NCBI RefSeq assembly: GCF_030846775.1
Contig: NZ_CP132910.1
Location: 3,134,001 to 3,198,000 of the forward strand
Source: Geothrix sp. 21YS21S-2
GTDB taxonomy: Bacteria; Acidobacteriota; Holophagae; Holophagales; Holophagaceae
Reading direction: 5' to 3'
DNA: 64,000 nt
Below the pieces are notes generated by a model. The model saw nothing but the letters and a program-made list of their open reading frames with translations. It ran no database searches and had not been told where the DNA came from. Positions within the stretch are counted from its first letter, which is position 1; the number at the start of each line of letters is the position of its first letter. The translations under genes and the position numbers were made by a program. Below, piece after piece: positions 1 through 64,000 of this stretch.

Positions 1-1
1 G

Positions 2-88
2 GCCGACCTGGACAAGGCCCGTCTGGACCGGGTGAAGATCGCCGTGTTCCTGACCCTCGCCTCCCCCGAATTCCTGCACCAGCGCTGA
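2..88 (+). CDS. C-terminal end of a DUF1800-type protein (partial)
   Basis: An open frame runs in from the left edge and ends in TGA, giving 28 residues that include the stretch VFLTLASPEF. This resembles the C-terminus of DUF1800 proteins, which usually precede DUF1501 genes as an operon pair, and a DUF1501 gene starts 11 bases downstream. Its start and most of its body lie outside the window, so the family call rests mainly on context. Confidence 0.55.
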   Translation, partial: ADLDKARLDRVKIAVFLTLASPEFLHQR

Positions 89-99
89 GCGGAGCAACC

Positions 100-1617
100 A
101 TGCCCTCATCCCGTCGCGACTTCCTCCGCCTTTCCGCGGCCCTGGGCCTGGGTCCTGCCCTGCACCCCTTCGGCCTGCGCCTGGCCTCCCTGGGCGCCCT
201 GGCCGCGCCCACGGACTACAAGGCCCTGGTGTGCATCTTCCTGCTGGGCGGCAACGACTCCGCCAACATGGTCATGGCCACCGACGCCGATTCCTGGGGC
301 CGCTACCAGGCCTCCCGGAACGTGGGCGGCGCGTCCTCCATCGCCCTGGCCGAGCCGGGCGCCCCGGCCGTGGCGGGGGCCCTGGGGTCCCAGGGGGCCT
401 CGGCCCTGGGCGGCGTGCTGCCCATCGTGCCCCGCACCGACAACGGGTGGCCCGCGGGCACCACCGGCACCGGGGTGCGCACCTTCGCCCTCCACCCGCT
501 CATGACCAACGTCCAGGGCCTCTTCGCCCAGGGCAAGGCCGCCGTGGTGGCCAACCTGGGCACCCTGGTCCAGCCCGTCACCCGCGCCCAGTACAAGGCC
601 GGCACCGCCACCCTGCCCAGGAGCCTCTACTCCCACAACGACCAGCAGTCCACGTGGCAGACCGGAGCGGGGGAGGGGGCCCGCCTGGGCTGGGGCGGCC
701 TCCTGGCCGACACGTTCGCCTCCGCCAACGCCAATGGGGTGTTCACCGCCATATCGGTGTCGGGGAACGCCGTGTTGCTCTCCGGGCGCACCACCCTCGC
801 CTACCAGTCCTCCGCCTCGGGTCCCATCGCCATCAGCGGCACCCGGCAGGGCAGCCTCTTCGGAAGCTCCGCCGCCCCCGGCACCCTCCAGTCGATCATC
901 ACGTCCCCCACGCCGTCGATCCCATCCCACTTCCAGGCCGACCACGCCGCGGTGGTGAGCCGCTCGGCAACGGCCCAGCAGCAGCTGGCCAACGCCCTCC
1001 TGGCGATCACCGCCGCCCCCGCTCCCCCCAGGGTCACCGACCCCCGCACGGGAGCCAGCGTCGTCAATCCCGTGGCCACCGGCCTCCAGACCATCGCCAA
1101 CCTCATCGCCGCCGGGCAGGTGCTGGGCATGAAGCGCCAGGTGTTCTTCCTGGGCGTGGGCGGCCACGACACCCACATGGACGAGAATGCGAGCCACCCC
1201 AGGCTCATGCTCAACCTGGACGCGGGGCTGGGCTACTTCATGCAGAGCCTGGCCTCCCTCAACGGCGCCGACCTCAGCGGCAGCGTGACGGCCTTCACCA
1301 TGTCCGACTTCGGGCGCACCTTCACCAGCAACGGCTCGGGCACCGACCACGGCTGGGGCGCCCACCACCTGGTGGTGGGCGGCGCCGTCAAGGGCGGCGA
1401 CCTCTACGGGCGCTTCCCCACCGTGGGCCCCGACCTGGGCGCCTTCGTGAACCCCGATTCCCCCTTCAGCGGCGTCTGGATCCCCACCACCGCCGTGGAC
1501 CAGTACGCCGCCACCCTCGGATCCTGGCTGGGCGTGGGCGCCTCCGACCTCGCCGCGATCTTCCCGAACCTCGCGAACTTCGGGACGGGGGGGAACCCTC
1601 TCCTGGGATTCCTCTAA
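100..1617 (+). CDS. DUF1501 family exported protein
   Basis: 505 residues. The N-terminus has a twin-arginine signal (SRRDFLRLS) followed by a hydrophobic stretch, so it is probably exported folded by the Tat system. The body fits the DUF1501 (sulfatase-like fold) family: an early LLGGNDSANM motif, a central SLYSHNDQQSTWQ stretch, and late FTMSDFGRTFTSNGSGTDHGWG with conserved Asp, Arg and His residues. The biochemical role of DUF1501 is not established; it typically occurs next to a DUF1800 gene, as here. The start ATG follows a GGAGCAACC ribosome-binding stretch. Confidence 0.9.
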   Translation: MPSSRRDFLRLSAALGLGPALHPFGLRLASLGALAAPTDYKALVCIFLLGGNDSANMVMATDADSWGRYQASRNVGGASSIALAEPGAPAVAGALGSQGASALGGVLPIVPRTDNGWPAGTTGTGVRTFALHPLMTNVQGLFAQGKAAVVANLGTLVQPVTRAQYKAGTATLPRSLYSHNDQQSTWQTGAGEGARLGWGGLLADTFASANANGVFTAISVSGNAVLLSGRTTLAYQSSASGPIAISGTRQGSLFGSSAAPGTLQSIITSPTPSIPSHFQADHAAVVSRSATAQQQLANALLAITAAPAPPRVTDPRTGASVVNPVATGLQTIANLIAAGQVLGMKRQVFFLGVGGHDTHMDENASHPRLMLNLDAGLGYFMQSLASLNGADLSGSVTAFTMSDFGRTFTSNGSGTDHGWGAHHLVVGGAVKGGDLYGRFPTVGPDLGAFVNPDSPFSGVWIPTTAVDQYAATLGSWLGVGASDLAAIFPNLANFGTGGNPLLGFL

Positions 1618-1665
1618 ACCTCCGGGGCCGCCGATCCGTAGGCATTGGAAAGCCACGGAGATTCC

Positions 1666-2265
1666 ATGCGGCATGTTCTTCGAACCCTCGTCCTCCTCCT
1701 CTGCGCCGCCAGCGTCGCGCCCGTCTTCGCCGACGAGCCCGAGGCCAAGCCGGATCGCCACCGCTGGCACTGGCATTCCCGCGACCGGTCGGAATTCGCC
1801 TGGCAGGTGCAGGCGAACCTCCCCGCCAAGGAGCTGGGGACGGCCCTGGACCACACCACCGGCCTGGGCCTGGGCGTGCAGTGGAACCGCTACTTCAAGG
1901 ACGGCCTCTCCCGGCGCACGCGGCTGGAGTGGAACGTCTTCCCCGAGGGCGGCCCCGCCGGGACCCCGGCCCTGAAGACCAAGGCGAGCAACTACGTCCT
2001 TTCCTTCGACCACCTCTACCATTTCTCCGGCAGTTTCAAGGGGCCCTACGTCCTGGCCGGCCTGGGCGGGGTGCGGTGGTTCTTCGATCGCACGCCCGCG
2101 GCCGGTGCCCGGGTGTCCTCCCACACCACCAAGCTGGCGGTGACCGCGGGCGCCGGCTACCGTTTCAACCGGGCCCTGTCGGCGGAAGCGCGCTACCTTG
2201 TGAGTTCCGTGGACCGCACCTACGATGGGAACGTCCTCCAGGGCAGCGTCGGGATGAAATTCTAG
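1666..2265 (+). CDS. Outer-membrane beta-barrel-like protein
   Basis: 199 residues. A signal peptide (MRHVLRTLVLLLCAASVAPVFA) is followed by a His/Arg-rich segment and alternating amphipathic strands (YVLAGLGGVRWFF, KLAVTAGAGYRF, LSAEARYLVSS), ending in Phe after GSVGMKF. This layout is that of small outer-membrane barrels (OmpW/OmpA-like fold). The ATG at 1666 is preferred over an in-frame TTG at 1645 because GGAG lies 5 bases upstream and the signal peptide then starts cleanly. It sits directly ahead of an ABC-2 transporter operon, which may share its transcript. Ligand unknown. Confidence 0.7.
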   Translation: MRHVLRTLVLLLCAASVAPVFADEPEAKPDRHRWHWHSRDRSEFAWQVQANLPAKELGTALDHTTGLGLGVQWNRYFKDGLSRRTRLEWNVFPEGGPAGTPALKTKASNYVLSFDHLYHFSGSFKGPYVLAGLGGVRWFFDRTPAAGARVSSHTTKLAVTAGAGYRFNRALSAEARYLVSSVDRTYDGNVLQGSVGMKF

Positions 2266-2274
2266 GAGCACCCC

Positions 2275-3183
2275 TTGCTCGCATTCGAAGAACTGGAAGT
2301 TCGGTACGGACCGGTGGTCGCCCTTCGCGGGGTGACCCTGGAGCTGGAGCCGGGGATCATCGGTCTCCTCGGCCCCAACGGCTCGGGCAAGTCCACGCTC
2401 CTCAAGACGCTGCTGGGCCTGTTGCGGCCCGCAGGGGGCCGGGGCGAGGTGCTGGGCGTGCCCCTGGGCAGTCCCGATGCGGCGAAGTTGCGTTCCCGCA
2501 TCGGGTACATGCCCGAGTACGACGCCCTCATCGAGGACGCCTCGGCCTACGAGCAGGTGGCCTTCTGGGGCGAGCTGAGCGGCCTCTCCGCCCGCCAGTC
2601 CCGGGACCGCTCGCACGAGGTGCTCTACTTCGTGGGGCTGGACGAGTCCCGCTACCGCAACGTCTCCGGGTACTCCACGGGCATGCGCCAGCGGGTGAAG
2701 CTGGCCCAGGCCCTGGTCCACTCGCCCGAACTGGTCTTCCTGGACGAGCCCACCAACGGCCTGGATCCCGACGGCCGCACCCGCATGCTGGACCTGGTGC
2801 TGAAGGTTCGCGCCGAGCTCGACACCAGCGTCGTGCTGGCCAGCCACCTGCTGCTGGACGTGGAGCGGGTGGCGGACCAGCTGGTGATCCTGGACAAGGG
2901 CGAAGTGAAGGCCAGCGGCAGCATGGCGGGCCTGCGCAGGATGCTGGCCCGGCGCTTCGAGCTGCGGTTCCTGGATCCGCTGGCGCCTGGGCAGGAGGCC
3001 GAACTGGGCCAGCTGGGCACCGTGCTGGAGGCCCGCAACGGGCTCTACGACGTGGAGCTGGCGGACCCCGATCCCGTGGCCGCCTTCCGGTGGGCCCAGG
3101 CGAGGAACGCCACCCTGGTGCAGCTCACCCCCAGGCATGACCGCCTCGACGAAGTCCTGATCCGCGCCCTGAGGCCCGCCTGA
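2275..3183 (+). CDS. ABC-2 type transporter ATP-binding protein (first pair)
   Basis: 302 residues, TTG start with AGGAG 6 bases upstream. It has Walker A (GPNGSGKST), a signature-like segment (VSGYSTGMRQR), Walker B (LVFLDEP) and the switch His (LASHLL). The C-terminal third is a divergent accessory region. ATPases of this kind energise ABC-2 exporters or integral membrane machines such as NosFY/Gld-type systems. The stop codon overlaps the start of the next permease by one base, the first of four coupled genes. Substrate cannot be told from sequence. Confidence 0.9.
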   Translation: MLAFEELEVRYGPVVALRGVTLELEPGIIGLLGPNGSGKSTLLKTLLGLLRPAGGRGEVLGVPLGSPDAAKLRSRIGYMPEYDALIEDASAYEQVAFWGELSGLSARQSRDRSHEVLYFVGLDESRYRNVSGYSTGMRQRVKLAQALVHSPELVFLDEPTNGLDPDGRTRMLDLVLKVRAELDTSVVLASHLLLDVERVADQLVILDKGEVKASGSMAGLRRMLARRFELRFLDPLAPGQEAELGQLGTVLEARNGLYDVELADPDPVAAFRWAQARNATLVQLTPRHDRLDEVLIRALRPA

Positions 3184-4043
3184 TGCCCATCTACGCCCCC
3201 TCCCTTCCCCCCCGCCCCGAGCAGGGCCTGGGCCTGCCGCCCGCGCTCGTGATCTTCCGCTTCGACCTGCGGCGGGTGCTCCGCCTCAAGCTGGGGCGGT
3301 TCTTCGGGTTCGTGTTCCTGGCCATCCTCCTTATCCTCTGCGCGCAGCTCTACGTGAACCACCTCATGGCCAGCAAGGCCGCCCTGGCCGACATCCGGAA
3401 GGTCACCGACGCCTTCCTCCCCCAGGGCGCCAGGTTCCAGGCCGGGCTCCTGAACCCCTTCATGATCACCATCCTGTGGCTCCAGGTGGCCCTGGTGGGC
3501 GGCGGGCTCGTGGCCCGGGACACCCTCTACCGCATCCGCCCGCTGCTCTATGCCCACCCCGTCACGCCCAGGGACTATCTCGGCGCCAAGGCCCTCTTCG
3601 CCGCGGGGCTGCCCCTGGCCGTCATGCTTCCCTTCATCTTCCTCCCCTGGGGCCTGTCCCTGGCCATCGCCGGGCTGCACGGGCCGGTGTGGCCCACGGC
3701 GCCCCTCTACCTTCTGCCCGCGGCCGCCGCCATTTCCGCCCTCATGGGGGCCGTCACGCTGGGCGCCTCCAGCCTGGCCTCCTCCCCCAAGGCCGGCTTC
3801 GGATGGGCCCTCGGCATCCTGCTGGGCTCGAGCGCCCTGGGCGCGGTCGCTTCCGGCGCCCTGTCCGACCCGCGCTGGATGGCCCTGGGCGTGGGCACGC
3901 TGAGCAAGGCCTGGCCCCGGCTCATCCTGGGCCTGGACAGCGAGCAGGGCTGGATCCCGGTGCTCCTTGGCACCGCCTTCCACCTGGTCCTCTGGCTGAT
4001 CATCGCAGTGCGGCGCACGCGCCCCAGCGAGGCGACGATATGA
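3183..4043 (+). CDS. ABC-2 type transporter permease (first pair)
   Basis: 286 residues. After a cytosolic N-terminus, the first membrane segment (FFGFVFLAILLILCAQLYV) is followed by a periplasmic loop and about five more hydrophobic segments, the layout of ABC-2 membrane subunits. LLYAHPVTPRDYLGAKAL fits the cytosolic coupling region between segments two and three. It overlaps the upstream ATPase by one base and the downstream ATPase gene by an ATGA, so the four genes are translationally coupled. Substrate unknown. Confidence 0.85.
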   Translation: MPIYAPSLPPRPEQGLGLPPALVIFRFDLRRVLRLKLGRFFGFVFLAILLILCAQLYVNHLMASKAALADIRKVTDAFLPQGARFQAGLLNPFMITILWLQVALVGGGLVARDTLYRIRPLLYAHPVTPRDYLGAKALFAAGLPLAVMLPFIFLPWGLSLAIAGLHGPVWPTAPLYLLPAAAAISALMGAVTLGASSLASSPKAGFGWALGILLGSSALGAVASGALSDPRWMALGVGTLSKAWPRLILGLDSEQGWIPVLLGTAFHLVLWLIIAVRRTRPSEATI

Positions 4044-4963
4044 TCTCCCTCCAGCGCGCCTCCCTCCGCTACGGCGACATCCTCGGCCTTTCCCCCACCA
4101 GCTTCGACCTGGGACCCGGGGGCGGCATCACCGGCCTCCTGGGCCCCAACGGCGCCGGCAAGTCCAGCCTCATCCAGCTCCTGTGCGGGCTCCTGCCGCC
4201 CTCGGGCGGCGAGGTGAGGGTGTTCGGCGAGGCGCCCTACCGCAACCCCGCCGTGCTCTCCCGCCTGGGCCTGGTGCCCGAGGGGGACCGCTTCCCGGGC
4301 GGCATGCGCGCGGACCGGTGGCTGCGCATGATGGGCCAGCTCTCCGGCCTCCAGGGCCGCGCCCTGGACCTGGCCCTCCAGCGCGCCCTGGCCATCACCG
4401 GCATGGAGAGCCGGGCGCGCCAGCCCTTCACCTCCATGTCCAAGGGCATGCGCCAGCGCATCCGCCTGGCCCAGGCCCTGCTCCACGAGCCCTCGCTCCT
4501 CATCCTGGACGAGCCCTTCAACGGCCTGGATCCCGAGGCCCGGCTCCAGCTCATGGACCTCCTGCGCATGCTGGCCGGGGGCGGCGCCCGCATCATCGTC
4601 TCCAGCCACATCCTGGGCGAGGTGGCCCAGCTCACCGACCGCATCCTCCTGCTCTTCCGCGGCCGGCTCCTGGCCGAGGGCAGCGTGCCCGAGATCCGCG
4701 AGCTGCTGGACCGGCACCCGGTGGAGCTGCGGGTCACCGCCCCCTCCGCCACCGCCGTGGCCCGGTGGGCCGTGGAGCAGGGCGAGCTGGTGGCCCTGCG
4801 CATGGAGGAGGGCGGAGCCGTCCTGGCCGTGCGCAACCCCAGGACCTTCCTCCCCCGGCTCCAGGAGGCCGTGGTGGAAGGGCGCCTGCCCCTGGCCGCC
4901 CTGGATCCCCTGGATCTCAACCTGGACGCGGTCTTCCAGTTCCTCACCAAGGACCACCAATGA
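4040..4963 (+). CDS. ABC-2 type transporter ATP-binding protein (second pair)
   Basis: 307 residues starting MISLQRASLRYGD. Walker A is GPNGAGKSS, the signature region is TSMSKGMRQR, Walker B is LLILDEP and the switch His is in SSHILGE. The frame is open far upstream, but the ATG at 4040 makes an ATGA overlap with the preceding permease stop and gives a normal ABC N-terminus. A second, distinct ATPase in one operon suggests two half-complexes or a heterodimeric transporter. Confidence 0.9.
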   Translation: MISLQRASLRYGDILGLSPTSFDLGPGGGITGLLGPNGAGKSSLIQLLCGLLPPSGGEVRVFGEAPYRNPAVLSRLGLVPEGDRFPGGMRADRWLRMMGQLSGLQGRALDLALQRALAITGMESRARQPFTSMSKGMRQRIRLAQALLHEPSLLILDEPFNGLDPEARLQLMDLLRMLAGGGARIIVSSHILGEVAQLTDRILLLFRGRLLAEGSVPEIRELLDRHPVELRVTAPSATAVARWAVEQGELVALRMEEGGAVLAVRNPRTFLPRLQEAVVEGRLPLAALDPLDLNLDAVFQFLTKDHQ

Positions 4964-5745
4964 CGAGCCGAGCCCTCTCCGCGATGACCACCGTGCGCGC
5001 CGTGGCCCTGGGCTACGCGCCGAGGGTCCTCCAGGCCCGGGGCTGGGTGCTCTGCGCCCTGGCCGTGGTGCCCGTGGCCTTCTCCTTCGTGGGCCTGATG
5101 GTCGGCAGGCAGTTCGGCAACTTCGACTCCCGCCTGGCGCTGCATCTCTTCCACGGGGTCCTGGCGGCGCTCGTCCTCCCCATCATGGTGCTGGTGGCCG
5201 CCCCCGGCGGGATCCGGGAGGACCTGGAGCAGCGCACCCTCCCGCTCATCCTCGTGCGCCCCGTGCCCGTGTGGAGCCTCCCCTTCGCCAAGGGCCTCGT
5301 GTGGTTCGCCTGGGGCGCGGGCTGGCTCGCGGCCGCCGGCCTCGGCCTCATGGCCCTGGGCGCGGACGCCGCCTCCGCCGCCCTCCAGGCCCTGGCGCTG
5401 GTGCTCGCCTTCTGGGCGGAACTGGCGTTCATGAGCCTTCTGGTGCTCGTCTTCAAGCGGGGCACCCTCTGGGGCGCCCTGGTGTTCTTCGGCTGGGAGT
5501 CCATCCTGCGCGTGCTGCCCGCGACCCTGCAGCGCTTCACCTTCCTCCACCACATCGAGAGCATTTCCGGCAGCCGCGGCGGCATGGTCGCGGACTGGGA
5601 GATCCTGGCCCAGGAACAGATCGCCAGCCCCGTGCTGGTGTCGGTCCTGGCGCTGGTCCTTTTCGGCGCGCTGTGCTGGGCGCTGTGCGGCTGGAAGCTG
5701 CAGAAGACGCCCGTCGGTCTGGCTGGGCGGGACGCGGAAGGCTAG
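4960..5745 (+). CDS. ABC-2 type transporter permease (second pair)
   Basis: 261 residues with about six membrane segments. The stretch REDLEQRTLPLILVRPVPVW is the typical ABC-2 cytosolic loop, where a transmembrane pair is joined by a charged segment ending in a Pro. The ATG overlaps the stop of the upstream ATPase (ATGA). It ends 28 bases before the M16 peptidase gene. No substrate assignment is possible; the outer-membrane-like gene upstream hints at envelope work. Confidence 0.85.
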   Translation: MTSRALSAMTTVRAVALGYAPRVLQARGWVLCALAVVPVAFSFVGLMVGRQFGNFDSRLALHLFHGVLAALVLPIMVLVAAPGGIREDLEQRTLPLILVRPVPVWSLPFAKGLVWFAWGAGWLAAAGLGLMALGADAASAALQALALVLAFWAELAFMSLLVLVFKRGTLWGALVFFGWESILRVLPATLQRFTFLHHIESISGSRGGMVADWEILAQEQIASPVLVSVLALVLFGALCWALCGWKLQKTPVGLAGRDAEG

Positions 5746-5773
5746 GATCGGGGTTCGCCGTTACACTGGTCCG

Positions 5774-7042
5774 ATGCCCTACCGCTCCGTTTCCCCCCAC
5801 GGCACCGAGATCCTCATCGACCCCATCCCAGGCGTGCGCAGCTGCTCCGTGGGGTTCTGGGTGAAGCGCGGCTCCTGCTGGGAACTCCCGGGAGAGGAGG
5901 GGCTGGCCCACTTCATCGAGCACACGGTCTTCAAGGGCACCGCCCGGTTCCCGGAACCCCAGGTCATGGCCGAGGCCACCGACCACCTGGGGGGCAGCCT
6001 CGACGCCTTCACGGGCAAGGAGGCCGCCTGTTTCTACGGCAAGGTCCTGAAGGAGAAGCTCCCCGACCTGGTGGCCATCCTGGAGGACCTGGTGACCACG
6101 CCCACCTTCGACGCCGAGGAACTGGCGCGGGAGCGGAACGTGATCCTGGAGGAGATCAGCCAGAGCGAGGACCAACCTGACGACTGGGTGAGCGAGCTGT
6201 TCTACGCCAACTTCTGGCCGGGCAGCCCCCTGTCCCACTCCATCCTGGGCCGGCGGGAGCAGGTGGCCACCTACGGGCGGGACCAGGCCCGGGCCTTCTT
6301 CGACAAGACCTACCGGGCGCCCAACCTCCTCATCGTCGCGGCGGGAGACATCGAGGTCCAGCCCTTCCTGGAGCTGCTCGGGCCCGTGCTGGACGCCCTG
6401 CCGCGGGGCCTCCGGGACGAAACCGGCCGCGCCGCCTCCGGCCGGCCCCGGCCCTTCGTCCTCAACACGCCCCGCAAGGAGCTGCAGCAGACCAGCCTCG
6501 TCATGGGGTTCCCGGCCCATCCCCACGTGCATCCGGACCGGGCTGCGGTGGGGGTGCTGAGCCACGTGCTCGGAGGCGGCATGTCCAGCCGGCTCTTCAT
6601 GGAACTGCGGGAGAAGAACGCCTTGTGCTACCAGGTGGGGACCTACCTCACCCACTACCAGGACACCGGGGCCCTGCAGATCAGCGCCAGCTGCGCGCCG
6701 GAGCGGGCCCGGGAGCTGGTGCGCCGCGCGGCCGCCGAGTGCGCCAAGGTGCGGGCCTCGGGCGTCACCCTGGAAGAGCTGGAGCGGGCCAAGCTGCAGC
6801 TGCGCACCAACCTGGTCTTCAGCCAGGAGTCCGCCACCAGCCGCATGTTCTCCCTCGCCTACCAGAGCCTGCACACGGACCGCATCCTGACCCTGGACGA
6901 GCAGATCGCCGAGATCGAGGAGGTCGGACTGGAGCAGGTGCAGCGGGTGGCCCGGGAGGTGCTGGACCCCTCCGCCCTGGCGGTTTCCGCCCTGGGCATC
7001 CGGCGGGCGGCGGGAATAAGGCGCGAGGATCTGGCCAGCTAG
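5774..7042 (+). CDS. M16 family zinc metallopeptidase
   Basis: 422 residues. The inverted zinc motif HXXEH is present as HFIEH near residue 47, with the downstream Glu supplied in the TGKEAACFYGKV region, so the enzyme looks catalytically competent. The family (mitochondrial processing peptidase/PqqL/YmxG-like) cleaves peptides inside a clamshell of two homologous domains. The N-terminal domain spans residues 1-200, and the C-terminal half contains the LGGGMSSRLFMELREK motif typical of the second domain. No signal peptide is visible, so it is probably cytosolic. Confidence 0.92.
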   Translation: MPYRSVSPHGTEILIDPIPGVRSCSVGFWVKRGSCWELPGEEGLAHFIEHTVFKGTARFPEPQVMAEATDHLGGSLDAFTGKEAACFYGKVLKEKLPDLVAILEDLVTTPTFDAEELARERNVILEEISQSEDQPDDWVSELFYANFWPGSPLSHSILGRREQVATYGRDQARAFFDKTYRAPNLLIVAAGDIEVQPFLELLGPVLDALPRGLRDETGRAASGRPRPFVLNTPRKELQQTSLVMGFPAHPHVHPDRAAVGVLSHVLGGGMSSRLFMELREKNALCYQVGTYLTHYQDTGALQISASCAPERARELVRRAAAECAKVRASGVTLEELERAKLQLRTNLVFSQESATSRMFSLAYQSLHTDRILTLDEQIAEIEEVGLEQVQRVAREVLDPSALAVSALGIRRAAGIRREDLAS

Positions 7043-7117
7043 CAGTCTGTGCCGGTATGGGAAATTCCTGAAAATGCCTCCATCATGGCGGGCGGTCTGC
7101 CATGGCCTGTAGTTTTG

Positions 7118-7130
7118 ACCCCCGTGGGGT
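7118..7130. promoter_or_regulatory. Short palindrome ahead of the MocR-type regulator
   Basis: ACCCC-CGT-GGGGT is a perfect 5-base inverted repeat, about 30 bases before the regulator start and overlapping a TTGACC stretch that could be a -35 element. GntR/MocR regulators often bind such sites to control themselves. This is inference from position and symmetry only. Confidence 0.3.
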
Positions 7131-7157
7131 GACTTTTCCCCGGCAGGAGCCCAAGCT

Positions 7158-8656
7158 TTGGGGGTCATGATCCCCACGGCCCCCCTGAATCCCGGTGCAG
7201 CCAGTCCCCTCTATCTGCAGCTGCAGCGTACCCTGCGTTCGCTCATCCAGGCCAACGAGTGGAACCCGGGCATGCGGCTCCCGGCGGTGCCGGATCTGGC
7301 CCTGCGGTTCAAGGTGCACCGCCTGACCGTGCTCAAGGCCCTGGCGGGGCTCAAGCGCACGGGGTGGGTGCAGACCGTCACGGGCCGGGGCAGCTTCGTG
7401 AGCGACTACCTGCCGGAGGCGCCCGCCCTGCTGGATCCCGACATCTTCCCCTTCCAGGGCTCCTCCCTGCGGGTGCGGGAGGACGAGCTGGGCCCCTGGC
7501 TGGGCGACACGCTGGAGGCGGCCCAGAACCGCAGCCTGGTGAGCTTTTCCGCAGCCTTCCCCCCCACGGACCTGCTGCCGGGCGACGCCCTCCGCCGGCT
7601 GTACACGCGCACCATGAAGGAACTCGACGCCGAGGCCTGGGTGTACGCCGCCCCCGCGGGCCACCCGTCCTACCTCTCCGGGGTCGCCGGGTGGCTGCGG
7701 GACGAGGGGGAACCCGTTCCCCCGGGCTGGGGCATCCGCTCCATCCCCGGTTCCCAGGCCGGCCTGGCCCTGGTGCTGGAATCGCTGACCATCCCCGGCG
7801 ACCGGGTGCTGGTGGAGAGCCCCTGCTACGTGGGGGCCCTGGCCCTCATCCGCACCCTGGGCCGCGAGGCGGTTCCCGTGCCGGTGGACCGCAACGGCCT
7901 GAACCCCGACCGGCTCGCCTCCCTCCTGCAGAAGGGCGACGCGAAGTTCCTCTTCACGGTGCCCACCTTCCACAATCCCACCGGCATGACCCTCTCTCGC
8001 GCGCGGCGGGAGCGGATCCTCGCGCTCACCCGCGCCCACGGCGTCACGGTGGTGGAGGACGACACCTACGGGGACCTCCGCTTCATCGGCGGGCGCACGC
8101 CGAGCTTCCGGAGCCTGCCGGGGGCCGAGCACGTCATCCACCTGGGCAGCTTCTCCAAGTCCGTGGCCGCGGGCCTGCGCCTGGGCTACATCATCGCCCC
8201 CGACGCCGTCCTGCGCCGGCTGGCCCTGGTGCAGGAGGTGCACACCATCGCCCTGCCCACCCTCTCCCAGGCCGTGATGGGCCACTTCCTGGACTCCGGC
8301 GGGTTCCGGCGCCACCTGGTGCGGATCCGCAAGGCCCTCCGGGAGCGCCGGGACGCCATGCTGGAGGCCATCCAGGCCAGTTTCCCCCGGGACGCCGAAG
8401 TCACCGAGCCCAAGGGCGGCATGCACCTCTGGGTGGTGCTCCCCGAGGACGTCTCGGCCCTCGATCTCCATCGCGAAGCCATCTCCCACGGGCTGGGCTT
8501 CGCCCCGGGTCCTCTCTTCTTTCCGGATGGGCGGGGCACCAACTGCCTTCGCCTCAACTTCTCAACCCATGCGCCGAGCGTGACCCGCGAAGCCATCGAG
8601 CGCCTGGGCGGGCTCATCCATGCCCGCCCCGGCGTCTCAACCCCGAAGGAGCTCCC

Positions 8657-8660
<4 letters not shown>
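7158..8660 (+). CDS. MocR-type PLP-dependent regulator/aminotransferase
   Basis: About 500 residues: a GntR winged helix (residues 15-80, LYLQLQRTLRSLI then FKVHRLTVLKALAGL) fused to a class I/II aminotransferase fold. The PLP lysine is probably the Lys of LGSFSKSVAAGLRLGY, and the VEDDTYGDLRF Asp pairs with the pyridine nitrogen. MocR proteins usually sense an amino acid or PLP through the aminotransferase domain. The TTG at 7158 has GGAG 9 bases upstream, while an ATG at 7167 is an alternative. The stop overlaps the start of the branched-chain aminotransferase (ATGA), so the regulator and enzyme are coupled. It could also be an active 2-aminoadipate-type transaminase. Confidence 0.88.
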
Positions 8661-9772
<1,112 letters not shown>

Positions 9773-9793
9773 TCGGCACATTGCCTACCCATG

Positions 9794-9820
9794 AAAAGGG
9801 CCCCGGGATGGGGCCCTTTT
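9794..9820 (+). terminator. Rho-independent terminator after ilvE
   Basis: AAAAGGGCCCC, a short loop, then GGGGCCCTTTT form a perfect GC-rich stem ending in a T-run, 22 bases past the aminotransferase stop. It closes the regulator-ilvE operon. Confidence 0.9.
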
Positions 9821-9926
9821 CGTTCGCCCGGAGGCATGGAAAATATGGCAATCATCAAGAGGCGACCTATACTTTGGGACCTGAGACACCGTCTCATGAG
9901 CCGCCCCTCCGGGTGATGATTAATCT

Positions 9927-11525
9927 ATGTTGCCGTCAGGTGCAGCCATGGAAGGTTATGCCGACCGGACCCTCCTGTCCGCCAACGCGATCATCCATCT
10001 TCAGGATATTGGAGACCTCCTGAAAACGGTTGATGAGAACGCCATGGTTTCGATCACGGACCCCCGGGGGCTGATCACCCACGTCAATGAACTTTTCTGC
10101 CGGATCAGCAAATATCCGGTCCACGAGCTCGTGGGCAAGGACCACCGGATCCTCAACAGCGGCTGCCACGAGGATTGCTTCTGGCGGAACCTGTGGGAGA
10201 CCCTGCTGTCCGGCAGGGTCTGGAAGGGGGAGATCAAGAACCGGGCGAAGGACGGCACCTTCTACTGGGTGGACGCCACCCTCGCCCCCTCCTTCGACCC
10301 CGCGGGCCACCTGAAGCGGTTCCTGGGGATCTACACGGAGATCAGCCCCTGGAAGGAGGCCGAGGAATCCCTCCGCAGGGCCCAGCGCCTGGACAGCCTG
10401 CGGGTCATGGCCGGTGGGATCGCCCATGATTTCAACAACCTGCTGACGTCGATCCTGGGAAACTGCGGAATCCTGACCCAGGCCTACCCCCCGGAAAGCC
10501 AGGCCCTGCCCTTCCTGGACAACATCGAGAAGGCCGTGCAGCGGGCCGCGCTTCTCACGAACCAGATGCTCGCCTTCACCGGCCGGGGGCCCTGGCTGCC
10601 CATCCTGTTGGACCTCAATACCTTCGTCAAAGGCATGGAAAAGCTGTTCGAGGCCTCCTGCCCCAGGCGCATCGCCGTTCGCGTCGACGTGGCGGGCGAG
10701 CCCCTCCTGATCAACGCGGACCCTTCGCAGCTCCACCAGATCCTGGTCAGCCTGGTCAACAACGCGGCCGAGGCCATCGGGGAGGAAAGGGAAGGGGCCA
10801 TCACCGTACGCGCCGGCCGGCACCTCATCGACCCGCCCGGGGCCCTGGCGTTCCTGCCCCAGACGCAGATGCGGCCCGGAGCCTATGCGGTCCTGGAGGT
10901 CGCGGACTCGGGCTGCGGGATGACGGATCAGATCCTTTCGAGGATCTTCGATCCCTTCTTCACCACCAAGTTCACCGGCCGGGGCCTGGGACTGTCGGCG
11001 GTGCTGGGCATCCTCCGGGCCTGGGAGGGCGGCATCGCCGTGGACAGCGTTCCCGGAGGCGGATCCGTGTTCAGGGTCTACCTTCCCCTGGTGGAGGCGC
11101 CGGAGGGCGGGGAGGCCCCGGAGCAGCCCGCGAGCCTGGTGCTCCCGCAGGGCAAGGTGCTGTTCGTGGACGACGAGCCCATGCTCAGGCAGTGCGCATC
11201 GGAGATCCTGATGGCCTCCGGCTTCGAGGTCGTCCTGGCCGAGGACGGCCTCGAGGCCCTGGAATGCTACCGGACCCATGCGGACGCCATCTCCATCATC
11301 GTCATGGACCTGTCCATGCCGCACCTCAACGGCGTCGAGGCCGCCACCCAGATCCGGGAGCTGGACCCCCGGGCCAAGGTGATCCTGAGCAGCGGCTACA
11401 CCAGCGAGGTCCTGGCGGGCTCCCTCCGGAGCCTCAAGCCCGACGCCTTCCTCCACAAGCCCTACACCATGACCTCCCTGCGGGACGCCGTGCTCCAGGT
11501 CCTCCTGGGGGCCACGCCGGCATAG
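9927..11525 (+). CDS. Hybrid sensor histidine kinase with PAS and receiver domains
   Basis: 532 residues. Order: PAS with PAC (residues 30-145, ending at YTEISPWKEAEESL), a HisKA phosphoacceptor (VMAGGIAHDFNNLLTSILG, His near 166), an HATPase domain (N-box NNAAEAI, GLGLSAVLGI) and a C-terminal receiver (VLFVDDEPML, phosphoacceptor Asp in IIVMDLSMP, Lys in LHKPYT). No membrane segment is seen, so it is a soluble sensor. No partner regulator is adjacent. ATG 9927 and ATG 9948 are both possible. It ends at a terminator. Confidence 0.93.
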   Translation: MLPSGAAMEGYADRTLLSANAIIHLQDIGDLLKTVDENAMVSITDPRGLITHVNELFCRISKYPVHELVGKDHRILNSGCHEDCFWRNLWETLLSGRVWKGEIKNRAKDGTFYWVDATLAPSFDPAGHLKRFLGIYTEISPWKEAEESLRRAQRLDSLRVMAGGIAHDFNNLLTSILGNCGILTQAYPPESQALPFLDNIEKAVQRAALLTNQMLAFTGRGPWLPILLDLNTFVKGMEKLFEASCPRRIAVRVDVAGEPLLINADPSQLHQILVSLVNNAAEAIGEEREGAITVRAGRHLIDPPGALAFLPQTQMRPGAYAVLEVADSGCGMTDQILSRIFDPFFTTKFTGRGLGLSAVLGILRAWEGGIAVDSVPGGGSVFRVYLPLVEAPEGGEAPEQPASLVLPQGKVLFVDDEPMLRQCASEILMASGFEVVLAEDGLEALECYRTHADAISIIVMDLSMPHLNGVEAATQIRELDPRAKVILSSGYTSEVLAGSLRSLKPDAFLHKPYTMTSLRDAVLQVLLGATPA

Positions 11526-11526
11526 G

Positions 11527-11552
11527 AAAAGGGCCCCTCGCGGGGCCCTTTT
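11527..11552. terminator. Bidirectional terminator between convergent genes
   Basis: AAAAGGGCCCC-TCG-CGGGGCCCTTTT is a perfect stem flanked by A- and T-runs, lying 1 base after the kinase stop and 21 bases beyond the stop of the convergent repeat-protein gene. It can serve both strands. The stem is nearly the same as the one after ilvE. Confidence 0.88.
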
Positions 11553-11573
11553 CAATGCTGGTCCGTATCGAGA

Positions 11574-12692
11574 CTACTTCTTCTCGGCAGGAGCGGCTTC
11601 CTTCTCGGCCTTCTTGGCAGCCTTCTTGGCCTTCTTGGCCTTGGGGGCGGCGTCCTTCTTGGCCTCTTCCTTCTTCTCTTCGGTCAGGGCCTTCTTGGCC
11701 TCTTCCTTCTTGGGCTCGACAGCCTTCTCGGCCTTCTTGGCAGCCTTGGCCTTCTTGGCCTTGGGGGCGGCGTCCTTCTTGGCCTCTTCCTTCTTCTCTT
11801 CGGTCAGGGCCTTCTTGGCCTCTTCCTTCTTGGGCTCGGCCTTGGCAGCCTTCTTGGCATCCTTCTTGGCCTCTTCCTTCTTGGGCTCGGCCTTCTTGGC
11901 TTCAGCCTTCTTCTCTTCGGTCAGGGCCTTCTTGGCCTCTTCCTTCTTGGGCTCGACAGCCTTCTCGGCCTTCTTGGCAGCCTTCTTGGCCTTCTTGGCC
12001 TTGGGGGCGGCATCCTTCTTGGCCTCTTCCTTCTTCTCTTCGGTCAGGGCCTTCTTGGCCTCTTCCTTCTTGGGCTCGACGGCCTTCTCGGCCTTCTTGG
12101 CAGCCTTCTTGGCCTTCTTGGCCTTGGGGGCGGCGTCCTTCTTGGCCTCTTCCTTCTTCTCTTCGGTCAGGGCCTTCTTGGCCTCTTCCTTCTTGGGCTC
12201 GGCCTTGGCAGCCTTCTTGGCATCCTTCTTGGCCTCTTCCTTCTTGGGCTCGGCCTTCTTGGCCTCGGCCTTCTTCTCTTCGGTCAGGGCCTTCTTGGCC
12301 TCTTCCTTCTTGGGCTCGGCCTTGGCAGCCTTCTTGGCATCCTTCTTGGCCTCTTCCTTCTTGGGCTCGGCCTTCTTGGCCTCGGCCTTCTTCTCTTCGG
12401 TCAGGGCCTTCTTGGCCTCTTCCTTCTTGGGCTCGGCCTTGGCAGCCTTCTTGGCATCCTTCTTGGCCTCTTCCTTCTTGGGCTCGGCCTTCTTGGCCTC
12501 GGCCTTCTTCTCTTCGGTCAGGGCCTTCTTGGCCTCTTCCTTCTTGGGCTCAGCCTTCTTGACGTCCTTCTTGGCGTCCTTCTTGACTTCGACCTTCTTC
12601 ACTTCCTCTTTCTTGACGTCCTTCTTGGCGTCTTCGGCGAACGCGGGGCTGATGAGGGCGGCCGCGATGAGCAGAGCTGCGAGCTTGTTCAT
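11574..12692 (-). CDS. Exported Lys/Ala/Glu-rich repeat protein
   Basis: 372 residues. A signal peptide (MNKLAALLIAAALISPAFA) is followed by a low-complexity chain of Lys, Ala and Glu. Eight units begin ALTEEKK and come in two kinds: type A of about 39 residues (continues AEAKKAEPKKEE) and type B of about 41 residues (continues EEAKKDAAPKAKK). From the N-terminus the order is A A A B B A B B. The composition predicts long charged helices and resembles histone-H1/TolA-like linkers, but with a secretion signal it belongs in the envelope. ATG 12692 has GGAG 6-9 bases upstream; an in-frame extension upstream lacks support. Function unknown. Confidence 0.8.
   Translation of the reverse strand: MNKLAALLIAAALISPAFAEDAKKDVKKEEVKKVEVKKDAKKDVKKAEPKKEEAKKALTEEKKAEAKKAEPKKEEAKKDAKKAAKAEPKKEEAKKALTEEKKAEAKKAEPKKEEAKKDAKKAAKAEPKKEEAKKALTEEKKAEAKKAEPKKEEAKKDAKKAAKAEPKKEEAKKALTEEKKEEAKKDAAPKAKKAKKAAKKAEKAVEPKKEEAKKALTEEKKEEAKKDAAPKAKKAKKAAKKAEKAVEPKKEEAKKALTEEKKAEAKKAEPKKEEAKKDAKKAAKAEPKKEEAKKALTEEKKEEAKKDAAPKAKKAKAAKKAEKAVEPKKEEAKKALTEEKKEEAKKDAAPKAKKAKKAAKKAEKEAAPAEKK
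11577..12551 (-). repeat. In-frame tandem repeat within the Lys/Ala/Glu-rich gene
   Basis: Units of about 117-123 bases, nearly identical at DNA level, are repeated eight times. Every unit contains the complement of GCCCTGACCGAAGAGAAGAA. The high identity between units points to recent duplication and a region prone to length change by recombination or slippage. Confidence 0.9.
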
Positions 12693-12839
12693 GGATTCTC
12701 CAGGTTCAATCCGGCACGGCCGGAAGCTGGGCACAAGAATGCATGAACCAGGCCAATACATAAATTGAACAATTGCTTTACTTAATAATTTGACCTTGAG
12801 GTCTTCTCCGTTGGATTCTGCAACGCGTTGCATTTTCCA

Positions 12840-14270
<1,431 letters not shown>

Positions 14271-14368
14271 CGTTTTTTCCACCCTCGTCCTTAGAAGTTT
14301 CAACAATTCCTTCTGGAATCCGGGAATGCTTGAGCGTAATTTGGGGTCAACCTTCCCAGGAGTTCCTA

Positions 14369-15124
14369 ATGAGATTACGCCTTGTTCTTGCCTTGGCCGC
14401 AACCCTGGTGTGCGGAGCCCTCGCCGCAGCCGATCTCACCATCACCTTCAACTCGGTGGCCAAAGGCATGATGGGTGCCGGCGGGACCTCCACCGAGGTC
14501 CACTACTACAGCAGCGAATTCAACATGGTGCGCAACGAGAAGGACCGCCGGGACACCCTGGTGGACTTCAAGAACGGCATCTCCTACACCATCGACCACA
14601 AGAAGAAACTCATATCCAAGATGAGCTTCGAGGACGCCCTGGCGGCCCTGGACGCGCTCAACGCCGCCCAGCCCGAGGGCATGGGGGCCATGATGGGCGC
14701 GATGTTCGGCGACCCCAACGACTTCAAGGTGGACAAGGTGGGCCCCGAGACCGTGGCCGGGCGCTCCTGCACGGCCTGGAACATCAAGGTGGGCAAGCTG
14801 GTCATGGCCCTTTCCGCCGACCCCACCCTGAAGATGCCCATCCCCGATGCCGCCTACATGAAGATGGTCCAGTCCCGCGCAGCGCAGTTCGCCAAGGCCG
14901 GCCCCATGGGCGCGAGCTTCAAGCGGCTCTACGAGGAGATGGCCAAGATCAAGGGCATCCCCCTCAAGACCCACATGACCGGCATGATGGGCATGGACGT
15001 GGCCACCGAGGCCACGAAGATCGAGCAGGGCCCGGTGCCCGCCGCCACCTTCGCCCTCCCCGCGGACTACAGGACCGAGGATGCGGGGAAGAAGATGCGC
15101 GAGGAGATGATGAAGAAAAAGTAG
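14369..15124 (+). CDS. Exported protein, DUF4412-like
   Basis: 251 residues. The signal peptide MRLRLVLALAATLVCGALAAA is preceded by AGGAG 6 bases before the ATG, which favours this start over an upstream in-frame one. The mature part begins DLTITFNSVAKGMMGAGG and carries Met-rich segments (MGAMMGAMFGD, MTGMMGMD). This pattern fits periplasmic DUF4412-type proteins, whose role is unknown. It is probably periplasmic; no lipobox is seen. The family call is from memory of the pattern and is moderate. Confidence 0.65.
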   Translation: MRLRLVLALAATLVCGALAAADLTITFNSVAKGMMGAGGTSTEVHYYSSEFNMVRNEKDRRDTLVDFKNGISYTIDHKKKLISKMSFEDALAALDALNAAQPEGMGAMMGAMFGDPNDFKVDKVGPETVAGRSCTAWNIKVGKLVMALSADPTLKMPIPDAAYMKMVQSRAAQFAKAGPMGASFKRLYEEMAKIKGIPLKTHMTGMMGMDVATEATKIEQGPVPAATFALPADYRTEDAGKKMREEMMKKK

Positions 15125-15146
15125 ACCCGGCCGGTACAATGGAAGG

Positions 15147-15383
15147 ATGACGAATCCGACCCCCTCCTTCGACGACGGACTGGACCGGCTGGAGGCCCTG
15201 GTGCAGCGGCTGGAAGCCGGGAACCTCGGCCTGGAGGAGGCCCTCCAGCAGTTCGAGGAGGGGGTCGGCCTGAGCCGGACCCTCCAGCAGCAGCTGGCCG
15301 CGGCCCAGCGGCGGGTGGAGGTGCTCAAGCAGGGCCTGGGCGGGGAGTACCGCGCCGAGCCCCTGGAAGGGGAGCAGGCTTGA
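15147..15383 (+). CDS. xseB: Exodeoxyribonuclease VII small subunit
   Basis: 78 residues, the normal size. The helical hairpin sequence FDDGLDRLEALVQRLEAGNL followed by LEEALQQFEEGVGL is the XseB signature. It binds the large subunit XseA to form the single-strand-specific exonuclease VII in the cytosol. xseA is not in the window. The TGA overlaps the TTG start of the next gene, as is common for the xseB-ispA arrangement. Confidence 0.93.
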   Translation: MTNPTPSFDDGLDRLEALVQRLEAGNLGLEEALQQFEEGVGLSRTLQQQLAAAQRRVEVLKQGLGGEYRAEPLEGEQA

Positions 15384-16285
15384 CCCTCCCGGCGCCCCAG
15401 CAGGTCAAGGCGGATCTCGACCGCCTCCTCCCCCTCTTCGAGTCCCGCTACCTCCTGCCCTTCGCCCAGGGCGAGGCCGCCAACCTGGCCCTGGCCATGA
15501 CCTACAGCCTCCAGGCCGGCGGCAAGCGCATCCGGCCCGTGCTGTGCATGCTGGCCGCCGAGGCCGTGGGCGCCAGGGCCGAGGCGGCCCTGCCCTGTGC
15601 CGTGGCGCTGGAGTACATCCACACCTACTCGCTCATCCACGACGACCTTCCGGCCATGGACGACGACGACCTCCGCCGGGGCAAGCCCACGTGCCACGTG
15701 GCCTTCGGCGAGGGGCCGGCCATTCTGGCGGGCGATGGCCTCCTCACCGAGGCCTTCACGGTCCTGGCCTCCGATGCCGACCTCCCTCCCTCCCGTCGGG
15801 TGGAGGCCATCCGGGTGCTGGGGGAGGCCGCGGGCTGGCGCGGCATGGTGGGCGGCCAGGCCCTGGACCTGGAGGGCGAGGCCCGCACCCGGGGCGCCGA
15901 TCCCGTGAGCCTGGCCGAACTGCAGGTCATCCACCGCCTGAAGACCGGGGCCCTGCTCCGGGCCTCCCTGGAGCTGGGCGCCATCGCGGGCGCCGCCGCC
16001 CCGGAGGAGCGGGCCGCCCTGCGGGAGGCCGGAGAAGCCCTGGGGCTCGCCTTCCAGATCCAGGACGACATCCTCGACGCCACCTCCACCCAGGAAGCCA
16101 TGGGGAAGCGGGTTGGCAAAGACGAGGGCAAGGGTAAAATCACCTACCCCCTGCTGCTCGGGCTCGCTGGAGCCCGCAACGCCTTGCGGGAGGCCACCGA
16201 GCGTGCCCAATGTCAGCTACTATCGCTTCCGAATCCGCATTCCCTGACGGCCTTGGCCACGTACTTGGCGGGGCGCAGCGCGTGA
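15380..16285 (+). CDS. ispA: Polyprenyl (farnesyl/geranylgeranyl) diphosphate synthase
   Basis: 301 residues. The first aspartate-rich motif is DDLPAMDDDDLRRGK and the second is FQIQDDILD, with GGKRIRP and the GQALDLEGE region between, all typical of short-chain trans-prenyl transferases that elongate IPP with allylic diphosphates. The TTG start lies in a TTGA overlap with xseB. The order xseB-ispA-dxs is a common isoprenoid operon. The exact product chain length cannot be decided from sequence. Confidence 0.93.
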   Translation: MTLPAPQQVKADLDRLLPLFESRYLLPFAQGEAANLALAMTYSLQAGGKRIRPVLCMLAAEAVGARAEAALPCAVALEYIHTYSLIHDDLPAMDDDDLRRGKPTCHVAFGEGPAILAGDGLLTEAFTVLASDADLPPSRRVEAIRVLGEAAGWRGMVGGQALDLEGEARTRGADPVSLAELQVIHRLKTGALLRASLELGAIAGAAAPEERAALREAGEALGLAFQIQDDILDATSTQEAMGKRVGKDEGKGKITYPLLLGLAGARNALREATERAQCQLLSLPNPHSLTALATYLAGRSA

Positions 16286-18228
16286 GCCGGCAACCCCTCC
16301 TCGATTCCGTCACGGCGCCCCAGCAGATCCAGCATTTCTCCCTGATCCAGATGGAACAGCTGGCCCTGGAGCTGCGCCAGTTCCTCATCGACTCCATCAG
16401 CGTCACCGGAGGCCACTTCAGCTCCAACCTGGGCACGGTGGAGCTCACCGTGGCCCTCATGCACCACTTCGACTTCCTCGTGGACCGCATCGTGTGGGAC
16501 GTGGGCCACCAGGCCTACCCGTACAAGATCCTCACGGGCCGCAAGGACCGCTTCCCCACCCTGCGCAAGCACGGGGGGCTGTCGGGCTTCCTCAAGCGCG
16601 AGGAGAGCGTCTACGACCACTTCGGCGCCGGGCACGCCAGCACCTCCATCTCGGCGGCCCTGGGCATGGCCCAGGCCCGGGACCTGCTGGGCCAGGACTT
16701 CTCCAGCATCGCCGTCATCGGCGACGGCTCCATGACCGCGGGCATGGCCTTCGAGGGCCTCAACCAGGCCGGGTTCCTGGAGACGCGCAAGTTCATGGTG
16801 ATCCTCAACGACAACGACATGAGCATCAACCCCAACGTGGGTTCGCTCCAGGGCTACCTGAACCAGATGATCAACGGCCAGTACTACAACCGCTGGCGGG
16901 ACCGCATCGAGTACGCCATCAAGGCCATCCCCGTGGCCAGCGTCAGCAAGCGCCTGGCCAAGGTCGCCAAGTGGAGCGAGGAATCCTTCAAGCGCATCGC
17001 GGTGCCGGGGCTGCTCTTCGAGGACCTGGGCCTGAAGTACATCGGCCCGGTCAACGGCCACGACGTGGCGGCCCTCCTGCGCGGCCTGGGCGAGGCCAAG
17101 GAGCGCATGGCCGAGGGTCCCGTGCTCCTCCACGTGCAGACCAAGAAGGGCTTCGGCTACGACCCCGCCGTGAAGGACCCCCTCAAGTGGCATGGCGTCA
17201 CCGCCTTCGACGCCGAGGCCGGGGAGATCCGCAAGGCCCCCGTGGACCCCGCGAAGCCGGCGATGCCCTCGTACACGAGCGTGTTCGGCACGACCCTCAC
17301 GGAGCTGGCCCGCAAGGACCCCAAGATCGTCGCCGTCACCGCCGCCATGCTGGACGGCACGGGCCTGAACATCTTCCAGAAGGCTCACCCCACGCGCTGC
17401 TTCGACGTGGGCATCGCCGAGCAGCACGCCGTCACCTTCGGCGCGGGCCTGGCCTGCCAGGGCCTCCGGCCCGTGGTGGCCATCTATTCCACCTTCCTGC
17501 AGCGGGGCTTCGACCAGGTGCTGCACGACGTGTGCCTGCAGAACCTGCCCGTGACCTTCGCCATGGACCGGGGAGGCATCGTGGGCGCCGACGGCCCCAC
17601 CCACCACGGCCTCTACGACCTGTCCTTCCTGCGGTGCATGCCCAACATCGTCATCATGGCCCCCAAGGACGAGAACGAGCTCCGCCAGATGCTGTTCACC
17701 GCCATCTACAGCAACCGCCCCGCGGCCCTGCGCTACCCCCGGGGCAACGCGCTGGGGGTGCCGCTCCAGGATCCCATCGCCGCCCTGCCCATCGGCAAGG
17801 GGGAGCTCCTCCGGGAGGGAAGCGACCTCCTGCTGGTGGCCCTGGGCACCCTGGTGGCGCCGGCCGAGGCCCTGGCCCAGCGGCTCGCCGCGGAGGGGAT
17901 TTCCTGCGCCGTCATCAACGCGCGCTTCGTCAAGCCCCTGGACGGGGACCTCATCAGCCACTGGAGCCGCAAGGTCCGGGGCGTCGTGGCCCTGGAGGAG
18001 GGTTGCGCCCCGGGCGGCTTCACGGCGGCCGTGGCCGAGCTCCTGGCGGACCAGGGCATCCTCCGGCCCCTGCTCCGCTGCGCCGTGCCGGACCACATCG
18101 TCCATCACGGGGACCAGGCGCTGCTCCTGGACGAAGAGGGCCTGAGCCCCCGAGCCCTATATGAACGAATCGTTGATTTCCATCGGAAACTACCGATCCA
18201 ACTGCCTTCCAGCCAGGCTGCAAATTAA
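16282..18228 (+). CDS. dxs: 1-deoxy-D-xylulose-5-phosphate synthase
   Basis: 648 residues. It makes DXP from pyruvate and glyceraldehyde-3-phosphate, the first step of the MEP isoprenoid pathway, using ThDP. Seen: TGGHFSSNLGTVEL, WDVGHQAYPYKILTGR, the ThDP motif GDGSMTAGMAFEGLN through NDNDMSIN, and the transketolase-type second domain with FDVGIAEQHAVTFGAGLA. The GTG at 16282 overlaps the ispA stop (GTGA) and matches the usual N-terminus (SRQPLLDSV); an ATG at 16210 would overlap ispA by 76 bases and is less likely. Confidence 0.96.
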   Translation: MSRQPLLDSVTAPQQIQHFSLIQMEQLALELRQFLIDSISVTGGHFSSNLGTVELTVALMHHFDFLVDRIVWDVGHQAYPYKILTGRKDRFPTLRKHGGLSGFLKREESVYDHFGAGHASTSISAALGMAQARDLLGQDFSSIAVIGDGSMTAGMAFEGLNQAGFLETRKFMVILNDNDMSINPNVGSLQGYLNQMINGQYYNRWRDRIEYAIKAIPVASVSKRLAKVAKWSEESFKRIAVPGLLFEDLGLKYIGPVNGHDVAALLRGLGEAKERMAEGPVLLHVQTKKGFGYDPAVKDPLKWHGVTAFDAEAGEIRKAPVDPAKPAMPSYTSVFGTTLTELARKDPKIVAVTAAMLDGTGLNIFQKAHPTRCFDVGIAEQHAVTFGAGLACQGLRPVVAIYSTFLQRGFDQVLHDVCLQNLPVTFAMDRGGIVGADGPTHHGLYDLSFLRCMPNIVIMAPKDENELRQMLFTAIYSNRPAALRYPRGNALGVPLQDPIAALPIGKGELLREGSDLLLVALGTLVAPAEALAQRLAAEGISCAVINARFVKPLDGDLISHWSRKVRGVVALEEGCAPGGFTAAVAELLADQGILRPLLRCAVPDHIVHHGDQALLLDEEGLSPRALYERIVDFHRKLPIQLPSSQAAN

Positions 18229-18307
18229 GTACGCCTGATTTCTTGCCCGTGGCGATGGCCTTGTCTATGGTTGATACAGCCCAACCCCAGACCGACCCGA
18301 GGCCTCG

Positions 18308-19186
18308 TTGAATCCAGCCAGCGCTCTGACCGCAGCCTTCGTCCTCCTCGCCGCCGTCCCGGCCTTCGGCCAGGACTGGGACCCCGTGAAGAGCGCCACC
18401 GGCTGGGCGTCCTTCGACCGGGACGGCTCCTGCGTCTTCCTCGACCCGGCGGCCCGCGCGCTCCGGGTCTGGTCCAGGGACACGGGCACCACCGAGATGC
18501 TGGCGGTATCCAGGCTGGATGCGCCCCCGGAGAAATGGGTCCTGGATCCCGCCGGCAACGCGTGGATTGTCACGTCCACGACCCTCCAGCGGCTGGAGAA
18601 GACCGGCAAGGCCGGCACCTCCTACTCCCTGCCCGCCGAGGTGGCCGACCTGGCCTGGGACGCCCGCAGCTTCGTGCTGTGCTACCGCACCAAGGAGCCC
18701 TACCTGGAGCGGAGGGACCTGAAGGGCGGCGCGGTGATGTGGACCTACGGCATCAAGCCGTCCAAGGGGGGCCTCGCCGCCCAGGTACGCCACCGCGTGG
18801 CCATCCGGGAGGACGGCAAGGTCCTGCTCACCTCCGGGGAGAGCCTCCGCCTGGACCTTCTCGATATCGAAAAAGGCACCCGCACCGGCACCGAGGACTT
18901 CACCGTGAAAGGCAAGCCCCTGCCCCTGCTGGCCCTGGCGGACGGGGACCGGGGCGGCCTGGCCTGGTGGATGAACAACAATGTCGCCCTCATGGCCGTG
19001 CCGGCGTACCAGTTGCCACCCGGTGAGGGTAAGGGCCTCATGCTGGCCCGGCTGGACCTGACCACCCACGACCTCCTGTTCCTGCCCACGGGCGCGGACG
19101 AAAAAGCCGTCCTGGTGGGAATCCTGGACAACAGCGCCGTCCTGCGCGGGCCGGCGGGCGGACTCACCTTCGTCCCGATCCCCTGA
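18308..19186 (+). CDS. Exported protein of unknown function
   Basis: 292 residues. The TTG start has CGAGG 5 bases upstream, and the N-terminus is a signal peptide (ALTAAFVLLAAVPAFG). The mature part has recurrent short strands with Trp/Asp-rich turns (GWASFDRDGSCVFLD, KWVLDPAGNAWIV), suggesting a beta-propeller-like fold. No family was recognised. It ends 2 bases from the convergent gene at 19188. Confidence 0.6.
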   Translation: MNPASALTAAFVLLAAVPAFGQDWDPVKSATGWASFDRDGSCVFLDPAARALRVWSRDTGTTEMLAVSRLDAPPEKWVLDPAGNAWIVTSTTLQRLEKTGKAGTSYSLPAEVADLAWDARSFVLCYRTKEPYLERRDLKGGAVMWTYGIKPSKGGLAAQVRHRVAIREDGKVLLTSGESLRLDLLDIEKGTRTGTEDFTVKGKPLPLLALADGDRGGLAWWMNNNVALMAVPAYQLPPGEGKGLMLARLDLTTHDLLFLPTGADEKAVLVGILDNSAVLRGPAGGLTFVPIP

Positions 19187-19187
19187 C

Positions 19188-19679
19188 CTAGACGGGGCTC
19201 AGCACCTGCCTCAGATCGGACATGAGGCGCTCCAGCAGATCCTCGGTGAGGCTGAAGGCCACCTGCTGTTTCACCTCGTCGCGGCGGTAGAAGGCGATGC
19301 GCTTGACCACCACCTTGTCCCGGCCGATGGAGATCTCGTTGAAGCGGATCTGGGAATCGTCCTTGTAGGGGGGCAGGCTCCGCAGCTGGATGTACATGCC
19401 GCGGCGGTCGTGGTCCACGATCTCCAGGTGCTCGTCCAGGTAGGTGAGCTGGCGGGTGAGCACCTCGGCCCGGGACTTCAGCTTGGCGAAGGTCTGCTTC
19501 TTGGCGGCGAGGCGCTCGAGGGTGATGTGCCCCAGTTCCACCCCGTCCCCGGTGCGCCGCAGGGCCCCGCTCACCTCGCCCTCGCTCAGGGCGTCGCCGT
19601 CGCTGAAGGGCTCGAACCCCACGAAGTCCCCCGGCAGGACGGTGTCGTCGTAGCGCTTGGCTTTCCTGGAGAGTTTCAT
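19188..19679 (-). CDS. Cytosolic protein of unknown function
   Basis: 163 residues, no signal peptide or membrane segment. It starts MKLSRKAKRYDDTVLPGDFV; residues 50-85 look helical or coiled coil (LERLAAKKQTFAKLKSRAEVL). The centre reads as beta strands and a C-terminal helix follows. The sequence did not match a family I can name. It converges with the exported protein gene and is followed upstream by a 130-base spacer. Confidence 0.6.
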   Translation of the reverse strand: MKLSRKAKRYDDTVLPGDFVGFEPFSDGDALSEGEVSGALRRTGDGVELGHITLERLAAKKQTFAKLKSRAEVLTRQLTYLDEHLEIVDHDRRGMYIQLRSLPPYKDDSQIRFNEISIGRDKVVVKRIAFYRRDEVKQQVAFSLTEDLLERLMSDLRQVLSPV

Positions 19680-19809
19680 GGGTGGCGACCTGACGGGTGC
19701 GATGGATCCCCGCGCCCCGGGGGCGGGTGGCTATATTCAGCCTAGCGGTTTGGGGAACAAGGTTGTACCTGCCGAGAGGATACGGCAATTCCGGCCTTGC
19801 TTCATTGAT

Positions 19810-20784
19810 TTAATCTACCTTCGGCCACCGGGACTTGTAGATCATCCGGTCCATGGAACGGGAGAAGGGGGTCCAGGCGCCTTCGCCCGCGTCCTCCCTC
19901 ATGCCCCTGAACATGGCCTCCAGCTTGCCGTCCAGGTCGTCGAGGTAATGCACCAGCAAGGCTTCCGGGGTCTTGGGCAGCACCGGGGAGCCGTACTCCA
20001 GCTTGCCGTGGTGGCTCAGGACGATGTGCAGCAGGTGCAGCCGCAGGTCCTCCGGGAAGCCCGGAATGGCCGCGGCGGCGCGGCTGATCCACTCGGCCTC
20101 CATGGAGATGTGCCCGAGCAGGTTGCCCGCGTCGGAGTAGCCGAAGCTGCGCTGGTAGGTGAGCTCCTCGATCTTGCCCAGGTCGTGGAGGAGGACGCCG
20201 GCCAGCACCAGATCGGCATTCATGTCGGGATAGTGCGCGCAGGCCTTCGCGGCCATGCCGGCCACCGAAAGGGTGTGCTCGATGAGGCCGCCCAGGCACA
20301 CGTGGTGCATGCTCTTGGCGGCGGGGGCCCGGCGGAAGGCCGCGCGCCGGACCGGGTCGTCCACGAAGAGCGCCTCCAGCAGCCGGCGGATCCAGGGGTC
20401 CTTCACGCCGGCCACGAGCCCGTCCAGCTCCCGGGCCATCTCCTCCGCGTCGCGCCGGCTCACGGGGAAGAACCGGGCCAGGTCCCCCACTTCCCCGTCC
20501 TGGGCGAAACGCAGCTTGTCCAGCCGGATCTGGGTGCGGCCGTTGTAGTTCGAGATCTGGCCCTTCACCTTGAGGAAGGCGTCGGGGACCACCTGGTCGA
20601 GGTCCCCCTCCACGGCCCGCAGATCCCACAGGAAGCCCTTGAGATCCCCGGAGGCGTCCGAGAGCTTGAGCTCCAGGTATTCCGAGCCCTTGGCGCTGGT
20701 CTTGAAGGACACCTCCTGGGCCAGGAGGAAGCCGTTGAAGACATCGCCCTCCTTGAGGGTGCGGAGGGCTGCCTGGTCTGTCAT
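19810..20784 (-). CDS. HD-domain 3'-5' exoribonuclease-like protein (YhaM type)
   Basis: 324 residues. The N-terminal part is an OB-fold (residues 10-95, ending with KVKGQISNYNGRTQIRLDKL) and the rest is an HD metal-dependent phosphohydrolase: HHVCLGGLIEHTLSVA, then VLLHDLGKIEEL, then a late HIVLSHHGKLEYGSP. This domain order is that of YhaM-type exonucleases that degrade RNA or DNA ends. It is transcribed away from the S4/PpiC genes on the same strand, 10 bases downstream of the S4 gene. Confidence 0.8.
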   Translation of the reverse strand: MTDQAALRTLKEGDVFNGFLLAQEVSFKTSAKGSEYLELKLSDASGDLKGFLWDLRAVEGDLDQVVPDAFLKVKGQISNYNGRTQIRLDKLRFAQDGEVGDLARFFPVSRRDAEEMARELDGLVAGVKDPWIRRLLEALFVDDPVRRAAFRRAPAAKSMHHVCLGGLIEHTLSVAGMAAKACAHYPDMNADLVLAGVLLHDLGKIEELTYQRSFGYSDAGNLLGHISMEAEWISRAAAAIPGFPEDLRLHLLHIVLSHHGKLEYGSPVLPKTPEALLVHYLDDLDGKLEAMFRGMREDAGEGAWTPFSRSMDRMIYKSRWPKVD

Positions 20785-20793
20785 GGCTCAATC

Positions 20794-21120
20794 CTAATGG
20801 AACGTCGGAGTCTTGGGCCGCGGGGCCAGGGGATCCGCCATCTGGGCGTCGTCGGTGGGCGCCCAGCGCTCCTCCAGCACCTCGATGTAGGTCCACTGGT
20901 CGCCCCGGGGCACGTTGCCTTCGGGGACGTTCAGGACCCGGGCGCGGATGATGCGGTTGTACAGCGGGAATTCCAGCTCGACGCCAGCCTTCACTTCGAA
21001 GCTGGCCTTGCGGGGGGTGCCGTCCACCCGCACCATCCCCTCCTCGCAGAGCTCCCGGGCGAGTTCCCGGCGCTTGACGAGGTGGGTCTTCTTCAGGAAC
21101 AGGTCCAGACGCACGTTCAC
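20794..21120 (-). CDS. S4-domain RNA-binding protein (Hsp15/RlbA-like)
   Basis: 108 residues. The S4 fold covers residues 1-55 (VRLDLFLKKTHLVKRRELARELCEEG then VRVDGTPRK). Small stand-alone S4 proteins such as Hsp15 bind RNA or stalled 50S subunits. The GTG start overlaps the PpiC gene stop (GTGA), so it is the third gene of a coupled unit. The C-terminal 30 residues are Pro-rich and variable. Confidence 0.8.
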   Translation of the reverse strand: MNVRLDLFLKKTHLVKRRELARELCEEGMVRVDGTPRKASFEVKAGVELEFPLYNRIIRARVLNVPEGNVPRGDQWTYIEVLEERWAPTDDAQMADPLAPRPKTPTFH

Positions 21121-22097
21121 CCCTTGATGATGTCGTCCTTCAGTACCATGTATCGGACGTTGGCGCGGATACGCAAGCCGGCGAGGTAGTTTTCGATCGC
21201 GTTCTGGGCCTTGGGCTCCTGCAGCTTCTCCAGGATCTTCTCCTTCACCTCGGCGAACGGCTTGGTGGTGTCCAGCTGGGCCTCGATGAGCTGGACCAGG
21301 TACACGTTCTTGTCCGTCTCCAGGGGGGCCGAGACCTCTTCGGGCTTCAGGGCGAGGGAGGCGGATTCGATGTTGGCGTGGAGGATCCCCTTGGGCAGCC
21401 AGCCCAGGTCGCCGCCGGTGCTGCGGCTGGTGCTGGTGGAGTATTCCTTCACCAGCGCCTCGAAGGTGGTGCCCTTCTTCAGGGCTTCCTGGATCTTCGC
21501 GACCACGGCCTTGGTGGCCGCCTGGTCCTCGGGGGTGACGCCCTTGGCCAGGACCAGCTCCCGGATGCGGAAGCGGGGGGGCTGGCGGTAGTCCTCCTTG
21601 TGGTCAAGGTAGTACGCGCGCAGCTCCTGCTCCTCGATGGCGATCTTGGAGTACACCTCGCGCCGGAGCACCTCCTGCTTCTGCATGTCCGTGCGGGTGC
21701 GGCTCATGTAGGCCTGGAGGCCGATGCCCAGGGAACCCTTGAGGGCCCGCTCGAAATCCGCATCGGTGGCGAAGTTGTTCTGCTTCTTGATGTCCTCGAT
21801 GTAGTTGCGGATGTCCTCTTCCCGGAGCTTGATGCCCAGGTCCTCGGCCTTGTCCTGGATGATGAAGTTGTCCACGAGGCCCTGGAGGGTCTTCTCCCGG
21901 GCGTCCTTGAGCTTCTCGTCCAGGACCTTGCCGGAGAACTGCCGGTAGAGGGCGGCGGTCTCCTGTTCAACCGCCTGCTGAAAGGCCCTGCGGGAGATGG
22001 TGTGGCCGTTGACCACCACCAGGATCTCCTCCCGGACCTCCGGCGCGCCCATCAGGATGCAGGGGAGGGAGAGGAGCGCGAACCCGCGGACGCTCAT
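21117..22097 (-). CDS. SurA-like peptidyl-prolyl isomerase (second copy)
   Basis: 326 residues. A short signal sequence (GFALLSLPCILMG) precedes a SurA-N-like helical chaperone region (residues 20-160) and a parvulin (PpiC) domain with TSTSRSTGGDLGWLPKG at 215-240. Such proteins escort outer-membrane proteins in the periplasm. The ATG overlaps the stop of the related PpiC gene upstream (ATGA), so two paralogues are made in tandem. Confidence 0.88.
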   Translation of the reverse strand: MSVRGFALLSLPCILMGAPEVREEILVVVNGHTISRRAFQQAVEQETAALYRQFSGKVLDEKLKDAREKTLQGLVDNFIIQDKAEDLGIKLREEDIRNYIEDIKKQNNFATDADFERALKGSLGIGLQAYMSRTRTDMQKQEVLRREVYSKIAIEEQELRAYYLDHKEDYRQPPRFRIRELVLAKGVTPEDQAATKAVVAKIQEALKKGTTFEALVKEYSTSTSRSTGGDLGWLPKGILHANIESASLALKPEEVSAPLETDKNVYLVQLIEAQLDTTKPFAEVKEKILEKLQEPKAQNAIENYLAGLRIRANVRYMVLKDDIIKG

Positions 22098-23038
22098 TTG
22101 GCTCCCTTCCTGGCCTTGGCCGCCGGAGCCGTCGCAGCGCCTTCATGGTAGGCGACCTCCTTGCGGGCCGCTTCCATGTACTCGTTCATGATCTTTTCCT
22201 GCTTATCGGTGGTCGCCTGCTGCTTGGCGGCTTCCTTGGCGGTCTCGAAGGTCTGGGGAGCGGCGGGGGTGATCTTGTCCACCTTGATGAGGTGGTAGCC
22301 ATGCATGGACTTCACGGGCTCGCCCACCTCGCCGACCTTCTGGTCGCGCACGGCCTTGTCGAACTCGGGCACGAACCGGCCGAAGGGCATGTTGTCGTAG
22401 AGACCGCCCTTGTCCTTGCTGCCCGGGTCGTCGGAATAGGTCTTGGCCAGTTCCTCGAAGGACTTGCCGGCCTTGAGGGCGTCCTGGATCTCCTTGATGC
22501 GGGCCTTGGCCTCGTCATCCGTACGGGCCTTCTCGGCGCCCTGGGCCCGGGTGCTCACCAGGATGTGGCGGGCGTTGAAGCTCTCGGGGGTCATGAACTT
22601 CTCGGGGTGCTTGTCGAAGAACGCCTTCACGTCCTCGTCCTTGATGGCCGACTTCTCCTTGAGCGAGGCGCCGTCGCGATCGAAGAGCGACTGGATGAGG
22701 ACCTGCATCTCCATGAGCTGCATCTTCTTCGCGAAGTCGGGGGCCTTGGCGATGCCTTCCTTGCGGGCCTTGGCGGCCAGGATCTTGTAGTCCAGGAAGC
22801 GCTTGAGGTACTGCTCCCGGGCGCCGGCCATCATCATGACCTGCGCGCGCTGCTGCTCGGGCAGGGACACGGACAGGAAGAGCTCGAAATCCGATTCCCG
22901 GACCACGGTGGTGCCCAGGGTCGCAAGGACCTTGTCCTCCTTGGCCGGAGCCGGAGCGGCTGGGGCCTGGGGGGCGGGAGCGGGCGTCTGGGCGGCCAGG
23001 ACGAGGGAGAAGGCGGTGCAAACGAGGCTGCGGAGCAT
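22094..23038 (-). CDS. PpiC-type peptidyl-prolyl isomerase (first copy)
   Basis: 314 residues. Signal peptide MLRSLVCTAFSLVLAAQ, an Ala/Pro-rich linker, an N-terminal helical chaperone part with QVLIQSLFDRDGASLKEK, and a parvulin domain (FNARHILVSTRAQGAEKA, then KGGLYDNMPFGRFVPEFD). The ATG at 23038 has AAAGGATG 3-10 bases upstream; one at 23044 abuts the purine stretch and is less likely. The C-terminal tail is Ala/Lys rich. Probably periplasmic. Confidence 0.88.
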   Translation of the reverse strand: MLRSLVCTAFSLVLAAQTPAPAPQAPAAPAPAKEDKVLATLGTTVVRESDFELFLSVSLPEQQRAQVMMMAGAREQYLKRFLDYKILAAKARKEGIAKAPDFAKKMQLMEMQVLIQSLFDRDGASLKEKSAIKDEDVKAFFDKHPEKFMTPESFNARHILVSTRAQGAEKARTDDEAKARIKEIQDALKAGKSFEELAKTYSDDPGSKDKGGLYDNMPFGRFVPEFDKAVRDQKVGEVGEPVKSMHGYHLIKVDKITPAAPQTFETAKEAAKQQATTDKQEKIMNEYMEAARKEVAYHEGAATAPAAKARKGAK

Positions 23039-23055
23039 GGACATCCTTTGGGCGA

Positions 23056-23745
23056 TCAGTTCCGGCGGCCGCCCGAAAGCAGGCGGAGGAGGTTGAGGAA
23101 GATGTTCAGGAGGCTGATGAAGAGCGAGAGGGCGAAGCCCGCCGCGTCGGTGTAGTCGCCGCCCTGGAGCATGCGGGAGGTGTCCCACAGGATCTTGGCG
23201 GAGCACGCGATGACGATCACCGCAGAGATGGCCAGGTGGAAGATCTCCATCTGGACGAAGAACCCGATGAGGATGGCCACCATGGCCACCACCAGGCCCA
23301 CCGTGACGAAGCTGCCCAGGAAGCTGAAGTCCTTCCTGCTGAAGTGCGCCACGGCGCTCAGCACCAGGAAGTCGGCCGCCGTCATGCCCATGGCCGCCAT
23401 CACGATGCCCGGGCCCGACTGCTGCATGGCCGCGAGCATGGCCATGCCCGCGATGATGCCCGCCACGAAGGTGAACGCCGCGTAGGCGTACCGGTTCTGG
23501 GGTTTGGTTCGGCTGACCTTCTGGGCCCAGAAGAACGTTCCGAAATAGACGCCGAGGATGGGCCAGAAGAAGAACCGCCCCAGGGCCCCGATCAGGTAGT
23601 TCAGCACGAGGGGAGAGGCCAGGGCCCCCACCGCCGCCACGCCGAACCCGCCCATCAGCCACAGATAGACACTCCGGACGAACGCCGTGCGCTCCTCGGC
23701 GCGGGAGGCCCCGAAGATCGTCCTGCCTTCATAGTTGCTTTCCAT
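23056..23745 (-). CDS. Bax inhibitor-1/YccA family membrane protein
   Basis: 229 residues with about seven hydrophobic segments from SVYLWLMGGFGVAAVGALA to IVIACSAKILWDTSRML. The conserved C-terminal region with ILWDTSRMLQGGDYTDAAGFALSLFISLLNIFLNLLRLLS split across the last segments is diagnostic of BI-1/YccA. Bacterial members are linked to membrane quality control (YccA inhibits FtsH) and Ca2+ leak. The ATG at 23745 has AGAGG upstream; a longer frame exists but would add an unlikely Pro-rich tail. Confidence 0.9.
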   Translation of the reverse strand: MESNYEGRTIFGASRAEERTAFVRSVYLWLMGGFGVAAVGALASPLVLNYLIGALGRFFFWPILGVYFGTFFWAQKVSRTKPQNRYAYAAFTFVAGIIAGMAMLAAMQQSGPGIVMAAMGMTAADFLVLSAVAHFSRKDFSFLGSFVTVGLVVAMVAILIGFFVQMEIFHLAISAVIVIACSAKILWDTSRMLQGGDYTDAAGFALSLFISLLNIFLNLLRLLSGGRRN

Positions 23746-24085
23746 GCTTGCGACCTCTGAAAACCCCACGCGAGGGGGACCTTCAATCGTATCACCTGCC
23801 CAATCCATTGCCTCCCCGAAGTCCGGCGGGGCCCGATGGTTCACAAGTTCAAGGGGTGGCGACAGAGGGGAAAAGGTTCCCGGCGCGGGGCAGGTCGGGG
23901 CACGGTTGGCGGATCGGGCCGGGGTCGTCGCCACCGCCCGGCGCGGGGGGGAAGCCGGAAGGCCCGGGGTCAGCAAAATCCAATAGACGTATTAAATTCT
24001 GCTAATTTTAGAATAATTTCAATCATAATTATTATAATTTTGTCTAGCATTAACACAGAATAGGCACTTTCTACCAGGAGATGCC
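23746..24085. other. Divergent spacer with GC-to-AT switch
   Basis: This 340-base stretch separates the divergent BI-1 and DUF1444-like genes. The left two thirds are very GC-rich and contain no convincing gene. From about 23975 the sequence turns sharply AT-rich up to 24055 and provides a promoter-like region for the rightward gene. Confidence 0.5.
24008..24038 (+). promoter_or_regulatory. Putative promoter of the gene at 24086
   Basis: A perfect TATAAT lies at 24033-24038 in an AT-rich stretch, with a weak TTTAGA about 19 bases upstream. It faces the gene at 24086, whose ATG follows an AGGAG. The -35 match is poor, so the call rests mainly on the -10 and the AT-rich context. Confidence 0.35.
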
Positions 24086-25075
24086 ATGAACATTCTTGGA
24101 TCCCTCGCCGGACACCTCAAGCGCCTCGCCACTCCCGCCGCCCGGCCCGCCCTCACCCTCGATGAGGCCCTTCCCCGCCTCCTTCCCAAGGTCCGACCCA
24201 GGTTCCTCCATGAGACCCTTGCCCTGCGCCCAGGCGCGGCGCCGCCCGAATTCCGGCCCCTGGCGGGCATCTTCGCCACCAGCCTTGTGGTGGACTTCCC
24301 CGACTGCGAACTGGATGTGGGACCGAAGCAACTGGCCTCCTGGGGCGCCGACTACGATGCCCTCCTGCAGAGGGCCCGGACGAACCTCCTCCAGCGGGGC
24401 GGCGGGGAGCGCTTCCTCCAGGTGCGGCCCGGCCTCTTCCGCTCCACCTGGCGGGACGCCCTGGACGGCAGCCGCATCCTGCTGCCCGGCATGCTCAAGG
24501 GTCTCGACCTCCCGGGCGAGCCCGTTGTGGTCCTGCCCGACCGGGACACGCTCCTGGTGGCGGGCTCGGAGGATCCCCGCGCCCTGGGCTGGCTCCTGGA
24601 GTTCGCCCTGGACGTCCTGGGCGGCACCCCGAGGTGGATGAACAGCTGCCCCCTCAGGCTCGCGCACTTCCAGTGGGAGCCCTGGGACGGCGGCCCGGAC
24701 CACCCCGCGGCCCCACTCCTGGCCCGCCTCCGCCGCCGGCGCCTCACCGAGGAGTACGCCGGCCAGAAGATCCTCCTGGACCGCCTCCACGGCAGGGAGG
24801 TTTCCGTGGCGCCGCTTCTCGTGACCGAGACGCCCTCGGGCGCCGTGCTCAGCTCGACCTTCCTCCCCGGGACCTCCGAGGAGGCCTGGCTCCCCGAGGC
24901 GGACCGCGTGGGACGCCTGGACGTAGGCGGCAGCCACCGCGCCTGCCAATGGTTCCCCTGGGACACCGCGCGGGCGCGGCTGGGAAGCCTCCTGGAGCCC
25001 ATGGGGATCTTCCCGGAGCGCTACCGGATCCGGGCCATGCCGGCGCCGGAGTTGCTGGCTTCCCTGCTGGAGTGA
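24086..25075 (+). CDS. Cytosolic protein of unknown function, possibly DUF1444-like
   Basis: 329 residues, ATG preceded by AGGAGATGCC. No signal peptide. Features: DEALPRLLPKVRPRFL near the N-terminus, VVVLPDRDTLLVAGSEDP centrally, and a Trp-rich segment WFPWDTARARLGSL near the end. The central DRDTLLV stretch and layout recall the YtpQ/DUF1444 family, whose function is unknown, but I cannot confirm this. It marks the left edge of the accessory block. Confidence 0.6.
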   Translation: MNILGSLAGHLKRLATPAARPALTLDEALPRLLPKVRPRFLHETLALRPGAAPPEFRPLAGIFATSLVVDFPDCELDVGPKQLASWGADYDALLQRARTNLLQRGGGERFLQVRPGLFRSTWRDALDGSRILLPGMLKGLDLPGEPVVVLPDRDTLLVAGSEDPRALGWLLEFALDVLGGTPRWMNSCPLRLAHFQWEPWDGGPDHPAAPLLARLRRRRLTEEYAGQKILLDRLHGREVSVAPLLVTETPSGAVLSSTFLPGTSEEAWLPEADRVGRLDVGGSHRACQWFPWDTARARLGSLLEPMGIFPERYRIRAMPAPELLASLLE

Positions 25076-25222
25076 TGCCAATCGGGTTTCCCGAGCCCCT
25101 GTCGCGTCCGGAGTCGCGTGGAGCGCACGCCGTCGGGAAGAACCCCGGACCCACGCGTTCCCGCACCTGAGCAACATGGACCGGGGTGGTCTCCCGAATG
25201 ATACCCATGATCGCCAGACTCT

Positions 25223-25579
25223 TTAGGGGGCCAGCACCGCCGGGTTGCTGGCAGACCGGAGCACGACGTTATGGTTCGGATTATTGGCGCTGTGGAATTG
25301 GCCCCATTGCAAGCACACCGCCGGGTCGGTGGTGATCGCGGAACCCAGCCTGCACGTCAGGCAGACAGCTAGATAATAAAGACCATTACTTGGTGTTCCC
25401 TGCATGTTCCCCACTTCAACACGCCTCTTCGGAATAGCGTCAAGCGCGGAATTCGAAGCGTCCGCCGCCGATCGGGTCATGTCGGCGAGTGGGCAGGAAA
25501 CCCCATCCCCGCATGCGCCGAGTGTTTGAGTGACGGCGAGGAGCATCGCTCCTTGCAAGGCTATGCTTCTTATGTTCAT
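25223..25579 (-). CDS. Small Cys-containing lipoprotein of unknown function
   Basis: 118 residues. The ATG is preceded by GGAGGA at 5 bases, a strong ribosome-binding site that supports a real gene. The N-terminus is a lipoprotein signal ending in TLGAC, with Cys23 as the likely lipid anchor. The mature part has Cys29 plus a CLTC pair and another Cys, so disulfides are possible. No family recognised. It is divergent from the inactive serine-hydrolase-like gene, and its 5' leader carries two hairpins. It may belong to the lanthipeptide block (for example immunity), but that is only positional inference. Confidence 0.65.
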   Translation of the reverse strand: MNIRSIALQGAMLLAVTQTLGACGDGVSCPLADMTRSAADASNSALDAIPKRRVEVGNMQGTPSNGLYYLAVCLTCRLGSAITTDPAVCLQWGQFHSANNPNHNVVLRSASNPAVLAP

Positions 25580-25596
25580 AACATTCCTCCAAGCGG

Positions 25597-25633
25597 GCCG
25601 AGTTGCTCGGCGTTTATGGGGCCATTCAGCCCC
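25597..25633 (-). promoter_or_regulatory. Two adjacent hairpins in the leader of the small lipoprotein gene
   Basis: GCCGAG-TTG-CTCGGC (25597-25611) and GGGGC-CATTCA-GCCCC (25618-25633) are perfect inverted repeats in the 5' leader of the minus-strand lipoprotein gene, ending 17 bases ahead of its start. They could regulate translation or mRNA stability. No known riboswitch class is recognised. Confidence 0.4.
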
Positions 25634-25824
25634 GTCACTAGGACCTGACGGGCAAAAATCAAAGGTTTCATTCGAATATCAAACAGCAGCATTAAAAGTC
25701 TTATAATTCTGACTGACGGAATGTTGAGGGCCTGCCGCTGCGCGAGCGGTTGGGCATCCGGCTGAGCCCGAACCTTCAGGGGCCGTCCCACACTGTGGGA
25801 GAGAGGGTGGCAAAGGGAGGTCAG

Positions 25825-27921
25825 ATGACGCAATCATGGCGAACCCACATCATCTTCGCCCTGCTGATGCCCCTTTGGGCGCATCCTGCGCCCGTCAGGG
25901 CAGGCGGGTTGCAGGATGTCCACTTTTTCGCATCTACCGAGGGAGCTGCCGCGGTCAAGGCGGCCATGGCCGAAACGGGAGCCACTTCCGTGGCCCTTGC
26001 CCTGGTCAACGGCCGCAAGTTCGTCTGGGAAGAGGCCTTCGGGTTCGCCGACGCCGCCGGGGAGGGTCCCGGTGCCAGGCTCATCGCCGCCAATTCGGAT
26101 ACACGGTTCGGCGTCGGAGAGGTAGGGAGGATCCTGGCCACCGTAGCCGTCCTGAAGCTAGCGGAAGAGGGCCGGTTCAGCCTGGATACCCCCGTGGCGG
26201 CACACCTCCCGGCCTTCCGCATGCTGTCGCCAGAGTACCGGCACATCTCCGTCCGGATGCTGCTGGGCCAGACTTCAGGAATACCAGGCACGGATCCACG
26301 TAGTCGATTCACCTCGGTGCCCTTTGCCGGCTATGCGGGCCAGGTGCTGGACGGCCTCGCGCTCCAGCGCCTCAATCATCTGCCGGGAATCCTGCCGGTA
26401 CCCTGTGGCGATGGCTTCACGGTCCTGCAGGAATTGGTCCAGGCTGTGACCGGGGTTGCCTACATCGATTATGCGAAAAGGGAGATTCTCGACCCGCTGG
26501 GAATGAGACATTGTGATTTCATCCCGGCTCCACGTCCACAGAACGATCCCTACGCCCGGGCTTTCGATGGCATGCGACGGTGTCCCCTTGAATTCGCCAA
26601 TGCCTATGCGTCATGCGGGTTCTATTCTTCGGCACCGGATATGGCCCGGCTCATGTCCATGCTCCTGGATGGCGGCAGCTTCAAGGGTGAACGAATCCTA
26701 TCGGAGGAGACCGTAAAGGAGATGGGACGCCAGCAACTCCCGCCAGAGGCCGAACCCCTTCCCTCACCGTTTACAGCCTTCGGCCTGGGTTGGGACACCG
26801 TTTGCCAACCCGCTCTTCGCGCTGCCGGGTACGAAGCCTGGGCGATCCGCGGGCAGACACCCCATTATGCCAGTGCCATGATCCTCATACCTTCGGAGCG
26901 GATGGGAATCTTCGTGGCCGGAGCCACGAAGCTGAAGGCCGATGCCCTGGTCCAGGTCGCTGAACGCATTCTGATCCGAGCCTTGGTCGAGAAGGGCTCC
27001 ATCCCGGAAATGCCCGCTCCTCCCGGACTGGAATTTCTGGCCGAAATCCAGGAGGAACCACGGGCGTTCCCCGACCTCCCCGGCATCTACAGTTCGCGGG
27101 AGCACACCTACAGGGTCAGGCCGGGCCGGTTCACCGGAACCCTGGACCTCGACCTTTACGAAGCTGGAGCCTCCACCTGGAAGCACCTTGCATCGGACAT
27201 GCGGCCCCGAACGGACGGATGGTTCATCCCGGGTGGGGAGAGTGGAACGGCCTACGCCTTCCTCCGTTGGCAGGGAAGGCTCTACCTCGCGTTGCGCACC
27301 GGATCCCGGTTCAGCATCGACAGCCGCATCGTAGCCGAGCGGGTGACCACAGGCGGAAAGCCGAGCGGTTTTTGGGAGTCCCTAAGGGGTGGGACCTGGG
27401 TACTCGTCAATGAATCCTTGGACAGCGAATTGTTCATTGCTGCCCCCTTCATTGCCCTCAAGTCCCTTCCTGGACTCCCGAATCCACTGTTTGTGCATAC
27501 GGTGGGTGCCTATCCGCTGGATTTCACATGCGATGCCTGCCCTGGGACCGCCATGCTGCGCATCCCGGGGCCTGCCGGGCAGGACCTGAACGAGGTGTGG
27601 GCCATGCAGCGCGGGGAGGAGGTGTGGCTCCGCTGCGCAGGCAGGGTCTTTAGACCGCTCGCCACCGTTCCGCTTCTACGGGATGGCGAAAACCCCCTGG
27701 CAACAGGGAAGGACGGCCACGTAGATTGGCGCGCAGTACCCGCTGGCGTCCATCATTTGGCCGTAAACGGTTTCGCGGCCTGGGCCCTCTTTGATTCCAC
27801 CTTTGGCCTCAAGGCGAAGCACGCGGGCCCTGGCACGGTGACCGTCCACAACGGCCTTGGAGTCTCCTTCCTGGCGCTTCACGGACCGCCAGGCTGCGTG
27901 GGATCGGTAAGGATGCGATGA
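25825..27921 (+). CDS. Exported serine-hydrolase (beta-lactamase/S12) fold protein, catalytic residues lost
   Basis: 698 residues. Signal peptide (THIIFALLMPLWAHPAPVRA), then a beta-lactamase/S12 domain over residues 40-400 and a C-terminal region of about 290 residues. Family landmarks are clear (TRFGVGEVGRILATVAVLKLAEEGRFSLDTPV cut into strands, ILDPLGM, CGFYSSAPDMARLM), but the active-site motifs are not: Ser-x-x-Lys reads Glu99-x-x-Arg102, the Tyr-x-Asn position reads Pro-Cys-Gly (193-195), and the His-x-Gly position reads Arg-Gly-Gln (342-344). The frame is intact and the ATG follows GGGAGG. It is therefore probably a binding or scaffold pseudoenzyme. It lies 342 bases upstream of the lanthipeptide precursor, same strand. 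Confidence 0.82.
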   Translation: MTQSWRTHIIFALLMPLWAHPAPVRAGGLQDVHFFASTEGAAAVKAAMAETGATSVALALVNGRKFVWEEAFGFADAAGEGPGARLIAANSDTRFGVGEVGRILATVAVLKLAEEGRFSLDTPVAAHLPAFRMLSPEYRHISVRMLLGQTSGIPGTDPRSRFTSVPFAGYAGQVLDGLALQRLNHLPGILPVPCGDGFTVLQELVQAVTGVAYIDYAKREILDPLGMRHCDFIPAPRPQNDPYARAFDGMRRCPLEFANAYASCGFYSSAPDMARLMSMLLDGGSFKGERILSEETVKEMGRQQLPPEAEPLPSPFTAFGLGWDTVCQPALRAAGYEAWAIRGQTPHYASAMILIPSERMGIFVAGATKLKADALVQVAERILIRALVEKGSIPEMPAPPGLEFLAEIQEEPRAFPDLPGIYSSREHTYRVRPGRFTGTLDLDLYEAGASTWKHLASDMRPRTDGWFIPGGESGTAYAFLRWQGRLYLALRTGSRFSIDSRIVAERVTTGGKPSGFWESLRGGTWVLVNESLDSELFIAAPFIALKSLPGLPNPLFVHTVGAYPLDFTCDACPGTAMLRIPGPAGQDLNEVWAMQRGEEVWLRCAGRVFRPLATVPLLRDGENPLATGKDGHVDWRAVPAGVHHLAVNGFAAWALFDSTFGLKAKHAGPGTVTVHNGLGVSFLALHGPPGCVGSVRMR

Positions 27922-28263
27922 TCGTTACCCGGAAGGGATAACCGAAGCATCGAGGAACCCTCGGCGGAGCGAGGTGGTGGAGCAAGCTGGCGATTCAACA
28001 GGGTTGCATCAAGCTGGTTCAAAGCACATCGGATAGGGTCCGTGTTTTTCGAGGACCGGAACCAGGGCCGTTTTAAACCAGCTAAGCAATCAAAATTTGA
28101 CGATTATCGCTCCCGCATAGGAACCTTCATCCTGGAATAGGTACTCAGGAGGGTACCTGGGGGCGATCGACGCCACGTGCGTCGATTTGTTAGCGCTAAT
28201 CATGAAATATGACCGTGCTCTGGTCGTCGAGATAGGAAGTTATCTGAAGAACAGGAGACCAAC
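27922..28263. other. Spacer between pseudo-hydrolase gene and lanthipeptide precursor
   Basis: 342 bases without a supported gene. A 34-codon ATG frame starting at 28202 overlaps the precursor start but has no ribosome-binding site. The right half holds three inverted repeats (annotated separately). No transposase remnant or tRNA was recognised. It should contain the promoter of the lanthipeptide genes. Confidence 0.5.
28139..28199 (+). promoter_or_regulatory. Three successive inverted repeats upstream of the lanthipeptide precursor
   Basis: AGGTAC-(8)-GTACCT at 28139-28158, ATCGACGC-CACGT-GCGTCGAT at 28166-28186 and the palindrome TTAGCGCTAA at 28190-28199 stand one after another, 65 bases before the precursor start. 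The middle one is an 8-base perfect stem followed by TTTGTT and could be a weak terminator or attenuator; the others look like operator-type dyads. Confidence 0.45.
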
Positions 28264-28542
28264 GTGGAAAAGCTTTCATTCAAGGCGGAGTCAATCATGC
28301 CTTTAAACAGCGTTTCCGATAGCGAAATGCAATGGGTTGTCGGAGGGACATCTCCAACACCAACAACAATTCGGCTCGTCAATAATACCCCCAGAATTCC
28401 TGATCAGGTAGATGTCTGGAAGAGACGTCTCGGTTCAGACTGGTGCCACCAACGTCCACAGCCACAGGCTCCGCCCGCAAGGCCGACCTCGCAGGGACCA
28501 GGCGGGCCAGGCGCAGGGAACTGGCCGACGTGCTGGTGCTAA
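28264..28542 (+). CDS. lanA: Class I lanthipeptide precursor (candidate LanA)
   Basis: 92 residues, GTG start with AGGAGA 5 bases upstream. The leader (residues 1-28) contains LSFKAES, a loose match to the FxLx recognition box of class I leaders, and ends SDSEMQWVVGG, a double-Gly cleavage motif. The 64-residue core has ten Ser/Thr and three Cys (61, 90, 92), a Pro/Gly-rich hinge (residues 65-85) and ends TCWC. LanC and LanB genes follow on the same strand, which makes it the natural substrate: Ser/Thr are dehydrated by LanB and Cys thiols added by LanC. The core does not resemble a lantibiotic I know. A different reading frame over its 3' half also stays open, so the C-terminal sequence needs proof. 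Confidence 0.75.
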   Translation: MEKLSFKAESIMPLNSVSDSEMQWVVGGTSPTPTTIRLVNNTPRIPDQVDVWKRRLGSDWCHQRPQPQAPPARPTSQGPGGPGAGNWPTCWC

Positions 28543-28584
28543 CCCCGCATATTATCCAATGGCTTTGGACTTATTACTCGCACC

Positions 28585-28617
28585 CAACCCAGTTTTGAAC
28601 TTGTCGGCATTGGGTTG
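28585..28617 (+). promoter_or_regulatory. Inverted repeat between lanA and lanC
   Basis: CAACCCA (28585-28591) and TGGGTTG (28611-28617) can pair around a 19-base loop. It may set the ratio of precursor to enzyme by partial termination or processing, as is usual in lantibiotic operons. Weak evidence: 7 pairs and no T-run. Confidence 0.25.
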
Positions 28618-28768
28618 TTGCTAGCTGAAGGATTTGAGCATTTTGCTCGTCCTGCCGCTGGATGGTCAGCAGTCTCGGGTCAACCGGAGAACAGACCGCG
28701 GCGTTAAAGACCAGGAGGGTCGAAGGGTCCACTCCCGACGGCCTTCCTGGGATCCAAGTTGGGAAGAA

Positions 28769-30040
28769 ATGAGAATGGGCCACATCTGGAAGGCGATCTT
28801 GACTGACAGGAATGCGGAATCGGCATGGGAAAGGATCTGGGAAATTTCTCGCGAAATTTCGGATATCAAATGCTGGGATGGAAAGGAAACCGGCCTTGCC
28901 CGAGGTGTTGCAGGCGGCGCCCTGTTCTTTGGCTACCTCGCCATGGCTACCGGCAGCATGGAGGCATTGCGGAATTGCAGACGACTTCAGGCGTCAGCCG
29001 CGAGGAGCCTCCCCTTTAGATCGACAGACACCTCACTTTTTGGAGGGTTTCCAGGCATTGCATGGGCGACGACCCACCTGAAGGACATGCTTGACCCCTT
29101 GGCAGAGGATCCCGCAAACGAGGTAGACGAAAATCTTCTGATTCGTCTCAACTGCCCGGAATGGCGCCAGTCCTATGACCTGATTATTGGCCTCGTGGGC
29201 CTCGGCATTTATGCTCTCGAACGCCTGGAGACCGGGAGAGGACGGCAGATTCTTGGCAGCGTCATTAGGCACCTGGGCCAGACGGCGGTGATCCGGAGCG
29301 ATGGCATCGCTTGGTTCACTCCATCCTGGCAACTTCCTGAATGGCAGCTCCAATTCGCACCTGAAGGCTGTTGGGACTTGGGATTAGCCCATGGCATCCC
29401 TGGCGTGATTGCATTACTGGGAAGGGCGGTTCTTGCAGATGTTGAAAAGGCAATGGCTGCGCCTCTCCTGGAAGGCTGTGTCAGGTGGCTCTTGTCTCGG
29501 CGCAACCCCGACGGTGGCCATGGCTCCTTTGCCAACATCCTTCCAAAGGGAAAGGAGGACATACCCTCTTGCAGCAGGATTGCTTGGTGCTACGGAGACC
29601 TTGGCCTGGCGATGGCCCTGCTTATGGCAGCGAAGGACGCATCCCGGCCCGACTGGGAAGCAGCGGCCCTTTCCATCGCCCAAAATGCGGCCAGACGACC
29701 TCTCGAAGCCTCTGGAGTCCGCGATGCGTGCTTGTGCCATGGCGCATCAGGAAATTCCCTACTTTTTTTGCGCCTTTATTTTGCTACGGGTGACCCTTGT
29801 TTCCACGAAGCAGCGATGGATTATCTTGGTGAAACAATAGCCTTTCATTGTCCAGGCAAACCCTTTGGCGGCTTCCCAACTTTCATGCTGGATGAAAGGC
29901 GTGTCCATGGAATCCATCATCTACCAGGCGTCCTGGAGGGAAACGCAGGTGTAGGACTGGTATTGCTTGCTGCAGCATCCGACCTGGAGCCCACGTGGGA
30001 TAGGCATCTCTTCTTGTCTGCCAGCCCGTGCAGGCGATAA
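28769..30040 (+). CDS. lanC: Lanthionine synthetase C family cyclase
   Basis: 423 residues from the ATG at 28769, the normal LanC length. The zinc ligands are present: Cys274 in WCYGDLG and Cys323-His324 in LCHGASGN; the acid/base His208 is in GLAHGIPG. The double alpha-toroid glycine motifs (GGFPGIAW, GNAGVGLVLL) are spaced as in NisC. It catalyses Michael addition of Cys to dehydro-residues in the cytosol. An in-frame TTG at 28634 would add an Arg-rich, unrelated tail and its ribosome-binding site is too close; ATG 28775 is also possible. Next gene on the strand is a small membrane protein. Confidence 0.92.
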   Translation: MRMGHIWKAILTDRNAESAWERIWEISREISDIKCWDGKETGLARGVAGGALFFGYLAMATGSMEALRNCRRLQASAARSLPFRSTDTSLFGGFPGIAWATTHLKDMLDPLAEDPANEVDENLLIRLNCPEWRQSYDLIIGLVGLGIYALERLETGRGRQILGSVIRHLGQTAVIRSDGIAWFTPSWQLPEWQLQFAPEGCWDLGLAHGIPGVIALLGRAVLADVEKAMAAPLLEGCVRWLLSRRNPDGGHGSFANILPKGKEDIPSCSRIAWCYGDLGLAMALLMAAKDASRPDWEAAALSIAQNAARRPLEASGVRDACLCHGASGNSLLFLRLYFATGDPCFHEAAMDYLGETIAFHCPGKPFGGFPTFMLDERRVHGIHHLPGVLEGNAGVGLVLLAAASDLEPTWDRHLFLSASPCRR

Positions 30041-30099
30041 CGTCCGCTTTGTTGTTGAGCTAGCCCCACTGTTCACGTGCGGCATCCCGCTCTCCTTCC

Positions 30100-30124
30100 T
30101 TCCACATAAAGATTGAATGTGGAA
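30100..30124. promoter_or_regulatory. Inverted repeat in the lanC-CPBP spacer
   Basis: TTCCACAT-(9)-ATGTGGAA is a perfect 8-base dyad in the AT-rich 160-base spacer after lanC; a smaller dyad, GTTCA-AACGG-TGAAC, follows at 30146-30160. No T-run follows, so an operator or processing site is more likely than a terminator. Confidence 0.3.
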
Positions 30125-30200
30125 CGAAACTCGGTTTCCAGAAGTGTTCAAACGGTGAACGAAATCGCATATTAATTAATTTATATGATTGGAGACTGTT

Positions 30201-30245
30201 ATGGCATATGCGAATTTTAGTAATTCGGAATGTTGCGCATTCTGA
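30201..30245 (+). CDS. Possible 14-residue peptide or upstream ORF
   Basis: ATG at 30201 has GGAG with 6-base spacing, better than the overlapping CPBP start at 30208, which is 13 bases from the same GGAG. It encodes MAYANFSNSECCAF and then stops. It may couple or limit translation of the membrane protein, or be spurious. Too short to judge by homology. Confidence 0.25.
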   Translation: MAYANFSNSECCAF

Positions 30246-30756
30246 TTGTGCCACAATGTTGCATCAACTTTTTAAATCACTACTAGATCCAGGATATTCA
30301 TTATTATCTTATGTCATTAAATCAATAATTATCATGGAATTTCCAGGATGGATTTTTAGCTGTGTCTTATTCTTATGTCAGACCGCTGGCTGGTACGCCC
30401 CTGACATGAGGCCCTCACCCTTTACCGAGTGGCCCTTTTTCGTGATGGTGCTGGTTGGCCCTGTGCTGGAATCCTTCCTTTTGGCTGGGCTTGTATGGGT
30501 TATTGGCAAGGCGTTGGTCGATCCAGTGCTCATTTCCGTTATTTCAGGAATTGCGTGGGGTGTTTTGCACGCATGGGGGGCACCAAACGCACTGGAATAT
30601 GCCCTGATTCTCGTTTGGTCAGGTTATGACTTTTTTATCTTTACAATGGCCTTCCTGGCCTGGAAATCCAGCTCCTTCTGGTACGGTTTCTTCGCTGCGA
30701 TGCTTCCGCACCTGGCTCACGACGGGCAATGGAAAATGCTCACCTTGATCTGTTGA
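30208..30756 (+). CDS. CPBP-like intramembrane protease family protein
   Basis: 182 residues, about four to five membrane segments. The CPBP (CAAX protease/bacteriocin processing) pattern is recognisable: GPVLESFLLAGLVW at the first motif, IAWGVLHAWGAP with the second-motif His, and a late MLPHLAHD His. The first motif normally reads Glu-Glu-x-x-x-Arg; here only one Glu remains (Glu-Ser) and no Arg follows, so proteolysis is doubtful. CPBP proteins in bacteriocin clusters give self-immunity or process leaders. It lies between lanC and lanB in AT-rich sequence. The start is uncertain: ATG 30208 has a distant GGAG. Confidence 0.6.
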   Translation: MRILVIRNVAHSDCATMLHQLFKSLLDPGYSLLSYVIKSIIIMEFPGWIFSCVLFLCQTAGWYAPDMRPSPFTEWPFFVMVLVGPVLESFLLAGLVWVIGKALVDPVLISVISGIAWGVLHAWGAPNALEYALILVWSGYDFFIFTMAFLAWKSSSFWYGFFAAMLPHLAHDGQWKMLTLIC

Positions 30757-30780
30757 AACCGTCCTTGGGGAGGCCATTTC

Positions 30781-33700
30781 GTGGCAGATCAAACCGATAA
30801 ATTCCGGATGGACGATTTTTTTTGTTTCCGCACACCCCTCCTTTCCTACGGGGAATGGCGGTCCTGGTGCGCCGGACTCCAGGCCGCCGCATGCGTGGAA
30901 GATCCAGCAAGGTTTGAACGAGCCTACGATCAGGATTGCCGGATCCTGCGGGATCGATTGAGAAGGCTGACCATGCGGCCGGAAATCCTCGAAAGCCTGC
31001 AGGTGGCCTCACCCGACCTCGTGGAGAGCCTTGAACGCTGGCAGGAGGACCCGCTCGGACCCAAAGGACAGCGGTCGGAATTGGCGCTGGTTCGCTACTT
31101 CGCGCGAATGTGCACCCGTTCCACCCCCTTTGGCCTCTTTGCCGGGCACGGAATGGGGCGGATGGGCGAGGCGACGCGGCTGGAGGTTGCGCCCAGGGAG
31201 GCATGGTGGCGCCGTTCGCGCCTCGACATGGGGTACCTGTGCGAACTGGTGCATGGGCTGCGCGGGGACCCCGGTCTACAGGACAATCTGGAGTTCAGGA
31301 CCAATTCCAGCCTATACCGGGTGGCCAACCGCTTGAGGTACGTGGCGGTCCACATGAAGAAAGGAACGCGCCATCTTGAACTGATGGAGGCCATTCCGGA
31401 CGGGCCGCTGGAAGCGGTGCTTGCCCATGCGAGGGAGGGCTCATCCCTTGCGGAACTGGCCCGCAGGCTGGTGGCCGAGGATCTCCAGATGGGAGAGATC
31501 CGGGAGTATCTGCGGGAACTCATCGGACGGCAGGTCCTGGTCTCCAACCTGGAACCGGCCACCACAGGCCCCGAGCCCCTTGCGGCCTGCATCCGAAGCC
31601 TTGCGCGTTCACCCTCGACCCTCCCTGTCGCCACAGCCCTTCTGGAGGCTTCACGATTTTTGAACGATCTGGACCTCAAGGGCCTAGGCAACAAACCCCA
31701 GGCCTATCTGGCGCTGGTCGAGCGCCTCAAGGACCTTCCCGCAGGTGTGGACCCCACCCGCCTCTGGCAGGTGGACCTTTTCCAGCCTGGGGAGAAACTC
31801 ACCCTGAGTCCGGCCTTGAGGGACGAGATCCTGAAGGCGGTCCACCTCCACATTCGGATGAGCCCAAGGAGCCCACGAGACCCCTTCCAGGCCTTCAAGG
31901 AGACGTTCAAACGTCGCTACGCGAACCGTTGGGTCCCACTGGCCGAGGCCCTGGATCCTGAATGTGGCGTTGGCTGGTTTGGAGACGGAGGCACCCGACC
32001 CCTGGCCACTGCGTTGCTCGACGGCCTTGGCTTGCGGCCCGGAATGGATTCCCGGCCGGTGGAGGCATGGCTTGCGCCCAGGGAGGTGCACCTGCTCAAG
32101 CGTGTCCTGGCCCTGCAAGGAACCGGTGAGCGCGTGCTGGAATTGCAGGAGCAGGACCTGGCGGCCATGTCCGGGGAGGGTCCGCTCCCCCCCTTGCCCC
32201 ACTCCTTCAGTTGCATGGTGGAGCTGGAAGGCGCCTCGCCCAGCGCCGTGGATGGCGGCCCCTTCAGGATCCTGTTCCATGGGGCCGCAGGCCCGTCAGC
32301 AGCACGTATGCTCGGACGCTTCTGCCACGGGGATCCAGTGCTTTCCAAAGAAGTGCGTCGCCACCTTGAGGCGGAAGCGCTGCTAAATCCGCATGCCATC
32401 CATGCGGAAATCGCCCACCTTCCCGAGGGACGCATGGGAAACGTGCTCGCAAGGCCCGTTCTCCGTTCCTTCGAAATCCCCTACCTCGGCTCTTCGGGAG
32501 CCGACCCGCACCAGTGGGTCCTCCTCGAGGACCTCTTCGTCGGGGTGGTGGAGGACCGGGTAGTGCTCTGGTCCCGGCGCCTGGATCGGGAGGTCCTGCC
32601 CCGCCTCTCCAGCGCCGCGGCCTATCACGACAGGGGCAGCGAGGCCTACCGCTTCCTGGCCTCCCTCCAGGATCAGGGGGTGCTGGGAACCCTGGGCTTC
32701 CAATGGGGAAACCTTGCGGGCGAGGCCGCCCTTCCGCGCGTGGTGTGCGGAAGAGTGGTCCTCGCCCGGGCCCAATGGCGCTGGAGCCCAGCGGTCCTGG
32801 CGGCGCTCCGGAAGGAACCGTGTGCCCGGGAACGGTTCCTGGCCATTCAACGGCTTCGCCGTGAGCAGGGTCTTCCCCGCCACCTTGTGTTCCCCGAGGG
32901 GGATAACGAACTGCCCGTGGACCTGGACAACGCCCTCTGTGTGGAAGCCTTCTGGGGACTCGTCAAGCAGCGCGAGAGCGTCACCCTGCTGGAGGACTTG
33001 CCCGATGGTGACCATCTGGTGGCAACCGGGCCGGATGGGCCCTACCGGCACCAGCTTGTGCTGGCCTTTCTGGCCGAACCCCGCGATCCTCCGCCCGCGG
33101 TGCCTTCCCCGATCCTTTCGGAGGTCACGGTCCCTCATGCCCCGGGTTCGGAATGGCTGTACGCGAAGATCTACACCGGCCTGCACTCGGCTGCGGCCCT
33201 GCTGGGCGGCGCGCTGGGTTCCTTCATCCAGGGGATCATGGCTTCCGGAGATGCGGACCGATGGTTCTTCCTCCGCTACGCCGATCCGGATCCCCATATC
33301 AGGCTTCGTTTCCACGGGGCCCCGGACCGGATCTGGGGACGGGTCTTCCCGGGCCTGCGACAGGTTCTGGGTCCGAACCTCGCAAACGGATCGGTGTGGC
33401 GTCTCCAGTTGGATACCTATGAACCGGAAACCCTTCGTTACGGCGGCTTGAGCAACCAGGAACGGGCGGAACGGATATTCATGGCCGACAGCGAAGCGGC
33501 ACTGGGCATCCTCGGCGGCAACCCGGGAGCGGAAGGGGAGCGGAGGCGTTGGTGCACGGCCCTGGCCAGCGTCGATGCCTACTTCACGAGTGCGGACCTT
33601 TCCGTGGCCCAACGCCTGAAGAACGTACGGGACCGCTGCGCCGGGTTCGAGAAGGAGTTCTCCCTTTCGGGTCCGGCTCTGGGGCAACGTTTCCGCGAGG

Positions 33701-34011
33701 AGAAGAATGGGCTTGAGGCCCTGCTGGATCCCCGTCCTCAGGACCCAAGGTCCCGGGACCTGACCTGCCTGGAGGCAAGGACCGGGCGGATCCGGCCGAT
33801 CCTAAGGGAGATGGGGTTCCTGGCATCGGTGGGCGCCTTGACCGCCCCCATGGACGCCATCCTGGCGAGCCTGATCCACATGTCCGTGAACCGCCTGCTG
33901 TCCTCCGCCCAAAGGGCACAGGAGGCGGTGATTTATCACATGCTTGTCCGTTTGTATGAAGGGAGGCTCGGCCGAGCCCGGACGGGGGCCAAGGATCCCC
34001 CTACTTGTTGA
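30781..34011 (+). CDS. lanB: Full-length lantibiotic dehydratase (LanB)
   Basis: 1076 residues, GTG start with GGGGAGG 7 bases upstream. The N-terminal glutamylation domain has RMCTRSTPFGLFAG (residues 109-122) and a DNELPVDLDN segment near 705-714; the C-terminal elimination domain (SpaB_C, about residues 790-1065) has EWLYAKIYTG, WFFLRYADPDPHIRLRFHG and RLQLDTYEPETLRYGG. It activates Ser/Thr of the precursor with glutamyl-tRNA and eliminates glutamate to give dehydroalanine/dehydrobutyrine. Fusion of both domains is normal for class I. Its 3' end overlaps the convergent mscS-type gene by 11 bases, marking the right edge of the block. Confidence 0.93.
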   Translation: MADQTDKFRMDDFFCFRTPLLSYGEWRSWCAGLQAAACVEDPARFERAYDQDCRILRDRLRRLTMRPEILESLQVASPDLVESLERWQEDPLGPKGQRSELALVRYFARMCTRSTPFGLFAGHGMGRMGEATRLEVAPREAWWRRSRLDMGYLCELVHGLRGDPGLQDNLEFRTNSSLYRVANRLRYVAVHMKKGTRHLELMEAIPDGPLEAVLAHAREGSSLAELARRLVAEDLQMGEIREYLRELIGRQVLVSNLEPATTGPEPLAACIRSLARSPSTLPVATALLEASRFLNDLDLKGLGNKPQAYLALVERLKDLPAGVDPTRLWQVDLFQPGEKLTLSPALRDEILKAVHLHIRMSPRSPRDPFQAFKETFKRRYANRWVPLAEALDPECGVGWFGDGGTRPLATALLDGLGLRPGMDSRPVEAWLAPREVHLLKRVLALQGTGERVLELQEQDLAAMSGEGPLPPLPHSFSCMVELEGASPSAVDGGPFRILFHGAAGPSAARMLGRFCHGDPVLSKEVRRHLEAEALLNPHAIHAEIAHLPEGRMGNVLARPVLRSFEIPYLGSSGADPHQWVLLEDLFVGVVEDRVVLWSRRLDREVLPRLSSAAAYHDRGSEAYRFLASLQDQGVLGTLGFQWGNLAGEAALPRVVCGRVVLARAQWRWSPAVLAALRKEPCARERFLAIQRLRREQGLPRHLVFPEGDNELPVDLDNALCVEAFWGLVKQRESVTLLEDLPDGDHLVATGPDGPYRHQLVLAFLAEPRDPPPAVPSPILSEVTVPHAPGSEWLYAKIYTGLHSAAALLGGALGSFIQGIMASGDADRWFFLRYADPDPHIRLRFHGAPDRIWGRVFPGLRQVLGPNLANGSVWRLQLDTYEPETLRYGGLSNQERAERIFMADSEAALGILGGNPGAEGERRRWCTALASVDAYFTSADLSVAQRLKNVRDRCAGFEKEFSLSGPALGQRFREEKNGLEALLDPRPQDPRSRDLTCLEARTGRIRPILREMGFLASVGALTAPMDAILASLIHMSVNRLLSSAQRAQEAVIYHMLVRLYEGRLGRARTGAKDPPTC

Positions 34012-34855
34012 TGATCATCCGCTGCGGAATGGGCCTCCCGAAGCCCTCCAGCTTGAACCGCACCTGCACCCGCCTGCGCAGCTCCCTCGCCACGTCCCAC
34101 TGCTGGCCGGGGAGGCACTTGGTCAGGGTCCGGATGGTGCAGCTTGCGGCGGTCATCGCCTCCACGCCCAGGACCTCGGTGGGTTCCAGCACGTCCTCCC
34201 GGGCCCCCATGAGCTCGGCGCCCACGTCCCGGAGCACGTCCATGATGCGGTCCAGGTCCTCGTCGTGGCTCACGTCCACGTCCACCAGGGCCTTGGCGAA
34301 CTGCTTGCTGAGGACGATGACGTCGCTGATGGTGCCGTTGGGCAGGAAGTGGGCGCGGCCCTCCATGTCCCGCAGCATGGTCATCCGGAAGGTCATGCGC
34401 TCCACGGTGCCCACGTGCTTGTCGCCCACCGAGATGATGTCGCCCACCCCGTACTGGTTCTCCACCAGGAGGAAGAAGCCGCCGATGACGTCCTTCACGA
34501 GGTTCTGGGCGCCGAAGCCGATCGCCGCGCCCACGATGCCGACCCCGGCCACCAGGGGGCCCACGTTGACGTTGAACTCCTGCAGGGTCTCCAGGATGAA
34601 GAAGGAGACCACCAGCACCCGGGCGAAATTCCCGATGACCGCGCCCAGGGTCTTGGCCCGGCGCTGGATCTCGGGGTTGTGTTCGCCCACGCCGGCGGCC
34701 ATGGACCGGGCCACGGCCCTGGACACCAGGCGCAGCGCCCAGAGGATGATCAGGCAGGTGACGACGACCACCAGCATGCGCTGCAGCTTCTGCCAGCCGG
34801 TCTGGTCCAGCCACGCGGCCGCCTTTTCGATGTGTCCGCCCAGTACGATGCCCAT
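34001..34855 (-). CDS. MscS-family mechanosensitive channel
   Basis: 284 residues. Two or three N-terminal membrane helices are followed by the pore-lining helix with GPLVAGVGIVGAAIGFGAQNL and the beta domain (NQYGVGDIISVGDKHVGTVERMTFR in parts, then FLPNGTISDVIVLS). This Gly/Ala-packed TM3 is diagnostic of MscS. The channel releases solutes on osmotic downshock. It converges on lanB with an 11-base overlap. Confidence 0.93.
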   Translation of the reverse strand: MGIVLGGHIEKAAAWLDQTGWQKLQRMLVVVVTCLIILWALRLVSRAVARSMAAGVGEHNPEIQRRAKTLGAVIGNFARVLVVSFFILETLQEFNVNVGPLVAGVGIVGAAIGFGAQNLVKDVIGGFFLLVENQYGVGDIISVGDKHVGTVERMTFRMTMLRDMEGRAHFLPNGTISDVIVLSKQFAKALVDVDVSHDEDLDRIMDVLRDVGAELMGAREDVLEPTEVLGVEAMTAASCTIRTLTKCLPGQQWDVARELRRRVQVRFKLEGFGRPIPQRMIINK

Positions 34856-34864
34856 CCCGCCCCT

Positions 34865-35245
34865 CTAGTGTCTGATCACTTTCCCATGGATGAGGGAAAA
34901 GTGCCGCCAGTTCCCCGGCATGTGGGAGCCGATGGAGGCCACGGCCGTGGCGGCGAGGTACCACCCCAGGCGCTGCTGGGGGACCAGGTTGCCCAGGCCC
35001 AGGAGGGCCAGCTTGAGGAGCACGGCGACGCCGCTGCCCTGGTAGATCACCGTCGTGCCCTTGGCCAGGTCCAGGGCGAACAGGAGCACGCCGCTGACCA
35101 CGGTGGCCGCGATGGACGCCTTCAGCCGGCCGTGGCCGGCTCCCAGGGCCACGCCGCCCAGGACGAGGCCCATCGCCATGATGTGCGCGGTGCGAAGGCC
35201 CACCTGGAAGGGGCGGGCCCAGGGGAGGGGGAAACCTTCGCTCAA
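34865..35245 (-). CDS. Small integral membrane protein downstream of moeA
   Basis: 126 residues with about four hydrophobic segments (TAHIMAMGLVLGGVALG, SIAATVVSGVLLFALDLA, VAVLLKLALLGLGNLV, YLAATAVASIGSHMP). The TTG start overlaps the moeA stop (TTGA) and GGAGG lies just upstream, so it is translationally coupled to moeA. No family recognised; the coupling suggests a role in metal-cofactor supply or in the membrane electron path, but that is inference. Confidence 0.65.
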   Translation of the reverse strand: MSEGFPLPWARPFQVGLRTAHIMAMGLVLGGVALGAGHGRLKASIAATVVSGVLLFALDLAKGTTVIYQGSGVAVLLKLALLGLGNLVPQQRLGWYLAATAVASIGSHMPGNWRHFSLIHGKVIRH

Positions 35246-36444
35246 TGGTCCTCCGCCTCGTTGAGGAGGTGGAGCGCCACCTCGCTGCCGGGCTCCAGGG
35301 CCGTGGGGCCCTCGGGGATGACGGCCAGGGCGTTGGCCCGCATCATGCCCGAAAGGATGCCGGAACCCTGGGGTCCGGCCAGGGCCACCGTCCCATCCGG
35401 CCCGGAAACCACTCTCAGGAATTCGGTGCGCATGGGGTCCCCGCCGCGCTTCCAGCCCTCCTCCAGGATCCCCGTCCGCTCCGGGCGGTGGAGGTTCCGG
35501 TACCCCATCATGCGCCGCACCGCGGGCCGGACGTACTCCTCGAACATGAGCATGGCCGCCACCGGGTTGCCGGGAATGCCGAAGATGAGCTTGCCCTGGA
35601 AGACCCACAGGCCCAGGGGACTCCCCGGCTTCTGGGCCACCTTCCAGAAGACCCGCTCGGCGCCGTGGTCCTCCAGCACCGCCTTGATGTAGTCGAAATC
35701 CCCCACGGAGATCCCGCCGTTGGTGAGCACCACGTCGGCCTCCTCCAGGGCTTCCCGCAGGGCCCGGGCCACGGTCTCCCGGCGGTCCACGACCCGGGGC
35801 CGCGGGACGGGGAGGCCCCCGGCGGCCAGGACCTGGGCGCAGAGGGAATGGATGTTGGCGTCCCGGATCTGCCCGGGGCCGGGGCGGTCGCCCGCGTCCA
35901 CCAGCTCGTTGCCGGTCGTGATGACGGCGACCCGGGGCCGGGGCCGCACGCTGACTTCGGGACAGCCGATGGCGGCCAGCACCCCCACCTCGGCCGGCCT
36001 GAGCACCGCCCCGGCCGGAACCACCAGGCCCCCGGCCGGGATGTCCTCGCCCGCGTGGCGGATGTTGGCGCCGCGGCGAGGTGCCGTGGAAAGGATCACC
36101 CAGTCGCCCTCCACGCGGACGTGCTCGATGGGAAGGATGCAATCGGCGCCCGGGGGCAGCGGGGCGCCCGTCATGATGCGCAGGGCTTCCCCGGGCCGGA
36201 GGGCCGGCACCTCGGCCATGCCGGCCGGCACGGTCCCGGCCACCGGCAGCCGCCCCAGGGCGGCGTCCCCGGCCCGCAGGGCGAATCCGTCCATGGCGGA
36301 GTTCGTGAAGGGCGGCACGGGCTCCCGCGCCAGGATGTCCTCGGCCGCGGCGAGGCCGAGGGCCTCCATGAGCGGCAGCCGCCGGGGCGGCAGGGGCTCC
36401 GCGCGCTCCAGCACAAGCTTCAGGGCCTCCCTGTATCCCAGCAT
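35242..36444 (-). CDS. moeA: Molybdopterin molybdenumtransferase (MoeA)
   Basis: 400 residues. MoeA inserts molybdate or tungstate into adenylylated molybdopterin. Seen: PPFTNSAMDGFALR, the GDWVILSTAPRRGANIRHAGEDI region, the MoCF motif with TTGNELVDAG and LTNGGISVGDFDYIK, and VWFQGKLIFGIPGNPVAAMLMFEEYV in pieces. ATG 36444 gives the usual MLGYREALKLVLERA N-terminus; in-frame ATGs at 36453, 36468 and 36483 are alternatives. It is divergent from a ModE-like regulator and next to tungstate uptake genes, so tungsten insertion for the nearby AORs is likely. Confidence 0.93.
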   Translation of the reverse strand: MLGYREALKLVLERAEPLPPRRLPLMEALGLAAAEDILAREPVPPFTNSAMDGFALRAGDAALGRLPVAGTVPAGMAEVPALRPGEALRIMTGAPLPPGADCILPIEHVRVEGDWVILSTAPRRGANIRHAGEDIPAGGLVVPAGAVLRPAEVGVLAAIGCPEVSVRPRPRVAVITTGNELVDAGDRPGPGQIRDANIHSLCAQVLAAGGLPVPRPRVVDRRETVARALREALEEADVVLTNGGISVGDFDYIKAVLEDHGAERVFWKVAQKPGSPLGLWVFQGKLIFGIPGNPVAAMLMFEEYVRPAVRRMMGYRNLHRPERTGILEEGWKRGGDPMRTEFLRVVSGPDGTVALAGPQGSGILSGMMRANALAVIPEGPTALEPGSEVALHLLNEAEDH

Positions 36445-36498
36445 CGCCACCATCCTCGACGCGACCATGGTATCAGGCCGCATGGACGGGACCCCGCT

Positions 36499-36513
36499 CC
36501 AGGGTTACCCTGG
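36499..36513. promoter_or_regulatory. Perfect palindrome between moeA and the ModE-like gene
   Basis: CCAGGGT-T-ACCCTGG is a 15-base perfect dyad centred in the divergent moeA/regulator spacer, 7 bases before the regulator ATG and beside its GGGGGG ribosome-binding stretch. It could be an operator controlling both directions. It does not match the classic ModE site, so the binder is unknown. Confidence 0.4.
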
Positions 36514-36519
36514 GGGGCG

Positions 36520-36894
36520 ATGAACACCTCGGCCAAGAAGATCGTCAGCATCGGCATCCCCATGGGGGAGCACTACGCCATGGGCCCGGGCAAGGCCGAC
36601 CTCCTGGAGGCCATCCAGGAGACCGGCTCCATTTCAGCCGCCGGGCGGAAGCTCGGCATGAGCTACCGCCGCGCCTGGCTCCTGGTGGACGAGATGAACG
36701 CCTGCTTCCGGGAACCCGTCGTGACCACCCGTCTGGGCGGCCCCAAGGGCGGCGGGGCGGTGGTGACGGACCTGGGCCAGGAGGCCGTGAAGCGCTACCG
36801 GGCCCTGCAGTCCCTGGCCTGGGACGCGGTGCGCCATTCCATCCGGGAGTATCAGCGGCTCCTGGGCAATGGGGCCGGGGTCCAGCCCGACTGA
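36520..36894 (+). CDS. ModE-like winged-helix regulator, single domain
   Basis: 124 residues. The N-terminal LysR-type winged helix of ModE is clear: KADLLEAIQETGSISAAGRKLGMSYRRAWLLVDEMN, in two helical halves, with LGGPKGGGAVVTDLG forming the wing. The C-terminal molybdate-binding MOP/TOBE domains of full ModE are absent. Stand-alone HTH forms are common in anaerobes and often regulate Mo/W uptake. It is upstream of tupA with a candidate site between. How it senses the oxyanion without a MOP domain cannot be told here. Confidence 0.85.
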   Translation: MNTSAKKIVSIGIPMGEHYAMGPGKADLLEAIQETGSISAAGRKLGMSYRRAWLLVDEMNACFREPVVTTRLGGPKGGGAVVTDLGQEAVKRYRALQSLAWDAVRHSIREYQRLLGNGAGVQPD

Positions 36895-36902
36895 CTTGCC
36901 AT

Positions 36903-36923
36903 CCGCTATATCCATATGTAACC
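36903..36923 (+). promoter_or_regulatory. Candidate ModE-type operator upstream of tupA
   Basis: CCGCTATATCCATATGTAAC resembles the ModE half-site pattern CGnTATAT. The core CTATATNNATAT (36906-36917) recurs upstream of the AOR II cluster at 53631-53642. It lies 115 bases before the tupA ATG, just after the regulator gene. No experimental support in the sequence itself. Confidence 0.45.
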
Positions 36924-37037
36924 ATCGGTGCAGCGTCCGTTCCCGGGGCCGGGATGTCCGAGTTCCGCGCCTTAGCGCCCCAAACGAGGGGTGTGGTCCG
37001 ACCATCCGCCCGGGACGGCCGTAATCGGAGGGCACCC

Positions 37038-37862
37038 ATGAAAAACCGGATCCTGAGTCTCCTGGCCGGAGCCATCCTGTGCCTGGGCCCCGCGGCCTTC
37101 GCCCAGCACAGCGTGATCCTCGCCACCACCACCAGCACCCAGGACTCCGGGCTGCTGGATGTCCTGGTTCCCATGTTCCAGAAGCAGACCGGGTTCCAGG
37201 TCAAGACCATCGCGGTCGGTTCGGGCCAGGCCATCGCCATGGGCCGCAAGGGCGAGGCCGACGTCCTCCTGGTGCACTCCCCCGACGCCGAGAAGGCCTT
37301 CATGGCCGACGGCCCCGGCCTCAACCGCAAGCTGGTGATGCACAATGACTTCGTGGTGCTCGGCCCCGCGGCCGACCCGGCCGGCCTGAAGGCCGCCCCC
37401 ACCGCCGCCGACGCCTTCCGGAAGTTGGCCGCCGGTTCAGCCACGTTCGTCTCCCGGGCCGATCAGTCCGGCACCCACGCCCAGGAGAAGAAGCTCTGGA
37501 AGGGCGCGGGCATCGATCCGGCCGGCAAGCCCTGGTACCTGGAGACCGGCCAGGGCATGGGCCAGACCCTCAACGTGGCCTCCGAGAAGCGGGCCTACAC
37601 CCTGTCGGACCGCGGCACCTACCTGGCCATGAAAAAGAACCTGGGCCTGGCCATCGTCTCCGAGGGCGACGTCTCCCTGGCCAACATCTACCACGTCATC
37701 GAGATCGACCCCGCGAAGTTCCCCAAGGTCAACGCGGCCGGTGGCAGGGCCTTCGCGGCGTTCATGGTCTCGGCCCCCGCGCAGGCTGTGATCCGCACGT
37801 TCGGCGTCGACAGGTTCGGTTCTCCCCTTTTCTTCCCCGACGCGGGCAAAAAGGACAACTAG
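37038..37862 (+). CDS. tupA: Tungstate ABC transporter substrate-binding protein
   Basis: 274 residues. Signal peptide (MKNRILSLLAGAILCLGPAAFA); the mature protein begins with the TupA hallmark TTTSTQDSGLLDVLVP and carries DVLLVHSPDAEKAF and SRADQSGTHAQEKKLW, the ligand-binding loops of this family. It captures tungstate in the periplasm for TupBC. The ATG at 37038 has GGAGGG 6 bases upstream. The gene for the matching permease is not next: a pruA gene is inserted between tupA and tupB. Confidence 0.93.
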   Translation: MKNRILSLLAGAILCLGPAAFAQHSVILATTTSTQDSGLLDVLVPMFQKQTGFQVKTIAVGSGQAIAMGRKGEADVLLVHSPDAEKAFMADGPGLNRKLVMHNDFVVLGPAADPAGLKAAPTAADAFRKLAAGSATFVSRADQSGTHAQEKKLWKGAGIDPAGKPWYLETGQGMGQTLNVASEKRAYTLSDRGTYLAMKKNLGLAIVSEGDVSLANIYHVIEIDPAKFPKVNAAGGRAFAAFMVSAPAQAVIRTFGVDRFGSPLFFPDAGKKDN

Positions 37863-37920
37863 GGCTGTTATTGCGGGACCCCTAGACTGGGTGAATCCCC
37901 AGAGACCCGGGAAAGGACCC

Positions 37921-39552
37921 ATGACCAACGCCATCTTCAATCTCCCCGAAGCCTTCAACGAACCGGCCTTCTCCTATGCCCCGGGCACCCCCGAACGGGC
38001 CCTGCTCAAGGCCGAGCTGGACCGGCAGTACGACCAGGTCCTCGACATCCCCCTCATCATCGGCGGCGAGGAGGTGCGCACCGGCCGCCTCCAGGACGCC
38101 GTGTGCCCCCACGAGCACGGCCACGTGCTGGCCCGGTACCACGAGGCCGGCGAGGCCGAGATCCGGCTCGCCATCCAGGCGGCGCTGGACGCCAAGGCCG
38201 AATGGGAAAGCACGCCCTGGGAGGAGCGGGCGGCGATCTTCAACCGCATGGCCAGCCTCATCTCCACCAAGTACCGATACATCCTCAACGCCGCCACCAT
38301 GCTCAACCAGTCCAAGACCGCGCACCAGGCGGAGATCGACTCCACCTGCGAGACCGCGGACTTCTTCCGGTACAACGCCAAGTTCATGGAGCAGATCTAC
38401 CGCCAGCAGCCCGAGAGCAACACCCACACGTGGAACCGGGTGCACTACCGGGCCCTGGAGGGCTTCGTCTTCGCGGTGTCGCCCTTCAATTTCACCGCCA
38501 TCGGCGCCAACCTCGCCACCGCCCCCGCCCTCATGGGCAACACCGTGGTGTGGAAGCCGGCCAGCACCTCGATCCTCTCCAACTACTACCTGATGCAGCT
38601 CTACAAGGAGGCCGGCCTGCCCCGGGGCGTCATCAACTTCGTGCCCAGCAGGGGCTCGGTCATCGGGAAGATCGTCCTGGACCACCCGGCCTTCGCGGGC
38701 CTGCATTTCACCGGGTCCACGGGCGTGTTCAATTCCATGTCCAAGACCGTCGCCGACAACGTGGGCAAGTACAAGATCTACCCCCGCCTCGTCGGGGAGA
38801 CCGGCGGCAAGGACTACATCTTCGTGCACCACTCCGCCGAGATGGTGGAGGTGGCCACGGCCATCGTGCGGGCCTCCTTCGAGTACCAGGGGCAGAAATG
38901 CTCCGCCTGCTCCCGGGCCTACGTCCCCGCCTCCCACTGGCCCCAGCTCAAGGAGCTCATCCTCGGCATGATGGCCCGCATCAAGGTGGGCGATCCCCGG
39001 GACTTCAGGAACTTCATGGGCGCCGTCATCGACGAGGCCAGCTTCGACAACACCATGCGCTACATCGGCCTGGCCCGGGAGTCCCCGGCCGCCGAGATCA
39101 TCCATGGCGGCCGCGGCGACAAGGCCACGGGCTGGTTCGTGGAGCCCACCATCATCGTCACCACCGACCCGAAGTTCGTCACCATGCAGGAGGAGATCTT
39201 CTCGCCGGTGCTCACCCTCTTCGTCTACGAGGACGCGAAGCTGGACGAGACGGTCCGGCTCCTGGACGAGACCAGCCCCTACGCCCTCACCGGGGCCATC
39301 TTCGCCCGCAACCGCTACGTCATCAACCGGCTCACCGAGGCCCTGGCCAACACCGCCGGCAACTTCTACATCAACGACAAGTGCACCGGCGCCATGGTGG
39401 GCCACCAGCCCTTCGGCGGCGCCCGGGCCTCGGGCACCAACGACAAGGCCGGCAGCTTCCTGAACCTCATCCGCTGGACCTCGCCCCGCACCATCAAGGA
39501 GTGCTTCGCCCCCCACCGGGACTTCGCCTATCCTTTCATGGACGAGGAATGA
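37921..39552 (+). CDS. pruA: L-glutamate gamma-semialdehyde dehydrogenase (P5C dehydrogenase)
   Basis: 543 residues, matching stand-alone P5C dehydrogenases. Cofactor and catalytic regions are intact: VSPFNFTAIGANLATAPALMGN, FTGSTGVFNSM, the Glu in RLVGETGGKDYIFV and the nucleophile Cys in EYQGQKCSACSRAYVP. It oxidises glutamate semialdehyde to glutamate with NAD+ in proline breakdown. The ATG at 37921 follows GGAAAGGA. It sits 58 bases after tupA and 3 bases before tupB on the same strand, so it is embedded in the tungstate uptake operon. Confidence 0.95.
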   Translation: MTNAIFNLPEAFNEPAFSYAPGTPERALLKAELDRQYDQVLDIPLIIGGEEVRTGRLQDAVCPHEHGHVLARYHEAGEAEIRLAIQAALDAKAEWESTPWEERAAIFNRMASLISTKYRYILNAATMLNQSKTAHQAEIDSTCETADFFRYNAKFMEQIYRQQPESNTHTWNRVHYRALEGFVFAVSPFNFTAIGANLATAPALMGNTVVWKPASTSILSNYYLMQLYKEAGLPRGVINFVPSRGSVIGKIVLDHPAFAGLHFTGSTGVFNSMSKTVADNVGKYKIYPRLVGETGGKDYIFVHHSAEMVEVATAIVRASFEYQGQKCSACSRAYVPASHWPQLKELILGMMARIKVGDPRDFRNFMGAVIDEASFDNTMRYIGLARESPAAEIIHGGRGDKATGWFVEPTIIVTTDPKFVTMQEEIFSPVLTLFVYEDAKLDETVRLLDETSPYALTGAIFARNRYVINRLTEALANTAGNFYINDKCTGAMVGHQPFGGARASGTNDKAGSFLNLIRWTSPRTIKECFAPHRDFAYPFMDEE

Positions 39553-39555
39553 AAT

Positions 39556-40254
39556 TTGGAACTGCTGTGGGAGGGCATCCGGAAGGCCTTTGACCTTCTG
39601 CGCACCCTGGACCCCGAGGTCCTGGGGATCACCCTCTTCACCCTGAAGGTCACCCTCCTGGCCACCCTGGCGAGCCTGGTCCTGGGCCTGGGGGCCGGGC
39701 TGGTGCTCGCCCTCACCGACTTCCCCGGGCGGCGCATCGTCATCAGCCTGGTGAACACCGGAATGGGCCTGCCGCCGGTGGTGGTGGGGCTCTTCGTCAC
39801 CATGTTCCTGTGGCGCAACGGGCCCCTGGGCGGCTGGGAGCTCCTTTACACCCCCTCGGCCATCATCCTGGCCCAGACCGTCATCGCCACCCCCATCATC
39901 ACGGGCATCAGCGTGGCCGCCCTCCAGCAGCTGCCCCCGGACCTGCGCCTGCAGATCCTCTCCCTGGGGGCCACCCGGATCCAGATGCTCTGGCTCCTGG
40001 TGCGGGAGGCGCGCCTGCCCCTGCTGGCGGCGGTCATGGCCGGCTTCGGCGGGGTCATCTCCGAGGTGGGGGCCTCCCTCATGGTGGGCGGCAACATCAA
40101 GGGCAGCACCCGGGTGCTCACCACGGCCACCGTCATGGAGACCGGCAAGGGCAACTTCGACGTGGCCATCGCCCTCAGCCTCATCCTCCTGGCCCTCACC
40201 TTCGTGGTGAACGCCGCCCTCACCCACATCCAGCAGCGGGAGCGGCCCCGGTGA
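39556..40254 (+). CDS. tupB: Tungstate ABC transporter permease
   Basis: 232 residues with five to six membrane helices. The EAA-type loop is present (SLGATRIQMLWLLVREARLPLLAAVMAGFG in parts) as in TupB/ModB permeases. The TTG start has GAGGAA 6 bases upstream and is only 3 bases past the pruA stop; the TGA overlaps the tupC GTG. It forms the inner-membrane channel for tungstate delivered by TupA. Confidence 0.92.
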   Translation: MELLWEGIRKAFDLLRTLDPEVLGITLFTLKVTLLATLASLVLGLGAGLVLALTDFPGRRIVISLVNTGMGLPPVVVGLFVTMFLWRNGPLGGWELLYTPSAIILAQTVIATPIITGISVAALQQLPPDLRLQILSLGATRIQMLWLLVREARLPLLAAVMAGFGGVISEVGASLMVGGNIKGSTRVLTTATVMETGKGNFDVAIALSLILLALTFVVNAALTHIQQRERPR

Positions 40255-41318
40255 CCGCGCTGCTGCGGGTGGAGGACCTCGTCGTCCGGCGCGGGGACGT
40301 CACGGTCCTGGAGGTCCCTTCCCTGGACCTGGAGGCCGGCGGGGTGCTGGCCCTCATCGGCCCCAACGGCTCGGGCAAGAGCACCCTCCTCAAGACCCTG
40401 GCCTGCCTCCTGGAGCCGGCCCGGGGCGCCCTCTTCTTCAGGGGCGAGGCCCTGCGCCCCGACGCCTACCGGCGCCGGGTGACCATGGTCTTCCAGGCCC
40501 CCCTCCTCTTCGACGCCACGGTTCGGTCCAACCTGGAATCCGGCCTGAAGCTCCACGGGGTGCCCGCGCCCGGGCGCGGACCGAGGGTCGAGGAGCTGGC
40601 GCGGCGCTTCGGCGTGGACCACCTCCTGGACCGGTCCGCCCGCAACCTCTCCGGCGGCGAGGCCCAGCGCACCGCCCTCGCCCGGGCCTTCGTGCTGCGC
40701 CCGGAGATCCTCTTCCTGGACGAACCCTTCTCCGCCCTGGACCCCCCCACCCGGGAGGCCCTCCTGGACGACCTGGCCGGGGTCCTGCGGGAGACCCGCA
40801 CCACCACCGTCATCGCCACCCACGACCAGATGGAGGCCCTGCGCCTCGCGGACCGCATCGCCGTCCTGCGCCAGGGACGCATCGTCCAGTGCGGCCCCGC
40901 CCCCGACGTCATCAACCGCCCCGCGGACGCCTTCGTGGCGGACTTCGTGGGCATGGAGACGGTCCTGGCCGGCCGGGTCGAAGGCGCCGGCCACGGCGAG
41001 TTCCGGGTGGGGACGGCCGGAGGCCCCGTGGTGGCCGCGGGGGAGGCCGCCCCCGGCGACGAGGTGCGCATCGGCATCCGCCCCGAGAACGTCACCCTCT
41101 CCCCCCACGCCGAGGCCCACTCCAGCGCCCGCAACAATTTCCACGGCACCGTCACCCGCATCGTCCCCAAGGGGCCCTTCTTCAAGGTGGAGCTTGACTG
41201 CGGCTTCTTCCTGGCCGCCTACGTCACGCCGGTGTCCCTGGAGGAGCTGGGCCTGGCCGAGGGGAGCCGGGTGGTGGCGAGCTTCAAGGCCACGGCGGTG
41301 CATCTCCTGCGCAGATAG
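40251..41318 (+). CDS. tupC: Tungstate ABC transporter ATP-binding protein
   Basis: 355 residues. Walker A GPNGSGKST, Q-loop VFQAPLLFD, signature NLSGGEAQR, Walker B EILFLDEP and switch His in IATHDQMEAL. The C-terminal 110 residues form a TOBE-like domain (EVRIGIRPENVTLS, then HGTVTRIVPKGPFFKVELDCG), where oxyanion-dependent trans-inhibition occurs in relatives. The GTG start overlaps the tupB stop (GTGA); a longer open frame upstream is ignored. Confidence 0.93.
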   Translation: MTALLRVEDLVVRRGDVTVLEVPSLDLEAGGVLALIGPNGSGKSTLLKTLACLLEPARGALFFRGEALRPDAYRRRVTMVFQAPLLFDATVRSNLESGLKLHGVPAPGRGPRVEELARRFGVDHLLDRSARNLSGGEAQRTALARAFVLRPEILFLDEPFSALDPPTREALLDDLAGVLRETRTTTVIATHDQMEALRLADRIAVLRQGRIVQCGPAPDVINRPADAFVADFVGMETVLAGRVEGAGHGEFRVGTAGGPVVAAGEAAPGDEVRIGIRPENVTLSPHAEAHSSARNNFHGTVTRIVPKGPFFKVELDCGFFLAAYVTPVSLEELGLAEGSRVVASFKATAVHLLRR

Positions 41319-41353
41319 TGCGCGCCGCGCCTCCCTGTGGCATCGTGTCAGGC

Positions 41354-43501
41354 ATGCGCTCCAGCTTCCGCTGCATGACCTTCCTCGTTGCCGTGGCCTC
41401 CCTCCATGCCCAGGATGCCTGGGCCCCCGTGGCCAAGGCGGTCGCCGCGCTGCGTTCCCCGGAGAGCCATGTCCTGGTGGCCGCCCTGCCGGCGCCTGAG
41501 TTCGCCTGGTTCGGCGAGGACAGCCTGGGCTCCGAGTATGAGAAGGGCCTCGCCCTGCTTGTCCCTTCGGAGGAGCTCAAGGCGGTCATGGCCGGGATCC
41601 AGAAGGGACCGGGCTGGGCCCTGTATGACCCGTCCGGCCTTCAGATCGCCGAAGGGCGGGGCCTGCCTTCCCCCGCGAACATCCGCGCCCTCATGGAAGG
41701 CAACGGCTGGCGTTCCCAGTGGGACGCCCTCAAGGACCATCTGCGCGACCGTCCCGACGACGCCCAGGCCTGGCAGGAGCGGGTGCAGGGGCTTTCCGTC
41801 CACGCCTACAACGCCCGGAAGGCCGGCAAGCTGGGCCCCGGACTCCTGGCGATCCTTCGCACGGAGCTGGCCTCCGCCCTGAAGGGGTTCGAGGCGGCCC
41901 TGGGGGAGGACGAGGAGCCGTTTGCCCAGTCCGCCATCTATACGCTGGGCCAGGCGGGCCTGGACCAGGATCCGGAGCTCGGACCGGCGGTACGCAGGTT
42001 CGCCTCGAGGATCCGCCCCCTCCTGTTGAGGGACCCCGAAAACCTGAGGCTTTGGAACATGGGCATCAACCTGACCCCGGCTTCCGATCCTGCGCCGGGG
42101 GCCCTGGCGGCCGCCCTGGATCTTCCGGGCGTGCCGGGGCGCCCGTGGCCACCGCCCTTCGCGCCCTTCTTCCTCCGCCTGATCCACCGGGACGCGCCCG
42201 CCATCCTGGCCAGGGAAGCGGCCGCGAGCCTGGAAGCCAACCTCGATCCCGCCCTCGTGCGCAGGCTGGGCAGGCGCCATGTGAACCAGATGCTGGTGGA
42301 GTGGGGAGGGCTTCACCTGGAAGCCCTGCTCCGCCAGGGACACCTGGACGAGGCGCTGGCGGATGCGGCCGGTCTCCGCGCCCGGAGCGGGTCCGCCTGG
42401 CGCGCCCTTTCCGCCAGGGCCCTGATGGCTACCGCCCGGAACAGCCCCGAGTTTCCGCCCCTCCCGCCCCTGACCCCGGAACAGAGATCCCCGCTTCTCG
42501 ACCTCCTGAACCTGCCTCCCCTGCCCGACCCGCCCCTGCCGGATCTCCCCCCGCTGCGCCTCGCCCTGCTCGGACCCCATGCCCCCATCGCCTGGGCACG
42601 CGTCCAGATCGACCCCCTTTTCAAGGTCTGGGATCCAGGCGACCTGACCTGGACCCCCCTTTCCGCCGTGGAAGCCGGGGCCCTGAGCGCGTCCCACGCC
42701 TGGGCCGCGGGTACCCGGTGGGTGCTGCTCCAGGGCAGCCGGCTCCTGGCCACCGGACCCGGCCTCCCGGCCGCGGAGACCCTGGATGCCGCCCTGCGGG
42801 CCCAGGCCACCCCCCGCCTGGACGCCCTCAACGCGTTCATCAAGGCCAACCCTGAGCGCCTGGATGCGAGAAGGGAACGCATGGAGGCCCTGCGGACCCG
42901 CCTCCCCGACCCGGCCCTGGAGGTCCTTTTCCTGAGTGACTGCGTGGCGACCTGCGCTCCCCTCCGGGCCCTCCCCTTCAAGCCCGACCCGGCCACCTGG
43001 GGACCCGCCGCCAGGAAGATCTGCTCCACCCTTGCCGAAAGGCTCGGGGCATGGCCGTCCAATCCACTCGCCTGGAGGGCCTATGCCCAATGGTCGGCCT
43101 TGGACAGCCGGATCCCCCGGCCCCATGAGCTCCTCGCCTCCCTGGACCCCTGGCCGCGGATGGGGGGCCACGGCCTGGCGGGCCCGGTCCCCGGCACCGT
43201 CTCCTTCGCGATGGAACGGACCCTCGCCTCCGAGGGCCGGCACCGGGAGATCGACGCCTGGATGCAGAACCTCTGGTCCCGGGGCCTCAGGGCGTTCGTG
43301 GTGCGCTGGGCCGGCCTTTCCATGGCGGGCGGCCCGTCCCGCAGCGATTTCGAGACGCAGGGAATGCAGGTGCCTGAACTCCTGGCCGGCTGGGGCAAGG
43401 CGATCCGGGCGGCCGGCGACGCGAAGCGTTTGGCCTCGGTCCGGTTCGACCTCGAGGAGATCCGCACGGGCCTGGGCGACCTCCTGAACCTCGGCGAATA
43501 G
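41354..43501 (+). CDS. Large exported protein of unknown function
   Basis: 715 residues. An N-terminal hydrophobic segment (MTFLVAVASLHAQ) looks like a signal peptide. The rest is Pro/Ala/Leu-rich and mostly helical, with many RALSARALMATARNS-like helix pairs that suggest degenerate TPR or solenoid repeats (residues 150-400). No catalytic motif or family was recognised. The start is uncertain (ATG 41354 or 41375). It follows tupC by 35 bases but need not be functionally linked to it. Confidence 0.6.
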   Translation: MRSSFRCMTFLVAVASLHAQDAWAPVAKAVAALRSPESHVLVAALPAPEFAWFGEDSLGSEYEKGLALLVPSEELKAVMAGIQKGPGWALYDPSGLQIAEGRGLPSPANIRALMEGNGWRSQWDALKDHLRDRPDDAQAWQERVQGLSVHAYNARKAGKLGPGLLAILRTELASALKGFEAALGEDEEPFAQSAIYTLGQAGLDQDPELGPAVRRFASRIRPLLLRDPENLRLWNMGINLTPASDPAPGALAAALDLPGVPGRPWPPPFAPFFLRLIHRDAPAILAREAAASLEANLDPALVRRLGRRHVNQMLVEWGGLHLEALLRQGHLDEALADAAGLRARSGSAWRALSARALMATARNSPEFPPLPPLTPEQRSPLLDLLNLPPLPDPPLPDLPPLRLALLGPHAPIAWARVQIDPLFKVWDPGDLTWTPLSAVEAGALSASHAWAAGTRWVLLQGSRLLATGPGLPAAETLDAALRAQATPRLDALNAFIKANPERLDARRERMEALRTRLPDPALEVLFLSDCVATCAPLRALPFKPDPATWGPAARKICSTLAERLGAWPSNPLAWRAYAQWSALDSRIPRPHELLASLDPWPRMGGHGLAGPVPGTVSFAMERTLASEGRHREIDAWMQNLWSRGLRAFVVRWAGLSMAGGPSRSDFETQGMQVPELLAGWGKAIRAAGDAKRLASVRFDLEEIRTGLGDLLNLGE

Positions 43502-43589
43502 TCGACTTCCGTTGTCAGATAAGGCCGTGAGCCAGATCACAAATCCGGCCGCTTCCTTGTTCCGCCGCAAATGCCAAGGTACGTTGAAC

Positions 43590-43633
43590 TGGGGCGCACG
43601 ACGGCAACATGCCGTCGAGGGATGTTTGCCCCA
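43590..43633 (+). promoter_or_regulatory. Nested RNA hairpin leader of the AOR I operon
   Basis: An outer stem TGGGGC (43590-43595)/GCCCCA (43628-43633) encloses a perfect inner hairpin GACGGCA-ACA-TGCCGTC (43600-43616). The structure ends one base before the GGGAG ribosome-binding stretch of the ferredoxin gene. This layout suits a translational regulatory RNA. Moco-type riboswitches are known ahead of some W/Mo enzyme genes, but I cannot match the consensus of that class. Confidence 0.45.
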
Positions 43634-43649
43634 TGGGAGTGGCCTGGGC

Positions 43650-44072
43650 ATGAGACAGCTGCGCATCGACCTGACCAAGTGCAACTACGGACGGGACTGC
43701 AACCACGAGTGCGAGTCCGACTGCGCCACCAAGGTGTTCAAGGTGGACGACCCCAAGCTGGCGGCCCTGCACATCCGGGACAACGGCGACGGCACCGGCA
43801 CGACGGTCCTCTGCGACCAGTGCGGGGACTGCGTGGTGGTGTGCCCCGCCGAGGCCCTCAAGCGCAACAAGCTGGGCGTGGTCATGATCAACAAGAAGCT
43901 CTGCGTGGGCTGCTACATGTGCATCGGCTTCTGCGAGAAGGAGGCCTTCGAGCGGAACCCCGACTGGATCGAGCCCTACAAGTGCACCTCCTGCGGGATC
44001 TGCGTGAAGGCCTGCCCCCACGCCGCCCTGGAGATCGTCGAAGTTCCCGAACCCGCCCGCCGCATCATCTGA
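43650..44072 (+). CDS. Ferredoxin-like 4Fe-4S protein of AOR I
   Basis: 140 residues with four Cys quartets: an unusual first set Cys-x5-Cys-x3-Cys-x3-Cys (residues 11-25), then CDQCGDCVVVC, CVGCYMCIGFC and CTSCGICVKAC. Up to four [4Fe-4S] clusters could form an electron wire to the neighbouring AOR. The ATG at 43650 (MRQLRIDLTKC) is chosen because the frame upstream would cover the hairpin leader and lacks conserved sequence. The AOR gene starts 15 bases downstream. Confidence 0.85.
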   Translation: MRQLRIDLTKCNYGRDCNHECESDCATKVFKVDDPKLAALHIRDNGDGTGTTVLCDQCGDCVVVCPAEALKRNKLGVVMINKKLCVGCYMCIGFCEKEAFERNPDWIEPYKCTSCGICVKACPHAALEIVEVPEPARRII

Positions 44073-44087
44073 ACCGAGGAACGCCCG

Positions 44088-46319
44088 ATGAGCCACATGG
44101 AATCCAGCACCCCCATCGTCCGCTGCGAAGTGGACTTCACCAAGCGCACCGAGTACCACGAAGGCCTGGAGGCCATCAGGGCCGCCCACAAGCTCCTGGC
44201 CGAGGCGACCTTCACCCCCAGCCTCCCCGACAGGGGCTACACCAACCGCACCCTCTACGTGAACGTGGGCAGCCGGGAGATCATGGAGAAGCCCGTCACG
44301 CAGCAGATGAAGGACATCTTCCTGGGCGGGCGCGGCTTCGGCCTCTGGCACCTGTGGAACGCGGTCACCCCCGCCACCCGGTGGAACGACCCCGAGAACG
44401 AGATCATCATCAGCCCCGGCCCCGTCTCCGGCACCACCCAGTACGCGGGCAGCGGCAAGTCCCTGGTCGTGACCCTCTCCCCCCAGACCGATATCCCCGT
44501 GGACTCCAACGTGGGCGGCTACTTCGGACCCCTGCTCAAGTTCTCGGGCTTCGACGCCCTGGAGCTCCAGGGCAAGGCCGACCAGGACGTGATCCTCTTC
44601 ATCGACGGCCAGAAGGGCGTCATCCTCATCGAGGCCGCGCCCATGGAGCCCGTGGACAGCCACGTGCTGGCCGAGGTCCTCACCCGGATGTACGCCGAGA
44701 ACGACGAGGACCGCGTGAACATCTCCGTCGTCTCCACGGGCGCCGGCGCCGAGCACAGCCTCATCGGCATGCTGAACTTCTCCTGGTGGGACCACCGCCG
44801 GGGCTGCGTGCGCCTCAAGCAGGCCGGGCGCGGCGGCATCGGCACGGTGTTCCGGGACAAGCGGATCCGGGCGCTCGTGTGCCGCGGCCCCGTGGTCAAG
44901 GGCGGGCTGAACAACCCCGTGGACCCCGAGACCATCGCGAAGACCGGCATCAAGTTCCACAAGGAGATGCGCACCAACGACGACTCCCAGTGCAAGATGC
45001 GCCGCAACGGCACCGCGCACATCGTGGAGATCATGGACGCCTACGACCTCCTGCCCACCCACAACTTCCAGTACGGCTCCCACCCCGACACCCACAAGAT
45101 CGCCTCCCCCGTGTGGCAGGCGCGCTGCACCCAGGAGACGGTGGACGGATGCTGGTACGGGTGCTCCATGGCCTGCGCCAAGGGCGCCGACGGCGTCGTG
45201 CTCAAGACCGGCCCCTACAAGGGCCACATGGTCACCGTGGACGGCCCCGAGTACGAGAACGCCGCGGGCCTGGGCTCCAACGGCGGCGTCTTCGACCCCG
45301 ACTACCTCCTCGAACTGAACTTCTACTGCGACACCTACGGCGTCTGCACCATCACCTGGGGCACGCTGACCGCCTTCGTCATGGAGTGCTTCCAGCGCGG
45401 CATCCTCAACCTGGAACGCACCGGCGGCCTGGACCTCACCTGGGGCAACGCCGAAGCCGACCTGGAGATGATGCACCAGATGGCCCGCGGCGAAGGCTTC
45501 GGCATCATCGCCGGCCAGGGCATCCACAAGATGAAGGAGATCTTCGCGGCCAAGGGCTGGGGCGACCCCAAGCTCATGGCCGACATCGGCATGGAGTGCA
45601 AGGGCCTGGAGTACAGCCAGTACATGTCCAAGGAGTCCCTGGCCCAGCAGGGCGGCTACGCCCTCACCAACAAGGGCCCCCAGCACGACGAGGCCTGGCT
45701 GATCTTCATGGACATGGTGAACAAGCAGCTGCCCACGTTCGAGGACAAGGCCGAGGCGCTCTACTACTTCCCCCTGTTCCGCACCTGGTTCGGCCTCAAC
45801 GGCTTCTGCAAGCTCCCCTGGAACGACGTGGTCCCCTCCGACAACGCCTCCACCAGCGAACCCGCCAAGGTCCCCGAGCACGTGCAGAACTACGTGGACG
45901 TCTTCACCGCCACCACGGGCATCAGGATCGACAAGGACGAGCTGATCCGCCAGAGCGCCAAGGTCTACAACTTCCAGCGCATCTTCAACATCCGCATGGG
46001 CAAGGGCCTGCGCTCCTTCGACATCCCGCCGTACCGCTCCGTGGGCCCCGTCACCCGCGAGGAGTACGAGTCCCGCGCCGAGCGCTACGACAAGCAGATG
46101 GTGGAGGAGATCGGCGTGGATCCCGCGGGCAGGTCCGTCGACGAGAAGATCGCCATCACCCGCGACTACCGAATGAAGCGCTACAACAGCCTGGTGGACG
46201 CCGTCTACCTCCGCCGCGGCTGGACCCCCAACGGGGTGCCCACCCTGGCCCGCATCCAGGAACTGGGCCTGGACGTCTTCCCCGAAGTGGTCGAGATCGT
46301 CAAGAACCACGGCGGCTGA
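44088..46319 (+). CDS. Tungsten aldehyde:ferredoxin oxidoreductase family protein (AOR I, long form)
   Basis: 743 residues, longer than the usual 600-620. About 50 extra residues precede the AOR start (TNRTLYVNVGSREI). Pterin-binding regions are present (IFLGGRGFGLW, AGSGKSLVVTLSPQTDIPVDSNVGGYFG in parts). The cluster motif is Cys355-x3-Cys359-x3-Cys363 (CWYGCSMAC) rather than Cys-x2-Cys-x3-Cys, with the distal Cys in GFCKLPW. AOR-fold enzymes use a bis-pterin tungsten for aldehyde/acid conversion or, in the BamB branch, benzoyl-CoA reduction. Its own ferredoxin is upstream and a GG-tailed carrier downstream. Substrate unknown; it is not closely similar to AOR II. Confidence 0.88.
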   Translation: MSHMESSTPIVRCEVDFTKRTEYHEGLEAIRAAHKLLAEATFTPSLPDRGYTNRTLYVNVGSREIMEKPVTQQMKDIFLGGRGFGLWHLWNAVTPATRWNDPENEIIISPGPVSGTTQYAGSGKSLVVTLSPQTDIPVDSNVGGYFGPLLKFSGFDALELQGKADQDVILFIDGQKGVILIEAAPMEPVDSHVLAEVLTRMYAENDEDRVNISVVSTGAGAEHSLIGMLNFSWWDHRRGCVRLKQAGRGGIGTVFRDKRIRALVCRGPVVKGGLNNPVDPETIAKTGIKFHKEMRTNDDSQCKMRRNGTAHIVEIMDAYDLLPTHNFQYGSHPDTHKIASPVWQARCTQETVDGCWYGCSMACAKGADGVVLKTGPYKGHMVTVDGPEYENAAGLGSNGGVFDPDYLLELNFYCDTYGVCTITWGTLTAFVMECFQRGILNLERTGGLDLTWGNAEADLEMMHQMARGEGFGIIAGQGIHKMKEIFAAKGWGDPKLMADIGMECKGLEYSQYMSKESLAQQGGYALTNKGPQHDEAWLIFMDMVNKQLPTFEDKAEALYYFPLFRTWFGLNGFCKLPWNDVVPSDNASTSEPAKVPEHVQNYVDVFTATTGIRIDKDELIRQSAKVYNFQRIFNIRMGKGLRSFDIPPYRSVGPVTREEYESRAERYDKQMVEEIGVDPAGRSVDEKIAITRDYRMKRYNSLVDAVYLRRGWTPNGVPTLARIQELGLDVFPEVVEIVKNHGG

Positions 46320-46321
46320 CC

Positions 46322-46519
46322 GTGATCACCGTCAACGGCGACACGGCGGCGTGGACCCCCGGCATGACCGTCAAGGACGTGCTGACGCTGAAGAACTTCA
46401 AGTTCCCGCTCCTGGTCATCAAGCTGGACGACGCCCTGATCCAACCCAAGGACTACCCCACCACCCCCGTCCCCGACGGGGCGGTGGTGCAGGTGATCCA
46501 CCTCATGAGCGGCGGCTAG
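46322..46519 (+). CDS. ThiS/MoaD-type sulfur carrier next to AOR I
   Basis: 65 residues with a beta-grasp pattern (MITVNGDTAAWTPGMTVKDV) and the essential C-terminal Gly-Gly (HLMSGG). Such carriers donate sulfur via a C-terminal thiocarboxylate, for molybdopterin (MoaD) or thiazole (ThiS). The GTG start is 2 bases after the AOR I stop, and a longer frame upstream is only an overlap. Placement beside AOR suggests a role in tungsten pterin synthesis. Confidence 0.8.
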   Translation: MITVNGDTAAWTPGMTVKDVLTLKNFKFPLLVIKLDDALIQPKDYPTTPVPDGAVVQVIHLMSGG

Positions 46520-46791
46520 CCTCCGCCTCTCTGCGTGTGGGCCCGGAACCGGTCCATGAAGGCCGCCTCCTCCGCCGGGGCGTACCCGACGAAATCCAGC
46601 TCCACCCGCACCCGCTCCAGGGCCAGGACCCCGAGCGCCAGGGGCGGCAGGGCCGTGACCCGGACTACCCACGTCCGCGCCCCCTCGCCGCCCCGGTAGA
46701 CGTCCCCATCCTGGACGAAGGCCCCGCCCACCGCAGCCGGCAGGCAGCGTCGGAACTCGGCCGGCGACAGGGTCATTTCCAGGAGGACCAT
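46516..46791 (-). CDS. Small protein of unknown function, convergent to AOR I
   Basis: 91 residues, starts MVLLEMTLSPAEFRRCLP and ends in Gly. The predicted mix of strand and helix and the aromatic/charged pattern look like a folded protein, but I recognise no family. Its 3' end overlaps the carrier gene by 4 bases. The start codon has no strong ribosome-binding site; an in-frame ATG lies 5 codons later. Confidence 0.45.
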   Translation of the reverse strand: MVLLEMTLSPAEFRRCLPAAVGGAFVQDGDVYRGGEGARTWVVRVTALPPLALGVLALERVRVELDFVGYAPAEEAAFMDRFRAHTQRGGG

Positions 46792-47035
46792 GGGGGATTA
46801 TCTCCCGGAAGGAAAGGCGCTCCGCCCCGTTGGCGAGCCCGTCCGCCCGGATCGAGTAGGGTTTTTCTCCCGGGGGCCTTGCGAAGGGATGGGCGCGGGA
46901 TTAAATTTCGTTTTGAATTCTTTTTTGTTTCTTAATTTTTTCGCTTAACTATTCTCCGTCCATTTACCCCGCCGGTAACGGCTACCGGAATGGGGCGTTT
47001 CTCCCAGTTCAGATTAAAAATTATAGGAAATCATC

Positions 47036-48031
47036 ATGAATATCGACCCTCTTGGGTACAACGACGTTCAGGCCGGAATCACCGCCCTGGTCGAATCCGC
47101 ACGATCCACAGCCGCTCGGAGCGTCAACGCATTGATGACCGCCACCTACTGGGAGATTGGCAGGCGGATCGTCCATTTTGAACAGGGCGGAAGAGAGCAA
47201 GCCGCCTATGGCGAAACCCTTATTAAACGTCTCGCAGCCGACCTGACCAAGCGGTTCACACTCCCCTGGTCGGCCTATGTCCGGCTCTTGTCTGTCAACG
47301 ATTTATCAGAACGAATGTTTTATGAATCGGAGGCTCTCCGGGGAGGGTGGTCCGTTCGCCAACTGGATCGCCAAATAGAGAGCCGATTCTACGAACGCAC
47401 CTCCCGTGCAGACAGCAAGGCCATCCCGTTGGACAGTGGGATTCCAGGAACCGGTAACCCCTCGCCCCACGAGGCCATAAAGGACCCCTTTGTTCTCGAA
47501 TTCCTGAATCTGAAGGACGAATACTCCAAATCCGAACTCGAGGAAGCCCTCATCCAGCATCTCGCCGAATTCCTTCTGGAAATGGGGGATGATTTCGCGT
47601 TCGTGGGGCGCCAGCGGAGGCTTCGCCTCGATGACACCTGGTTCCGGGTGGACCTGCTCTTCTTCCATCGCAAGCTGAAGGCCCTGGTGGTGATCGACAT
47701 CAAGGACAGCCGGTTCAGCCATGCCGATGCGGGCCAGATGCACATGTATTTGAACTATGTCCGTGGGCATGGGATGCGCGAGGGGGAGAACCCCCCGGTG
47801 GGCCTCATCCTATGCACCGGGAAGGGCGCGGAGGAGGCCCATTACGCTCTCGACAACCTGCCCAGCACGATTCTGGCGGCAAGGTACCCGGCCGAGTTGC
47901 CGGATGAGGGGCGGCTCGTGAAGGAACTCGAACCGACGAGGCTCGCCCTGGAAACTCGGCCCAGGCCCCCGCCTCCCCGAGGCTCCGGGCGACGCTCCGC
48001 CCTACTCCCTGGAGATTCGCATCAGCCCTGA
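47036..48031 (+). CDS. DUF1016/PDDEXK nuclease-family (YhcG-like) protein with internal deletion
   Basis: 331 residues. N-terminal DUF1016 helices (TATYWEIGRRIVHFEQGG), then a jump from ADLTKRF straight to TLPWSAYVRLLSV, then the nuclease domain (GDDFAFVGRQRRL, VDLLFFHRKLKALVVIDIK). Intact relatives have about 40-60 more residues between ADLTKRFG and LPWS (the region with a FSRSNL-type stretch), so this looks like an in-frame deletion. The family often sits in defence loci; here it stands alone. The last 25 residues run into the convergent gene (30-base overlap) and are atypical. It may be a degraded remnant. Confidence 0.75.
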   Translation: MNIDPLGYNDVQAGITALVESARSTAARSVNALMTATYWEIGRRIVHFEQGGREQAAYGETLIKRLAADLTKRFTLPWSAYVRLLSVNDLSERMFYESEALRGGWSVRQLDRQIESRFYERTSRADSKAIPLDSGIPGTGNPSPHEAIKDPFVLEFLNLKDEYSKSELEEALIQHLAEFLLEMGDDFAFVGRQRRLRLDDTWFRVDLLFFHRKLKALVVIDIKDSRFSHADAGQMHMYLNYVRGHGMREGENPPVGLILCTGKGAEEAHYALDNLPSTILAARYPAELPDEGRLVKELEPTRLALETRPRPPPPRGSGRRSALLPGDSHQP

Positions 48032-49489
48032 CTGGACCAGGACGTACAGTGCCCCGTCCTGCCCAAAGGCCAGGTCCCTCATCTCCTGCTCGAAGCCGCT
48101 GGCGAAAAGGCTCACGTTCCCGCTGGCCAGATGGAGGCGGGCCACCCATCCTCCGACGAGATCGCCAAAGTAGTAGCTCCCCTTGTAGGCCGCGGGCCAG
48201 GTGGAGGATGGAGGGTCGAAGGCGGCGCCCAGGATGGCCTGCCCCACCAGGAAGGTGCCCGTGCTGGCCGGCTGGCCCGGAGGGATGCCTGAATGGCCAT
48301 AGGCGAACAGGGGGGTCGTGAAACCCGGCGTGGTCGTGGGACCCTCGGTGGAAGGCCACCCGTAGTTGGCGCCCGCGGCGCCCAGATCCACCTCCTCCCA
48401 GGTGGACTGGCCCACATCGTTGATGTGCATGCGGGAGGTCCCGGGCTGGAAGGCGAAGGTGAAGGGATTGCGCAGGCCCAGGGCCCAGATGGCCCGGTTG
48501 CCTTCCGTGGCGGTGCCGTAGAAGGGGTTGTCCGGTGGGATGGATCCGTCCGCGTTGTAGCGGAGGATCTTGCCCAGCGGGCTGGAGAGGGAGGGCGCGT
48601 TGGCGCCCACCCTGTTCTCGCCCACCCCCACATAGAGCTTGCCGTCCGGCCCGAAATGGAGCGCGCCGCCATTGTGGTTGTCCGCCACCAGGGCCGGAAG
48701 CTCCACCAGGATCGTCTCGCTTCCGGCGAGCATGCGGTCCGGGTTGCCCGGGTCCGCGGCAAGCCTGCTGACGCGGTTGTGGATCACGGGGGAGGTGGCG
48801 GTGTAGTAGACGTAGAGGTATCCGTTGGCGTCAAAGGCCGGGTCGAACGTCACCCCCAGAAGTCCGCGCTCCCCCGAGGCCGTGGCAGGGAGGGTGGCGA
48901 AGGGCGCGGCAAGGAGGCTTCCATTCTTGTAGATCCGGAGCGCCCCGGCCTGTTCACACACGAAGATCCGCCCGTCGGGCGCCGCGCCCAGGGCCGTGGC
49001 GCTAGACAGCGTGCCGGGAAGCGAGGTCAGGGTGAAGCCCGCCGGCAGGGCGGCTCTGCCCCCGAATGCCACCACGGCCTTGGACCAGGGGCTGGCATTT
49101 CCAGCCGCATCCCGGCTGCGGGCCCCGACCACGTGCTGGCCGGCAGCATAGACGCCGGTGTCCGGCAGGGTGAACGTGTAGGGCGCCTGGGTCGCGGTGC
49201 CCAGATCCGCCCCGTCCAGCTGGAAATCCACTCCCGCCACGCCCACATCGTCCGTGGCCGTGGCCGCCAGCGTCACCGCCCCGCTGAGTCCGGTGGCGAA
49301 GGAGCCGGGGAAGGTCAGGGCGCAGACCGGGGGCGTGGTGTCGGATGAGGGCGTCGGGGGAGGCGTGGGAGGGGGCGTCGCGGGTGGGGGGGCAGGCGTG
49401 GGATTGGACGGGGCGGCGGGGCTCGAGGACCCACAACCGAGGGAAAGAACGGGAGGAACCAGCAGGATGGCGAACACCAGACGGCGCAT
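48002..49489 (-). CDS. Lipoprotein PQQ-type glucose/sorbosone dehydrogenase family
   Basis: 495 residues. A lipoprotein signal (VPPVLSLGC) and a Pro/Thr linker lead to an Ig-like domain (residues 60-150, CALTFPGSFATGLSGAVTL), then a six-bladed propeller of the GSDH family (residues 155-490: GERGLLGVTFDPAFDANGYLYVYYT in parts, HNGGALHFGPDGKLYVGVGE, WALGLRNPF). Relatives oxidise sugars with PQQ or a quinone. The ATG at 49489 has GGAGG 6 bases upstream. Whether PQQ is bound cannot be decided from sequence. It lies between the two AOR clusters without obvious link. Confidence 0.88.
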   Translation of the reverse strand: MRRLVFAILLVPPVLSLGCGSSSPAAPSNPTPAPPPATPPPTPPPTPSSDTTPPVCALTFPGSFATGLSGAVTLAATATDDVGVAGVDFQLDGADLGTATQAPYTFTLPDTGVYAAGQHVVGARSRDAAGNASPWSKAVVAFGGRAALPAGFTLTSLPGTLSSATALGAAPDGRIFVCEQAGALRIYKNGSLLAAPFATLPATASGERGLLGVTFDPAFDANGYLYVYYTATSPVIHNRVSRLAADPGNPDRMLAGSETILVELPALVADNHNGGALHFGPDGKLYVGVGENRVGANAPSLSSPLGKILRYNADGSIPPDNPFYGTATEGNRAIWALGLRNPFTFAFQPGTSRMHINDVGQSTWEEVDLGAAGANYGWPSTEGPTTTPGFTTPLFAYGHSGIPPGQPASTGTFLVGQAILGAAFDPPSSTWPAAYKGSYYFGDLVGGWVARLHLASGNVSLFASGFEQEMRDLAFGQDGALYVLVQSGLMRISRE

Positions 49490-49711
49490 GGAAGCCTCCA
49501 GGGCATCACCCGACCTTACACGTGCTGGAAAAAAATGAATAATGCCAAATTTTTGATTTGAATTGACAAGGCTTATCCAACAGGCAAGCACTCGCCCGAA
49601 CAGCAGTCGTTTGCCAGCCCCAGGCGCTCCGGCCGCGCGGGGCTGCGGAACCGATGCCCCACCCGGAAGCCGGAGGAGGCGGGTGTCCCGACCGGGCTCC
49701 CTGGCTGCGGG

Positions 49712-49966
49712 TCAGCCTCCGCCCACGGGCGGCCAGATGGCCAGCACGTCCCCCTCCGCCAGGACCTTGCCGGCCAGCGCCTCCGGCGCCACGTAGGTGC
49801 CGTTCACCAGCACCAGGGTGCACAGCGCCGGGGGCACCCGGAAGGCCTCGATCACGCCCAGCACCGTCGCCCCCGCCTGCACCTCCACCGCGGCCTGGTG
49901 GGACCTGCGGGCCTCCGGCGGAAGGTGGACGGAGAGGGTGGCGAAGAGCTTGAGGGTGATGTTCAT
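49712..49966 (-). CDS. MoaD/ThiS-type sulfur carrier of the AOR II operon
   Basis: 84 residues: MNITLKLFATLSVHLPPEAR, a central TVLGVIEAF helix and the C-terminal VGGG. Last gene of the ferredoxin-AOR-FAD-carrier operon; the ATG overlaps the FAD oxidoreductase stop (ATGA). Probable sulfur donor for the dithiolene of the tungsten pterin. Distinct in sequence from the carrier of AOR I. Confidence 0.85.
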   Translation of the reverse strand: MNITLKLFATLSVHLPPEARRSHQAAVEVQAGATVLGVIEAFRVPPALCTLVLVNGTYVAPEALAGKVLAEGDVLAIWPPVGGG

Positions 49967-51204
49967 GCCTTCTGCGCGCAGGCCAGGTAGGCCTCCATGA
50001 GCTGGGTTGGGTTCTTTCGCAGGCGTTCCTTCCAGGGGCCGAGGCGCACCCTCCCCTCGATGAGGCCCCGGACCACGCCGATGTGATCCGTGTGGCCCAC
50101 CGCGTTGGCGCCCACCAGGCGGTCCCCCAGGAATTCCAGCTTCAGGTAGCGGTAGCGGTCCGGGTCGGACACCTCCACGGAATCGCCGCCGGGCAGCCCC
50201 TGCCACGCCCCGAAGGAGGAGGACTTGAGACCCAGGGTGTCCAGGACGTTGAACGGGAAGGTGCCCCGGCTCGCGGCCCGCCGGCCGGCCATGTTCAGGG
50301 CCGCGATGCGCCCCTGCTCCACGGCGTTGGGCTGGATGGCGTTCACGGAGCGCTCCCCGGTGACGACGTCCACGAACTCCGCGGCGTCGCCGGCTGCGTA
50401 GATCCCGGGCACCGAGGTGGCCATGCCCGCGTCCACGAGGATCCCCGAGTCCACCTGGACCCCGGTGCCCGCCAGGAACTCGACGGCGGGCTTGACGCCC
50501 ACAAGGCAGAGATACAGATCGGCCGGGAGGACCTCCCCGCCCGGCAGGTGGACGCCGAGGTGGCCGTTCTCCGCCGTGATCGCCCCGGGCAGGGTCTCTA
50601 CGCGGATCTTCACGCCCTTCGACTCGCACCAGCGCCGGATCAGGGCGCTGGAGGGAGGGTTCATCATGCGCGACACCATGCGCCCGCTGCGCACGAGGAT
50701 CGTGAGGTCCACCCGCAGGGACACGAGGCCCTGCATGATGATGCACCCCACGAACCCCGCGCCCATCTGCACCACGCGGGTGCCGGGCCCGGCCTTGCGC
50801 AGGAGGTCCCGGGCGTCCTCCAGGGTCCAGCAGGTGTGGACCCCGGGGAGGTCGATACCGGGGATCCTCTGCAGGGTTGGCCTCGAGCCGGTGGCCACCA
50901 GGAGGCGGTCGTAGGCGAGGGCGCGGCCGCCCTCCAGGAGCACCTGCGAGGCGCCCGGGTCCACGCTTCGGACCCGGCCCCCCACAACGTCGATGCCCAG
51001 GTTCCGGTAGTGGTCCTCCCCGGGGCGGATGCGCAGCCCCGTCTCCCGGATCTTCCCGGCCAGCAGGTAGGGGATCGCCATGCGGGCATAGGGGATCTCC
51101 CCCTCGCCCTCGATGAGGGTGACCGAACCCGCGGGATCGGCCCTGCGGAGGGTCTCGGCGGCGGTGACGCCGGCGGGGCCGGCGCCGATGATGACGTGGC
51201 GCAT
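49963..51204 (-). CDS. aorC: FAD-dependent NAD(P)H oxidoreductase, AorC-like
   Basis: 413 residues. FAD site GAGPAG at residues 7-12, NAD(P) site GAGFVG near 148-153 and the second FAD site GIYAAGDAAEF near 268. It belongs to the pyridine nucleotide-disulfide oxidoreductase fold without a redox disulfide. In the AorABC type described for Aromatoleum, this subunit passes electrons between NAD and the Fe-S/tungsten subunits. Size, order and spacing (1 base from the AOR stop) all fit that model. Confidence 0.87.
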   Translation of the reverse strand: MRHVIIGAGPAGVTAAETLRRADPAGSVTLIEGEGEIPYARMAIPYLLAGKIRETGLRIRPGEDHYRNLGIDVVGGRVRSVDPGASQVLLEGGRALAYDRLLVATGSRPTLQRIPGIDLPGVHTCWTLEDARDLLRKAGPGTRVVQMGAGFVGCIIMQGLVSLRVDLTILVRSGRMVSRMMNPPSSALIRRWCESKGVKIRVETLPGAITAENGHLGVHLPGGEVLPADLYLCLVGVKPAVEFLAGTGVQVDSGILVDAGMATSVPGIYAAGDAAEFVDVVTGERSVNAIQPNAVEQGRIAALNMAGRRAASRGTFPFNVLDTLGLKSSSFGAWQGLPGGDSVEVSDPDRYRYLKLEFLGDRLVGANAVGHTDHIGVVRGLIEGRVRLGPWKERLRKNPTQLMEAYLACAQKA

Positions 51205-51205
51205 G

Positions 51206-53056
51206 CTACAGCCCCAGGCGCGCGACGGTCTCGGGAGTGGGCACTCCCTCGGGGGTCCAGCCCCGCACCTGGTAGTACTCGGGCAGCATCTTCCCGAGCT
51301 CGGCGACCCTGCCCTTCATGGGACCGGTCTTGGCGGGCTCGGTGAGCAGGCGCGGCGGCAGGGTGTCGTCCTTGCCGGTCAGACCCGCTGCCAGGTTGAA
51401 GGTGCGTTCGAGGTTCCACACCCGCTCGCCCAGGAGCATGAGGTTCTCCAGGGAGTAGTCCCCGCCCAGCGCGGGCTGGATCATGGACTGGATGTCCGGA
51501 CCGCCCCACGCGAAGGTGGTGAACAGGCAGATGCCCGCGGAGTCCACCACGGCCGTCAGATCCTGGAAGGCCTTGAGCATGGGGGCCTTGCCCTCGGTGG
51601 CGCCGGGATCCATCTTCACGGGGATGCCCAGCACTTCGGGGGAGACCATGTAGCCGCGCACGTGGCAGGCGCCGCGGTTGCTGGTGGCGTACTCCAGGGC
51701 CATGCCCTGCAGGCCGCGGCCGTCGTAGGCGGGGAATTCCTGCCCCTTGACCGACATGGACAGGTCGGGGCGGCCGTAGGTGGAGCACAGCACCCGGGAA
51801 CCCAGGCCGATGATCTTGCCGAAGCCCACGCCCTGCGCCGTCATCTCGGAGAGTTTCACCAGGGCCTCGGCGCTGCCCCAGGTCAGTTCGAGGCCCACCT
51901 CCTCCTTCTTCAGGAGGCCCAGCTCGTACAGCTCCATGGCCGCGCCGATGGTGGTGCCCAGCGTGATGGGGTCGAAGCCGTCCTCGTTGCACAGGAAGTT
52001 GGCGTAGGTGAGGGCCTCCAGGTCCGACACGCCGCAGGCGGCGCCCAGGGCCCAGGCGGCCTCGTACTCCACGCCCCCGGAGGCGCCGTGATAGGTGGGC
52101 TTGTCCTTCACCGAGAAGTGGCTCGTGTCCATCTTCGAGATGCGGCCGCAGCCGATGGTGCACGCGAAGCACGCGTTGCGGTTGATGAGGTTGGGCTTGC
52201 CATCGGTGTCGCGGGGAGCGTGCATCGCCTCGCCTGAGATGGCGTGGGCGCCTTCGAACTGGATGTCCCGGTGGTTGCGGGTGGGCAGTGCGCCCACTTC
52301 ATTGATGACGTTCATGAGCACCTGGGTGCCGTATGTCGGCAGTCCCTGGCCCGTGACGCCGTTGCCCGCGAGCACGGCCTTGGCGGCGGCCACGGCCTTG
52401 AAGAAGCCCTCGGGATCGGCGGGCGCGTAGGCGTCGGTGCGGGTGCCCCGGATCGCGACGGCCTTGAGGTTCTTGGAGCCCATGACGGCCCCCACCCCGG
52501 AGCGGCCCGCGGCGCGGTGCAGGTCATTGACGATGCCCGCGAAGAGGACGCCGTTCTCGCCGGCCCGGCCGATACTGGCCACGCGCAGCTGCGGGTCCTG
52601 GTGGGTGTGCTTGATCAGCTCCTCCGTGTCCCAGCACGTGCGGCCCCACAGGTGGGCGGCATCCAGGAGCCGGGCGTCGTCGTTCTCCAGGAGGAGGTAC
52701 ACGGGCTTTTCGGATTTGCCCTCGAAGATGATCATGTCGTAGCCCGCGAACTTCATCTCGGCGCCGAAGTAGCCGCCGGAGTTCGAGCAGGCGATGGCGC
52801 CCGTGAGGGGCCCCTTGGTGACCACCGAGTAGCGCCCCCCGGTGCTGGCGGAGGTTCCCGTCAGGGGTCCCGTGGCGAAGATGAGCTTGTTGCCCTCGGC
52901 CAGGGGGAGGACCTTGGGGTCCGTCTCCTCCACCAGGTACTTGGTGGCCAGGCCGCGCTGGCCCAGGTACTGCCGGGCCCACTCGAGGTTCAGGGGCTCG
53001 GCCTGGCAGGTGCCGGCCGTGAGGTTCACGCGAAGGATCTTCTTGGTCCAGGTCAT
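51206..53056 (-). CDS. aorB: Tungsten aldehyde:ferredoxin oxidoreductase (AOR II), AorB-like
   Basis: 616 residues, the standard AOR size. N-terminus KKILRVNLTAGTC; pterin regions LGQRGLATKYL and GGRYSVVTKGPLTGAIACSNSGGYFG in parts; [4Fe-4S] motif Cys-x2-Cys-x3-Cys in NACFACTIGCGR near residue 297 and the distal Cys in TVVDSAGICLFTTF. The bis-pterin tungsten centre oxidises aldehydes to acids (or the reverse). It is preceded by its ferredoxin and followed by FAD and carrier genes. Confidence 0.93.
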   Translation of the reverse strand: MTWTKKILRVNLTAGTCQAEPLNLEWARQYLGQRGLATKYLVEETDPKVLPLAEGNKLIFATGPLTGTSASTGGRYSVVTKGPLTGAIACSNSGGYFGAEMKFAGYDMIIFEGKSEKPVYLLLENDDARLLDAAHLWGRTCWDTEELIKHTHQDPQLRVASIGRAGENGVLFAGIVNDLHRAAGRSGVGAVMGSKNLKAVAIRGTRTDAYAPADPEGFFKAVAAAKAVLAGNGVTGQGLPTYGTQVLMNVINEVGALPTRNHRDIQFEGAHAISGEAMHAPRDTDGKPNLINRNACFACTIGCGRISKMDTSHFSVKDKPTYHGASGGVEYEAAWALGAACGVSDLEALTYANFLCNEDGFDPITLGTTIGAAMELYELGLLKKEEVGLELTWGSAEALVKLSEMTAQGVGFGKIIGLGSRVLCSTYGRPDLSMSVKGQEFPAYDGRGLQGMALEYATSNRGACHVRGYMVSPEVLGIPVKMDPGATEGKAPMLKAFQDLTAVVDSAGICLFTTFAWGGPDIQSMIQPALGGDYSLENLMLLGERVWNLERTFNLAAGLTGKDDTLPPRLLTEPAKTGPMKGRVAELGKMLPEYYQVRGWTPEGVPTPETVARLGL

Positions 53057-53066
53057 GGTCGCCTCC

Positions 53067-61719: not shown

Positions 61720-61893
61720 GATTCCTCACATGCACCGGGCTGTGCCGGGGGGGGGCCGATCCGTAATGACCGATCAGTTTCTCATGATTCAAACGTAAAC
61801 GTCAGGGGAAAATCCAGCCCCCCACCACCCCCAAACCGGTGCGTTGACCCTGGGGTCGACTCCTTCTAGTCTCAGAGTTTTGGACCCTGCCGC

Positions 61894-63645
61894 GTGATCG
61901 CCCTTCGTCCGGACAACCCCCTGATCGTCCAGAGTGACAGGACCCTTCTCCTCGAAGTGGCCCACCCGTCCTTCGAGGAAGTGCGCGACGAGCTGAGCCG
62001 GTTCGCGGAGCTGGTGAAGTCGCCCGAGCATATCCATACGTACCGCATAACGCCGCTCTCCCTCTGGAACGCCTCGGCCTCGGGCGTCTCCTGCGAGGAG
62101 ATGGCCTCCACCCTCAACCGGTGGTCCAAGTACCCGGTGCCCCAGAACCTCCTCCAGGAGATCCAGGACCACGGCACCCGGTACGGCAAGCTGCGCCTGG
62201 TGCAGAAGGGTGACCGGCTGGCCCTGGAGATGGACGATCGGGGCCTCTTCTATGAACTGGAAAATCAGCGGAGCCTCCAGGAGCACCTGGCCGAGCCCTA
62301 CCCGGATCAGCGAGGGATCTATCTGGCGGATGGCAAGCGCGGCGAGGTGAAGCTCCAGCTCATCCGCCTGGGCCACCCCGTGCAGGACCTGGCGGGCTTC
62401 AAGCCCGGCGACCCCCTGGAATTCAGCATGCGCGCCACCCTGGCCGGCACGGGCAAGCCCTTCGGTCTCCGGCCCTACCAGCAGGCGGCGGTGGACGTCT
62501 TCCACGCCGGCGGGGGCCCCGAGGGCGGCGCCGGGGTCCTGGTGCTCCCCTGCGGGGCGGGCAAGACCGTCATCGCCATCGGCTGCATGGCCCGGCTCCA
62601 GACCCGCACCCTGGTGCTCACCACCAACGTCACCGCCGTCAAGCAGTGGAAGCAGGAGCTGCTGGACAAGACATCCCTTCGGGAGGAGGACATCGGGCTC
62701 TACACCGGCGACACCAAGGAGATCCGCCCCGTCACCATCGCCACCTACCAGATCCTCACGTACCGCAAGAGCAAGGGCGCCCCCTTCGAGCACTTCAAGA
62801 TCTTCGAGGCCGCCAACTGGGGCCTGGTCATCCACGACGAGGTGCACATGCTCCCCGCGCCGGTGTTCCGCGCGGTGGCCGAGCTCCAGGCCAAGCGCCG
62901 CCTGGGCCTCACGGCCACGCTCGTGCGGGAGGACGGCAAGGAGGAGGACGTCTTCTCCCTCATCGGTCCCAAGCGCGTGGACGTGCCCTGGAAGACCCTG
63001 GAGAAGAGCGGCTTCATCGCCACCGCCCACTGCCTCGAGATCCGCGTGCCCCTGCCCTCCGACGAGCGCATGGACTACGCCGTGGCCGACCAGCGCGCGC
63101 GCTTTCGCATCGCCTCGGAGAACAGCCTCAAGCTGGTGGTCATGGACGAGCTCCTGGCGGGGCACCCCGGCGACAGCATCCTGGTCATCGGACAGTACCT
63201 GGAGCAGCTGCGCATCATCGGCGAACGCCTGGATGCGCCCGTCCTCACGGGCCAGACCCCCGAGCGGGAGCGGGAGGAGCTGTACCGCAGGTTCAAGGCC
63301 GGGGAACTGAAGGTCCTGATCGTCAGCAAGGTGGCGAATTTCGCCATCGACCTGCCCGACGCGAGCGTGGCCATCCAGGTGAGCGGCACCTTCGGCTCGC
63401 GGCAGGAGGAGGCCCAGCGCCTGGGGCGGATCTTGCGGCCCAAGGGGGACCGGAACATCAGCTTCTTCTATTCTTTGATTTCAAGGGATACGACCGAGCA
63501 GGAGTTCGCCAGAAACCGGCAGCTGTTCCTGACGGAGCAGGGCTACCGCTACCTGATCGAGAGCAGGCACCTGGATGAGAACGGGTTGAGTGAACCGGCG
63601 GTGTGGCGTCAACTGCTGGAGGACACCGCGCCCCTGCAGCCCTGA
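61894..63645 (+). CDS. XPB/Rad25-type DNA helicase
   Basis: 583 residues, GTG start. An N-terminal regulatory part (residues 1-185) precedes RecA-like domains with Walker A (LPCGAGKT), the DEVH box (VIHDEVHML), the GLTATLVREDGKEEDVFSLIGPK stretch containing the XPB RED motif (Arg-Glu-Asp), and the motif VI region SRQEEAQRLGRILRPK. XPB opens DNA in eukaryotic TFIIH; bacterial ones are 3'-5' helicases with repair roles. Paired with the divergent partner gene. All catalytic motifs look intact. Confidence 0.94.
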   Translation: MIALRPDNPLIVQSDRTLLLEVAHPSFEEVRDELSRFAELVKSPEHIHTYRITPLSLWNASASGVSCEEMASTLNRWSKYPVPQNLLQEIQDHGTRYGKLRLVQKGDRLALEMDDRGLFYELENQRSLQEHLAEPYPDQRGIYLADGKRGEVKLQLIRLGHPVQDLAGFKPGDPLEFSMRATLAGTGKPFGLRPYQQAAVDVFHAGGGPEGGAGVLVLPCGAGKTVIAIGCMARLQTRTLVLTTNVTAVKQWKQELLDKTSLREEDIGLYTGDTKEIRPVTIATYQILTYRKSKGAPFEHFKIFEAANWGLVIHDEVHMLPAPVFRAVAELQAKRRLGLTATLVREDGKEEDVFSLIGPKRVDVPWKTLEKSGFIATAHCLEIRVPLPSDERMDYAVADQRARFRIASENSLKLVVMDELLAGHPGDSILVIGQYLEQLRIIGERLDAPVLTGQTPEREREELYRRFKAGELKVLIVSKVANFAIDLPDASVAIQVSGTFGSRQEEAQRLGRILRPKGDRNISFFYSLISRDTTEQEFARNRQLFLTEQGYRYLIESRHLDENGLSEPAVWRQLLEDTAPLQP

Positions 63646-63694
63646 TTCCTTCCTCGCCGAGGTGGCCTAGGGGCTGAGGTTCGCCGGGAAAAGA

Positions 63695-64000
63695 TCAGAA
63701 CGTGGCAAGGAACCGGATCGAAGGCTCGACCAGGAGGAGCACTGCGGGGATGGCAAAAAGGCCCGCCACCACGTCGTCCGCGACGATCCCGGCGCCCCCC
63801 GGCAGCACCTGGATCTGGCGGATGGGCCAGGGCTTCCAGATGTCGAAGAGGCGGAAGGCGAGGAAGGGGATGGCCAGGACGGGCAGCAGGCGCCAGCCGC
63901 CTGTCTGGAGGAGCCGGGGCAGGTCGTAGGCGATGCCCCAGCGCACCGGCCACAGGGCGATCCAGAGCCCCGCCCACTCGTCGGCGACGATGTAGCCGGG
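63695..64000 (-). CDS. pgpA: Phosphatidylglycerophosphatase A (partial, 5' end outside the window)
   Basis: The last 101 residues are present; the N-terminus lies beyond the right edge. Key PgpA features: VADEWAGLW near the left end, LAFRLFDIWKPWPIRQIQ and the GGAGIVADDVVAG motif with its acidic pair. It dephosphorylates phosphatidylglycerol phosphate at the inner membrane. The open frame continues upstream of the internal ATG at 63946 to the edge, so that ATG is not the start. Confidence 0.88.
   Translation of the reverse strand, partial: PGYIVADEWAGLWIALWPVRWGIAYDLPRLLQTGGWRLLPVLAIPFLAFRLFDIWKPWPIRQIQVLPGGAGIVADDVVAGLFAIPAVLLLVEPSIRFLATF

Follow-up and report, generated by a model that had tools for sequence, protein, structure and literature searches.

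A 92-codon ORF stands just ahead of LanC and LanB genes in Geothrix sp. 21YS21S-2, in a stretch of 64,000 nucleotides that was analysed as a whole and is called the window here. A preliminary description had drawn attention to its unusual core. Does this ORF encode a lanthipeptide precursor, and of which kind? The ORF is real and most likely encodes a class I LanA, whose product would be a ring-bearing compound of antimicrobial type; the precursor is a member of a small, uncharacterised group, so far seen in one bacterial genus, which is served by machinery of known kind. The whole explanation that we favour, with a probability of about 0.65, is that of a class I LanA with a double-Gly leader on which LanB and LanC make small rings across a hinge, with export in trans by a C39 exporter and protection by a CPBP-like protein.

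The precursor and its leader

The features of the locus are collected in Table 1. The translation of the precursor gives the leader VEKLSFKAESIMPLNSVSDSEMQWVVGG and the core TSPTPTTIRLVNNTPRIPDQVDVWKRRLGSDWCHQRPQPQAPPARPTSQGPGGPGAGNWPTCWC. The core is 64 residues long and contains three Cys (61, 90 and 92), ten Ser/Thr, 12 Pro and six Gly, which agrees with the double-Gly leader, core length, Cys positions and Ser/Thr count first reported for it. An AGGAGA sequence, a good ribosome-binding site, precedes the start codon; a promoter scan upstream of lanA found nothing. The preliminary description had itself named a frameshift or sequence error in the core as a reason to drop the case. This was checked and rejected. 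The remaining two frames over the core hold no Cys-rich alternative reading, and same-genus homologues are Pro-rich too, that of genome G001 right after its TxxC motif; such an artefact is thus unlikely. Searching curated families with the precursor gave no match, and no convincing further copy was found within its own genome (G000).

Table 1. Coordinates in the window of the features discussed in the text.
Feature	Position	Strand	Evidence or remark
Genome-specific island, about 10.1 kb, holding the cluster	23885..33999	.	Comparison by blastn with three loci of the same genus
LanA precursor	28264..28542	+	92 aa, GTG start, leader 1-28 ending GG, core 29-92
Leader peptide, residues 1-28 (KLSFKAESIMPL...VVGG)	28264..28347	+	GG at 27-28; spaced as in the LxLxKx5L GG leader of the literature
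Conserved linear segment, residues 29-57 (TSPTPTTIR...DVWKRRLG)	28348..28434	+	Six Ser/Thr, no Cys
Proposed first ring motif, Ser58-Asp-Trp-Cys61	28435..28446	+	TQGC (G001) and SASC (G004) at the equivalent place relative to the Pro stretch
Pro/Gly-rich hinge, residues 62-88	28447..28527	+	Residues 62-89 include 8 Pro and 5 Gly
Proposed terminal ring motif, Thr89-Cys90-Trp91-Cys92	28528..28539	+	Cys92 has Thr at -3; the G403 precursor ends in RSCWC
LanC cyclase, 423 aa	28769..30040	+	PF05147 E 6e-34; in-frame TTG start at 28634 possible
CPBP/Rce1-like membrane protein, 182 aa	30208..30756	+	37% over 143-144 aa to the protein adjoining the G001 precursor
Full-length LanB dehydratase, 1076 aa	30781..34011	+	PF04738 E 1.6e-145, PF14028 E 1.9e-58

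The LxLxKx5L motif with a GG end has been described for Bacteroidetes precursors of class I, whose clusters often encode a C39 protease (PMC7268733). Fitted by eye, the window leader keeps this spacing, but F replaces L and A replaces K. The corresponding NCBIfam family NF038153 (lant_leader_L1a) did not match the window precursor at E <= 1, and two related precursors score just under its cut-off.

LanB and LanC

The gene neighbourhood supports the earlier claim of a double-Gly-leader LanA adjoining LanC and LanB. It has what a class I cluster should have: next to lanB and lanC lies a small precursor with a leader and a Ser/Thr/Cys-bearing core, the cyclase is a stand-alone LanC with Zn ligands, and the separate LanB carries the glutamylation and elimination domains (PF04738 and PF14028) in one protein. 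LanC is matched by phmmer to 8byk (1.4e-20) and NisC (2.9e-8), and its motif residues are Asp137, His208, Cys274 and Cys323-His324, with Cys274, Cys323 and His324 assigned as Zn ligands by motif. In MadB, R89, R93, T95, D128, D308, R483, R822, R864 and H1005 are listed as essential (PMC12241602). The aligned LanB is identical at all of the first eight; H1005 lies beyond the aligned stretch, the LanB histidine being supported by the HMSVNR motif only. Judging by these alignments and motifs, the residues needed for catalysis are present in both enzymes.

The two enzymes appear to differ in their history. In the LanB tree the window protein groups with that of G001 and then with that of G005, with full support. 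In the LanC tree the G001 protein groups with that of G005 and not with that of the window. Topology tests for LanC rejected a group of window and G001 alone (p-AU 0.002) and did not reject one of all three together (0.146). Since the window LanB is the sister of that of G001 and the window LanC is not, the cluster is probably a mosaic.

It is worth mentioning that full-length LanB genes without LanC form a clade of their own (L057, L059, L062, L063, L064 and, in the own genome at C1:1734687-1737665, L061), and that each of them adjoins a conserved pair of genes for a histidine kinase and a LytTR response regulator. The own genome also has a short ORF (L069, C1:1058100-1059029) that resembles the LanB elimination domain only (thiopeptide-type), a match without the glutamylation domain.

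Relatives of the precursor

No paper describing lanthipeptides of Holophagaceae was found among the open-access literature searched. A single-sequence search of 60 relatives returned one clear homologue, in G001 of the same genus (E 9.7e-7; 43% over 58 aa; profile E 1.5e-41, with a profile that itself included the G001 sequence). The two-row profile, run on 396 genomes from the phylum, gave nothing further of weight. The G001 precursor, MRKLSLETEVIMPLSGQVVSETDAVAGGTTPATPTIVRWSQINCVYTPQNLDNWRRRIQNHTQGCPPPPPYSSATNCTRNRVC, adjoins a homologue of the CPBP-like gene, and the same genome has a LanB 52% and a LanC 34% identical to those of the window. Both precursors share the leader (13/28 identical), a segment with TxPxTPT...DxW(K/R)RR (12/29 over residues 29-57) and an (S/T)xxC followed by prolines. 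Beyond residue 57 only the order of motifs is common to them: (S/T)xxC, prolines, Thr, Cys, Cys. A dehydro-rich N-terminal tail had been suggested for the core, and the six Ser/Thr between residues 29 and 57 are indeed there. However, as this segment is nearly as conserved as the leader, it may serve for recognition or form a second leader part, and so may not belong to the mature product.

The Cys-Trp-Cys end that had caught the attention in the window is present at its C-terminus, but is not supported as a defining feature of the group: the closest and only full-length homologue, that of G001, ends in CTRNRVC. The preliminary description had held that homologues lacking this end would speak against its case, and on this point its view is not supported. 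The Pro/Gly-rich stretch fared better. The G004 precursor (same genus), MKLQLNVETLEVLLADHSAEVHGG...SASCPKPPPPPQPAPKGP...PPPPPSTHFCLPKR, adjoins LanC and LanB and shares the ring-Pro-ring plan, and a Pro hinge after (S/T)xxC is found in G000, G001 and G004. With two other precursors of the genus having it, the hinge is more than a one-off. G005, again of the same genus, has two shorter precursors without the hinge. In G403, which carries another LanB/LanC cluster of the same family, a short precursor ending in RSCWC lies beyond the exporter genes.

Ring motifs and the hinge

Two of the three Cys of the window precursor have a Ser/Thr at -3 (S58-C61 and T89-C92; shuffle p = 0.059). Shuffles gave p = 0.016 for G004 and p = 0.58 for G001, which is not enriched. 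Statistical support for a ring map is thus modest, and the argument from these sequences is rather the motif that the three precursors (G000, G001 and G004) share before the Pro stretch, which reads PPPPP in G001 and PPPPP twice in G004. For Cys90 the nearest Ser/Thr is the adjacent Thr89, and the next ones stand 14-15 residues upstream. A ring between neighbours such as Thr89 and Cys90 is unlikely, so Cys90 should be free or bonded far upstream. We can propose a ring map with S58-C61 and T89-C92 on either side of the Pro/Gly hinge, in which C90 would be free or belong to a larger ring. As a general rule, (S/T)xxC before the hinge and Thr/Ser...Cys near the C-terminus would describe these precursors better than CWC.

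This could mean that the genus has a distinct class I architecture, made of two small terminal thioether rings, a rigid polyproline-like spacer between them and a long conserved linear segment ahead, with trans export by a shared chromosomal C39 exporter; we regard this as a tentative idea. If the ring-hinge-ring plan is true, class I lanthipeptides would gain a natural case of rings held apart by a proline spacer. Nisin ring fragments have been conjugated chemically to synthetic polyproline (PMC7715017).

The island, export and self-protection

The cluster lies in an island whose site is empty in three genomes of the same genus. By blastn, G005 matches the window to 23883 and again from 34000, with 13 bp between; the flanks end at 23884 and 34008 in G002, with about 40 bp between, and at 23860 and 34046 in G001, with about 70 bp. 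In G004 different genes occupy the place between the same flanks. Besides the lanthipeptide cluster, the island contains a gene of unknown function, a gene for an S12-type hydrolase and a small lipoprotein-like ORF. GC drops from about 0.65 to 0.52 at lanA, is 0.44-0.54 around the CPBP gene and is 0.65 in lanB. No tRNA was found at the island and no clear terminal repeats worth naming; insertion by way of either was therefore not retained. The hydrolase, encoded upstream of lanA (25750-27921), is a serine hydrolase of S12 type (PF00144) with 723 aa, and its start resembles a signal peptide. It was left out as a candidate protease of the cluster, having no homologue in the sister loci compared.

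There is no exporter, leader peptidase or regulator gene in the island. In G004, G005, G288 and G403, genes for HlyD, a C39 ABC protein and a second ABC protein adjoin LanB/LanC (domains assigned by profile for G005). G001 has the same set, but its C39 gene is split: at L055 (11602-19901) an IS21 element and a ParB-like gene interrupt the exporter gene of this sister cluster. The own genome has a single C39 gene, at C1:4412038, 1.25 Mb from the island and with HlyD and second ABC genes adjoining. This set is 38-49% identical to that of G005 and of the type linked to the sister clusters. Export in trans via this exporter would be plausible, but the exporter may serve something else.

The CPBP-like protein scores 16.4 bits against PF02517, below the gathering cut-off of 22.4 (E 0.011). 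It has Glu, His, His and Asp in common with its G001 counterpart, and the linkage of lanA with a CPBP gene is seen in two genomes, those of the window and of G001. The AlphaFold2 model (pLDDT 46) is unusable. A role in self-immunity is predicted and probable.

Proposed biosynthesis and alternative explanations

In the favoured explanation, LanB would read the leader (1-28) and dehydrate Ser/Thr of the core with glutamyl-tRNA. LanC would then join Cys61 with Dha58 and Cys92 with Dhb89. The two (i,i+3) rings so formed would be small, and the rigid Pro/Gly hinge, residues 62-88, would keep them apart. Cys90 would stay free or pair with residue 75 or 76 in a large ring. The C39-domain exporter encoded elsewhere in the genome would cut after Gly28 and export the product, and the CPBP-like protein would protect the producer.

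The conservation of residues 29-57 allows another processing scheme, in which the cut at GG28 is only the first and a second protease acts near DxW(K/R)RR (50-55), leaving the last 35-37 residues (ring, hinge, ring) as the mature product. The conserved block ends in a dibasic or tribasic stretch and what follows diverges. Two-step leader removal is known for class II lanthipeptides such as mersacidin (PMC9127955), a precedent for such a scheme. However, the G001 segment has a Cys and a Ser (WSQINC), suggesting modification there, the segment is lacking in G004 and G005, and a second protease was not identified in the island; we consider a bipartite leader rather unlikely. It is less probable still that the cluster is decaying or unused, an island of recent origin in this genome whose exporter has been lost and whose precursor, with three Cys and a long low-complexity core, is drifting. 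The uneven GC would fit, as would an island lacking the exporter that the G004, G005, G288 and G403 clusters have; with the split C39 gene of G001, the linked exporter would have been lost twice. All four genes are nevertheless open, the residues checked in LanB and LanC are conserved, the ribosome-binding site is good and the genome encodes elsewhere an exporter of this type that is intact.

It is also conceivable that LanB dehydrates the core and that not all Cys form thioethers, a Cys61-Cys90 disulfide closing one large loop across the hinge at both ends. The lack of a Ser/Thr close to Cys90 other than Thr89 is in line with this. Yet Cys61 has its Ser at -3, placed as in TQGC of G001 and SASC of G004, and LanC is intact, so this seems the least probable of these schemes.

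Comparison with known systems

The chemistry of LanB and LanC and their catalytic residues are common to the window and to nisin and gallidermin. In contrast, the 92-aa sequence has neither an FxLD leader nor the lipid II-binding SxxxCTP(G/S)C, and the island has no NisP/NisT or LanFEG/LanRK genes. Pinensins are class I products of the GG-type leader group whose LanB is split into two proteins (PMC7268733), whereas in the window both domains sit in a single LanB protein. The earlier view that the core is typical of neither nisin nor pinensins is thus borne out.

Closer are the LxLxKx5L/GG class I lanthipeptides of Bacteroidetes (NF038153; Walker et al. 2020, PMC7268733), with the same leader spacing, a GG end and LanB plus LanC. 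Homologues of the window LanB in Segetibacter, Chitinophaga and Sphingobacteriaceae are 26-33% identical. The C39 exporters of this group recur in the sister clusters, but not in the island itself, and the window precursor differs in a leader missed by NF038153 and in a 64-aa core with a Pro/Gly hinge and three Cys. The sister clusters of G005, G004, G403 and G288, all of the same family, have LanB/LanC of the same clade or near it, the same leader spacing and the HlyD, C39 ABC and second ABC genes. Compared with the window, the cores of G005 are 41-42 aa long without a Pro hinge, that of G403 has 20 aa, and five Cys and two runs of Pro occur in the G004 precursor.

The sister clusters, with their unlinked precursors and exporters, offer a way of testing export in trans. 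GG-leader precursors with related leaders were seen at a distance from the single LanB/LanC cluster of their genome, in G403 (L116 9162-9539, L134 and L136) and in G288 (L127 and L135), and this hints that one enzyme set serves unlinked precursors there.
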